This document shows, one piece after another, positions 1 through 41,073 of a DNA stretch of 41,073 nucleotides. Positions within the stretch are counted from its first letter, which is position 1; each line of letters starts with the position of its first letter. The DNA is taken from contig PGZL01000017.1 in assembly GCA_002840095.1 (NCBI GenBank), positions 1-41,073 of the forward strand, read 5' to 3'. Both the position numbers and the translations under genes were made by a program. The DNA comes from Gammaproteobacteria bacterium HGW-Gammaproteobacteria-1 (lineage in GTDB: Bacteria; Pseudomonadota; Gammaproteobacteria; Thiohalomonadales; Thiohalomonadaceae). The notes beneath the pieces were generated by a model that saw only the letters and a list, made by a program, of their open reading frames with translations, searched no databases and was not told the origin of the DNA.

Positions 1-165
1 CCTGCCCTGGTAATACGCCTGCGGCGCGCTCTTGTGATCGCCCAGCGCCACGACGGCGACGCCGCCGGGAACGGCGGTGTTTTGCGGGAGGGCGAATGCA
101 ACACCGCTGCACAACAACAGAATGCACGCCTGTAGGAGCCGAGTCCCCTCGGCGAACAGCGCCAA
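1..165 (-). CDS. M23-family metallopeptidase, N-terminal fragment (runs off the window)
   Basis: Reading the minus strand from about 132 down to base 1 gives an uninterrupted frame: a hydrophobic export signal (ACILLLCSGVAFA), then ALPQNTAVPGGVAVVALGD. The VPGG(V/I)AVV(x)LG stretch resembles the small N-terminal domain that precedes the LytM/M23 endopeptidase domain in proteobacterial cell-wall hydrolases. An M23 peptidase gene next to xseA would fit my recollection of related genomes. The catalytic domain lies outside the window, so activity cannot be judged. The start is uncertain: there is no ATG, a TTG at 165 is the best in-frame choice, and the frame stays open through the REP-like hairpin upstream. 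The first residues would then be encoded by the repeat. Confidence 0.5.
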   Translation of the reverse strand, partial: MALFAEGTRLLQACILLLCSGVAFALPQNTAVPGGVAVVALGDHKSAPQAYYQGR

Positions 166-206
166 AGGGTGGCGGTGTCTTCGCCCACGGAGTGGGCTCC
201 TACAGA
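131..206. repeat. REP-like hairpin element A
   Basis: Imperfect inverted repeat. The left arm starts TGTAGGAGCCGAGTCCCC (131) and the right arm ends GTGGGCTCCTACA (206). The GTAGGAGC ends match the general form of REP/REPIN elements of gammaproteobacteria. It overlaps the presumed start of the M23 peptidase gene. Confidence 0.7.
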
Positions 207-211
207 AGATG

Positions 212-268
212 TCGCGAATACGATTCGCTCCTACAACGGCGCTTCGTAGGAGCGAATCGTATTCGCGA
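212..268. repeat. REP-like perfect hairpin element B, 3' of xseA
   Basis: Two perfectly complementary 23-base arms (212-234 and 246-268) around an 11-base spacer; the arms begin TCGCGAATACGATTCGCTCC. This is the REPIN layout, similar in wording to Pseudomonas REP sequences. It lies 22 bases beyond the xseA stop on the minus strand and could act as a transcript end or mRNA-stabilising hairpin, although no T-run follows. Confidence 0.8.
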
Positions 269-290
269 TAAATTGCCCCGATAGCACGGT

Positions 291-1637
291 TCATTCTTCC
301 ACCCCCTCCACCCGGCACAGCAGGCGGCCCTGGCCGAGGCGGGCCTGCACCTGTTGTCCCGTCACGGTTTGCGCGGCGGCGCGCAGCACGCTGCCGTCGG
401 CGGCGGTGACGATGGCGTAACCGCGGCTCAGGGTCGCCAGCGGGCTGACGGTGTCGAGGGCGTGGGCCGCCTGGGCCAGGCGGCGGTTGAGGCGTTCCAG
501 ATGCTGCGCGGCGCCGCTGCGCAGGCGGCGCTGCAATTCCTGCCGCCGCACCTGCATGGCCTGCACGCGGTGCAGCGGGGTGTGGCGTTCCAGCCGGGCG
601 TGCAGCGCGGCGAGGCGGGCGGCGGCGTGGCGCAGCAGGTTGTGGCGGGCACGCGCCAGGCGTTGTTCCAGTTCGTCCAGGCGCTGGCCGATCTCCTGCA
701 AGCGGCGGCCGGGATGCTTGAGGCGTTTCTGCAATCCGTCCAGGGCCTGCTTGTGGTGCAGCATCCGGCGCTGGAAGCTGCGCGCCAGGCGCAGGCGCTG
801 TTGCAGCAGCTGCGTGCGCATTTCCTCGCGGTCGGGGCTGAGCAGCTCGGCGGCGGCGGAGGGCGTCGGCGCGCGCATGTCGGCGACGAAGTCGGCGATG
901 GTGAAGTCGACTTCGTGGCCGACGGCGCTGACCACGGGAATGGACGAGGCATGAATGGCGCGCGCCACCACTTCCTCGTTGAAAGCCCACAAATCCTCCA
1001 GCGAGCCGCCGCCGCGGCCGACGATGAGCACGTCGCATTCGCCCCGTTCCCCGGCGCGGCGGATGGCGGCGGCAATCTGTTCGCCGGCGCCCGCGCCCTG
1101 CACTTGCACCGGGTAGATCACCACCGGGATGGACGGGAAACGGCGCGCCAGCACCGTGAGGATGTCGCGGATGGCGGCGCCGGTGGGTGAGGTGACCACA
1201 CCGATGCGGCGCGGCAGACGCGGCAGCCTGCGCTTGCGCGCGGCGTCGAACAACCCTTCCTTGCCGAGGCGCAGCTTGAGCATCTCGAAGGCCTGTTGCA
1301 GCGCGCCGGAGCCGGCCTCTTCCATGTGTTCGGCGATGAGCTGGAATTCGCCGCGTCCCTCGTACAGCGAAACGCGGGCACGGATCACCACGTGCATGCC
1401 GTCCTGCGGCTTGAAGCGCAGCAGTTGGTTGCGCTGGCGGAACATGGCGCAGCGCACCTGGGCGCCGCTGTCCTTGAGGGAGAAATACCAGTGGCCGGAG
1501 GAGGGGCGGGCCAGGTTGGAGATTTCGCCTTCCACCCACAGCAGGGGAAAGCTGCCCTCCAGCACCGCACGCACCTCGGCGTTGAGGCGTGAGACGGTGA
1601 GAATGTCGCGGGTCGGGGTGTCGGATGGGGTGACCAT
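291..1637 (-). CDS. xseA: Exodeoxyribonuclease VII large subunit
   Basis: Large subunit of exonuclease VII, which with several XseB subunits degrades single-stranded DNA from both ends into oligonucleotides during repair. The 448-residue product shows the N-terminal OB-fold (about 11-110, [20 protein letters not shown]) and the conserved catalytic core: [16 protein letters not shown] near 145-160, [11 protein letters not shown] at 208-218, and [20 protein letters not shown] near 240-259. A coiled-coil-rich, Arg/Leu-rich segment follows (about 270-400), then a C-terminal (S)RGYAI motif, all normal for the family. I chose the ATG at 1637 because the 26 extra upstream residues have no family counterpart and run into a repeat element. 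xseB is not nearby. It is divergent from rnr. Confidence 0.96.
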
Positions 1638-1676
1638 GGGGGGTATTTTACCTGTGTTGACACCAAAAACCGCATT

Positions 1677-1802
1677 ACTCTCGCCAAAGGCGCCAAGCAC
1701 GCAATGAAGCCCCATGAGTCAGGCAGCGCGCTTCCCGGATGGCAAGCTTACCTGGGATCGGAATCAGGGCTTTTCTTGGCGTACTTGGCGCCTTGGCGAG
1801 AT
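1677..1802. repeat. Palindromic element, CTCGCCAAG-arm family (copy 1)
   Basis: Left arm from 1677 (ACTCTCGCCAAAGGCGCCAA) and right arm ending at 1802 (CTTGGCGCCTTGGCGAGAT) are inverted repeats around about 70 unrelated bases. Related arms occur at 4367-4494 and 26877-27099. It fills the xseA-rnr divergent spacer, so the promoters of both genes must lie within or beside it. Confidence 0.8.
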
Positions 1803-1893
1803 CAAATGGCCTTTTTTCGGATAATTTCTGCCCTTGATGGGCCGGAACGGCTACAATTGCCGCCTTATATACCCAGGACCCACAAGCGAACAC

Positions 1894-4299
1894 ATGTCTA
1901 AACGTAGAAGCAAGCAAGACCCCTTCCAGGAGCGCGAAGCGCAGAAGTACGAAAACCCCATCCCCAGCCGCGAATTCATCATGCAGCTGCTGGAGGATCA
2001 GGGGGTTCCCCTCGAAACCTCCCAGATTGCCCAGGCCCTCGGCCTGCACGACCCGGAACAGCTGGATGCGCTGACGCGTCGCCTGCGCGCCATGGAGCGC
2101 GACGGCCAGCTGATGCGCAACCGCCGCGGCGGTTACGGCCTGATAAGCAAGCTGGATTTGATCCCCGGCCGCGTCATCGGCCATCCGGACGGTTTCGGCT
2201 TCCTGGTGCCCGACGACGGCACATCCGATCTCTTCCTTACCGCGCGCGAGATGCAGGCCGTGTTTCACGGCGACCGCGTGCTGGCCCGCGTTTCCGGCCT
2301 GGATCGCCGCGGCCGTCGCGAAGGCGCCGTGGTCGAGGTGCTGGAGCGCAATACCGATCGCGTGGTGGGACGTTACCGCGTCGAAGGCGGCGTCGGCTTC
2401 GTGGTCGCCGACAACAAGCGCATCGTGCACGAAATCCTCATCCCGGCGGAACAGGCCTACGGCGCCAGCGCCGGCCAGATCGTCACCGCCCAGATCATCG
2501 AACACCCCACCCGCTACCGCCAGGCCATCGGCCGCGTCATCGAAATCCTCGGCGACCACATGGCGCCGGGCATGGAAATCGACGTGTCGATCCGCGCCCA
2601 CAGCCTGCCGCAGGAATGGTCGCTGCTGGTGGAGGACGAGGCGGCGAAGCTGCCGCCGGTGGTGCCGGAGGAGGCCAAGCAGGGGCGTACCGACCTGCGC
2701 AACATTCCGCTGGTCACCATCGACGGCGACGATTCCATGGACTTCGACGACGCGGTGTATGCCGAGCCGCGCGGCAAGGGCTGGCGCCTGGTGGTGGCCA
2801 TCGCCGACGTGTCCCATTACGTGCAGCCGGGCAGTCCGCTGGACGCCGAGGCGCGCGTGCGCGGCAACTCGGTGTATTTCCCCGGCCGCGTGATCCCCAT
2901 GCTGCCGGAGCAGCTGTCCAACGGCCTGTGTTCGCTCAATCCCAACGTCGACCGCCTGTGCATGGTGTGCGACATGGAGGTGAGCGCCACCGGCGTGCTG
3001 GGCAACTACAAGTTCTATCCCGCCGTGATGCGGTCGGCGGCGCGTCTTACCTACACCAAGGTGGCGGCGATGCTGGTGGACCGCGACGAGGCCCTGCGCA
3101 ACCAGTACGGCGAGCTGGTGGACCACCTGGAACACCTCTATGCCCTGTTCCATGTCCTGCAGGAGCAGCGCGAGCGGCGTGGCGCCATCGACTTCGACAC
3201 CACCGAGACGCGCATCGTGTTCGGCGAAGGCAAGAAGATCGAGAGCGTGGTGCCGGTGGTGCGCAACAATGCCCACCGTCTGATCGAGGAATGCATGCTG
3301 CTGGCCAACGTGGCCACCGCCGATTTCCTGGCCAAGGCCAAGGTGCCCATCGTCTACCGCGTGCACGCCACCCCGAGCGAGGAGAAGCTGACCAACCTGC
3401 GCGAATTCCTGCGCGAGCTGGGCCTGTCCCTGGGCGGCGGCGAGCGTCCCGAGGCGCGCCACTATTCCGAGCTGCTGCGACAGATCGCCGGCCGGGCCGA
3501 TGCCCACCTGATCCAGACCGTGCTGCTGCGCAGCATGGCCCAGGCGGTGTACGCGCCGGACAATCTCGGCCACTTCGGCCTGGCCTACGAGGCCTACACC
3601 CACTTCACCTCACCCATCCGCCGCTACCCGGACCTGCTGGTCCATCGCGCCATCCGTCACGTGCTGTCCGGCAAGAAGCCGGCGGCCTTCCGCTACGGCC
3701 ACGACGACATGGTGCTGCTGGGCGAGCAGTGCTCCATGACCGAGCGCCGCGCCGACGAGGCCACCCGCGACGTGGTGGACTGGCTCAAGTGCGAGTACAT
3801 GCTGGACAAGGTGGGCGAAGAGTTCGAGGGCATCATCACCAGCGTCACCGGTTTCGGCCTGTTTATCGAACTCAACGACATCTATGTCGAGGGCCTGGTG
3901 CACGTCACCGGCCTGCAGAACGACTACTACCACTTCGACCCGGCCCATCACCGCCTGGTGGGCGAGCGCACCCGCCGCATCTACCGCCTGGCCGACAAGC
4001 TGAAGGTGCGCGTGGCGCGCGTCGATCTGGACGAGCGCAAGATCGACTTCGAGCTGGTGCTGGAGGAGGGCGAGCAGACGGCGGCAGCCAAGGGCCAGCC
4101 CCGCGCCGAGGGCAAGCCCAAGGGCCGTTCCCGCTCCCGCAACAAGTCCCGCCAGCCGCAGCAGCAGCAGCCCCAGGCTCAGGCCCAACCGCAGCCACAG
4201 GCCCAGCCGCAGCAGGGCGCGCAGGAAGACGGCGCACCGTCCAAGTCCAAGAAGCGCCGCCGCCGCCGCGGCAAGAAGCGCGCACCGGCGGCGGAGTAA
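1894..4299 (+). CDS. rnr: Ribonuclease R (3'-5' exoribonuclease)
   Basis: Processive 3'-5' exoribonuclease that degrades structured RNA and acts in rRNA quality control and stress responses. The 801-residue product has the full order of domains: N-terminal winged helix (about 20-85, EFIMQLLEDQGVPLETSQIA), two cold-shock OB domains (about 90-240), the RNB catalytic domain with the metal-binding Asp cluster IDGDDSMDFDDAV at 276-288, an S1 domain from about 640 (GIITSVTGFGLFIEL), and a basic tail. The tail (about 740-801) is unusually Gln/Ala/Pro-rich (QPQQQQPQAQAQPQPQAQ) before a final KKRRRRRGKKR patch. The start is the ATG at 1894 (MSKRRSKQ); a TTG at 1834 would add 20 residues of non-family sequence. 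rlmB follows, as is usual in gammaproteobacteria. Confidence 0.97.
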   Translation: MSKRRSKQDPFQEREAQKYENPIPSREFIMQLLEDQGVPLETSQIAQALGLHDPEQLDALTRRLRAMERDGQLMRNRRGGYGLISKLDLIPGRVIGHPDGFGFLVPDDGTSDLFLTAREMQAVFHGDRVLARVSGLDRRGRREGAVVEVLERNTDRVVGRYRVEGGVGFVVADNKRIVHEILIPAEQAYGASAGQIVTAQIIEHPTRYRQAIGRVIEILGDHMAPGMEIDVSIRAHSLPQEWSLLVEDEAAKLPPVVPEEAKQGRTDLRNIPLVTIDGDDSMDFDDAVYAEPRGKGWRLVVAIADVSHYVQPGSPLDAEARVRGNSVYFPGRVIPMLPEQLSNGLCSLNPNVDRLCMVCDMEVSATGVLGNYKFYPAVMRSAARLTYTKVAAMLVDRDEALRNQYGELVDHLEHLYALFHVLQEQRERRGAIDFDTTETRIVFGEGKKIESVVPVVRNNAHRLIEECMLLANVATADFLAKAKVPIVYRVHATPSEEKLTNLREFLRELGLSLGGGERPEARHYSELLRQIAGRADAHLIQTVLLRSMAQAVYAPDNLGHFGLAYEAYTHFTSPIRRYPDLLVHRAIRHVLSGKKPAAFRYGHDDMVLLGEQCSMTERRADEATRDVVDWLKCEYMLDKVGEEFEGIITSVTGFGLFIELNDIYVEGLVHVTGLQNDYYHFDPAHHRLVGERTRRIYRLADKLKVRVARVDLDERKIDFELVLEEGEQTAAAKGQPRAEGKPKGRSRSRNKSRQPQQQQPQAQAQPQPQAQPQQGAQEDGAPSKSKKRRRRRGKKRAPAAE

Positions 4300-4311
4300 C
4301 AGAACTTAAAT

Positions 4312-4543
4312 AGCCACAGAGAACACGGAGAGCGCGGAGTTCAGGTCGTTCTAGAAACTGCATATGAACTCTCGCCAAGACGCCAAGACGCAAAGAAAAC
4401 AGGGCTAAGAATGCCTGTGCGTCTTACCCGTTTGGTACGTCGGTTCGGGGGAGTGCGGTGTGTTTCTTGGCGTGCTTGGCGTCTTGGCGAGAGTAGCTGC
4501 CGTTTTTTGAGGGATTGGCCTCCGTGCCTTCCGTGGTTTGATT
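4312..4543. repeat. Nested pair of palindromic elements between rnr and rlmB
   Basis: Outer inverted repeat: 4312-4341 (AGCCACAGAGAACACGGAG) against 4519-4543 (CCTCCGTGCCTTCCGTGGT). Inside its loop is a second, unrelated inverted repeat: 4367-4398 (AACTCTCGCCAAGACGCCAA) against 4463-4494 (CTTGGCGTCTTGGCGAGAGT), a member of the CTCGCCAAG family. The layout looks like one element inserted into the loop of another. No gene is visible in this 260-bp spacer. Confidence 0.8.
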
Positions 4544-4559
4544 TTTCATCGGGGTAGTG

Positions 4560-5315
4560 ATGGCGAGCGAATTGGTATTCGGCCTGCACGCCGTCGAGGC
4601 GGTATTGCAGCGCCCCGACGGCGTGGTCGATCTGTGGCTGGACTCGGGCCGGCGCGATCAGCGCCTGCAGGCCCTGGCCACTGCGGCCGAGGCGGCCGGG
4701 GTGCGGCCGCGCTGGGTCAAGCGCCAGGAGCTGGACAAGCTCACCGGCGGCGACCGCCACCAGGGCGCGGCGGCACAGGTACGCCAGGCCGAGGCCCGCA
4801 GCGAGGCCTTTCTGGAGCAGCTGCTCGTTGACCTGGACGTGCCGCCCTTCCTGCTGATCCTCGACGGCGTCACCGATCCGCACAATCTCGGCGCCTGCCT
4901 GCGCAGCGCCGATGCGGCCGGTGTCCACGCCGTGGTCGCCCCGCGCGACAAGGCCTGCGGCCTGACCCCGGTGGCGCGCAAGGTGGCCAGCGGCGCCGCC
5001 GAGACCGTGCCCTTCGTGCAGGTGACCAACCTGGCCCGCACCCTGCGCATGCTGCAGAACGCCGGGGTATTCCTGGTGGGCGCCGCCGGCGAAACCGAAA
5101 CCTCCCTGTTCCAGGCCGACCTGCGCGGCCCGCTGGGGCTGGTGATGGGCGCCGAGGGCAGCGGCCTGCGCCGCCTCACCCGCGAACACTGCGACCTCCT
5201 GGTGCGCATCCCCATGGTCGGCAGCGTGGAAAGCCTCAATGTTTCCGTGGCCACCGGCATCTGCCTGTTCGAGGCCCTGCGCCAGAGAGGCTGGGGACTA
5301 GGGACTAGGGGCTAG
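4560..5315 (+). CDS. rlmB: 23S rRNA 2'-O-methyltransferase (Gm2251)
   Basis: SPOUT-family methyltransferase that modifies G2251 in the peptidyl-transferase P-loop of 23S rRNA. The 251-residue protein has the N-terminal substrate-binding domain (about 1-85, starting [16 protein letters not shown]) and the C-terminal trefoil-knot domain with family motif 1 ([16 protein letters not shown]), motif 2 ([11 protein letters not shown]) and motif 3 ([18 protein letters not shown]). ATG at 4560 was preferred; an adjacent GTG at 4557 would add one residue. The last residues (GLGTRG) and the TAG stop come from the first units of a heptanucleotide repeat array that begins inside the gene, so the array has replaced or extended the native C-terminus. 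The catalytic knot is complete, so function is probably kept. Confidence 0.95.
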
Positions 5316-5426
5316 GGACTAGGGGCTAGGGACTAGGGACTAGGGACTAGGGACTAGGGACTAGGGACTAGGGACTAGGGACTAGGGACTAGGGACTAGG
5401 GACTAGGGACTAGGGACTAGGGACTA
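5294..5426. repeat. Heptanucleotide tandem array, (GGGACTA)x19
   Basis: Nineteen contiguous 7-base units GGGACTA; units 3 and 6 are the variant GGGGCTA. Every unit carries TAG, so with period 7 each reading frame meets a stop every 21 bases. The array starts within the 3' end of rlmB. It is followed at about 5470-5500 by degenerate complementary units (TAGACCC, TGGCCCC, TGGCCCC) that could fold back on it. It resembles the short tandem heptamer repeats described in cyanobacteria. Confidence 0.97.
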
Positions 5427-5478
5427 GGAGCCTGGGGCTGGGCTGCCGCCCCCGTATGGCTGTCTTGCTTCTAGCCTC

Positions 5479-5507
5479 TAGACCCTGGCCCCTGGCCCCT
5501 ATATAAT
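5479..5507 (+). promoter_or_regulatory. Putative sigma-70 promoter of the rpsF operon
   Basis: A perfect -10 hexamer TATAAT (5502-5507) lies 17 bases after TAGACC (5479-5484, 4/6 match to TTGACA). The -35 box falls inside the degenerate fold-back arm of the heptamer array. Transcription would begin about 80 bases before rpsF, leaving room for the leader structure. Confidence 0.6.
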
Positions 5508-5541
5508 GCCGCGCCTTTAATGCCGCCGCTGTGGCGGTATT

Positions 5542-5592
5542 ACTCCTTGCCTCGGCGGAGTCCATGCCAAGGCTGTCCAAACCGTAAGGAGT
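5542..5592 (+). promoter_or_regulatory. S6:S18-type ribosomal protein leader hairpin
   Basis: ACTCCTT (5542-5548) is complementary to AAGGAGT (5586-5592), which contains the rpsF Shine-Dalgarno sequence. An inner stem can form between GCCTCGGC and GCCAAGGC, and an unpaired CCG sits at 5582-5584 just before the closing strand. This matches the known S6:S18-binding leader, in which the ribosomal protein pair binds a CCG-containing bulge and represses its own operon. Folding was done by eye. Confidence 0.6.
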
Positions 5593-5596
5593 GACA

Positions 5597-6001
5597 ATGA
5601 AGCACTACGAAATCGTGTTTCTGGTCCATCCGGATCAGAGCGAGCAGGTTCCTGCCATGATCGAACGCTACCGTTCGACCATCGAAACCGCCGGCGGCAA
5701 GATTCATCGCCTCGAAGACTGGGGCCGCCGCCAGCTGGCCTATCCGATCAACAAGGTCCACAAGGCCCACTATGTTCTGATGAACATCGAGTGCCCCACC
5801 GAGACCATGAAGGAGCTGGAGTCCGCCTTCCGCTTCAACGACGCCGTGATCCGCAACCTGATTCTGATCATGGACGAAGCGCTCACCGAGCCGTCCTTCC
5901 TGGCCAAGTCCCGCGAAGAGCGTGACGACCGCCGTGATCGCGGCAGCCGTGACGACATGGCCGATGACGACGCCGGTGCCGAGGAGGCCGTGGCCGAGTA
6001 A
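5597..6001 (+). CDS. rpsF: 30S ribosomal protein bS6
   Basis: Ribosomal protein S6 of the 30S platform, the partner of S18. The 134-residue product begins [19 protein letters not shown] and carries the typical [19 protein letters not shown] and [11 protein letters not shown] stretches, followed by an acidic tail ([16 protein letters not shown]) as in other proteobacterial S6 proteins. ATG 5597 was chosen over the GTG at 5591 because the Shine-Dalgarno AAGGAG (5586-5591) is correctly spaced from the ATG and family members start MK/MR-HYE. It is the first gene of rpsF-priB-rpsR-DUF2232-rplI and is probably autoregulated through the leader hairpin upstream. Confidence 0.98.
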
Positions 6002-6012
6002 GGCACCAGGGC

Positions 6013-6354
6013 GTGGACAACCGCCTGCTGATCGCCGGAATCGTGGCGCGGCGGCCGGAGACACGCACCAGTCCCGCCGGCATACCCATCACCCGTTTCA
6101 CCCTGCGTCACCAGTCGCAACGGCCCGAGGCCGGACTGAACCGCCGGGTGGAATGCAGCCTCCAGGTCGTGGTCTGCGGCCACGAGTTGGGGCGGGCAAT
6201 CAAGGGATTGCAGGAAGGGGAAGCGGTACGGGTCGCCGGGTTTCTGAGCCGGGCCGACCACCGCAACAGCGAGGCGACACTGGCGCTCCACGCCGAACGG
6301 ATAGAGCGGCTGCAACCCCAGGTTGCGGTCGATGAACAGATGACAGGAGATTGA
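6013..6354 (+). CDS. priB: Primosomal replication protein N (PriB)
   Basis: Single-stranded-DNA-binding OB-fold protein of the replication-restart primosome; it bridges PriA and DnaT/DnaC-type loaders in enterics. The 113-residue product shows the PriB pattern: N-terminal NRLLIAGIVARRPETRTSPAG, PITRFTLRH, then VECSLQVVVCG and a C-terminal HAERIERL. GTG start at 6013, 11 bases after rpsF. Location between rpsF and rpsR is diagnostic of beta- and gammaproteobacteria. Confidence 0.93.
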   Translation: MDNRLLIAGIVARRPETRTSPAGIPITRFTLRHQSQRPEAGLNRRVECSLQVVVCGHELGRAIKGLQEGEAVRVAGFLSRADHRNSEATLALHAERIERLQPQVAVDEQMTGD

Positions 6355-6357
6355 ATC

Positions 6358-6585
6358 ATGGCTCGTTTTTTCCGCCGCAAGAAGTTTTGCCGTTTCACCG
6401 CCGAAGGCGTGAAATACATTGACTACAAGGACCTGAACACCCTGAAGGGTTACGTGACCGAGAGCGGCAAGATTGTGCCGAGCCGCATCACCGGCACCAA
6501 GGCCAAGTACCAGCGTCAGCTGGCCCTGGCCATCAAGCGCGCCCGCTACCTGGCGCTGCTGCCGTACTCCGACTCGCACGATTAA
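6358..6585 (+). CDS. rpsR: 30S ribosomal protein bS18
   Basis: Ribosomal protein S18, which binds 16S rRNA as a heterodimer with S6. The 75-residue protein has the standard features: an N-terminal [38 protein letters not shown], then [20 protein letters not shown] and a C-terminal [11 protein letters not shown]. It starts 3 bases after the priB stop with AGGAG upstream, so it is cotranscribed and translationally close to priB. Confidence 0.98.
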
Positions 6586-6606
6586 TCCGCAGTCGGGCCG
6601 GCCACG

Positions 6607-7518
6607 ATGAGGTTCCTGGCGAACACCATCATGCGCGGGCCGATGGCGGCGATCCTGGTCACCAGCGTCACCGCCATGTTGGGATTGCTGCTGCCGCCGC
6701 TGGGTTACCTCAGCGCTGCGGCAGTGGGTCTGGTGACCCTGCGCCTCGGCCTGGCCGAGGCCGGAAAGGTGGTGGCCGGCGCTGTATTGACCACCGCCGT
6801 GCTGGGGATGGTGATGCTGGGCAATGCCCTGACGCCGCTGGCCTTTCTGCTGGTGCTGTGGCTGCCCCTGCTGGTAACGGCCTGGAGCCTGCGCCGCACC
6901 AGCGACCTCGCCCGCAGCCTGCTGCTGGCAGGTCTGTTCGGTGTCATGGTGGTGCTGGGTTTCCACGTCGGCGTGGATGATCCCGCCGGCTGGTGGCGCG
7001 GACTGCTGCAACGCATGACGGAGCAGGCCACGGCGGAGCAGCGGGAAGTGCTGCTGCCGGCGCTGGACGAGATCGCCGGACTGATGACCGGCATGGTGGG
7101 CGCGGCGGTTGCCCTGGGCGTGGCCCTGAGCCTGTTCCTGGCGCGCTGGTGGCAGGCCATGCTGTTCAACCCCGGCGGGTTCGGCCGCGAGTTCCGGACC
7201 CTGCGCCTGGGCCGCGGACCGGCCCTGGTGACGGTGCTGCTGCTGGCGCTGAACTGGGCGCAGCTGCCGGGGATCGCGCTGCTGGGCGACCTGCTGCCGC
7301 TGGCGCTGCTGCTGAGCATGGTGCAGGGCGTTGCCGTGGTGCATGGCGTCGTGGCCGGGACGGGCGCCAAGAGGGGCTGGCTGGTGGCGATGTACGTGAT
7401 GCTGCTGCTGCCGATGGTGACGACACCGACCGCGCTGACCCTGGCTGTGGCCGGCATGGTGGACAACTGGATGGATTTTCGGGCCTATTTCGGCGCCAGA
7501 AACCGTAATCAACAATAG
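6607..7518 (+). CDS. DUF2232-family multi-pass membrane protein
   Basis: A 303-residue, strongly hydrophobic protein with roughly eight predicted membrane segments (for example about 14-34, 36-56, 60-80, 78-98, 100-120, 160-185, 200-225 and 255-280) and no soluble domain. Gammaproteobacteria commonly carry a DUF2232 membrane protein between rpsR and rplI, and the size, position and Gly/Leu/Val-rich helices agree. The function of the family is unknown. The start at 6607 (MRFLANTIMRGPMAAILVTS) lies 21 bases after rpsR, inside the ribosomal operon, so expression should follow ribosome synthesis. Confidence 0.8.
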   Translation: MRFLANTIMRGPMAAILVTSVTAMLGLLLPPLGYLSAAAVGLVTLRLGLAEAGKVVAGAVLTTAVLGMVMLGNALTPLAFLLVLWLPLLVTAWSLRRTSDLARSLLLAGLFGVMVVLGFHVGVDDPAGWWRGLLQRMTEQATAEQREVLLPALDEIAGLMTGMVGAAVALGVALSLFLARWWQAMLFNPGGFGREFRTLRLGRGPALVTVLLLALNWAQLPGIALLGDLLPLALLLSMVQGVAVVHGVVAGTGAKRGWLVAMYVMLLLPMVTTPTALTLAVAGMVDNWMDFRAYFGARNRNQQ

Positions 7519-7563
7519 GTATGGCGTCGCGGTCTGGACGCAATTCAAGTCGAGGTAAACGAA

Positions 7564-8013
7564 ATGGAAGTAATTCTGCTGGAAAAAGTACGCAACCTGG
7601 GTTCCCTGGGCGAGAAGGTGAAGGTGCGCGCCGGTTACGGCCGTAACTTCCTGATGCCGCGCGGCCTGGCCGTGATGGCCACCAAGGACAACGTCGAGAA
7701 GTTCGAAGCCCGCCGCGCCGAGCTGGAGCAGGCCGCCGCCGCCACCCTGGCCGCTGCCCAGGACCGCGCCGCCAAGCTGGCCGAGCTGGGTGCCGTGACC
7801 ATCGCCCACAAGGCCGGTGACGAAGGCAAGCTGTTCGGCTCCATCGGCACCACCGACATCGCCGAGGCCGTGTGCGCCGCCGGCGTCGAGGTGAAGCGTC
7901 AGGAGATCGCCATGCCGGAAGGTCCGATTCGCCAGACCGGCGAGTTCGAGATCGAGCTGAACCTGCACACCGACGTCACCCAGGCCATCAAGGTCGTCGT
8001 CGTCGCTGACTAA
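7564..8013 (+). CDS. rplI: 50S ribosomal protein bL9
   Basis: Ribosomal protein L9, an elongated two-domain protein binding 23S rRNA domain V. The 149-residue product starts [19 protein letters not shown], has the N-terminal signature [20 protein letters not shown] (about 22-41), the long connecting helix (about 45-75, Ala/Glu-rich) and the C-terminal domain ending in [17 protein letters not shown]. It closes the rpsF operon, 45 bases after the DUF2232 gene. A GC-rich hairpin follows. Confidence 0.98.
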
Positions 8014-8027
8014 GCCATGATCCTGCC

Positions 8028-8056
8028 CGTCCCCACCCTGGGGGCGGGCACGGATT
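8028..8056 (+). terminator. Possible terminator after rplI
   Basis: GC-rich inverted repeat TGCCCGTCCCC / GGGGGCGGGCA around a 4-5 base loop, followed by ACGGATTTTG. The T-run is short, so this may be a weak terminator or a processing hairpin between the ribosomal operon and dnaB. Confidence 0.45.
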
Positions 8057-8128
8057 TTGCGCCCTTCCTCCGGGCTGCCGCCTGAGGCACTCTGGGAACC
8101 CGCCGGGTTAGCCAGGTCACACAACGCC

Positions 8129-9517
8129 ATGCAAAAGCTCGCCGTTTCCCACGGGCAGGACGCCACCGCGGCGTTCAAGGTCCCGCCGCACTCCATCGAG
8201 GCCGAGCAGGCCGTGCTTGGCGGCCTGATGCTGGACAACAGCGCCTGGGACAAGGTCGCCGACATGGTGGCCGAGGACGACTTTTACCGCCGCGACCATC
8301 GCCTCATCTTCCACGCCATCCGCCTGCTGGCGGAAAAGAGCGATCCCTGCGACGTGGTGACCCTGGCCGAGTGGCTGGACAAAAAGGGCGAGCTGGACGA
8401 CGCCGGCGGCATCGCCTATCTCGGCAGCCTGGCCGGCAACACCCCCAGCGCCGCCAACATCAAGTCCTATGCCGGCATCGTGCGCGAGCGCTCGGTGCTG
8501 CGCCAGCTGATCCGCGTCACCAACGAAATCGCCGACACCGCCTTCAGCCCGGAAGGGCGCACGGTGTTCGAGCTGCTGGACGAAGCGGAGAAGAAGGTCT
8601 ACCAGATCGCCGACCAGGGCGCGCGCGCGCGCGTCGGCTTCACCGGCATGAAGGACCTGCTGGTCAAGGCGGTGGACAAGATCGACCAGCTGTTCAGCAT
8701 GGACAGCCCCATCACCGGCGTCGCCACCGGCTACAACGACTTCGACGGCATGACCGCCGGCCTGCAAAAGTCAGACTTGATCATCGTCGCCGGCCGTCCC
8801 TCCATGGGCAAGACCTCCTTCGCCATGAACATCGTCGAGCACGTGGCCATCAAGGAACAGCGGCCGGTGGCCGTGTTCTCCATGGAAATGCCCGGCGAGG
8901 CGCTGGCCATGCGCATGATGTCCTCCCTCGGCCACATCGATCAGAAAAAAGTCCGTACCGGCAAGCTGGACGAGGACGACTGGCCGCGCCTGACCTCCGC
9001 CGTCAGCCTGCTGGCCGAGGCCCCCATCTTCATCGACGACACCCCGGCCCTGAGCCCGACGGAAATGCGCGCCCGCGCCCGCCGCCTGGCGCGCGAGCAG
9101 GAACACGGCCTCGGCCTCATCGTCATCGACTACCTGCAGCTGATGCAGGTGCCGGGCAGCAACGAAAACCGCACCGCGGAAATCTCCGAGATCTCGCGCT
9201 CCCTCAAGGCCCTGGCCAAGGAGCTCGAATGTCCGGTCATCGCCCTGTCCCAGCTCAACCGCTCGCTGGAGCAGCGCCCCAACAAACGCCCGGTGATGTC
9301 CGATCTGCGCGAGTCGGGCGCCATCGAGCAGGACGCCGACCTCATCGCCTTCATCTATCGCGACGAGGTCTACAACCCGGACAGCCCCGACAAGGGCACT
9401 GCCGAGGTCATCATCGGCAAGCAGCGTAACGGCCCCATCGGCACCGTGCGCCTCACCTTCCTCGGCCAGTACACCCGCTTCGAGAACTGCGCCCACGGGG
9501 GGTACGAGGAGTACTGA
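8129..9517 (+). CDS. dnaB: Replicative DNA helicase
   Basis: Hexameric 5'-3' helicase that drives the replication fork. The 462-residue product has the N-terminal DnaB domain (about 20-125, PHSIEAEQAVLGGLMLDN), a linker, and the RecA-like C-terminal domain with Walker A GRPSMGKTSFAMN (about 221-233), VFSMEM, Walker B LIVIDYLQLM and the RSLKALAKEL / LSQLNRSLEQR arginine-finger region. There is no intein. I chose ATG 8129 (MQKLAVSHGQDATAAFKVPP); the longer frame from 8057 reads through the preceding hairpin spacer. The stop codon overlaps the alr start (TGATG), so the two genes are translationally coupled. Confidence 0.97.
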   Translation: MQKLAVSHGQDATAAFKVPPHSIEAEQAVLGGLMLDNSAWDKVADMVAEDDFYRRDHRLIFHAIRLLAEKSDPCDVVTLAEWLDKKGELDDAGGIAYLGSLAGNTPSAANIKSYAGIVRERSVLRQLIRVTNEIADTAFSPEGRTVFELLDEAEKKVYQIADQGARARVGFTGMKDLLVKAVDKIDQLFSMDSPITGVATGYNDFDGMTAGLQKSDLIIVAGRPSMGKTSFAMNIVEHVAIKEQRPVAVFSMEMPGEALAMRMMSSLGHIDQKKVRTGKLDEDDWPRLTSAVSLLAEAPIFIDDTPALSPTEMRARARRLAREQEHGLGLIVIDYLQLMQVPGSNENRTAEISEISRSLKALAKELECPVIALSQLNRSLEQRPNKRPVMSDLRESGAIEQDADLIAFIYRDEVYNPDSPDKGTAEVIIGKQRNGPIGTVRLTFLGQYTRFENCAHGGYEEY

Positions 9518-10596
9518 TGCGCGCCACCCAGGTCGTCATCGATCTCGCGGCGCTGCGCCACAACCTGGCGCGTGCCCGCGCCGCCGCGCCGGGCAGCCGG
9601 GTGCTGGCGGCCATCAAGGCCAACGGCTACGGCCACGGCATGCTGCGGGTGGCCCGTGCCCTGGACGACGCCGACGGCTTCGGCGTGGCCTGCCTGGCCG
9701 AGGCGATCCAGCTGCGCGAGGCCGGGGTAACACAGCCTGTTGTGCTGCTGGAGGGCTTCTTCGGTGCCGACGAGCTGGAGGCCATCGCCCGCCACCGTTT
9801 CATCCCCGCCGTCCACAACCTCGCCCAGCTGGAACAGTTGGAGCAGGCGCGCCTGTCACAGCCGCTCACCGTCTGGCTCAAGGTGGACAGCGGCATGCAC
9901 CGCCTGGGCTTTCCCCTGCAACAGGCCCGGGCTGCCTGGCAAAGGCTGCATGCCTGCCCCAGCGTCGCCGAGGTGACCGGCTGCATGACCCACCTGGCCA
10001 ATGCCGACAATCTGGACGACAGCTTCACCGCCACCCAGATCGCCGAGTTCCACCGCCACACCGCCGGCCTGCCGGGACAGCGTTCCATTGCCAACTCCGC
10101 CGCCCTGCTGGGCTGGCCCGAGTCCCATAGCGACTGGGTCCGTCCCGGCATCATGCTGTACGGCATTTCGCCCCTGCTGGGGGGCCGCGGCGAACAGCAC
10201 GGGCTCAAGCCGGTGATGACCCTGCGTTCGGAACTCATCGCGGTGAATCACCTGAAACGCGGCGAGGCGGTGGGTTACGGCGGCGCCTTCGTCTGCCCTG
10301 AGGATATGACCGTGGGCGTGGTGGCGGCGGGCTACGGCGACGGCTATCCGCGCCATGTGCCCAACGGCGTACCGGTGCTGGTCAACGGCCGCCGCGCGCC
10401 CCTCATCGGCCGCGTCTCCATGGACATGCTTACCGTCGACCTGCGCGGCCAGCCCGGGGCCCGGCCCGGCGATCCGGTGGTGCTGTGGGGCGAGGGGTTG
10501 CCGGTGGAGGAGATCGCCGAACACGCCGGCACCATCGCCTACGAACTGCTGTGCCGCGTCATGCCGCGCGTCGACGCGGTCGAGAACGGCGCGTAA
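9517..10596 (+). CDS. alr: Alanine racemase
   Basis: PLP-dependent enzyme that interconverts L- and D-alanine for peptidoglycan synthesis in the cytoplasm. The 359-residue protein has the PLP-lysine motif AIKANGYGHG (Lys34), the barrel motifs KVDSGMHRLGF and ANSAALLGWP, WVRPGIMLYG, and the C-terminal beta domain with AAGYGDGYPRHVPNG (about 270-285, containing the second catalytic Tyr region) and GRVSMDML. The ATG overlaps the dnaB stop, and the alr stop overlaps the start of the Nudix gene. The dnaB-alr pairing is common in gammaproteobacteria. Confidence 0.97.
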   Translation: MRATQVVIDLAALRHNLARARAAAPGSRVLAAIKANGYGHGMLRVARALDDADGFGVACLAEAIQLREAGVTQPVVLLEGFFGADELEAIARHRFIPAVHNLAQLEQLEQARLSQPLTVWLKVDSGMHRLGFPLQQARAAWQRLHACPSVAEVTGCMTHLANADNLDDSFTATQIAEFHRHTAGLPGQRSIANSAALLGWPESHSDWVRPGIMLYGISPLLGGRGEQHGLKPVMTLRSELIAVNHLKRGEAVGYGGAFVCPEDMTVGVVAAGYGDGYPRHVPNGVPVLVNGRRAPLIGRVSMDMLTVDLRGQPGARPGDPVVLWGEGLPVEEIAEHAGTIAYELLCRVMPRVDAVENGA

Positions 10597-11039
10597 TGCC
10601 CGGTCCCCAGGTCGGTGTCGGCGCCGTGGTGGTGAAGCAGGGGCGGGTGCTGCTGGTGCAGCGCGGCCGCCCCCCAGGCATTGGACTGTGGGCCATTCCC
10701 GGCGGCCGTCAGCGTCTGGGCGAAACCCTGCAACAGGCGGCGGAGCGCGAAATCCTGGAAGAGACCGGCATTACCATCCGTGCCTCCACTCCCATCTACA
10801 CCTGCGAACACATCGAGTGCGAGGCGGACGGCAGCGTGCGCTTTCACTACGTCATCGTCGACCTGGCGGCCGAGTACCTGGGCGGCGAGCCGCAGGCCGG
10901 CGACGACGCCAGCGCCACGCGCTGGGTGGCCTGGAGCGAACTGCCCGGCCTGCCGCTCAATGCCACCACGCGCACTGCGCTGGCCACGCTGTTCCCCGCC
11001 GAGGCGGGGCCGTATGTGCTTCCAATGCAGGATGAGTAA
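10596..11039 (+). CDS. Nudix hydrolase
   Basis: A 147-residue single-domain Nudix protein. The Nudix box is complete at residues 37-59 (Gly37, Glu43, Arg51, Glu52, Glu55, Glu56, Gly58), so metal-dependent hydrolysis of a nucleoside diphosphate linked to another moiety is expected. The sequence resembles ADP-ribose-pyrophosphatase/MutT-like COG1051 proteins (VGVGAVVVKQGRVLLVQRG), but the substrate cannot be read from it. The ATG overlaps the alr stop (TAATG), which implies translational coupling with dnaB-alr. A repeat element follows. Confidence 0.88.
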   Translation: MPGPQVGVGAVVVKQGRVLLVQRGRPPGIGLWAIPGGRQRLGETLQQAAEREILEETGITIRASTPIYTCEHIECEADGSVRFHYVIVDLAAEYLGGEPQAGDDASATRWVAWSELPGLPLNATTRTALATLFPAEAGPYVLPMQDE

Positions 11040-11061
11040 AGTGCAGCGCACCCACCCCATG

Positions 11062-11187
11062 AGATACAAGTGCAAAGAGACAAGATACCAGGGAAGAAAC
11101 TCGCTACGCTCGTTGCGTCGGAGATTCAAACAGTCGTGCGCACAGCGCACTCCTCCCCTTGTATCTTGTCCCTTTGCTCTTGTATCT
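11062..11187. repeat. Palindromic element, GATACAAG-arm family (copy 1)
   Basis: Left arm 11062-11095 (GATACAAGTGCAAAGAGACA) is the inverted repeat of right arm 11155-11187 (TCTTGTCCCTTTGCTCTTGT). The interior contains a smaller hairpin around GTGCGCACAGCGCAC. A related sequence follows dsbC at 25700. It separates the Nudix gene from the small gene before radA. Confidence 0.8.
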
Positions 11188-11201
11188 GATTATTGGCCGT
11201 T

Positions 11202-11417
11202 ATGAACAAGGCGAAACTGATGAGTCTGCTGCCGCTGTCGATGTCACTGTCGGCCTGCACCGCCGAGTTGGGCGCGGTGGGGATCATCCTGCTGACGGTG
11301 CTGCTGCCGGCGGCCTTCGTGTTCCTGCTGCTGTGGGGGTTGCGCCGTCGGCGCGGCGCGCGCGCCAGGGACGAGAATGATCGGCGCAATTATCCCGATG
11401 CCGACGACAAGGAGTAG
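11202..11417 (+). CDS. Small lipoprotein/membrane protein upstream of radA
   Basis: A 71-residue product. Residues 1-18 look like a lipoprotein signal with lipobox LSAC (MSLLPLSMSLSACTAE). A second hydrophobic segment (about 23-46, GAVGIILLTVLLPAAFVFLL) is followed by an Arg-rich then acidic tail (RRRRGARARDENDRR ... DADDKE). It may therefore be a tailed membrane protein rather than a true lipoprotein. ATG 11202 was chosen; a TTG at 11193 is less likely. It ends 3 bases before radA, suggesting cotranscription. I do not recognise a family and propose no function. Confidence 0.55.
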   Translation: MNKAKLMSLLPLSMSLSACTAELGAVGIILLTVLLPAAFVFLLLWGLRRRRGARARDENDRRNYPDADDKE

Positions 11418-11420
11418 TTG

Positions 11421-12785
11421 ATGGCCAAGGGCAAAACCATATACACCTGCACCGAATGCGGTGCCCAGGCCCCCAAGTGGGCGGGGCAGTGCGGCGACTG
11501 CGGTGCCTGGAACAGCATGGTGGAGACGGTGGCCACGCCGCCTGCCGAGCGCAAGGGCCGCCATGCCGGTTACGCCGGTACCGCCGGCACCCTGACGGTG
11601 CAGAGCCTCAAAGAGGTGGCACCGGAGGAGACCTGTCGCCTGTCCACCGGCAGCAGTGAGTTCGACCGGGTGCTGGGCGGCGGCCTGGTGGCGGGTTCGG
11701 TGGTGCTGCTGGGCGGCGACCCGGGCATCGGCAAATCGACCCTGCTGCTGCAAACGCTGGCCACCCTGGGCGCCGGTCAGCGCACCCTCTATGTCACCGG
11801 CGAGGAATCGCCCCAGCAGGTGAGCATGCGCGCCCAGCGCCTCGGCCTGTCCGCCGACCATGTGCGCCTGCTCACCGAGACGCGGGTGGAGGACATCCTC
11901 GCCGTCGCCCAGCAGGAAAAGCCCCAGGTGCTGGTGGTGGACTCGGTGCAGACGGTGTACACCGAGCTGCTGCAGTCTGCCCCCGGTTCGGTGGCGCAGG
12001 TGCGCGAAAGCGCAGCGCAGCTGGTGCGTTACGCCAAGCAGAGCGGCACCGCGCTGTTCCTGGTGGGCCACGTGACCAAGGACGGCCAGCTGGCCGGGCC
12101 GCGGGTACTGGAGCACATGGTGGATACGGTGCTGTATTTCGAGGGCGACTCCGGTAGCCGCTACCGCGTGGTGCGTGCCTTCAAGAATCGCTACGGCGCG
12201 GTGAACGAGCTGGGCGTGTTCGCCATGACCGACAAGGGGCTGAAGGAGGTGACCAATCCCTCGGCAATCTTCCTGTCACGCCATGAGGAGGACGTGCCGG
12301 GCAGCGTCATCATGGTCACCATCGAGGGCAGCCGGCCGCTGCTGGTGGAAGTGCAGGCCCTGGTGGACGAGAGCCACCTGTCCAATCCGCGCCGCGTCAC
12401 CGTCGGCCTGGAGCACAACCGCCTGGCCATGCTGCTGGCCGTGCTGCACCGCCACGGCGGCATCGTCACCCACGACCAGGACGTGTTCGTCAACGTGGTC
12501 GGCGGCATGCGCGTCACCGAGACCGGCGCCGACCTGGCCACCCTGCTGGCGGTGCTGTCCAGCCTGCGCAGCCGGCCCCTGCCGCAGGGGCTGGTGGTGT
12601 TCGGCGAAGTGGGGCTGGCGGGCGAGATCCGCCCGGTACCCAACGGCCAGGATCGTTTGCGCGAAGCCGCCAAGCACGGCTTTACCCGTGCCCTGGTGCC
12701 GCTGGCCAACAAGCCCAAGCAGAAGGTGGACGGACTGGAAATCATCGGCGTGCGCCGCCTCGACGAGGCCTTGCAGCAGTTCTGA
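11421..12785 (+). CDS. radA: DNA repair protein RadA
   Basis: RecA-related ATPase that processes recombination intermediates and promotes branch migration with RecA. The 454-residue product has the N-terminal C4 zinc finger (Cys10, Cys13, Cys24, Cys27), the RecA-like core with Walker A GGDPGIGKSTLLLQ (from about 99), Walker B VLVVDSVQT, the RadA-specific motif near 255 as KNRYG (commonly KNRFG), and a C-terminal Lon-protease-like domain (GGMRVTETGADLATLLAVLS). The final 13 codons (GVRRLDEALQQF) lie in a 235-bp unit that is duplicated just downstream. The ATG at 11421 overlaps nothing but lies 3 bases after the small upstream gene. Confidence 0.96.
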   Translation: MAKGKTIYTCTECGAQAPKWAGQCGDCGAWNSMVETVATPPAERKGRHAGYAGTAGTLTVQSLKEVAPEETCRLSTGSSEFDRVLGGGLVAGSVVLLGGDPGIGKSTLLLQTLATLGAGQRTLYVTGEESPQQVSMRAQRLGLSADHVRLLTETRVEDILAVAQQEKPQVLVVDSVQTVYTELLQSAPGSVAQVRESAAQLVRYAKQSGTALFLVGHVTKDGQLAGPRVLEHMVDTVLYFEGDSGSRYRVVRAFKNRYGAVNELGVFAMTDKGLKEVTNPSAIFLSRHEEDVPGSVIMVTIEGSRPLLVEVQALVDESHLSNPRRVTVGLEHNRLAMLLAVLHRHGGIVTHDQDVFVNVVGGMRVTETGADLATLLAVLSSLRSRPLPQGLVVFGEVGLAGEIRPVPNGQDRLREAAKHGFTRALVPLANKPKQKVDGLEIIGVRRLDEALQQF

Positions 12786-13216
12786 TTTGAACAACCTGTC
12801 GCAGAGACGCGGAGGCGCAGAGGTGTTTATTTGCTGGAGTTTCGTGCGGGTGGATGCGCGGTGCTTTTTCACCTTACCGCGTTGCGTGTTGCCATAGCGC
12901 TCGCATTGCCAGGAGTCTTCTCCGCGCCTCCGCGTCTCTGCGGTAATTGGTGTTAGGGGGTTACTCGTTCCGAGACAGTTCGGCGTGCGCCGCCTCGACG
13001 AGGCCTTGCAGCAGTTCTGATTTGAACAACCTGTCGCAGAGACGCGGAGGCGCAGAGGTGTTTATTGGCTGGAGTTTCGTGCGGGTGGATGCGCGGTGCT
13101 TTTTCACCTTACCGCGTTGCGTGCTGCCATAGCGCTCGCATTGCCAGGAGTCTTCTCCGCGCCTCCGCGTCTCTGCGGCAAATTGGTGTTAGGGGGTTAC
13201 CCGCCCTGGGACAGTT
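12746..13216. repeat. 235-bp tandem duplication spanning the radA and pilZ-gene 3' ends
   Basis: Unit 1 (12746-12980) and unit 2 (12981-13216) are nearly identical. Both contain the last codons of radA with its stop (TGA at 12783-12785 and again at 13018-13020), the intergenic palindrome, and the tail of the convergent PilZ gene (degenerate at 12959-12982, intact at 13197-13220). Unit 2 has one extra base near 13180 and a few substitutions. Each unit holds an inverted repeat with arms like CGCAGAGACGCGGAGGCGCA (12800-12823 against 12920-12943). No other gene lies in this spacer. Confidence 0.93.
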
Positions 13217-13556
13217 CGGTGAGTTCGCGTTCGAGCAGGGATTCGTCGCCCAGATTGAGTTCCACCAGGCGCTTGAGATGGATGATGCTGTCCAGTTCGA
13301 TGTGATCGCAGCGGAAGCCAAGATGGCCGCCCTCGCAGTGCACCACGGTGCCGCCCATGCAGATCACCACGTCGCCGTCCAGGCGCAATTCCAGTTGACA
13401 GCCGGCGGCGGAATCCGCCTCCCAGTCGGCCGGGGCCGCGATCAGCGCGCCCTTGAGCGAGACGTCGATGAGGCGGCTGTCCCACCGGTCGCCGCCGCAG
13501 AACAGGGCGGCATGGCCGTCCATCGGGATGCGTTTGAAATGGCGCTTTTCTTCCAC
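13197..13556 (-). CDS. PilZ-domain protein (putative c-di-GMP receptor)
   Basis: A 119-residue stand-alone PilZ domain. The c-di-GMP-binding motifs are visible: RxxxR at Arg5-Arg9 (RHFKR) and D/NxSxxG as DVSLKG at 31-36. It should bind c-di-GMP and act through a partner. Start ATG 13556 lies 12 bases after the stop of the upstream FHA gene, so the two form an operon. Its 3' end lies at the junction of a tandem duplication, where a decayed second copy of its last codons is found. The partner cannot be named from sequence. Confidence 0.85.
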   Translation of the reverse strand: MEEKRHFKRIPMDGHAALFCGGDRWDSRLIDVSLKGALIAAPADWEADSAAGCQLELRLDGDVVICMGGTVVHCEGGHLGFRCDHIELDSIIHLKRLVELNLGDESLLERELTELSQGG

Positions 13557-13568
13557 CGCTGAAGTTCC

Positions 13569-14264
13569 TCAGTGCAGGGTGAACTGCATGCGCACGTTGC
13601 CGATCTGGATCACGTCGCCATCTTGCAGCTGCCAGGCCTTGTCGCCGATCTGGGTATCGCCGACCCGGGGCGGAGTATCGCCCTCCAGGTGCGTGAGGAA
13701 GAAGCCATCGTTGCGGTGGGCGATGACGGCCAGTTGCACGCCCGGCTTGCCCAGGTTCACCAGATTGTGTTTGAGGCTGATGGTCTTGCCCATGTTCTGC
13801 CCGTTGAGGATCTGCAGGAAGGCATGGCGGGGCGCATGGACCGGCGCCAACTGCACCGTGTCGGTTTCGATCGGCTCCGGCTCCGGTTGCGGCTCCTGCG
13901 CCTGTTCCGGTATGGCTTCGTCCAGTGCCACCGGCGCCACCTCGGGCTCCGCCGGTTCATCGGCGACGATGGCCGGTTCCAGCGTGAAGGTCAGGGTGTG
14001 TTTGCCGACCCGGATGTTGTCGCCGCTCTTCAGCGTGTACTCGTCGCTGATGCGCGCATTGTTGACGAAGGTACCGTCCGGGGTGTCCAGGTCGCGCAAT
14101 ACGGCGCTGTCACCGTTCAGCGTCACGCTGGCGTGGCGTGCCTGGATGGCGAGCGTATCGATGAAAACCTTGCAGGCGGGATCACTGCCTATGATGGTTT
14201 CACCTTCGCTCAAGGGGAAGTATTTGAGCAATTTACCCTTGAAAGAAAGGGTTAGCTTGGACAC
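13569..14264 (-). CDS. Tandem FHA-domain protein
   Basis: A 231-residue cytoplasmic protein with two FHA folds. The first (about 1-95) has the phosphothreonine-binding signature: Gly-Ser at IIGSDPACKV, Arg-His at ARHASV and Asn at FVNNARI. The second (about 140-231) keeps the shape (LVNLGKPGVQ ... AHRNDGFFL ... LQDGDVIQIGNVRMQF) but its Gly-Arg/Ser-His residues are altered, so it may not bind phosphopeptides. A Pro/Glu-rich linker (EPEPIETD) joins them. The gene heads an FHA-PilZ operon, suggesting a link between Ser/Thr phosphorylation and c-di-GMP. No Ser/Thr kinase gene is in the window. Confidence 0.85.
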   Translation of the reverse strand: MSKLTLSFKGKLLKYFPLSEGETIIGSDPACKVFIDTLAIQARHASVTLNGDSAVLRDLDTPDGTFVNNARISDEYTLKSGDNIRVGKHTLTFTLEPAIVADEPAEPEVAPVALDEAIPEQAQEPQPEPEPIETDTVQLAPVHAPRHAFLQILNGQNMGKTISLKHNLVNLGKPGVQLAVIAHRNDGFFLTHLEGDTPPRVGDTQIGDKAWQLQDGDVIQIGNVRMQFTLH

Positions 14265-14407
14265 GCAGGTCGCTCCGATAGTTATTCTTGCTGGCTAGTA
14301 TAGCCATGCCTTGATACTAAGGGTACTGCTGTTGCAGCCACGTATCGGCGCCTTGCTACCGTTGGGAACCCGCCGCTGCGAGTGGACGGCGGTTTGTCCA
14401 CCCCAGC

Positions 14408-15700
14408 CTAGTCCGGCGTCCCGGCCGCCGATTTCTCCCGGAAGTTGGGATCGATACGGACAGTCTTTACGGCATTGGCCGTGGTTTGCACTATTTCCAG
14501 CGGGTAGCCTGCCAGGAGCAGGCTGGTGCCCGCCTCCGGAATGGTTTCCAGGTATTCGATGATCATGCCGTTCAGCGTCTTCGGCCCGTCGGTGGGCAGG
14601 TTCCACTGCATCAGGCGGTTGAGGTCACGCACATTGGCGCTGCCCTCCACCAGGTAGGTACCGTCGTCCTGGGGATGGATGTCCTTGCTGAGGGCGGCCG
14701 GATCGGTGGTGAATTCGCCGACGATCTCTTCCAGGATGTCGTCCAGGGTCACCAGGCCCTGGATATCGCCGTATTCGTCCACCACCAGGGCGATGCGGCG
14801 GCGCTGCTGCTGGAAATTGAGCAGCTGGGTGTTGAGCGCCGTGCCCTCGGGGATGAAGTAGGGGTCGCGGATCACCTTCATGAAGGCATCGCGCGTCAGT
14901 TCGCCGTGCTTGTGCAGGGCCAGCACGTTGCGCAGGTGGACGATGCCCAGCACGTTGTCGATGCCGCCCTTGTAGATGGGCAGCCGGGTGTGCTGGCTGC
15001 TGCTGATCTGCTGCACGATGTCGACCCAGTCGTCTTCCAGATCGATGCCGGTGATCTCGTTGCGCGGGATCATGATGTCTTCCACCGTGACCTTTTCCAG
15101 GTCGAGGATGGAGAGCAGCATCTGCTGGTGGCGTTGCGGGATCATGTTGCCCGCCTCATTCACCACGGTGCGCAGCTCGTCGCTGGACAGGTGCAGCTTG
15201 GGCGCGTCGGCGGTGGATATGCCCACTAGGCGCAGCAGGCCGTTGGCGATGGCGTTCACCAGCCAGACCAGCGGATATAACACCCGCAGCAGCGGCTTGA
15301 GGACGAAGGCGGCGGGAAAGGCGACGCGTTCGGGGTGGAGCGCGGCCACGGTCTTGGGCGCCACTTCGGCGAAGATCAGGATCAGGAAGGTCAGGACGCC
15401 GGTGGCGATGGCGATGCCGGCCTCGCCGAACAGTTTCAGCCCCAGCACCGTGGCCGTGGACGAGGCAAGGATGTTGACGAAGTTGTTGCCCAGCAGGATC
15501 AGACCGATGAGCCGATCCGGACGTTGCATCAAGTCATATGCGCGGCGTGCGCCCGGATGCCCGCCTTTCTTTACCAAGTGGCGCAAACGGTAGCGGTTCA
15601 GGCTGAACAGGCCGGTTTCCGAGCCGGAGAAGAAGGCGGAGAGGAAAATCAGGACCACTAGGGTGCCGACCAGCAGGCCGGTGGGTATGTCGTCGATCAA
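14408..15700 (-). CDS. CorB/CNNM-family CBS-domain transporter (YfjD-like)
   Basis: Inner-membrane protein of the CNNM/CorB family, linked to Mg2+/Co2+ efflux. The 430-residue product has the DUF21/CNNM membrane domain (about 1-180: LVVLIFLSAFFSGSETGLFSLNRYR, with the conserved SGSE and GNNFVN stretches; FAEVAPKT), two CBS domains (about 205-325: IMIPRNEITGIDLEDDW and ALVVDEYGDIQGLVTLDDIL) and the C-terminal CorC_HlyC domain. E. coli has the same pair (ypjD-yfjD) next to ffh, and here the upstream gene is ypjD-like. It lies 75 bases downstream of that gene's stop. Confidence 0.9.
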   Translation of the reverse strand: MIDDIPTGLLVGTLVVLIFLSAFFSGSETGLFSLNRYRLRHLVKKGGHPGARRAYDLMQRPDRLIGLILLGNNFVNILASSTATVLGLKLFGEAGIAIATGVLTFLILIFAEVAPKTVAALHPERVAFPAAFVLKPLLRVLYPLVWLVNAIANGLLRLVGISTADAPKLHLSSDELRTVVNEAGNMIPQRHQQMLLSILDLEKVTVEDIMIPRNEITGIDLEDDWVDIVQQISSSQHTRLPIYKGGIDNVLGIVHLRNVLALHKHGELTRDAFMKVIRDPYFIPEGTALNTQLLNFQQQRRRIALVVDEYGDIQGLVTLDDILEEIVGEFTTDPAALSKDIHPQDDGTYLVEGSANVRDLNRLMQWNLPTDGPKTLNGMIIEYLETIPEAGTSLLLAGYPLEIVQTTANAVKTVRIDPNFREKSAAGTPD

Positions 15701-15774
15701 GAAGGGGTGATCCCTGTGGTTGTCAAAGTGTTTTGATTACAAAGGGTTGCGCATGCTCTGTCAACCCTCGCGGG

Positions 15775-16581
15775 TTAACGTTGGAGGATCAGCTCCAGTA
15801 CGAGCTTGCTGCCCAGATAGGCCGTCATGAGCAGAACGAAGCCCGCCAGGGTCCAGTAGATGGCCTTGCGGCCGCGCCAGCCGAAGCGCCAGCGTCCCCA
15901 GAGCAGGACGGCGAACACCACCCAGGCGAGGACCGAAAGCACCGTTTTGTGCACCAGATGCTGGGCCAGCATGTTTTCCAGGTACAGAAAGCCCGACAGC
16001 AGGGACAGGCTGAGCAGCAGGAAGCCCAGGCCGATCATGTGAAACAGCAGCCGTTCCATGGTTTCCAGCGGAGGCAGGGCGCGGATGAAGCCGCCGGGGT
16101 GGCGGTTGCGCAGGTGCCGGTCCTGGATGGCCAGCAGCATGGCCTGTACGGCGGCGAGGGCCAGCAGGCTGTAGGCCAGGATGGAGAGCAGGATGTGGAC
16201 CCGCATCTCGGCCGAACTCTGGGCCACCAGATTGGGTGAGGCGGGCCATACGGACTGCATCACCAGTGCCAGCGCGCTCAGCGGCAGCACGACGATGCCC
16301 AGGTTTTCCACCGGTTGGGTCAGCGAGGCCAGCAGCAGCAGCAGGGCCACCATCCAGGTGATGAGGGAGACGACATAGAAGAATTCCAGATCCAGCCCGT
16401 CCGGGCGGAAGATCCCTTTATAGATCAGCACGGCATGCAGGGTGGCACCGGCCAGGCCCGCCAACAGGGCCGGCAGCCGGGAGCGGGCGCCGGCTTCCGC
16501 GCCCAGTGCCAGGCGCCGCAGCAGCAGAAAGGTGGCCGTCAGGTAAAAAAGGACGGCGGGGAGGGTGAGAGCGATAGTCAT
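15775..16581 (-). CDS. ypjD: CcsA/YpjD-family inner-membrane protein
   Basis: Integral membrane protein of the cytochrome-c-assembly (CcsA-like) family, called YpjD in E. coli, with eight or so membrane helices. The C-terminal part shows the family's RGRKAIYW followed by TLAGFVLLMTAYLGSKLVLE, and central His residues (for example in HILLSILAYSLLALA and LLFHMIGLGF) that could ligate haem. The true role of YpjD is not settled. I chose ATG 16581 (MTIALTLPAVLFYLTATFLL), which places a membrane helix at the N-terminus; ATGs at 16608/16611 are also possible. The neighbouring CorB-like gene and nearby ffh match E. coli order. Confidence 0.85.
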   Translation of the reverse strand: MTIALTLPAVLFYLTATFLLLRRLALGAEAGARSRLPALLAGLAGATLHAVLIYKGIFRPDGLDLEFFYVVSLITWMVALLLLLASLTQPVENLGIVVLPLSALALVMQSVWPASPNLVAQSSAEMRVHILLSILAYSLLALAAVQAMLLAIQDRHLRNRHPGGFIRALPPLETMERLLFHMIGLGFLLLSLSLLSGFLYLENMLAQHLVHKTVLSVLAWVVFAVLLWGRWRFGWRGRKAIYWTLAGFVLLMTAYLGSKLVLELILQR

Positions 16582-16852
16582 GGTCGTCAGCAGTCGTTTG
16601 AGCGGCATCATCGCATAACTGGCGGCGGCGTTGAAGCAGGCGGCAGCGCCGGGACGTGATGGAACACACGTTACTGTCGCTGGAGCCGGTGCCGGCATTG
16701 CCTTATTCTTTGAGGCCGGCAGTGTGCAAACGGGTTGTATCGTGCTACAAAAGCAGCCGAACGTCGGTCGCTATAGTCGCCGGCGCGGTGAAAGCGGGCG
16801 GTGGCAGGGATGCACAGGAGTCCGTCTCGGGAGCAGGGGGCAGGAGAACGGT

Positions 16853-17617
16853 ATGGAGATTCGGGTATTGGGTTGCAGCGGTGGCATCGGGGCCGGACTC
16901 CGAACCACCTCTTTCCTGATAGACCATGACATCCTGCTGGACGCGGGAAGCGGCGTCGGGGAACTGACGCTGGACGAGATGGCGCACATCAAGCACATCT
17001 TTCTTTCCCATTCCCACCTGGATCATATCCACGCCATTCCGCTGGTGGTGGACTCGGTATTCGACCGTATCGATGCGCCGATCCTGATCCACGCCCTGCC
17101 CGACACCATCCGTGCCCTGCAGGAACACATATTCAACGGCATCATCTGGCCCGATTTCACCCGCCTGCCCCACCCGGAGCGGCCGGTGCTGCGTTTCGAA
17201 ACCATGGAGCCGGGTGAAGTGGTCGCTCTGGGCGAGCGCCAGTTCGAAATGATCCCGGTGAACCATATCGTGCCCACGGTGGGCTATCGCGTCACCACGC
17301 CGAGCGGGGTGCTGGCGTTCAGCGGCGACACCACCACCAATGACACCTTCTGGGCCGCGCTCAATGCCGGGCCGCGCCTGGACATGCTGATCGTCGAGGC
17401 CGCCTTCCCCAACGCCGAGCGGGAACTGTGCCGCATGGCGCGCCACTACTCGCCGGAAATGCTGGCCGAGGATCTGGCCAAGCTGCAGCATCGTCCGCAC
17501 GTCCTGCTGACCCACGCCAAGCCGGGGGCGGAGGATAAAATCTTCCAGGAAGCCCGTACTCTCCTCGCCGGATACGACCTCGATCACCTCACCGGCGGCG
17601 AACGCTTCACGCTATAA
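16853..17617 (+). CDS. Metallo-beta-lactamase-fold hydrolase, cyclic-nucleotide phosphodiesterase-like
   Basis: A 254-residue protein with the dinuclear-metal motif HSHLDH (His53, His55, Asp57, His58), further ligand candidates at NHIVPTVGY, FSGDTTTND and LLTHAKPG, and the N-terminal LGCSGGIGAGLRTTSFLI pattern. Overall it resembles class II 3',5'-cyclic nucleotide phosphodiesterases and RNase Z-like hydrolases. Hydrolysis of cyclic AMP is a reasonable guess, not shown. Start ATG 16853 has AGGAG 7 bases upstream; the longer open frame from 16631 overlaps the divergent promoter region. It is divergent from ypjD and ends 56 bases before ffh. Confidence 0.75.
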   Translation: MEIRVLGCSGGIGAGLRTTSFLIDHDILLDAGSGVGELTLDEMAHIKHIFLSHSHLDHIHAIPLVVDSVFDRIDAPILIHALPDTIRALQEHIFNGIIWPDFTRLPHPERPVLRFETMEPGEVVALGERQFEMIPVNHIVPTVGYRVTTPSGVLAFSGDTTTNDTFWAALNAGPRLDMLIVEAAFPNAERELCRMARHYSPEMLAEDLAKLQHRPHVLLTHAKPGAEDKIFQEARTLLAGYDLDHLTGGERFTL

Positions 17618-17618
17618 T
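17613..17618 (+). promoter_or_regulatory. Putative -10 element for ffh
   Basis: A perfect TATAAT overlaps the stop codon of the preceding gene, 56 bases before the ffh ATG. The -35 region (about 17590) is a poor match, so confidence is limited. Confidence 0.35.
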
Positions 17619-17673
17619 GCCCGCCTGATCCCGGCGCGGGCCTGCATCCCGCCATCATTCTGGAATTCGCTAC

Positions 17674-19029
17674 ATGTTCGACAGCCTCAGCGAACGGCTG
17701 ACCCGAACGCTGCGCACCCTGCGCGGCGCCGGTCGCCTTACCGAAGACAACATCAAGGACACCCTGCGCGAAGTGCGCATGGCGCTGCTGGAGGCGGACG
17801 TCGCCCTGCCGGTGGTGCGCGACTTCATCGAGCAGGTGCGCGTGCGCGCCGTGGGCCAGGAGGTGATGAGCAGCCTCACCCCCGGCCAGGTGCTGGTCAA
17901 GATCGTCCACGACGAACTGGTGCGGCTGATGGGCGAGGCCCACACCGGCCTCAACCTCAACGTCCGTCCCCCTGCCGTGGTGCTGATGGCCGGCCTGCAG
18001 GGCTCCGGCAAGACCACCACCGTGGGCAAGCTGGCCCGTTGGCTCAAGGGCCAGGACAAGAAGGTGCTGGTGGTCAGCGCCGACATCTACCGGCCCGCGG
18101 CCATCCAGCAGCTGAAAACCCTGGCCGGTGAGGTGGGCGTCGAGTTCTTCCCTAGTGCAACCAATCAGGACCCCGTAGCCATCGGCAGCGCGGCGGTGGA
18201 CTACGCCCGCAAGCACTATCTCGACGTGGTCATCGTCGATACCGCCGGCCGTCTGCACATCGACGCCGAGATGATGGGCGAAATCAAGCGCCTGCACGGC
18301 GCGCTGGAGCCGGCCGAGACCCTGTTCGTGGTGGACAGCATGACCGGCCAGGATGCCGCCAACACCGCCAAGGCCTTCAACGATGCGCTGCCGCTGACCG
18401 GCGTGGTGCTGACCAAGACCGACGGCGACGCCCGCGGCGGCGCCGCCCTGTCGGTGCGCCAGATCACCGGCAAGCCCATCAAGTTCCTCGGTGTGGGCGA
18501 AAAGAGCGCCGCCCTGGAACCGTTCCACCCCGACCGCGTGGCCTCCCGCATCCTGGGCATGGGCGACGTGCTGTCCCTGGTGGAGGAGATGCAGGCCAAG
18601 GTCGATCAGGAGCAGGCGGCCAAGCTCGCCCGCAAGATCGGCAAGGGCAAGGGTTTCGACCTGGCCGACTTCCGCGACCAGCTGCGCCAGATGCAGAGCA
18701 TGGGCGGCGTGGCCAGCCTGCTGGACAAGCTGCCGGGCGTCTCCGGCCTGCCCGCCTCGGTGAAGGGGCAGGTAAATGACAAGGAATTCAAGCGCCTGGA
18801 GGCGATGATCAATTCCATGACGCCGCAGGAGCGGCAGCACCCGGACCTGATCAAGGGCTCGCGCAAGCGCCGTATCGCCTCGGGGTCCGGCACCCAGGTG
18901 CAAGACGTGAACCGCCTGCTCAAACAGTTTGCCCAGATGCAGAAGATGATGAAAAAGATGTCCGGCGGCGGCATGGCCAAGATGATGCGTGCCCTCAAGG
19001 GACGCATGCCGCCGGGGATGCCGTTCTAG
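17674..19029 (+). CDS. ffh: Signal recognition particle protein
   Basis: GTPase that with 4.5S RNA delivers nascent membrane proteins to FtsY and SecYEG. The 451-residue product has the N domain (1-~90), the G domain with P-loop GLQGSGKTTTVGKLA from about 107, DTAGRLHID, TKTDGDARGGAAL and the closing GVGEK, and the Met-rich M domain ending MMKKMSGGGMAKMMRALKG. Length and motifs are standard. It precedes rpsP, as in most gammaproteobacteria. Confidence 0.98.
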   Translation: MFDSLSERLTRTLRTLRGAGRLTEDNIKDTLREVRMALLEADVALPVVRDFIEQVRVRAVGQEVMSSLTPGQVLVKIVHDELVRLMGEAHTGLNLNVRPPAVVLMAGLQGSGKTTTVGKLARWLKGQDKKVLVVSADIYRPAAIQQLKTLAGEVGVEFFPSATNQDPVAIGSAAVDYARKHYLDVVIVDTAGRLHIDAEMMGEIKRLHGALEPAETLFVVDSMTGQDAANTAKAFNDALPLTGVVLTKTDGDARGGAALSVRQITGKPIKFLGVGEKSAALEPFHPDRVASRILGMGDVLSLVEEMQAKVDQEQAAKLARKIGKGKGFDLADFRDQLRQMQSMGGVASLLDKLPGVSGLPASVKGQVNDKEFKRLEAMINSMTPQERQHPDLIKGSRKRRIASGSGTQVQDVNRLLKQFAQMQKMMKKMSGGGMAKMMRALKGRMPPGMPF

Positions 19030-19077
19030 GCGGGAAGGCCTTTTGTTGCGCCTCTTTGTTTTTTCCCGGCTCTGGCA

Positions 19078-19121
19078 TAGAATAGGCGGCTTTCCGCCGT
19101 GGGCCGCTCTGTCAGCGGCCC
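19078..19121 (+). promoter_or_regulatory. Putative rpsP promoter and leader hairpin
   Basis: TAGAAT (19078-19083) could be a -10 box with a weak TTGTTT 16 bases upstream. It is followed by an 8-bp perfect hairpin GGGCCGCT / AGCGGCCC (19101-19108 and 19114-19121) and a T/G-rich run before the rpsP start at 19155. The hairpin could be a leader attenuator, which is inferred from position only. Confidence 0.35.
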
Positions 19122-19154
19122 CGTTTGTTTGTGTATACGAGGATTTTTCAGGCA

Positions 19155-19394
19155 ATGGTCACTATCCGCATGGCACGTGGCGGCGCCAAGAAGCGCCCGT
19201 TCTACCACATCGTCGTCACCGACAGCCGTAACCGTCGTGACGGCCGCTTCATTGAGCGCCTTGGTTTCTTCAACCCGGTTGCCACCGAGAAGGAAGAAGC
19301 GATGCGCATCAACCGCGAGCGCGTCGATTACTGGCTGTCGCAGGGCGCCCAGGCTTCCGAGCGCGTCGCCAGCCTGCTGAAGCAGAGCGCCTGA
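19155..19394 (+). CDS. rpsP: 30S ribosomal protein bS16
   Basis: Ribosomal protein S16, needed for 30S assembly. The 79-residue protein begins [20 protein letters not shown] and has [19 protein letters not shown] and the [11 protein letters not shown] segment typical of the family. ATG 19155 was chosen by family alignment; a start at 19125 would add ten unrelated residues. First gene of rpsP-rimM-trmD-rplS. Confidence 0.98.
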
Positions 19395-19437
19395 TTCCGC
19401 TTGTGCCATCGACGGGGGCCGCACGGCCTGTGCGCTG

Positions 19438-19950
19438 ATGGTTGATTCGGAGCAGGACACGCACATCATCGTGGGCCGCATCGCCGGCCTGTTCGGTGTG
19501 CGCGGCTGGGTGCGCATTTACTCGCACACCCAGCCGCTGGACAACATCCTCGGCTATACACCCTGGCTGCTGTTGCAGGGTGGACGCTGGGTACCGGTGA
19601 AACACCTGGACGGACGCATCCACGGCAAGGGCATCGTGGCGCAGCTGGAAGGGATAGACGACCGTGACGCGGCGGCGGCGCTGATAGGCTGTGACATCGC
19701 CATCGAGCGCAGCCAGCTGGCCCGGACGGCGCCGGACGAGGTTTACTGGGCCGACTTGATCGGCCTCAAGGTGGTAACGCTGGACGGCGTCGAACTGGGG
19801 GTGGTCGACCACCTGCTCGAGACCGGCGCCAACGACGTGGTGGTGGTACAGGGCGAGCGCGAGCGCCTGCTGCCCTACGTGGAGCAGGTGATCCATGAGG
19901 TGGATCTGGCCGGCGGCGTGCTGCGGGTCGACTGGGACCCTGATTTCTGA
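19438..19950 (+). CDS. rimM: Ribosome maturation factor RimM
   Basis: 16S rRNA processing and 30S head assembly factor that binds S19. The 170-residue protein has the N-terminal RimM domain ([20 protein letters not shown], about 11-30) and the C-terminal PRC-barrel with [13 protein letters not shown] near 100 and the ending [20 protein letters not shown]. Second gene of the S16 operon; standard length. Confidence 0.96.
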
Positions 19951-19961
19951 GCCCGGCCCCG

Positions 19962-20705
19962 ATGCGCATCGACGTTGTCACGCTGTTTCCGCCGATGTTC
20001 GATGCCCTGACCTGCCACGGCGTGACGGGACGGGCGGTGAAGCGGGAGATTTTGCGGCTGGCCCTGTGGAATCCGCGCGATTTCACCTGTGACAACCACC
20101 GCACCGTCGACGATCGCCCATACGGCGGCGGGCCGGGAATGGTGATGCTGGCGCAGCCGCTGCGCGAGGCGGTACAGGCGGCGCGCGTCGCGGATGCCGA
20201 GCCGGCCCACGTGGTCTATCTGTCGCCCCAGGGGCGACCGCTGGACCAGGCCGGCGTGGAACAGCTGGCCACGCGGCGGCGCCTGTTGCTGATTGCCGGG
20301 CGTTACGAAGGGATAGACGAACGCTTCATTGAAGCGGAAGTGGATGAGGAGTGGTCCATCGGTGACTACGTCCTTTCCGGCGGCGAACTGGCCGCGATGG
20401 TGCTGGTCGATGCCGTCGCCCGCCTGCTGCCCGGTGTGCTGGGCCACGAGGCCTCCGCCGCGCAGGACTCCTTCGCCGGCGGCCTGCTGGATTGCCCGCA
20501 CTACACCCGGCCCGAGGTGTGGGAAGGGCAGGCGGTCCCGGCGGTGTTGCTGTCGGGCGACCACGCGGCGATAGCCCGCTGGCGCATGCAGCAGGCGCTG
20601 GGGCGGACCTGGCTGCGGCGGCCCGAGTTGCTGGAGCGGCTGGAACTGAGCGGCGAACAGCGCAAACTGCTCGCGGATTTTATCCGCGAGCATGAACAAA
20701 ATTGA
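19962..20705 (+). CDS. trmD: tRNA (guanine37-N1)-methyltransferase
   Basis: SPOUT-class methyltransferase that makes m1G37 next to the anticodon and prevents +1 frameshifting. The 247-residue product shows [41 protein letters not shown] and the knotted cofactor site [11 protein letters not shown] with [17 protein letters not shown]. Starts 12 bases after rimM. The 3' end contains a 9-bp perfect hairpin (20670-20690, CTCGCGGAT/ATCCGCGAG) just before the rplS promoter region. Confidence 0.97.
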
Positions 20706-20720
20706 TTCTATGTGTATAAT
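20693..20720 (+). promoter_or_regulatory. Putative internal promoter for rplS
   Basis: TATAAT at 20715-20720 with TGAACA (4/6 match to TTGACA) 16 bases upstream, placed between trmD and rplS. This would give L19 extra expression beyond the operon transcript. It is preceded by a perfect 9-bp hairpin in the end of trmD. Confidence 0.5.
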
Positions 20721-20747
20721 GCGGCGGATTTTTCCGGAGAACGTGTC

Positions 20748-21092
20748 ATGAGCAACATAATCGAACAACTTGAAGCCGAACAGATGAGCCGTGAGGTGCC
20801 GGAATTCGGCCCCGGTGACACGGTTGTGGTGCAGGTGAAGGTAAAGGAAGGCAACCGCGAGCGTCTGCAGGCGTTCGAGGGTGTGGTGATTGCCAAGCGC
20901 AATCGCGGCCTGAACTCCGCGTTCACCGTGCGCAAGCTGTCCCATGGCGAAGGCGTGGAGCGCGTGTTCCAGACCTACAGCCCGGCCATCGCCGCCATCG
21001 AAGTGAAGCGCCGTGGCGACGTCAGCCGCGCCAAGCTCTACTACCTGCGCGGCCGTACCGGCAAGTCGGCCCGCATCAAAGAGAAGCTGTAA
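20748..21092 (+). CDS. rplS: 50S ribosomal protein bL19
   Basis: Ribosomal protein L19 at the 30S-50S interface. The 114-residue product starts [20 protein letters not shown] and has the conserved [32 protein letters not shown] and the ending [23 protein letters not shown] 20748 was chosen over the upstream in-frame start at 20712, which overlaps the -10 box. A strong terminator follows at 21160. Confidence 0.98.
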
Positions 21093-21143
21093 GCTGTGCC
21101 TTCCTGCCCACTTCGCGTGGCGCAGGGGTTTAGATACGGTGCC

Positions 21144-22937
21144 ATGGCTGCGCTGACGAAAAGCGGACGCCACCCCAGCGGTGGCGTCCGCTTTTTGCAT
21201 TGGTGGCGCCGGCTGGCACTGCTGCTGGCCCTGCTTTCCGGCACGGCGGCGGCCAATACGCTGGCGCAGCTGGAAAACCTGGCGGCCGGCGGAGCGCCGC
21301 GGCTGGCGCTGGCGCTGTTGCAGGCACAGCAGCCGTCCTGGCAGGAGGATCCCTCCGGCTGGATGGGCTGGGAGCAGAGCCGGGTACAGCTCCTCGCCGC
21401 CGGCGGCGACTGGCAGACCCTGCACGACCGGCTGTTGCAGGTTCCCCCCGATGCCTCCCCCGAATTTCTCCGCTGGACCCGCACCTGGCGTGCCCGCGCC
21501 CTGATCGAGTTGGGCCGGGGCGGCCCCGCACGTGATCTGCTGCGCCCCCTGTTGTGGGACGGCGCCGGCAACGCCGTCGAAGTGACGGCCTGGCGGCGCC
21601 TGGTGATCCAGAGTTACCGCGCCGACGGCCGCGGCGACGACGCCTATGCGGCGATGCTGCGCTACCGTCACGACTACGGCCGCGGCGGCGAGGAAGATGC
21701 GCTGCTCAGCGCCAAGGTATTGCTGGGGCAGGGGCGTGCGGCGGACGCCGTGGAATCTCTCCATGGCCTGGAGCAGGGCGAGGCCCGCACCCTGCGGCTG
21801 CTGGCCCTGCTGCGCAGCGGCCAGTGGGAGGGCAAGCGGGTGCTGCGCGAGGTCCGCGTCCTGTTGCGCGACAAGACCTTGCCGCCACTGTTGCGCCAGC
21901 AGGCCGAGGCCGTTGCCGCCGAGGCCGCCGCGGCCGCCGCCGATCCGGCAGCCCAGGCCATCGCCCTGGAACACCTGTTTTCCAGATTCCGCAAGACGCC
22001 GCTGGACCGCGAACTGTTCACCGTTTCCCCCGACGACCTGTGGCAGGCCTACCTGACCTATGCCCGCCAGGTGGGCAACCGCGAGCAGCTGCTGATCGGC
22101 GACGACGCGGCCTGGCTGGCCAAGGCGCAGGAGGCGGGGCGCATGTACCCCATCCGCGTGCGCTCCATTCATGCCCTGCTGGCGTTGCACGGCGCCGGCG
22201 AGGAGTCGCGCCGGCAGAGCCATGCGGCGCTGGTGGAGAATCTGCTGCAACAGGAGGACGGTACCGAACTGGTGCATCAGCTGTACCTGGCGTCGGCGCG
22301 CTTCGCCGCCGCGGGCAGCGTACCGGAAGTGGTGCGCCGCACCCTGCTCGATACGGTGATCGCCGCGGGGGACCTGCCCCTGGCGGCGCGCCTGCTGGCC
22401 GGCCTGGATGAGCCGCCACCGGGGGCCGACCGGGTGATGTGGCGCCTGCGCCAGGCGCGGGTGTCTTTGCTGGGCGGCGATTACGCCCAAGCGGGCACGA
22501 TACTGGAGGAAATGACTGCCGCCAGCGCCGGGCTGTCGCGTCCGGAGCTGGATCGCCTGATCCAGGTGTTGTTCGACCTGCAGACCGTGGGCGAGCACGA
22601 TGCGGCTTTCCGCCTGTTCGGCTTGTTGCTGGAACAGGTGCAGGATCTGCAACTCAAGCGCGAGCTGTGGTACTGGATGGCCGATTCGCGCCTGGCGCAG
22701 TCGCGCCCGCTGGAGGCGGCGGCGCTTTACTTGCGCTCAGCCATGGTGCCGCAGCCGCAGTCGCTGGACCCCTGGGGCCAGACCGCCCGCTACCAGGCGG
22801 CGCAGGCGCTGGCCAAGGCCGGGTTGGCGGAGGACGCGCGCACGCTGTACGAGCAACTGCTGGCGGGGACCGACGATCCGGGACGGCGCGCCGTGCTGCG
22901 GCGTGACCTGCAACAACTGCTGCTGGTGAAGCCGTGA
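21144..22937 (+). CDS. Exported helical-repeat (TPR-like) protein
   Basis: A protein of about 580-597 residues with an N-terminal signal peptide (RRLALLLALLSGTAAANT) and then continuous Ala/Leu/Arg-rich helical pairs typical of TPR or SEL1-like solenoids (for example ALALLQAQQPSWQ, AVESLHGLEQGEARTLRLL, AAALYLRSAMVP). It is probably periplasmic and mediates protein contacts; no catalytic motif is seen. The start is ambiguous. ATG 21144 lies upstream of a strong terminator hairpin inside the frame, while a TTG at 21195, on the end of the hairpin T-run, would give a tight signal peptide beginning MHWWRRLALLL. The stop overlaps the GTG of ogt, coupling the two. Confidence 0.75.
   Translation: MAALTKSGRHPSGGVRFLHWWRRLALLLALLSGTAAANTLAQLENLAAGGAPRLALALLQAQQPSWQEDPSGWMGWEQSRVQLLAAGGDWQTLHDRLLQVPPDASPEFLRWTRTWRARALIELGRGGPARDLLRPLLWDGAGNAVEVTAWRRLVIQSYRADGRGDDAYAAMLRYRHDYGRGGEEDALLSAKVLLGQGRAADAVESLHGLEQGEARTLRLLALLRSGQWEGKRVLREVRVLLRDKTLPPLLRQQAEAVAAEAAAAAADPAAQAIALEHLFSRFRKTPLDRELFTVSPDDLWQAYLTYARQVGNREQLLIGDDAAWLAKAQEAGRMYPIRVRSIHALLALHGAGEESRRQSHAALVENLLQQEDGTELVHQLYLASARFAAAGSVPEVVRRTLLDTVIAAGDLPLAARLLAGLDEPPPGADRVMWRLRQARVSLLGGDYAQAGTILEEMTAASAGLSRPELDRLIQVLFDLQTVGEHDAAFRLFGLLLEQVQDLQLKRELWYWMADSRLAQSRPLEAAALYLRSAMVPQPQSLDPWGQTARYQAAQALAKAGLAEDARTLYEQLLAGTDDPGRRAVLRRDLQQLLLVKP
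21160..21196 (+). terminator. Strong intrinsic terminator after rplS
   Basis: A perfect 15-bp stem (21160-21174 and 21180-21194, core GCGGACGCCACC) with loop CCAGC, ending in TTTTT (21192-21196). It closes the rpsP-rimM-trmD-rplS operon, 68 bases after the rplS stop. It overlaps the 5' end of the open frame of the exported repeat protein. Confidence 0.9.
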
Positions 22938-23416
22938 CGGTACCGGGCTGGTCCGCGATCATCGCTACGCCCTTGCCGGACGGCTGGCGCTTCGGCATCC
23001 GTTGCGACGGCGCGGCCGTATACGAAACCGAGTTTCTGCCCGCCGCCACACCGCTACAGGCGCCGGACAGCGAGTGCGCGCGCCGGGCCGTGGCCGACGT
23101 GCAACGTTATTTCGCTGCGGGACAAAGCGTGCCCGCGATCGCGCTGGCGCCGCACGGCACGCCGTTCCAGCAGCGGGTGTGGCAGGCCTTGCGCGCCATC
23201 CCGCCGGGACAGCCGTACAGCTATGGCGAGTTGGCGCACCGGCTGGGCAGCAGTCCCCGCGCCGTGGCCGGCGCCTGCCGCGCCAACCCCATTCCTCTGC
23301 TCATACCCTGTCACCGTGTCGTCGCGGCCCACGGCCCCGGCGGCTTCATGGGGGCGACGAAAGGCGAACCGCTGCGCTTGAAGAACTGGCTGCTGGAACA
23401 TGAAGCCGCAGACTGA
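22934..23416 (+). CDS. ogt: Methylated-DNA-protein cysteine methyltransferase
   Basis: Suicide repair enzyme that takes the alkyl group from O6-alkylguanine onto its own cysteine. The 160-residue product has the active-site PCHRV with Cys126, the preceding helix-turn-helix (PYSYGELAHRLGSSPRAVAGAC) and the recognition Arg-Ala-Asn (RANPIPLLIP). The N-terminal domain is short, as in Ogt-type rather than Ada-type proteins. GTG start at 22934 overlaps the upstream stop (GTGA), and its 3' end overlaps xerD by 17 bases. Confidence 0.92.
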   Translation: MTVPGWSAIIATPLPDGWRFGIRCDGAAVYETEFLPAATPLQAPDSECARRAVADVQRYFAAGQSVPAIALAPHGTPFQQRVWQALRAIPPGQPYSYGELAHRLGSSPRAVAGACRANPIPLLIPCHRVVAAHGPGGFMGATKGEPLRLKNWLLEHEAAD

Positions 23417-24311
23417 GGCCCAGGCCGATCCGCTGCTCGAGCGTTTTCTCGATGCACTGTGGATGGAGCGCGGTCTGAGCGACCACACCCTGGCCGCCTA
23501 TCGCCGCGATCTGCAGGGTCTGGCCCGGTGGCTGGATACCCAGGCGGTGGACGGGCTGGCGGCGGCGGCGCGGCAGGATCTGCTCGGCTATCTGCACAGC
23601 CGGGTCGCCGCCGGGGCGCAGCCGCGTACCACCGCCCGCCTGCTTTCCAGCCTGCGTCGCTTCTACCGCTATCTGGTGCGCGAGCAACTGCTCACCGACG
23701 ATCCCAGCGCCCGCATCGACAGCCCCAAGCTGGGGCGGGGTCTGCCCAAGGCGCTGACCGAGGCGGAGGTGGAATCCCTGCTGGCGGCGCCGGATATCGG
23801 CGAACCGCTGGGCCTGCGCGATCGCGCCATGCTTGAGGTCATCTATGCCAGCGGCCTGCGCGTATCGGAACTGGTCAGCCTGGAGATGTACCGTGTCAGT
23901 CTGCAACAGGGCGTGGTGCGGGTACTCGGCAAGGGCAGCAAGGAGCGGCTGGTGCCCCTGGGCGAGGAGGCCGTGAGCTGGTTGGAGCGCTATCTGGCCG
24001 AGGGACGGCCGGCGCTGGTGCAGGGACAGGCAACCGCCGCGCTGTTCCCCACCCGGCGCGGCGAGGCGATGACCCGGCAGGCCTTCTGGTACCTGATCAA
24101 GCGCTATGCCCGCCAGGCGGGCATCAACTCCCACCTGTCGCCGCATACCCTGCGCCATGCCTTTGCCACCCACCTGCTCAACCACGGCGCCGACCTGCGC
24201 GTGGTGCAGATGCTGCTCGGCCACAGCAGCCTGTCCACCACGCAGATCTACACCCACGTGGCCCGCGAGCGTCTCAAGGCCCTGCATGCGCAGCATCATC
24301 CACGGGGGTGA
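23400..24311 (+). CDS. xerD: Site-specific tyrosine recombinase XerD
   Basis: Tyrosine recombinase that, with XerC and FtsK, resolves chromosome dimers at dif. The 303-residue product has the N-terminal SAM-like core-binding domain (about 10-98) and the catalytic domain with the full set of residues: Arg154 (GLRVSEL), Lys178 (GKGSKERLVPLG), His249-x-x-Arg252 (HTLRHAFATHLL), His275 (LLGHSSL) and Tyr284 (TTQIYTHV). It resembles XerD more than XerC in its N-terminus and in its proximity to dsbC. The start overlaps ogt; no xerC or dif is in the window. Confidence 0.93.
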   Translation: MKPQTEAQADPLLERFLDALWMERGLSDHTLAAYRRDLQGLARWLDTQAVDGLAAAARQDLLGYLHSRVAAGAQPRTTARLLSSLRRFYRYLVREQLLTDDPSARIDSPKLGRGLPKALTEAEVESLLAAPDIGEPLGLRDRAMLEVIYASGLRVSELVSLEMYRVSLQQGVVRVLGKGSKERLVPLGEEAVSWLERYLAEGRPALVQGQATAALFPTRRGEAMTRQAFWYLIKRYARQAGINSHLSPHTLRHAFATHLLNHGADLRVVQMLLGHSSLSTTQIYTHVARERLKALHAQHHPRG

Positions 24312-24428
24312 TTGGGCCGATGGAGTAAGATACCCCGGCGGTCGCTGGGGGGGGAACGAACACCAGCGGTATGAGTCCAACACCGGCAGGAACGGTTTGA
24401 ATGCCGTCGCAGTTGCATGGCGTTGGAT

Positions 24429-24446
24429 ATGAAATGATCATTTCAT
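24429..24446. promoter_or_regulatory. Perfect 18-bp palindrome upstream of yajQ (possible operator)
   Basis: ATGAAATGATCATTTCAT is a perfect dyad in otherwise GC-rich surroundings, 29 bases before the yajQ start. An A/T-rich perfect palindrome placed here is a likely transcription-factor site. It shares some bases with a Fur box (TGAxAATxATTxTCA form) but the spacing differs, so I do not name the regulator. The remaining 24312-24474 spacer shows no gene. Confidence 0.4.
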
Positions 24447-24474
24447 TCTGATATGCAAAGACCCGAGGAACGTC

Positions 24475-24957
24475 ATGCCTTCTTTCGACATTGTTTCTGA
24501 AATCGACAAACACGAATTGGTCAATGCCATAGACCAGACCAACCGCGAGGTGGACAACCGCTTCGACTTCAAGGGCGCCGATGCCAAGGTCGAGCAGGAA
24601 GAGGCCGCCTTGCTGTTGCAGGCGCAGAACGATTTCCAGATCAAGCAGATGAAGGACATTCTGTACCAGCGCATGGCCAAGCGCGGCATCGACATCAAGT
24701 GCCTGGAGGAAGAGGAGATCGAGACGGCCAATATGCGCTGCCGCCAGCGCATCAAGGTGCGTCAGGGCATCGACAAGGAGCAGGCCAAGGAGATCGTGCG
24801 CAAGCTGAAGGACAGCAAGATCAAGGTGCAGGCGGCGGTACAGGGCGAGCAGGTGCGCGTCACCGGCAAAAAGCGTGACGACTTGCAGGAAGCCATCGCT
24901 CTGCTGCGTGGAGCCGAGCTGGCCATCCCGCTGCAGTTCAACAATTTTCGCGACTGA
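24475..24957 (+). CDS. yajQ: YajQ-family nucleotide-binding protein
   Basis: A 160-residue cytoplasmic protein with the two ferredoxin-like YajQ domains (DUF520): MPSFDIVSEIDKHELVNAID, then NRFDFKG and the C-terminal GKKRDDLQEAIALLRGAEL ending PLQFNNFRD. Family members have been reported to bind c-di-GMP and act with transcription factors in Xanthomonas and Pseudomonas; others bind nucleotides or RNA. It lies 164 bases after xerD and 21 before dsbC. Confidence 0.95.
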   Translation: MPSFDIVSEIDKHELVNAIDQTNREVDNRFDFKGADAKVEQEEAALLLQAQNDFQIKQMKDILYQRMAKRGIDIKCLEEEEIETANMRCRQRIKVRQGIDKEQAKEIVRKLKDSKIKVQAAVQGEQVRVTGKKRDDLQEAIALLRGAELAIPLQFNNFRD

Positions 24958-24977
24958 AACATCACAGGAACTCTTCA

Positions 24978-25700
24978 ATGAATCGTTTGTTTATTCTTGT
25001 ACTGCTTGCCCTGTCCGTCGTTGCCGCACCGCTGCAGGCCGACGAGGTTGCCACGATCCGTGCCGCTGTGGAGGGCATGATCCCTGGGCAGGCGCCGGAC
25101 AGCATCAAGCCGGCGCCCGTCGCCGGCCTGTACGAAGTCGTCTACGGCACGCGCATGTTCTATGTGTCGGGCGACGGCCGTCACCTGATCAGCGGCGATC
25201 TGTTCGACCTGCAACAGCGCAGCAATCTCACCGAGGCTTGGCGCGGCAAGGCGCGCGTGGCGGCGCTCAATGACAACGCTGCGTCGATGATCGTCTATCC
25301 GGCGCGCGGCAAGGCCAAGCATACCCTGACCATATTCACCGACATCGACTGTACCTACTGCCGCAAGCTGCACGCCGGCATGAAGGAGATGAACGACCTG
25401 GGCATCACCGTGCGTTACCTGGCCTTCCCCCGCGCGGGCATCCCGTCGCCGTCCTATGACAAGGCGGTGTCGGTGTGGTGTGCCGCCGATCGCAACAAGG
25501 CGATGGATCAGGCCAAGAATGAGGACAAGGTGGGCAAGAACACCTGCGACAACAATCCGGTGGCCGCGCATCTGGCCATGGGCCAATCCTTCGGCATCAG
25601 CGCAACCCCGACCCTGGTGCTGGACGACGGCACCATCATCCCCGGCTATCTGCCGCCGCAGCGGCTGTTGCAGGAACTGGATGGCATGCGCCAACAGTAG
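24978..25700 (+). CDS. dsbC: Thiol:disulfide interchange protein DsbC
   Basis: Periplasmic disulfide isomerase. The 240-residue precursor has a signal peptide (RLFILVLLALSVVAAPLQADE), the N-terminal dimerisation domain (about 25-85), and the thioredoxin domain with active-site CTYC at 125-128 and the cis-Pro region SATPTLVL. A second Cys pair (VWCAADRN and KNTCDNN) matches the structural disulfide of E. coli DsbC. The xerD-dsbC neighbourhood is conserved in gammaproteobacteria, with yajQ between them here. The stop codon is the first base pairs of a GATACAAG repeat element. Confidence 0.95.
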   Translation: MNRLFILVLLALSVVAAPLQADEVATIRAAVEGMIPGQAPDSIKPAPVAGLYEVVYGTRMFYVSGDGRHLISGDLFDLQQRSNLTEAWRGKARVAALNDNAASMIVYPARGKAKHTLTIFTDIDCTYCRKLHAGMKEMNDLGITVRYLAFPRAGIPSPSYDKAVSVWCAADRNKAMDQAKNEDKVGKNTCDNNPVAAHLAMGQSFGISATPTLVLDDGTIIPGYLPPQRLLQELDGMRQQ

Positions 25701-25937
25701 ATACAAGAGCAAAGAGACAAGATACAAGGGGAAGTGTGCGCTGCGCGCACGGTTGATTTCGTTTGAGCCACATGATGGGTTTCGCTTCATCGCTCTTGCG
25801 CATCCATGCGCCCGCGAATTTAGTTTGTCCATGCACGTCGCTCTACCCATATATGGTCTGTGCAATGAAAAACGGGGCTGCAAGGCCCCGTCGCTTTTCT
25901 TGTGACTTGTAACTTGTAACTCGTAACTTGTATCTGC
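25700..25937. repeat. Composite palindromic region, GATACAAG-arm family (copy 2)
   Basis: Left arm 25700-25732 (GATACAAGAGCAAAGAGACA) starts at the last base of the dsbC stop codon and continues into an inner part like that of the 11062 element. The far side (25899-25937) holds degenerate right-arm units ACTTGTAA repeated three times, then ACTTGTATC. The middle contains fragments of the GATGGGTTTCGCTTC family seen at 40.9 kb. No gene lies in this dsbC-cnoX spacer. Confidence 0.65.
25872..25900 (+). terminator. Probable terminator for dsbC
   Basis: Hairpin ACGGGGC-TGCAA-GGCCCCGT followed by CGCTTTTCTT. It lies 172 bases after dsbC inside the composite repeat region and points with dsbC. Confidence 0.6.
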
Positions 25938-25939
25938 TT

Positions 25940-26800
25940 CTAATGCATCGCCGTAAACATCAGGCGACGGTAACGGTGTACCAGTTCCCCCTGTCCGCCC
26001 AGTAGATCAAATATCTGCAACATGCCCTTGCGGCCGGCATCGTCGCCGTAGGCGCGATCGCGCCGCAACAACTCCAGCAACTGTTCCAGCGCCCCTTCCA
26101 CATCACCGGCCAGCACCAACCGGGCGGCCAGCTGGTGGCGCGCCTTGCTGTCCCCGGGGGCGGCGGCCAGAGTCTGTTGCAGGGATTCGATTTCCGGTGC
26201 ATCGGCTGCGGCGGAGGCGAAGGTGAGACGGGCGCGCAACGCCTCGGCCTGGGACGACAGCGCCAGGTCGGCCGGCAGGGTGGCGAGCAACTGGGCGGCT
26301 TCATCGGTGCGGCCGGTCACGGCGTGCAGTTCGGCCAGCATCAGCTGGGCGCGGTGATCTTCCGGTATCTCGTTCATGACCTGGCGCAGCAGGGCTTCCG
26401 CCTGCGCGGCGTCGCCCGTGCCCCATGCCTCTTCCGCCGCGGCGAGAAAGCGATCCGCCGGCTGCTCCAGATGACTGTCGATGAAGCTGCGAATCTGGGA
26501 TTCCGGCAGGGCGCCGGTGAATTCATCCACCACCCGGCCGTCGCGAATCATTTTCACCGTCGGCACGCTGCGCACGCCGAACTGGGTGGCCAGCGCCTGC
26601 TGTTCGTCGATGTTCACCTTGGCGAGCAGGAATTTTCCCTGATACTCCGCGGCCAGTTTTTCCATCAGCGGCAGCAATACCTTGCACGGCTCGCACCACG
26701 TCGCCCAGAAATCCACCAGCACCGGCACCTGCGTGGAGCGTTCCACCACGTCGGCGAAGTTTTCGGCGGTGATGTCGATGATGTATGCGCTGTTGCTCAT
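25940..26800 (-). CDS. cnoX: Thioredoxin-TPR chaperedoxin, CnoX/YbbN family
   Basis: A 286-residue protein with an N-terminal thioredoxin domain (about 1-110) and a C-terminal TPR-like domain (about 120-286), the layout of CnoX (YbbN), which protects substrates from oxidation and passes them to chaperones. The redox motif is WCEPC (Cys36, Cys39), with Glu in place of the usual Gly of WCGPC. E. coli YbbN has Ser-x-x-Cys there, so this protein could be redox active. Start ATG 26800 has AGGTCC upstream on its strand. It is convergent with dsbC. Confidence 0.88.
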   Translation of the reverse strand: MSNSAYIIDITAENFADVVERSTQVPVLVDFWATWCEPCKVLLPLMEKLAAEYQGKFLLAKVNIDEQQALATQFGVRSVPTVKMIRDGRVVDEFTGALPESQIRSFIDSHLEQPADRFLAAAEEAWGTGDAAQAEALLRQVMNEIPEDHRAQLMLAELHAVTGRTDEAAQLLATLPADLALSSQAEALRARLTFASAAADAPEIESLQQTLAAAPGDSKARHQLAARLVLAGDVEGALEQLLELLRRDRAYGDDAGRKGMLQIFDLLGGQGELVHRYRRLMFTAMH

Positions 26801-26835
26801 GGGAGGACCTTTCTTCCGATTTCAGTAGTTCAAGC

Positions 26836-27158
26836 AGTCCGCAAATGCACGCGAATGGACGCAAATTTAAGATCTTCACTCTCGCCAAGCGCGCCAAGAA
26901 AAAAACATTGCACCCAGCGCGATCGGTGGATGCGCTCCGCTTATGTCCATGGATGGACGGTATTTGGCGGGGTCGCTCCTGCGCATCCTGCGCTCGCGAC
27001 ATACCGTTCATCCATGAACATAAGGCAGGATGCCGATAGCCATATCCACGCTCGCCGCCCTGCCGCGGCTTTCTTTGCGTGCTTGGCGTCTTGGCGAGAT
27101 TCAATTGATGTGTTCAGGTTCACTTTGATTTGCGTACATTAGCGTGCATTTGCGGACT
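26836..27158. repeat. Three concentric inverted-repeat elements
   Basis: Outer arms 26836-26868 (AGTCCGCAAATGCACGCGAA) against 27124-27158; middle arms 26877-26905 (CACTCTCGCCAAGCGCGCCA, CTCGCCAAG family) against 27070-27099; inner arms 26940-26963 (TTATGTCCATGGATGGACGG) against 27001-27024. Each pair is unrelated in sequence to the others, and all share one centre near 26982-27000. The region fills the 400-bp spacer between cnoX and addA; no gene is seen in it. Confidence 0.85.
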
Positions 27159-27201
27159 CAGCCGTTTATTTCAGTCATGCGCTGCCCAATCTTGGGTGCG
27201 T

Positions 27202-30200
27202 TCAGCCGGTTTCAACGTCCACCGCCCGTCCCGCGGCGGTGAACAGCAGCAGTGAACGTACCCGCCGGCCCGGCCACAACCGCCGTACGCCGGCGGCGTA
27301 GTATGCCATCTGGCCCGCATAGTGCGCGGCAAGGGCGGGCAGGTCGCCGGCGGCCTGGCGGTGGGTTTTGTAGTCGACGATGATCACTTCGTCATCCTTC
27401 AGCACCAGGCGATCGATGAGGCCGTATACGGTGCAGCCGTTGTGCGGGTAGTGCAGCGGCACTTCATTCCAGGCCTGGCGATAGCAGGCCGCGTCGTACA
27501 GTTCGCGGAATTGCGGCGCGCCGTGCACGGCACGGGCCTCCTGCCACCAGGCATCCAGCTCGGGATCGTCGGGGCTGCGTTGCAGTTCGGCGCCGACGCG
27601 GCCGCGCACGTCGTCACTTCCGGCCGGGCCGGCCAGCAATTCCAGCATGCGATGAATGGCGATGCCGCGCACGCGGCCGTCCTCATCGGCCGCGTCGGTA
27701 CCGTGGCCGGAAACGCTGCGGCTGGGGGCGATCTCCCGTGCCAGCGGTCGTAGCGCGAGCGTCTGTTGCAGCGGCGCCGGGATCGGCGGTGTGGCCTGCG
27801 GGGTGGGCACGGGGGCGCCCTGCGTCCCTGACGGCGCGGCGACCGGGGTGCCGGACTCGATGGGTTCGGGCAGGACCTGTTGCAGGTCGCCGTACCAGCC
27901 CAACCTCTCACCCTTGCTCGGCCGGCAGCCGGAGATGTACAGCAGCTGCCGGGCGCGGGTCAGCGCCACATACAGCAGATTGGCCGCTTCGCGTCGCTCG
28001 GCGGCCTGCTCCTGCTCCAACTGGCCGCGGGTATAGGCATCCTGTTCCGCCTTTTTGCCCACCAGCAGCAGGTACTCGGGCGTATCCGCCTCCGCCGGCC
28101 AGCCGACCAGGGCATGCCACGGGCGGTCGCTGCCGCCGGGGGCGGCGGTGTCGGCGAGAAAGACGACCGGCGCTTCCAGTCCCTTGGCGGCGTGGATGGT
28201 CATCAGCCGCACCCGCTCCGCCGCGCCGCTGGCCGGTGCCTCGTCCGGCGCCTCGTCCTGCTCGCGCATCTCGCCGAGGCGGGCCAGGAAATGGGTGAGG
28301 CTGGGATAGCGGCCGTGATCGATCTCCAGCGCCAGTTCGATGAAGCGGGTTAGGTTGGCCCGCAGGCGCGGCCGCAGGTGTGCGGGAAAGGCGGCCTCGT
28401 AGCGCGCGATGACATTGCCTTCGCTGTAGACCCGATCGAGCAGGTCGTGGATCGGCAGCGCACCGGCGGCGGCGTGCCAGCGGTCCAGGCAGTCGGCGGC
28501 GCGGCGCAGCGGCGTGCCGGGGCCTGCGTCGGTTTGTTGCAGGCGCTCGAACCAGGCGCCGCGCGGGCCGTGCGCCAGGGTGATCAGGTCGGCGTCGCTG
28601 CACGCGAACAGCGGCGAGCGCAGCACCTGCGCCAGCGCCAGGTTGTTGTACGGCGCGATGAGCGTTTCCAGCAGGCGCACCATGTCGTCCACCTCCAGGC
28701 TACCGAGCAGTGTGCCGCGGTCGGCGCCGAGATAGGGGATGCCGGCTTCGCGCAGCGCCTGCTCGTAGGCGTGGACGTGAGTGCGGTTGCGCACCAGCAG
28801 CAGTACGTCGCCGTAGTGCATGGGGCGCGCCTGCTCCGCGCTGCCGACCAGGGTGCCGGCGGCAAGCAGGTTGCTGATGGTGACCGCGATCTGCCGTCCT
28901 TCGTGCAGATAGCGTTCGTCCTCGTGGGTGATGCGCGGTTCCTGCAAGGGATTGCGCAAGGCGGCACGCGGTGCCGGCACTTCTTCCGTCACAGCCTCCA
29001 CCAGCGGAAGCAGCTCCACCCGTCCCCACAGCTGACGGTGATGGGTGTCGTGCGGGGTGAACGCGTCGAGCGCGCCGCAGAGGGGACCGTCATCGGTGTA
29101 CAGACGGTTGACGCATTCCATGATCGCCGGCGCCGAGCGGTAGGACACGTGCAGCGGGTGCGCCGTCGCCGCCAGGCGATCGCGCAGCCATTGGTGGGCG
29201 ACGTGGAACAGGCGCGGCTCGGCGCGGCGGAAACGGTAGATGGACTGCTTGCTGTCGCCGACCAGGAACACGCTGCGTCGACGCTCGGGGTTGCCGCCCG
29301 CCATCTCTTCCAACAAAGGCAGCAGCAGGCGCCACTGCGTGGGGTTGGTGTCCTGGAACTCGTCCACCAGCAGGTGATCGATGCGCTGGTCCAGCTTGTA
29401 CTGCACCCAGTGGGCATTGTCGGCCGCCGTGAGCAGGCGGTAGGCACGCCACTCCAGGTCGGTGAAGTCGAGCAGGCGCTGCTCCTCCTTGATGCGCTGG
29501 TAGTGTTCCAGCAGGCGCTGGCCGGCGCGATACCAGGCGGCGTTCAGCGTCAGCGTCTGCTGCGCCGCAAGCACGTCGCGCACGCGCAGCAGTTGCGCGC
29601 ACATCAGGCCGTGCAGTTCGAGAAAGCGCGCCTCGCCGGCAGGCCCCATCTTCTGCGCCTGGGTCTTGCTCTCCTTGCGGCTGCGCGGTTCGCCGTCCTG
29701 TTTGAGAAACACGCCGGCAAGAACGGCATGGCGCCGTGCCGGCGCAACGCCGTCGGCGAGGATGATCTCGAACTGCGCGGCGTGTTCGGCGTTGGTCTTG
29801 GTGGCGTGTTGCAGCAGCAGGTCGCGAAACTCGGCGAGCTGGGCCAGGGTGGGCGGCGTGAAAAGTCCGGCCAGCGGATCGGCGTCCGGGTCCACCTGCA
29901 GACGTTGCCGCAGCTGCGCGGCGGCATGGCCGCAGCCATCGGCCTGATCGCCGGTGAGGGCCCACCAGTCGCTGCGGTGATCGAGAAAGCTGTCCAGGGC
30001 GGCGGTGACGTTGCCCTGGCCGCCGCACAGTTCGAGCAGCAGCCCCAGGTCACGCGCCAGTACGCTCTGCGCCTCGGCCGTGGCCTCGCTCACCAGCGCC
30101 TCCCAGGCGGCGGCGCGCAGTTCGCCGCTCTTTTCCGTCAACTCGAAGCCGGGCGGAACATCCGCCTCCAGCGGGAAGCGGCGCAATATCTCCTGGCAGA

Positions 30201-30546
30201 AGGCGTGAAAGGTGGTGGTGCGCAGCGGGCGCGGCGCATGCAGCAGTTCCTCGTACAGGCCGCGGGCGCGGGCCCGCGCCTCCGGCGTGGCGGCGATGTC
30301 CATCTGGCCCAGTTCCGCTGCCAGCGCCGTATCGTCGAGGGCCGCGAGACGCAGCAGGCGCTCCGCCAGGCGCGTCTGCATTTCCGCCGCGGCCTTGCGG
30401 GTGAAGGTGATGGCGAGTATCCCGTCGGGCGGTGCGCCTTCGAACAACAGGCGCGTGAGCCGGGTGACCAGCAGCCAGGTCTTGCCGGTACCGGCGGAGG
30501 CCATCACGGTGGCGTTGACGGCGGGATCGCTGGGGTGGTGTGTCAT
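27202..30546 (-). CDS. addA: AddA-type helicase-nuclease (UvrD family)
   Basis: ATP-dependent helicase and nuclease subunit of an AddAB-type double-strand-break repair complex. The 1114-residue protein has Walker A ASAGTGKT at 16-23, TFTRKAAAEMQTRL, TTTFHAFCQEILR, Walker B VDEFQDTNPTQW, RFRRAEPRLF, TIHAAKGLEAPVVFL and VALTRARQLLYISGC as in UvrD-like SF1 helicases. A C-terminal PD-(D/E)XK nuclease has IAIHRMLELL near 960 and VDYKTHR near 1056. Start ATG 30546 was chosen (MTHHPSDPAVNATVMASAGT) over an in-frame start at 30579. It lies 424 bases downstream of addB, with a small RNA gene on the other strand between them. No recBCD is visible. Confidence 0.85.
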   Translation of the reverse strand: MTHHPSDPAVNATVMASAGTGKTWLLVTRLTRLLFEGAPPDGILAITFTRKAAAEMQTRLAERLLRLAALDDTALAAELGQMDIAATPEARARARGLYEELLHAPRPLRTTTFHAFCQEILRRFPLEADVPPGFELTEKSGELRAAAWEALVSEATAEAQSVLARDLGLLLELCGGQGNVTAALDSFLDHRSDWWALTGDQADGCGHAAAQLRQRLQVDPDADPLAGLFTPPTLAQLAEFRDLLLQHATKTNAEHAAQFEIILADGVAPARRHAVLAGVFLKQDGEPRSRKESKTQAQKMGPAGEARFLELHGLMCAQLLRVRDVLAAQQTLTLNAAWYRAGQRLLEHYQRIKEEQRLLDFTDLEWRAYRLLTAADNAHWVQYKLDQRIDHLLVDEFQDTNPTQWRLLLPLLEEMAGGNPERRRSVFLVGDSKQSIYRFRRAEPRLFHVAHQWLRDRLAATAHPLHVSYRSAPAIMECVNRLYTDDGPLCGALDAFTPHDTHHRQLWGRVELLPLVEAVTEEVPAPRAALRNPLQEPRITHEDERYLHEGRQIAVTISNLLAAGTLVGSAEQARPMHYGDVLLLVRNRTHVHAYEQALREAGIPYLGADRGTLLGSLEVDDMVRLLETLIAPYNNLALAQVLRSPLFACSDADLITLAHGPRGAWFERLQQTDAGPGTPLRRAADCLDRWHAAAGALPIHDLLDRVYSEGNVIARYEAAFPAHLRPRLRANLTRFIELALEIDHGRYPSLTHFLARLGEMREQDEAPDEAPASGAAERVRLMTIHAAKGLEAPVVFLADTAAPGGSDRPWHALVGWPAEADTPEYLLLVGKKAEQDAYTRGQLEQEQAAERREAANLLYVALTRARQLLYISGCRPSKGERLGWYGDLQQVLPEPIESGTPVAAPSGTQGAPVPTPQATPPIPAPLQQTLALRPLAREIAPSRSVSGHGTDAADEDGRVRGIAIHRMLELLAGPAGSDDVRGRVGAELQRSPDDPELDAWWQEARAVHGAPQFRELYDAACYRQAWNEVPLHYPHNGCTVYGLIDRLVLKDDEVIIVDYKTHRQAAGDLPALAAHYAGQMAYYAAGVRRLWPGRRVRSLLLFTAAGRAVDVETG

Positions 30547-30680
30547 GCAGTCAGTTGGTGCCGGTTGGAGTGCCTGCAAAGCATATCACTGTCGGCTGCC
30601 GACGTACGGTGACCGAAAACTTGTAGGAATAATCTGAAAGCCCTGTCAGCCGAGGTGCGGGGGTGACGTGGTCATCATGT

Positions 30681-30730
30681 GGCAATTCACACAGTGCATT
30701 TCGCAAGTGCTTGTTGTGCGTGAAATTGCC
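30681..30730. repeat. Inverted repeat upstream of the small RNA
   Basis: GGCAATTCAC (30681-30690) and GTGAAATTGCC (30720-30730) can pair around a loop that itself contains the complementary GTGC/GCAC-type elements. It sits about 95 bases before the proposed RNA start and could be a regulator site or an unrelated hairpin. Confidence 0.35.
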
Positions 30731-30788
30731 TGTGCATGCAGATGTTTTTCATTGCAGGCAAAGTGAAAATCTGTGAGACACATCGCGC

Positions 30789-30816
30789 TTGCAGGGGTGG
30801 GGGGCTCTGCTAACAT
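30789..30816 (+). promoter_or_regulatory. Putative promoter of the Csr/Rsm-type small RNA
   Basis: Extended -10 TGCTAACAT (30808-30816) with TTGCAG (30789-30794, 4/6 match to TTGACA) 16 bases before it. Just upstream, TGTGAG (30772) and CTTGCA (30788) resemble the two halves of a GacA/UvrY activator box (TGTAAG-N6-CTTACA), but the gap here is 10 bases, so the match is weak. Confidence 0.45.
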
Positions 30817-30822
30817 TGCACC

Positions 30823-30942
30823 CGTGCTTGGTACAGGGAACGATTTACAGGGACCACAGGAGACCCTTCGCAGGGAAGTGAAGGTGGCAGGGAGCCAGAA
30901 GCAGGGACACCAGGGCGGCCGCAAGGCCGCCCTTATTTTTTT
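30823..30942 (+). ncRNA. Probable CsrA/RsmA-sequestering small RNA (CsrB/RsmY-like)
   Basis: About 120 bases with no plausible reading frame. Six GGA motifs occur within 75 bases, each preceded by CA: CAGGGA at 30834, 30848, 30871, 30888 and 30902, plus CAGGAG at 30857. The transcript ends in a perfect intrinsic terminator. Dense ANGGA motifs, a length near 120, an independent promoter and a strong terminator are the marks of RsmY/RsmZ/CsrB-type RNAs, which bind several CsrA dimers and relieve translational repression. It lies between addB and addA, opposite to both. It is called from motif count and layout only; covariance with known families was not tested. Confidence 0.6.
30912..30942 (+). 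terminator. Intrinsic terminator of the small RNA
   Basis: A perfect 9-bp stem AGGGCGGCC/GGCCGCCCT closed by the GNRA tetraloop GCAA, then TATTTTTTTG. The T-run is on the plus strand only, so it serves a plus-strand transcript although both flanking protein genes are on the minus strand. Confidence 0.9.
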
Positions 30943-30970
30943 GTGCCGCTGAAAATTTTCCGCCGCGGGC

Positions 30971-33862
30971 TCATTGCGGCGACGCAACGATTTCCTCGCA
31001 CATATCCCGCCGGCACACGCCGGCCATGTCGCACCAGCGGCAGGTACGGCTGTCGCCCCAGGCGGGCAGGGGGCGACCGGCGGCGAGCTCTTCATACAGG
31101 GTGCGCAGGCGTGCGGCATTGGCGTCGCGCAGGGCGGCCAGCTCTGCGCCGGCCAGCGTGGCGCGGGCGGCGACGCCTTTTTGCGGATCGAGCGCCACGT
31201 ATTCCACCTGGGCGACGGCTTCCTCGGTGAGCATGGCGTAAAAGGGCAGCTGCACCGCCTCGCCCTGGGCCACGGCGTCCGCGTCGGGCACGCCGCCGGT
31301 CTTGTAGTCCACGATGCCGTGTCCTTCCGGGGAGCGGTCCAGCCGATCGATGCGTCCCTTCAGCGTCAGGCCCGGCAGCCACTCTTCGCGCCGCAGGGCC
31401 AGCTCCGCCCGCTCCACGCGCCAGCCGTCCTGCTCGCGCCCCAACTCCCAGTCGATGTATTTCGGGATCAGCCCTTGCCAGCGCAGCAGCCAGCCGCGGT
31501 GCAGCAGGTTGCCGGCCACGTCGTCGGCGAATACCCGTTCGGCGATGGTGTGCAGCAGCGCCTCCGCCTCGTCGCGGTTCGCCGCAGTGAGCACCCGGCC
31601 GAAGGGGCCCGGCAGGCCCGGCGCGCCGTGGTGAAAGGCCTGCAGCGTTGTGTGCACCCGTTCGCCGTAGTCGGCCTTTTCCAGTGCTTCGCGTATCGCC
31701 TCGGGCGGGGCGAGGCCCAGGCCGCGGGCGGCGAAGAACTGGTAGGGGCAGTCGATGAGCTGCTGGTAGCCGCTGGCGGACAGGGTTTTGGGCAGCAGGG
31801 CGGTGGGCAGCGCGGGGGCGGCCGGCACCGCGGGCGGTGGCAGTTCGGTGGTGTCGCAGCGGAACACCTGGCTGGCGGGATCGCACAGCCAGGCGGCGAG
31901 GGTGGCGTCGGCCAGATCGTCGTTCCAGCCCAGGCGGTGGAAGGCGCGCAGGGCCTCGACCCAGGGGCTGGGGAGGATGTCCTCGCCGTCCTGCTGGTGG
32001 CGCAGGGTTAGCGTCACCCGTGGTGCGGCCTCCAGCAGGCGGCGGAACTGCGCCAGGCGATCGGCGCGGCGTTCCTCCGCCGTGGGCAGGCCCAGTTCGC
32101 GCCGCACCGCCTCATTGAAGAAGGGCGACGGGCTGGCCGCGCCGGGCAGGTACTCCCGCTCCGCTCCGGCGATGATGACGGCGTCGAAGCGGCCGAGGCG
32201 GCTTTGCTCCAGCCCCATCAGCTGCACCCGGCCGCCGCTTACCGGCGGGCGGAAGTTGTAGCGCTCCAGGGTGCGGCCCAGCCAGGCGCGAAATTCGGTC
32301 CAGGCCAGGGGCGGGGTATCGTCGGGCACCGCCGCCGCCATGGACTCCAGCTCTTGCAGCAGGCGCGCACCGGCGGCGTCCTCGGCGAAGCTGGCGCTCA
32401 GTCCCAGCCGCTGCAGGGTTTCGTGCAGGGCGCTCAGCAGGCGGTCGGGACGCTGCGGCCGGGCGGCGAGCAGGCGCAGCGGGGTGGCCGCGTGATCCAG
32501 GCGGTCGAGCAGGGCGGCGATGCGTTCGAATTCCGGCGCCATTCCGTCCGGCAGCAGGCGCCGCCGTTCGCGCAGCTGGCGCCGGTAGCGGTCCAGGCCG
32601 CGGCCGATGTTGCCCTGCAACACCACGCCCTGTTCCAGGCGGTAGACGTCGTTGAGGCGTGCCGTCCGTTCCTCCCCGGCGAAGACAAAGGGCGATTTGA
32701 GCAGGTCGAGCATGGCCTGGTAGGGGAAGTCCTCCTCCACGCATTCCAGCCAGCGCTCCAGGGCGGCGGCGGCGCTGGTGGTGGACAGGGCCCAGCCCGC
32801 GGCGTCCAGCACCGGGACGCCGGCCCGCTCCAGCAGCGCCCGTACGCGGCGGGCGAGGCGGCGGTTCTCGGTGACGACGGCGACACTGGCGCAGCCGTCG
32901 AGCAGGGCGCGCCGCACTTGCAGGTCCACCGCCATGGCCTCCTGTTCGGCACCGTCGGCGGCATGGATATAAAGGCGCCCGGCGGCGGGGGATGCCGGGT
33001 GGGCGGCGGCGAAGGCACGGGCGCGCTGCGCCAGCGGCACCGGCTGCGGGAACAGGGCCTGGTCGAGCAGTTGGGCGTAGGGCGTGGCGTTTGTGGGTCG
33101 GGCTTCAGCCCGACTGATCTCATCGCCGTCGGTCTGAAGTCCGACCCACAGCGGGGCGTCGTCCTGGATGAACAGCCGTGCCATGCCGCGTTCCAGCAGG
33201 GCGTGCAGCCATTGGATTTCGGCGCGGTCAAGACGGCTGAAGCCGGCCAGGTACAGCGGTTCCCGCACCTGTTCGATGCTTGCCGCAAGGCGCAGCAGGG
33301 CCGCGCTGGGGGCGTCGATGACGCCGCGTGCCTCCATCTGCGCGTGCCAGGCCTGCCACAGGGTATGGATGACCCTGGCCTCCAGGGTGAGCGCCGCCAG
33401 GGCGCGGCTGTCGGCGCCATAGCCGGCGGCGAGGCGGCGGCGGAACTCCTCCAGGGTGGACGGCAGGCCGATGCGGTTCAGGGTCAGTTCGTCGAACAGG
33501 GTGAGCAGGCTGTCGGCCAGGGACCACAGGTTGCCGTGACCGAACAGGCTGCGATGCTCCCGCAGGGCTTCCACCAGCATCAGTTCGCGGCTGTGGTCGC
33601 TGATCACCCGGCGCTGCAGCGGCCATTCGCCGAGCCAGTCGGACAGGGCGAGGATGCGTGGGCCGAGCAGTGCCTGATGGCCGGCGGCGGCCACGCCCTC
33701 CAGCAGCAGCCGGCGCAGGCGCGGCGCGGCCTCCCGCTCCGGCAGCAGCACCACCACGTCGTCAAGCAGGGGCAGGCGCGCGGCGTGATCGGCCAGCAGG
33801 CGTTCGGCCAGCACGGCCAGGGCGTCGGCGGCGGGGGGAATAGGGGTAATGGCGTCGTTCAT
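30971..33862 (-). CDS. addB: AddB-type PD-(D/E)XK nuclease subunit
   Basis: Partner of AddA in an AddAB-type break-repair nuclease. The 963-residue protein has an inactive-helicase-like N-terminal part (VVVLLPEREAAPRLRRLLLE, then LYLAGFSRLDRAEIQWL) and a C-terminal nuclease with VDYKTGG near 850-860. Cys residues for the 4Fe-4S staple are visible: one in LIDCPYQFFAARG (about 704) and a cluster CRWCDMAGVC near 938-947 with another Cys at about 952. A REP-like palindrome lies inside the gene (33092-33150), adding about 20 residues (238-257) in frame. The gene precedes addA, separated by 424 bases holding a small RNA. Confidence 0.83.
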   Translation of the reverse strand: MNDAITPIPPAADALAVLAERLLADHAARLPLLDDVVVLLPEREAAPRLRRLLLEGVAAAGHQALLGPRILALSDWLGEWPLQRRVISDHSRELMLVEALREHRSLFGHGNLWSLADSLLTLFDELTLNRIGLPSTLEEFRRRLAAGYGADSRALAALTLEARVIHTLWQAWHAQMEARGVIDAPSAALLRLAASIEQVREPLYLAGFSRLDRAEIQWLHALLERGMARLFIQDDAPLWVGLQTDGDEISRAEARPTNATPYAQLLDQALFPQPVPLAQRARAFAAAHPASPAAGRLYIHAADGAEQEAMAVDLQVRRALLDGCASVAVVTENRRLARRVRALLERAGVPVLDAAGWALSTTSAAAALERWLECVEEDFPYQAMLDLLKSPFVFAGEERTARLNDVYRLEQGVVLQGNIGRGLDRYRRQLRERRRLLPDGMAPEFERIAALLDRLDHAATPLRLLAARPQRPDRLLSALHETLQRLGLSASFAEDAAGARLLQELESMAAAVPDDTPPLAWTEFRAWLGRTLERYNFRPPVSGGRVQLMGLEQSRLGRFDAVIIAGAEREYLPGAASPSPFFNEAVRRELGLPTAEERRADRLAQFRRLLEAAPRVTLTLRHQQDGEDILPSPWVEALRAFHRLGWNDDLADATLAAWLCDPASQVFRCDTTELPPPAVPAAPALPTALLPKTLSASGYQQLIDCPYQFFAARGLGLAPPEAIREALEKADYGERVHTTLQAFHHGAPGLPGPFGRVLTAANRDEAEALLHTIAERVFADDVAGNLLHRGWLLRWQGLIPKYIDWELGREQDGWRVERAELALRREEWLPGLTLKGRIDRLDRSPEGHGIVDYKTGGVPDADAVAQGEAVQLPFYAMLTEEAVAQVEYVALDPQKGVAARATLAGAELAALRDANAARLRTLYEELAAGRPLPAWGDSRTCRWCDMAGVCRRDMCEEIVASPQ
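33092..33150. repeat. REP-like palindrome inside the addB coding region
   Basis: Arms 33092-33114 (TGTGGGTCGGGCTTCAGCCC) and 33128-33150 (GTCGGTCTGAAGTCCGACCC) match as inverted repeats at 21 of 23 positions. The same core (GTGGGxCGGGCTTxAGCCCGAC) recurs at 38143-38170 outside any gene. The addB frame runs through it without a stop. Confidence 0.85.
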
Positions 33863-33913
33863 GGCCGGTCATGGTACCGCGTCGGCCGCCGCTGAAACAT
33901 GGTCGCGGCGGGG

Positions 33914-33936
33914 AGTGTGATAACCTGTGCCACACT
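33914..33936. promoter_or_regulatory. Dyad AGTGTG-N11-CACACT in the addB / binding-protein spacer
   Basis: Perfect 6-base half-sites 33914-33919 and 33931-33936 in the divergent spacer between addB and the binding-protein gene. It may be an operator for one or both genes. It does not match the 16-base CRP site. The downstream Shine-Dalgarno is AGGTGA at about 33968. Confidence 0.35.
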
Positions 33937-33980
33937 GTCGCATAGAGAGAAATGACAATTAATCTGGCAGGTGACGCGCT

Positions 33981-34904
33981 ATGACAAAAAAAACAACAGT
34001 TTTAGCCGCGGTGCTGATTTTGTTTGCTGCTACGGCGGGGGCAGCCGAACCCCGGGCGCTCGCCATCGGCTTTGCGCAGGATACCCTGGCCAACGATTGG
34101 CGCCTGGCCCAGGCGGACGGGCTGAAGAACGCCCTGGCCGCGCACTCCGGCGTGACCCTGACCATCACCGACGGCCACGGCGACACGGCGCGCCAGATCC
34201 GAGACATTGAGGACATGCTGCACCGCAAGGTGGACGTGCTCATCACCAGCCCGCGCGACGGCCGTGCCATGACGCCGGTGATTTCCCAGGCCTACCGCAG
34301 CGGAACCCCGGTGGTGCTGCTGACCCGCAGCATCACCTCTACCGACTACACCAGCTTCATTTCTCCCGATGACGCCGCCATTGCCCGCAGCGCCGCCCGC
34401 TATATGGCAAAGCGGCTCAAGGGCAAGGGCAACATCCTGATGTTGCAGGGCGTGCCCACCGCCACCACCGCCATCGCCCGCACGGAATCTTTTCTGGCCG
34501 AACTGAAGAGTCATCCCGGCCTGCGCGTCAGCGCCGTAAAGGTCGGCAACTATCTCCGCGCCGACGCCATCCGCGCGGTGGAGGAGGCGCTGCGCGAAGG
34601 CACTCCGTTCGACGCCATCTATTCCCAGAGCGACAGCATGGCGGCGGGCGCGCGCGTCGCCCTGCGCAAGGCCGGGCGCGATCCGGGCCGGCTGCTCATC
34701 GTCGGCATCGATTACATCGCCGAGGCGCGCGAGGCCATCCGCCGCGGCGAGCAAAGCGCCAGCTTCACCTACCCCACCTGCGCCGCCGAGGCGGCTGCCA
34801 TTGCCCTGGACATCGGCCACGGCAAAGCGGTGCCGAAGCGGGTGGTGGTGGACTCGGTCATGGTGACGCGCGACAACGTCGAGCAGGTCGAACCGATTTT
34901 CTAG
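33981..34904 (+). CDS. Orphan RbsB-like periplasmic substrate-binding protein
   Basis: A 307-residue type 1 periplasmic binding protein of the ribose/galactose (Peripla_BP_4) family. A signal peptide (TVLAAVLILFAATAGAAEP) is followed by the family layout: ALAIGFAQDTLANDWRLAQ, a VDVLITSPRDGRAMTPVI loop, IYSQSDSMAAGARVAL, LLIVGIDYIAEAREAI and a C-terminal VDSVMVTRDNVEQVEPIF. The ligand is unknown but a sugar-like compound is typical. No ABC ATPase or permease gene adjoins it: addB is on one side and a membrane GGDEF-EAL gene begins 9 bases after its stop on the other. It therefore probably serves as a sensor subunit rather than a transporter component, as LuxP does for LuxQ. Confidence 0.85.
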   Translation: MTKKTTVLAAVLILFAATAGAAEPRALAIGFAQDTLANDWRLAQADGLKNALAAHSGVTLTITDGHGDTARQIRDIEDMLHRKVDVLITSPRDGRAMTPVISQAYRSGTPVVLLTRSITSTDYTSFISPDDAAIARSAARYMAKRLKGKGNILMLQGVPTATTAIARTESFLAELKSHPGLRVSAVKVGNYLRADAIRAVEEALREGTPFDAIYSQSDSMAAGARVALRKAGRDPGRLLIVGIDYIAEAREAIRRGEQSASFTYPTCAAEAAAIALDIGHGKAVPKRVVVDSVMVTRDNVEQVEPIF

Positions 34905-34913
34905 GAACTTTTC

Positions 34914-37900
34914 ATGGCCTTCATCTACGGCATCAAATTCCGGCTGCAATTGCTGCTGCTGTCCTCCATTGTTCTCGTGCTCATAGTGGTGGGCTTTTCG
35001 CTGTCGCGGCTCATCGAGCAGTTCCATCTCGACGCCGCGCAGGAACAGTTCAGTCACGCCTTTGAGACGGTCAACGAAGAACTTGCGCTGCACGAGGCAC
35101 AGCTGCAGAACAACGCCGCCAGCCTGGCCCAGCGCGACGACCTGATTTCGTCAGTCAACATGATTTACCAGTATGCGACGGTGGACGACTATCAGCCGCT
35201 GATCTTCGACGTGGAGAAGCAGCGCATCGCCGACATGCTGCGCAACCAGGCGCGGGCCGGCGACATCGGGCAGATTGCCGTCTACGACGGGCGCGGTACG
35301 CTGTTGGCGTTCTATTCCAGCGCCGAAACGGTCGTCAGCGGCTACGTGTCATGGCAGGCGGGCCTGCCGGCGATCTATCTGCGCACGGAGCAGGGCGACG
35401 GCTCCTGGCAGCCCGGCGCGCTGCCGGTGGCGCTGGCGCTGGAACTGGATATGAGCGACTGGCCGGCAAACATCGCATTCCGGCGCTGCCTGCGCGGCTT
35501 TGTGCAGGAGACCGCCCGGCCAATCCTGCGTGCCTACCCCGACAACACCCTGCTCACCGTCGGCACGGTGGTGGCGACCAATTTCGTCACCCGGGGCTTT
35601 GTCGAGGCGATGCAGCAGAAAATCGGCGTGGAGTTTGCCGTTCTGTTCGACGACGGTGCGCGCCTGGGCGGCCTGAATGCCGTGGTGGTGAAGCAGCTGG
35701 GCGACGTGGCGACCCTGCGCGGCAATGAGATCGAAAACGGCTTGACCGGGGCGGAGCATGACGACTACTTCCTGGCGGCACGGGTATTGCCGCTGGCGCG
35801 CGAAGCCAAGGCCTATATGGTTGCCGCGGTGCGCAAGGCGGTGGTGCAGGGGGAAATCCGGCGTACCCAGACGGTGTTGCTGGTGGTCTTGCTGCTGTCG
35901 GCACTGGTGATAGTTCCGGTGGGCAGCTGGGCCGCCACCCGCACCATCTCCCGCCCGGTCGACAAGCTGGTGCAGGGCGCCGAGGCCATCGAACGGGGCG
36001 ATTACGAACGGCGCGTGGAAGTTGCAAGCAATGACGAACTGGGTCGTCTCGGCAACGCGTTCAACGGCATGGTGGATGCGGTGCAGACTCGCGAGCAGGC
36101 CCTGCGCGAGAGCGAACGGTTGTACCGCCTGCTGGTGGACAACCTGCCGCAGCGGGTATTTCACAAGAACACCGATCTGATCTACGTGTCGTGCAACCGC
36201 CAGTACGCGGATGACCTGGGCATCACCCCGGAGACGATCGCCGGCAAGACCGACTACGATTTCTACCCGCCGGAGCTGGCCGAGTCCTACCGCGACGTGG
36301 ATCGGCAGGTCATCGCCGACGGCAAACTGGACGAACGCGAGGAGCCGTACCTCAAGGATGGAGTCACGCGCTACATCCATACGGTAAAGTCGCCGCTGCG
36401 GGACGAGCAGGGCCGTACCATGGGCATTCTGGGCATCTTCTGGGACGTCACCGAGCAGCGCCAGATCGAGGTCCGGCTGCGCCAGGCCGCAGCGGTGTTC
36501 GAGAGCACCGCCGAGGGCGTGATGATCATCGGTGCCGGCGGCCAGATCGTGGCGGTGAACAACGCCTTCACCTCCATTACCGGATACAGCCAGGACGAAG
36601 TGATGGGGCAGTCCATCGCCTTCCTCCATGCCGACGCCGAGGGCGAGGCCTTGTTCAAGAACGTGTGGCCGCAGGTGCATCAGTCCGGGCAGTGGCAGGG
36701 CGAGACGCGGGCCCGGCGCAAGGGCGGCGAGTCCTTCCCGCAGTGGCTCACGGTCAGCGCCGTACGCGACGAGCGCGGCGCGGTCACCCACTACGTGCTG
36801 GTGTTCACCGACATCACCGTGCTGAAGCGCTCGCAGCAGCAGCTGGATCACCTGGCGCACCACGACCCGCTCACCGATCTGCCCAACCGCGTGCTGTTCA
36901 ACATGCGCCTGACCCACGCCCTGTCCCATGCACGGCGCAACAACCACCGCGCCGGCGTGTTGTTCCTCGACCTCGATCGTTTCAAGGACGTCAACGACAC
37001 CCTGGGGCATCCGGTGGGCGATGCGCTGCTGCAGCAGGTGGCGCACCGCTTCCAGAAACACATGCGCGAGACCGACACCATCGCCCGCACCGGCGGCGAT
37101 GAATTCATCGTCATCGCCGAGGAAGTGACCGCCGCGAACGATCTGGCGCAGGTGGCGCAGAAGCTGCTCGACGTGTTCCAGGAAACCTTCCGCGTGGGCG
37201 GCGCCGATATCCATCTCGGCGCCAGCATCGGCATCAGCATTTTCCCTGACGACGGCGATGATGCCGAGACCCTGGTGAAGAACGCCGACATCGCCATGTA
37301 TCGCGCCAAGGAGCGCGGTCGCAACAACTATCAGTTCTATACTGCGGCACTGACCGCCAATGCCGTCGAGCGTTTCCAGATGGAGGTCGCCCTGCGCCAG
37401 GCGCTGGAGCGCAACGAGCTGGTGCTGTACTTCCAGCCCAAGGTGAATCTGGCCGACGGCAAGACCTACGCCACCGAGGCCCTGGTGCGCTGGCGCCATC
37501 CTGAGCTGGGCCTGGTGGCGCCGGATCGCTTCATTCCGCTGGCGGAGGAGACCGGCCTGATCCAGCCCATCGGCGTCTGGGTGCTGCGCACCGCCTGCGA
37601 GCAGATGAAACAGTGGCTGGACATGGGCCTGCCGCTGCAACACGTGGCGGTGAACCTGTCCGGCATGCAGATCCTGCATGGCGGCATCGTCACCACCGTG
37701 TGGCAGGTGTTGCAGGAAACCGGGCTGAAACCGCAGTACCTGGAACTGGAGATCACCGAAACCGTGGTCATGGGCCACGCCGAGGAAACCATCCGGGTGC
37801 TGGACGAGTTGCGCGACCTCGGCGTCTCGCTGGCCATCGACGACTTCGGCACCGGCTATTCCTCGCTCAGCTATCTCAAGCGTTTCCCCATCGACACCCT

Positions 37901-38141
37901 CAAAATCGATCGCTCCTTCGTGCGCGACACGCCCGACGACGCCAACGACGCCGCCATCATTCGCGCGGTCATCGCCCTGGGGCGCAGCCTGCAACTGGAA
38001 ATCGTCGCCGAAGGGGTGGAGACGGCGGAGCAGCAGGAGTTCCTGCTCACGGAAGGCTGCAATACCGCCCAGGGCTATCTGTTCAGCCGGCCGGTGCCCG
38101 CCGCCTGGCTGACGGAGAGCATGCAGAAGAGCAAGGGCTGA
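34914..38141 (+). CDS. Membrane sensor with PAS-PAS-GGDEF-EAL (c-di-GMP turnover)
   Basis: A 1075-residue protein. Membrane helix about 9-31; periplasmic sensor region about 32-318, without a clear named domain but with cache-like features; second helix about 319-341 (LLVVLLLSALVIVPVGSWAA); HAMP about 342-395; PAS about 403-515 and 522-640; GGDEF about 645-805; EAL about 825-1070. The cyclase motif GGDEF (727-731) and inhibitory RxxD site (Arg718-Asp721) are intact. The phosphodiesterase side is also intact: EALVRW at 855, NLSGMQ, EITET, DDFGTGYSS, KIDRSFV and EGVET. Either activity may dominate. It starts 9 bases after the binding-protein gene, so the two form an operon; ligand-bound protein probably signals through the periplasmic region. 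Confidence 0.92.
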   Translation: MAFIYGIKFRLQLLLLSSIVLVLIVVGFSLSRLIEQFHLDAAQEQFSHAFETVNEELALHEAQLQNNAASLAQRDDLISSVNMIYQYATVDDYQPLIFDVEKQRIADMLRNQARAGDIGQIAVYDGRGTLLAFYSSAETVVSGYVSWQAGLPAIYLRTEQGDGSWQPGALPVALALELDMSDWPANIAFRRCLRGFVQETARPILRAYPDNTLLTVGTVVATNFVTRGFVEAMQQKIGVEFAVLFDDGARLGGLNAVVVKQLGDVATLRGNEIENGLTGAEHDDYFLAARVLPLAREAKAYMVAAVRKAVVQGEIRRTQTVLLVVLLLSALVIVPVGSWAATRTISRPVDKLVQGAEAIERGDYERRVEVASNDELGRLGNAFNGMVDAVQTREQALRESERLYRLLVDNLPQRVFHKNTDLIYVSCNRQYADDLGITPETIAGKTDYDFYPPELAESYRDVDRQVIADGKLDEREEPYLKDGVTRYIHTVKSPLRDEQGRTMGILGIFWDVTEQRQIEVRLRQAAAVFESTAEGVMIIGAGGQIVAVNNAFTSITGYSQDEVMGQSIAFLHADAEGEALFKNVWPQVHQSGQWQGETRARRKGGESFPQWLTVSAVRDERGAVTHYVLVFTDITVLKRSQQQLDHLAHHDPLTDLPNRVLFNMRLTHALSHARRNNHRAGVLFLDLDRFKDVNDTLGHPVGDALLQQVAHRFQKHMRETDTIARTGGDEFIVIAEEVTAANDLAQVAQKLLDVFQETFRVGGADIHLGASIGISIFPDDGDDAETLVKNADIAMYRAKERGRNNYQFYTAALTANAVERFQMEVALRQALERNELVLYFQPKVNLADGKTYATEALVRWRHPELGLVAPDRFIPLAEETGLIQPIGVWVLRTACEQMKQWLDMGLPLQHVAVNLSGMQILHGGIVTTVWQVLQETGLKPQYLELEITETVVMGHAEETIRVLDELRDLGVSLAIDDFGTGYSSLSYLKRFPIDTLKIDRSFVRDTPDDANDAAIIRAVIALGRSLQLEIVAEGVETAEQQEFLLTEGCNTAQGYLFSRPVPAAWLTESMQKSKG

Positions 38142-38142
38142 A

Positions 38143-38170
38143 CGTGGGGCGGGCTTTAGCCCGACCCACG
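38143..38170. repeat. REP-like hairpin between the GGDEF-EAL gene and the nif cluster
   Basis: CGTGGGGCGGGCTTTAGCCC followed by GACCCACG folds as a hairpin. Its core matches the palindrome inside addB at 33092-33150. It begins directly after the stop codon of the GGDEF-EAL gene. Confidence 0.75.
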
Positions 38171-38257
38171 TTGGGTGCACATACGTCGGGTACTGTTTCG
38201 CCTGACTCCCTGCGCGTTGCGGTTCCCGGCCCGGTATGACGAAACTGTCTTCCCGGT

Positions 38258-38273
38258 TGTCGCATCTGCGACA
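38258..38273 (+). promoter_or_regulatory. NifA upstream activator site
   Basis: TGTCGCATCTGCGACA is an exact TGT-N10-ACA NifA site and is itself a near-perfect dyad. It lies 97 bases upstream of the -24 element of the sigma-54 promoter, within the usual 80-150 base range. NifA bound here should contact RNA polymerase through DNA looping; the A/T-rich stretch between (38330-38358) could bind IHF, which is inferred. Confidence 0.85.
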
Positions 38274-38370
38274 AAGCCTCCCGCCATGGCCGTTCCAATA
38301 CAGCGGCATTCCTTCCGGTTTTCAGGAAAAATCCAAACAAAAACAGCAGCTAATCATCGCGCTTCGGTGT

Positions 38371-38386
38371 GGCACGGCCATTGCTG
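38371..38386 (+). promoter_or_regulatory. Sigma-54 (-24/-12) promoter of the nif cluster
   Basis: TGGCACGGCCATTGCT is a full match to the RpoN consensus TGGCACR-N4-TTGCW. Transcription should start about 12 bases after it, some 27 bases before the iscA ATG. With the NifA site upstream it indicates nitrogen- and oxygen-controlled expression of iscA-nifU-nifS. Confidence 0.92.
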
Positions 38387-38424
38387 AGTAATCGGCACAG
38401 GTTTTGTCACCAGGAGGAAGCGCC

Positions 38425-38748
38425 ATGATTACCGTTACCGAACGTGCCGCCAAGGCAGCCCGCCGTTTCATCCGCGGCAGCGACACCCCCGCCACCGGAC
38501 TGCGCCTCGCCGTCAGCGGCGGCGGCTGTTCCGGCTTCCAGTACACCATGCAGCTGGAGGCGGCGCCCGCCGCCGACGACAGCGTGGTCGAGGCCCACGG
38601 CGTAAAGCTGTACCTCGACCCCGCCAGCGTGCAGATGCTGAGCGGCGTCACCGTCGACTTCATCGACACCCTCACCGAAAGCGGTTTTACCTTCCATAAC
38701 CCCAATGCCGCGTCCACCTGCGGTTGCGGCAAGTCGTTCTCCGCCTGA
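38425..38748 (+). CDS. Nif-type IscA/HesB Fe-S carrier protein
   Basis: A 107-residue A-type Fe-S carrier with the three cysteines of the family: Cys35 (GGGCSGFQY), Cys99 and Cys101 (TCGCGK). It carries or delivers Fe-S clusters to nitrogenase-related targets. ATG 38425 was chosen because AGGAGG lies 10 bases upstream and family members begin MITVTE; an upstream frame start at 38404 is unlikely. First gene of the sigma-54-controlled cluster, 11 bases before nifU, matching the iscA-nif gene of Azotobacter. Confidence 0.92.
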
Positions 38749-38759
38749 GGAGGTGTGCC

Positions 38760-39632
38760 ATGTGGGAATACTCGGATACGGTCAAGGAGCATTTTTTCAA
38801 TCCGCGCAATGCCGGCGCGGTGGAAGACGCCAATGCCACGGGCGAGGTGGGTTCCATCTCCTGCGGTGATGCGCTGCGCCTGACGCTGAAGGTGGACCCG
38901 CAGAGCGAAACCATACTCGACGCGGGCTTCCAGACCTTCGGCTGTGGTTCGGCCATCGCCTCGTCCTCGGCCCTCACCGAGATGGTGAAGGGCATGACGC
39001 TGGAACAGGCGCTGACCATCAGCAACCAGGACATCGCCGATTACCTCGACGGCCTGCCGGCGGAAAAGATGCACTGCTCGGTGATGGGCCGCGAGGCGCT
39101 GGCCGCCGCCGTCGCCAATTACCGCGGCGAGGAGTGGCACGACGATCACGAGGAAGGGGCGCTGATCTGCAAGTGCTTCGGCATCGACGAGGCGATGATC
39201 GAGCAGACGGTGCGCGCCAACAACCTGCGCAGCATCGAGGAAGTGACCAACTACACCAAGGCCGGCGGCGGCTGCGCCACCTGCCATGAAGGCATTGAAG
39301 ACGTGCTCACCCGCATCTGGGGCGAGGCTCCGGCGCCGGTGTCGCTCACCGCAGTGCCCTGCGGCGGCCTCACCAACCTGCAGCGCATCCGCCGCATCGA
39401 GCAGGTGCTGGAGTCGCTGCGGCCGCAGTTGCAACGCGATCATGGTGACGTGGAGCTGGTGGAGGTGGACGGCGACGTCATCTACGTCAACCTGATCGGC
39501 GCCTGCACCGGCTGCATGATGGCCGGCGCCACCCTGGGCGGCATCCAGCAGCAGCTGATCGAGGCACTGGGCGAGTTCGTGCGCGTGGTGCCGGCCAGCG
39601 AAATGAAGCGCGCCGCCGCGGGAGGACGCTGA
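38760..39632 (+). CDS. nifU: NifU Fe-S scaffold protein
   Basis: Scaffold that assembles Fe-S clusters, with sulfur from NifS, for nitrogenase maturation. The 290-residue product has all three domains: the IscU-like N-terminal domain (Cys35, Cys62, Cys106), the 2Fe-2S domain (Cys137, Cys139, Cys172, Cys175) and the Nfu-type C-terminal domain with CTGC (Cys249, Cys252). The first seven cysteine positions equal those known for Azotobacter NifU, which separates this protein from the short housekeeping IscU. ATG 38760 has AGGAGG 9 bases upstream. nifS follows after 2 bases. Confidence 0.96.
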
Positions 39633-39634
39633 TC

Positions 39635-40852
39635 ATGGCCGACATCTACCTGGACAACAACGCCACCACCCGCGTCGACGACGCAGTGGTGGCGGCGATG
39701 CTGCCGTTCTTCACCGAACAGTACGGCAACCCTTCCAGCATGCACGGCTTCGGCGACAAGGTGGGGCGCGCCCTCAAGCTGGCGCGCGCCCAGGTGCAGT
39801 CACTGCTGGGGGCGGCGCACGATTCGGAGATCGTGTTCACCTCCTGCGGCACCGAATCCAACAGCACCGCCATCCTCTCCGCCCTCAAGTCCTTTCCGGA
39901 CCGGCGCGAGATCATCACCACCACGGTGGAACACCCGGCGGTGCTGACCCTGTGCCAGCACCTAGAGCAGAATGAAGGCTATACCGTGCACTACCTGGCG
40001 GTGGACCGGCAGGGGCGTCTCGATCTCGACACCTATCGTGCGCTGCTGTCGCCGCGCGTGGCCGTGGTGTCGGTGATGTGGGCCAACAACGAAACCGGCA
40101 CCCTGTTTCCGGTGCGGGAGATGGCGGAGATGGCCCATGCCGCCGACGTCCTGTTCCACACCGACGCCGTGCAGGCGGTGGGCAAGATTCCCCTCGATCT
40201 GAAATCCACCGCCATCGACATGCTGTCGCTGTCCGGCCACAAGCTGCACGCCGCCAAGGGCGTCGGCGTGCTGTACCTGCGCCGCGGCGTGCGCTACCGC
40301 CCGCTGCTGCGCGGCGGTCACCAGGAGCGCGGTCGTCGCGCCGGCACCGAGAACGCCGCCGGCATCGTCGGCCTGGGCGTGGCCGCGGAACTGGCGCTGC
40401 ATTACATGGAATATGAAAACGCCGCTGTGCGCCGCCTGCGCGACACGCTGGAGCAGGGCATCATCGCCCAGGTGCCGAGCTGCTTCGTCACCGGCGATCC
40501 CCACAACCGCCTGCCCAACACCGCCAACATCGCCTTCGAATACATCGAAGGCGAGGCCATCCTGCTGCTGCTCAACAAGGCCGGCATCGCCGCCTCCAGC
40601 GGTTCCGCCTGCACCTCCGGCTCGCTGGAACCGTCCCACGTCATGCGCGCCATGGACATTCCCTACACCGCCGCCCATGGCACCGTGCGCTTCTCCTTCT
40701 CGCGCTACAACACGGCGGAGGAAGTTGCCCGCGTGATAGAGGCGGTGCCGCCCGTCGTGGCCCAGCTGCGCAAGCTGTCACCCTATTGGGACGGCAAGAC
40801 CAACGCCCCCGTGCGCGATCCGCAGCAAGCATTCGCGCCGAGCTACGCGTGA
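39635..40852 (+). CDS. nifS: NifS cysteine desulfurase
   Basis: PLP enzyme that removes sulfur from cysteine and hands it to NifU. The 405-residue protein starts MADIYLDNNATTRVD, binds PLP through Lys203 (LSGHKLHAAKG) and carries the catalytic Cys326 in SSGSACTSGSLEPSH, the loop form of NifS/IscS group I. The NNATT and NETGT motifs and HTDAVQAVGK are present. It is the third gene of the cluster; further nif genes may lie beyond the window. Two palindromic repeats follow it. Confidence 0.96.
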   Translation: MADIYLDNNATTRVDDAVVAAMLPFFTEQYGNPSSMHGFGDKVGRALKLARAQVQSLLGAAHDSEIVFTSCGTESNSTAILSALKSFPDRREIITTTVEHPAVLTLCQHLEQNEGYTVHYLAVDRQGRLDLDTYRALLSPRVAVVSVMWANNETGTLFPVREMAEMAHAADVLFHTDAVQAVGKIPLDLKSTAIDMLSLSGHKLHAAKGVGVLYLRRGVRYRPLLRGGHQERGRRAGTENAAGIVGLGVAAELALHYMEYENAAVRRLRDTLEQGIIAQVPSCFVTGDPHNRLPNTANIAFEYIEGEAILLLLNKAGIAASSGSACTSGSLEPSHVMRAMDIPYTAAHGTVRFSFSRYNTAEEVARVIEAVPPVVAQLRKLSPYWDGKTNAPVRDPQQAFAPSYA

Positions 40853-40881
40853 CGAATCGGTAAGCCTGCCGGAGAAGGGGG

Positions 40882-40963
40882 CGTAGGATGGGTAGAGCAC
40901 AGCGAAACCCATCATGGGTCGGCACTGTGCTTGATGGGTTTCACTTCGTTCTACCCATCCTAC
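40882..40963. repeat. Palindromic repeat, GTAGGATGGGT family (copy 1)
   Basis: Arms beginning GTAGGATGGGTAGAGCACAG and ending TTCTACCCATCCTAC form an 82-base hairpin element with inner GCGAAACCCATCA / TGATGGGTTTC. A second copy starts at 41006. It lies 29 bases after nifS, so it could also define the transcript end. Confidence 0.85.
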
Positions 40964-41005
40964 CTATGTATTTAGGCAGGACTGAAGGCCTGTAGAGGCA
41001 AGACC

Positions 41006-41073
41006 GTAGGATGGGTAGCGCGCAGCGAAACCCATTCGCGGGTTTGCAGCGGGACTTGATGGGTTTCACGTTG
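41006..41073. repeat. Palindromic repeat, GTAGGATGGGT family (copy 2, cut by the window end)
   Basis: Starts GTAGGATGGGTAGCGCGCAG with the same inner arms as the copy at 40882; the right arm is cut at the window end. The two copies lie in the same orientation about 42 bases apart. Confidence 0.8.

Follow-up and report, generated by a model that had tools for sequence, protein, structure and literature searches.

A predicted BarA/UvrY-activated, CsrA-sequestering small RNA encoded at a broadly conserved locus between addB and addA

In the 41,073-nt stretch of DNA analysed here (the window), an addB-like and an addA-like gene enclose a spacer of 391 bp, which on its plus strand carries a dense run of GGA motifs followed by a terminator; as an earlier note on this DNA had stated, both flanking genes lie on the minus strand. 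This raises the question of what the plus strand of the spacer specifies. The earlier note had read it as a small RNA of the CsrB/RsmY type, and this reading is supported by a conserved array with a conserved strand, by genes for CsrA, UvrY and a BarA-like kinase, and by a UvrY-type box upstream; neutral or contrary to it are Rfam scores far below the cut-offs, covariation at the level of shuffles and a negative sigma-70 scan. On balance we consider it very probable that the locus, which is broadly conserved, encodes a BarA/UvrY-activated small RNA that sequesters CsrA, where transcription, the binding of UvrY and CsrA, and titration are inferred from sequence. The features are collected in Table 1.

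Table 1. Annotated and predicted features of the addB-addA region (positions in the window).
Feature	Position	Strand	Basis or remark
Predicted CsrB/RsmY-type small RNA	30822..30942	+	~120 nt; array, conservation
Predicted UvrY/GacA-type site TGTAGG-AATAAT-CTGAAA-GCCC-TGTCAG	30622..30649	+	Centred ~-190; layout, conservation, shuffles
Candidate weak -35, TTGCAG	30789-30794	+	Sequence
Extended -10, TGC-TAACAT	30808..30816	+	Sequence; kept in G001, G002, G004
Six CA(G)GGA motifs, CsrA-type	30834..30907	+	GGA at 30837, 30851, 30859 (the CAGGAG), 30874, 30891, 30905
Predicted hairpin CCUUCGC-AGGGAA-GUGAAGG, AGGGA in loop	30865..30884	+	Folding prediction
Predicted hairpin UGGC-AGGGA-GCCA, AGGGA in loop	30885..30897	+	Folding prediction
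Intrinsic terminator, 9-pair stem, GCAA loop, T tract	30912..30942	+	Sole site found; stem-loop 30912-30933
addB-like gene, PD-(D/E)XK nuclease, first in addB-addA order	30971..33862	-	Best NCBIfam model AddB, below cut-off
addA-like gene, UvrD helicase and PD-(D/E)XK nuclease	27202..30579	-	Best NCBIfam model AddA, below cut-off

A recount of the six CA-preceded GGA motifs reported within 75 bases returned the same number, five exact CAGGGA and one CAGGAG. Considering both strands of the entire window, this array is the densest cluster of A(N)GGA, with 6 per 75 nt and at most 4 elsewhere, a microsatellite at 5300-5423 excepted. The latter is a head-to-tail array of the heptamer AGGGACT on the plus strand, placed between two minus-strand reading frames; G000:C29:134168-134214 holds a similar array. 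In the 4.23 Mb genome, a pattern of three AGGGA gave 22 matches (15 within heptamer microsatellites, 3 overlapping at the RNA and 4 single ones elsewhere), a raw count that comes without a valid chance rate, as the reversed control, also 22, is void because AGGGA reads identically backwards. Elsewhere in the genome, a REP-like element (L254, G000:C66, ~158020-158062, minus strand) displays AGGGA in two hairpin loops, one on a perfect GACTAC...GTAGTC stem and one on a GAAAC...GTTTC stem, and might be a repeat offering CsrA sites. Dinucleotide shuffles of the window RNA reached six motifs in 9 of 500 cases; the motif count taken alone is modestly unusual, and the case therefore rests on comparison and conservation.

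The GGA motifs fall in hairpin loops in part only. In the minimum-energy fold three of the six GGA are unpaired, and the mean unpaired probability is 0.74 for GGA as compared to 0.48 for the whole RNA (a comparison without shuffle control), but just two of the six sit in hairpin loops. Six GGA in about 120 nt agree with the several motifs, many of them in loops or single strands, of CsrA-sequestering small RNAs.

The beginning of the RNA was placed from the extended -10, with an uncertainty of a few bases, and its end from the T tract of the terminator. The extended -10, TGCTAACAT on the plus strand of the spacer, had been recognized previously and its sequence is confirmed; the form TGCTANNAT is kept in three of the four genus relatives (G001, G002 and G004) and absent in G003. 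A consensus sigma-70 scan found no promoter at the RNA, and hence the promoter call rests on the extended -10 together with its conservation. The GNRA-capped terminator described before is the one site that the terminator scan returned, against a mean of 0.4 in shuffles, and its stem pairs are identical in all five genus members. At the sequence level, the RNA accordingly has the outline of its own transcription unit, with a terminator, a predicted promoter and no conserved reading frame.

The upstream region required a reassignment. A weak GacA/UvrY-like box had been proposed with TGTGAG at 30772-30777 and CTTGCA at 30788-30793, separated by a gap of 10. This sequence is indeed there, but the identification is probably wrong, since CTTGCA shares bases with the likely -35, and TGTAGG-N6-CTGAAA-N4-TGTCAG, located 140 bp further upstream, is a better candidate. 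This predicted site has the layout and distance of the one that UvrY footprints at E. coli csrB, and it is conserved; the layout recurs in 12 of 13 family spacers, the exception being G003, where it was lost together with the promoter. An equal fit was reached by 1 of 60 shuffles in G002 and by 0 of 60 in each of the other 11 spacers, and, using a slightly looser pattern, by 0 of 100 in each of the 12. In the G003 spacer (L005/L033), about 190 nt including box and promoter are gone and the RNA body is intact, either a real loss or an assembly effect.

Next, the box was sought genome-wide. The family-wide pattern matched 42 times in 20 genomes (reversed control 16), and the exact long pattern in 274 class genomes matched at 8 places in 5 genomes (reversed control 0), two of these in the genus member G001. 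Among the six places outside the family, three adjoin clear GGA arrays and one a short array. Two are in G074, belonging to two tandem CsrB-like units of a single addB-addA spacer (L260), each with its own box and terminator, and one is in G108, upstream of a long GGA array. Two more are in G143, one with a short GGA-hairpin candidate and one doubtful, and the G096 place has no GGA array. The box is also found upstream of ordinary genes without such an array, for example at G000:C47:28984, and thus alone it is no proof of a Csr RNA.

Several of these places merit description in their own right. A perfect box TGTAGG-N6-CCTATA recurs in similar surroundings in three genus members (L244 at G000:C47:28984, L245 in G001 and L184 in G003), near a gene start and with no GGA array directly there. 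Away from addA, GGA-rich CsrB-like candidate RNAs with a box directly upstream are present at L247 (G017:C72) and L246 (G013:C234). The long CsrB-like candidate of G108 (L263) is divergent from a thioredoxin-TPR gene (1647-2510), which shares 51% identity along its length with the window gene at 25940-26800 that comes after addA, hinting at a common neighbourhood without addA. In G143 (L267), the box precedes a candidate of about 90 nt that has short hairpins with GGA and is close to a TTAGGAC-type repeat.

We then turned to conservation within the genus and family. By DNA similarity, the RNA is present in four other genus genomes, in G003 and G004 partially only. The family sample comprises 20 genomes, and an order-level search gave the identical 20; in all 13 that bear addA, the array is next to this gene and on the opposite strand, with addB recognized beside the array in 11 (not in G013 and G018), and the other 7, some of them incomplete, have no AddA of this type. 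Aligning the addB-addA spacers of relatives, a check proposed by the earlier note, indeed revealed that the GGA array and its strand are conserved. Identity of G000 to G002 and G001, respectively, is 84 and 84% in the box, 60 and 57% between box and promoter, 84 and 87% in the promoter, 86 and 84% in the RNA, and 75 and 50% in the sequence after it.

The predicted RNAs, with ends set by eye, measure 111-122 nt in the genus and 192-313 nt elsewhere in the family, and contain 6 to 20 GGA and 5 to 15 A(N)GGA each. Depending on the genome, between 0 and 9 of 500 shuffles attained the A(N)GGA count; for E. coli csrB (19 A(N)GGA) and csrC (13), analysed in the same manner, none of 500 did. In 13 of 13 RNAs, the unpaired probability is higher at GGA than across the whole RNA (0.57-0.85 versus 0.37-0.51, terminator stems included and without shuffle control). 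Covariation in the five genus members was equalled by 97 of 500 shuffles. In a tree of AddA, which included 4 loci from named contigs, the five short-form genomes make up one side of a branch (100/100), and the longer-form genomes are scattered over several groups whose branching order is not resolved in the tree. That one locus in one family spans forms from 111-122 nt with 6-7 GGA up to 313 nt with 20 GGA suggests that a single lineage can have RsmY-like RNAs at one end and CsrB-like RNAs at the other.

The survey was extended to the class. An AddA profile (E 1e-120 or better) matched 70 of 369 class genomes, 3 of them of the window's family; 61 of the remaining 67 were examined and, with the 13 of the family, constitute 74 loci. 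Six loci were left out (G052, G258, G287, G302, G341 and G353) as the AddA start was missing, the contig ended or the upstream stretch was not taken, and G330 is counted despite almost no upstream sequence. In 46 of the 74, addB lies within 1.5 kb of addA, and the spacers form two groups, 20 of 0-99 bp and 26 of 198-879 bp. On the strand opposite addA, a density of 5 or more A(N)GGA per 150 nt is reached in 23 of the long spacers, as compared to 0 of 26 on the other strand, which never exceeds 3; G245, G343 and G020 are long spacers with weak arrays only (3-4 A(N)GGA). The 20 short spacers have no array and never exceed 2 A(N)GGA per 150 nt. Six more arrays (G013, G018, G053, G090, G219 and G351) came from the 28 loci in which no addB was recognized; G013 has 5 A(N)GGA on the other strand as well. 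A cluster of 5 A(N)GGA in G313 was excluded, as it sits in coding-looking sequence.

In total, arrays are present at 29 of 74 loci from 12 families, the window's family contributing 13 and 11 other families 16; with a machine-found terminator required, 24 genomes and 10 families are retained. The earlier note had considered the RNA possibly lineage-specific, which is too narrow, since 12 families in the class-wide sample share this location. The box, allowing at most 3 mismatches, accompanies 21 of the 29 arrays, and in 20 of the 21 it precedes the densest cluster, measured to its first motif, by 131-236 bp (59 bp in G255); its fit was reached by 0 of 100 shuffles at each locus except G219 (3 of 100). 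No box at this threshold was found for the arrays of G003, G101, G109, G143, G230, G257, G335 and G352. Of 80 AddA loci on named contigs, 13 were inspected for a spacer, and on the RNA strand none of these exceeds 4 motifs per 120 nt; L078, L079 and L081, the relatives nearest to the family with upstream sequence, have no spacer as judged by eye.

Can the same observations be explained otherwise? An RNA on the strand opposite to addB and addA, present next to addA in 12 families, might be a cis-antisense regulator of the addB-addA mRNA, operating through intercistronic pairing or transcriptional interference, with the GGA being incidental. Pairing would however not favour A(N)GGA arrays that vary between genera (6 to 20 GGA), and candidate RNAs bearing GGA motifs and this kind of box exist away from addA (G017:C72, G013:C234 and G108), rendering this explanation improbable. 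A compositional richness in GGA, by chance next to an unrelated terminator, would agree with the finding that six motifs are reached in 9 of 500 shuffled versions of the window RNA, but not with the recurrence on one strand of orthologous spacers (23 of 26 versus 0 of 26), nor with box, promoter and body being conserved above the stretch between box and promoter, and we give it hardly any credence. Equally little speaks for a small-protein gene or leader peptide, for although a GTG-start frame is open through the window RNA into the following sequence, the longest frames of the five genus members disagree in reading phase, length and encoded peptide, with none kept. That the motifs serve AddAB at the level of DNA, for example as clustered Chi-like sites, is suggested by the position inside addB-addA but is extremely unlikely in view of the RNA-style features (terminator, promoter, UvrY-type box and variation among AGGA, AGGGA and ANGGA) and the similar arrays away from addA.

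We return to a CsrA-sequestering RNA and the proteins it would require. Such an RNA presupposes a CsrA or RsmA protein, as the earlier note had pointed out, and the genome has one CsrA match (89.5 bits), the sequence of which, read by eye, carries L4 and R44; these are named as critical RNA-binding residues of CsrA in passages of PMC7652899. The UvrY orthologue is 58% identical to that of E. coli and scores 311.3 bits with NF007018 (cut-off 280), and uvrC follows directly (TIGR00194, 533.1 bits versus a cut-off of 285.45), the same order as in E. coli. For the sensor, the best family of a BarA-like kinase is BarA at 556.6 bits, below the model cut-off of 890; the genome is consequently equipped with both partners of the two-component system, UvrY above its cut-off and the kinase below. 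In the CsrB paradigm, as outlined in passages of PMC7652899, phosphorylated UvrY turns on an RNA with several CsrA sites, which removes CsrA from mRNAs. With CsrA, UvrY followed by uvrC, and a BarA-like kinase all present, this paradigm is therefore the most likely mode of action here.

In detail, phosphorylated UvrY bound about 190 bp upstream (30622-30649) would activate a promoter at ~30789-30816, and transcription as far as the terminator (30912-30942) would yield an untranslated RNA of about 120 nt. The six GGA motifs would bind dimers of the single CsrA detected in the genome, and CsrA held by the RNA would be kept off weaker mRNA sites, such that BarA signalling lowers free CsrA. A more tentative, and in our judgement rather unlikely, extension is that the UvrY site acts both ways, on the CsrA sponge and, divergently, on addA, and that the spacer has long and widely housed Csr small RNAs across the class. 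The addA-like gene runs divergently from the RNA, and the box is within about 80 bp of its annotated start, where the true start codon may be further inside the annotated frame. If this two-way reading were true, BarA/UvrY would couple a late-growth switch to the repair of double-strand breaks.

As to classification, the earlier note had been unable to assign an annotated family, and the Rfam scans bear this out. Across 35 sources (the window plus 12, 10 and 12 loci, three of which are not addB-addA spacers), no CsrB-clan match attained its cut-off, and the five sub-threshold clan matches listed are all on predicted RNAs. RsmY (RF00195) gave 13.1 bits in the window (E 1.1; cut-off 57 bits). 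CsrB (RF00018, cut-off 71 bits) is not listed for the window and has no match in its genome at E 1, the best relative being G007 with 38.2 bits. PrrB_RsmZ (RF00166, cut-off 44 bits) has no match at cut-off in the window and does not appear among its listed sub-threshold matches, a listing that omits one overlapping clan match of lower score; it reaches 25.4 and 25.7 bits in G004 and G101. MicX and an HCV stem-loop, the best sub-threshold matches of the window, were set aside, being centred on the terminator hairpin. The CsrB model over the 20 family genomes returned 8 weak matches, with the E. coli control above cut-off. Three fall on predicted RNAs (G007, G017 and G018), and five (G005, G006, G010, G011 and G015) were rejected by eye as terminators or gene ends; in G015 there is a GGA cluster beyond the match. 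In G011 and G016, dense clusters of GGA close to other genes were likewise discarded, as by eye they resemble repetitive or coding sequence. Because none of the three Rfam families considered reached its cut-off, we regard the RNA as a new member of the functional kind CsrB/RsmY rather than of an existing Rfam family.

Sequences of Csr/Rsm small RNAs change so fast that homology models miss them. A genomic address combined with a UvrY-type box at a roughly fixed distance hence offers a practical route to the CsrA antagonist in lineages without model organisms, and the address raises the question of why such an RNA resides inside a DNA-repair operon. A literature search joining Csr terms with addA, addB or AddAB gave no connection among the matches listed, Kulkarni et al. 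2006 being outside its scope. That study reportedly predicted CsrA-regulating small RNAs, and some of the RNAs described here may have been predicted earlier.

How, finally, does the locus compare with known systems? The Pseudomonas RNAs RsmY and RsmZ are similar in size, the models RF00195 and RF00166 having 121 and 133 positions, and the sub-threshold RsmY match covers the whole model over 30822-30933, at 13.1 bits versus 57. With E. coli CsrB and CsrC the window RNA shares A(N)GGA arrays and a terminator, but compared to CsrB it is one third of the length, has 6 GGA versus 22 and sits in addB-addA. The similarity to csrB includes the upstream control region. According to passages of Zere et al. 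2015 (PMC4682653), the csrB repeat TGTGAGAGATCTCTTACA at -183/-182 is footprinted by phosphorylated UvrY, with TGTAGGAGA 5 bp downstream, and csrC has a weaker repeat with an extra half-site upstream of it. In the E. coli K-12 sequence, the csrB region reads TGTGAG-AGATCT-CTTACA-GACTC-TGTAGG. The window likewise presents a predicted inverted repeat of UvrY type (at ~190 bp versus ~-183) and then a third half-site, which is downstream of the repeat as opposed to upstream in csrC, and its half-sites are mostly TGTAGG, in contrast to csrB. The UvrY/GacA binding site is written TGTAAG-N6-CTTACA in passages of PMC4682653. The predicted window site differs from it in its halves, TGTAGG and CTGAAA, with TGTCAG as the third, yet follows the same plan of hexamer, six bases and hexamer, and in G141 and G255, from another family, the first half reads TGTAAG.
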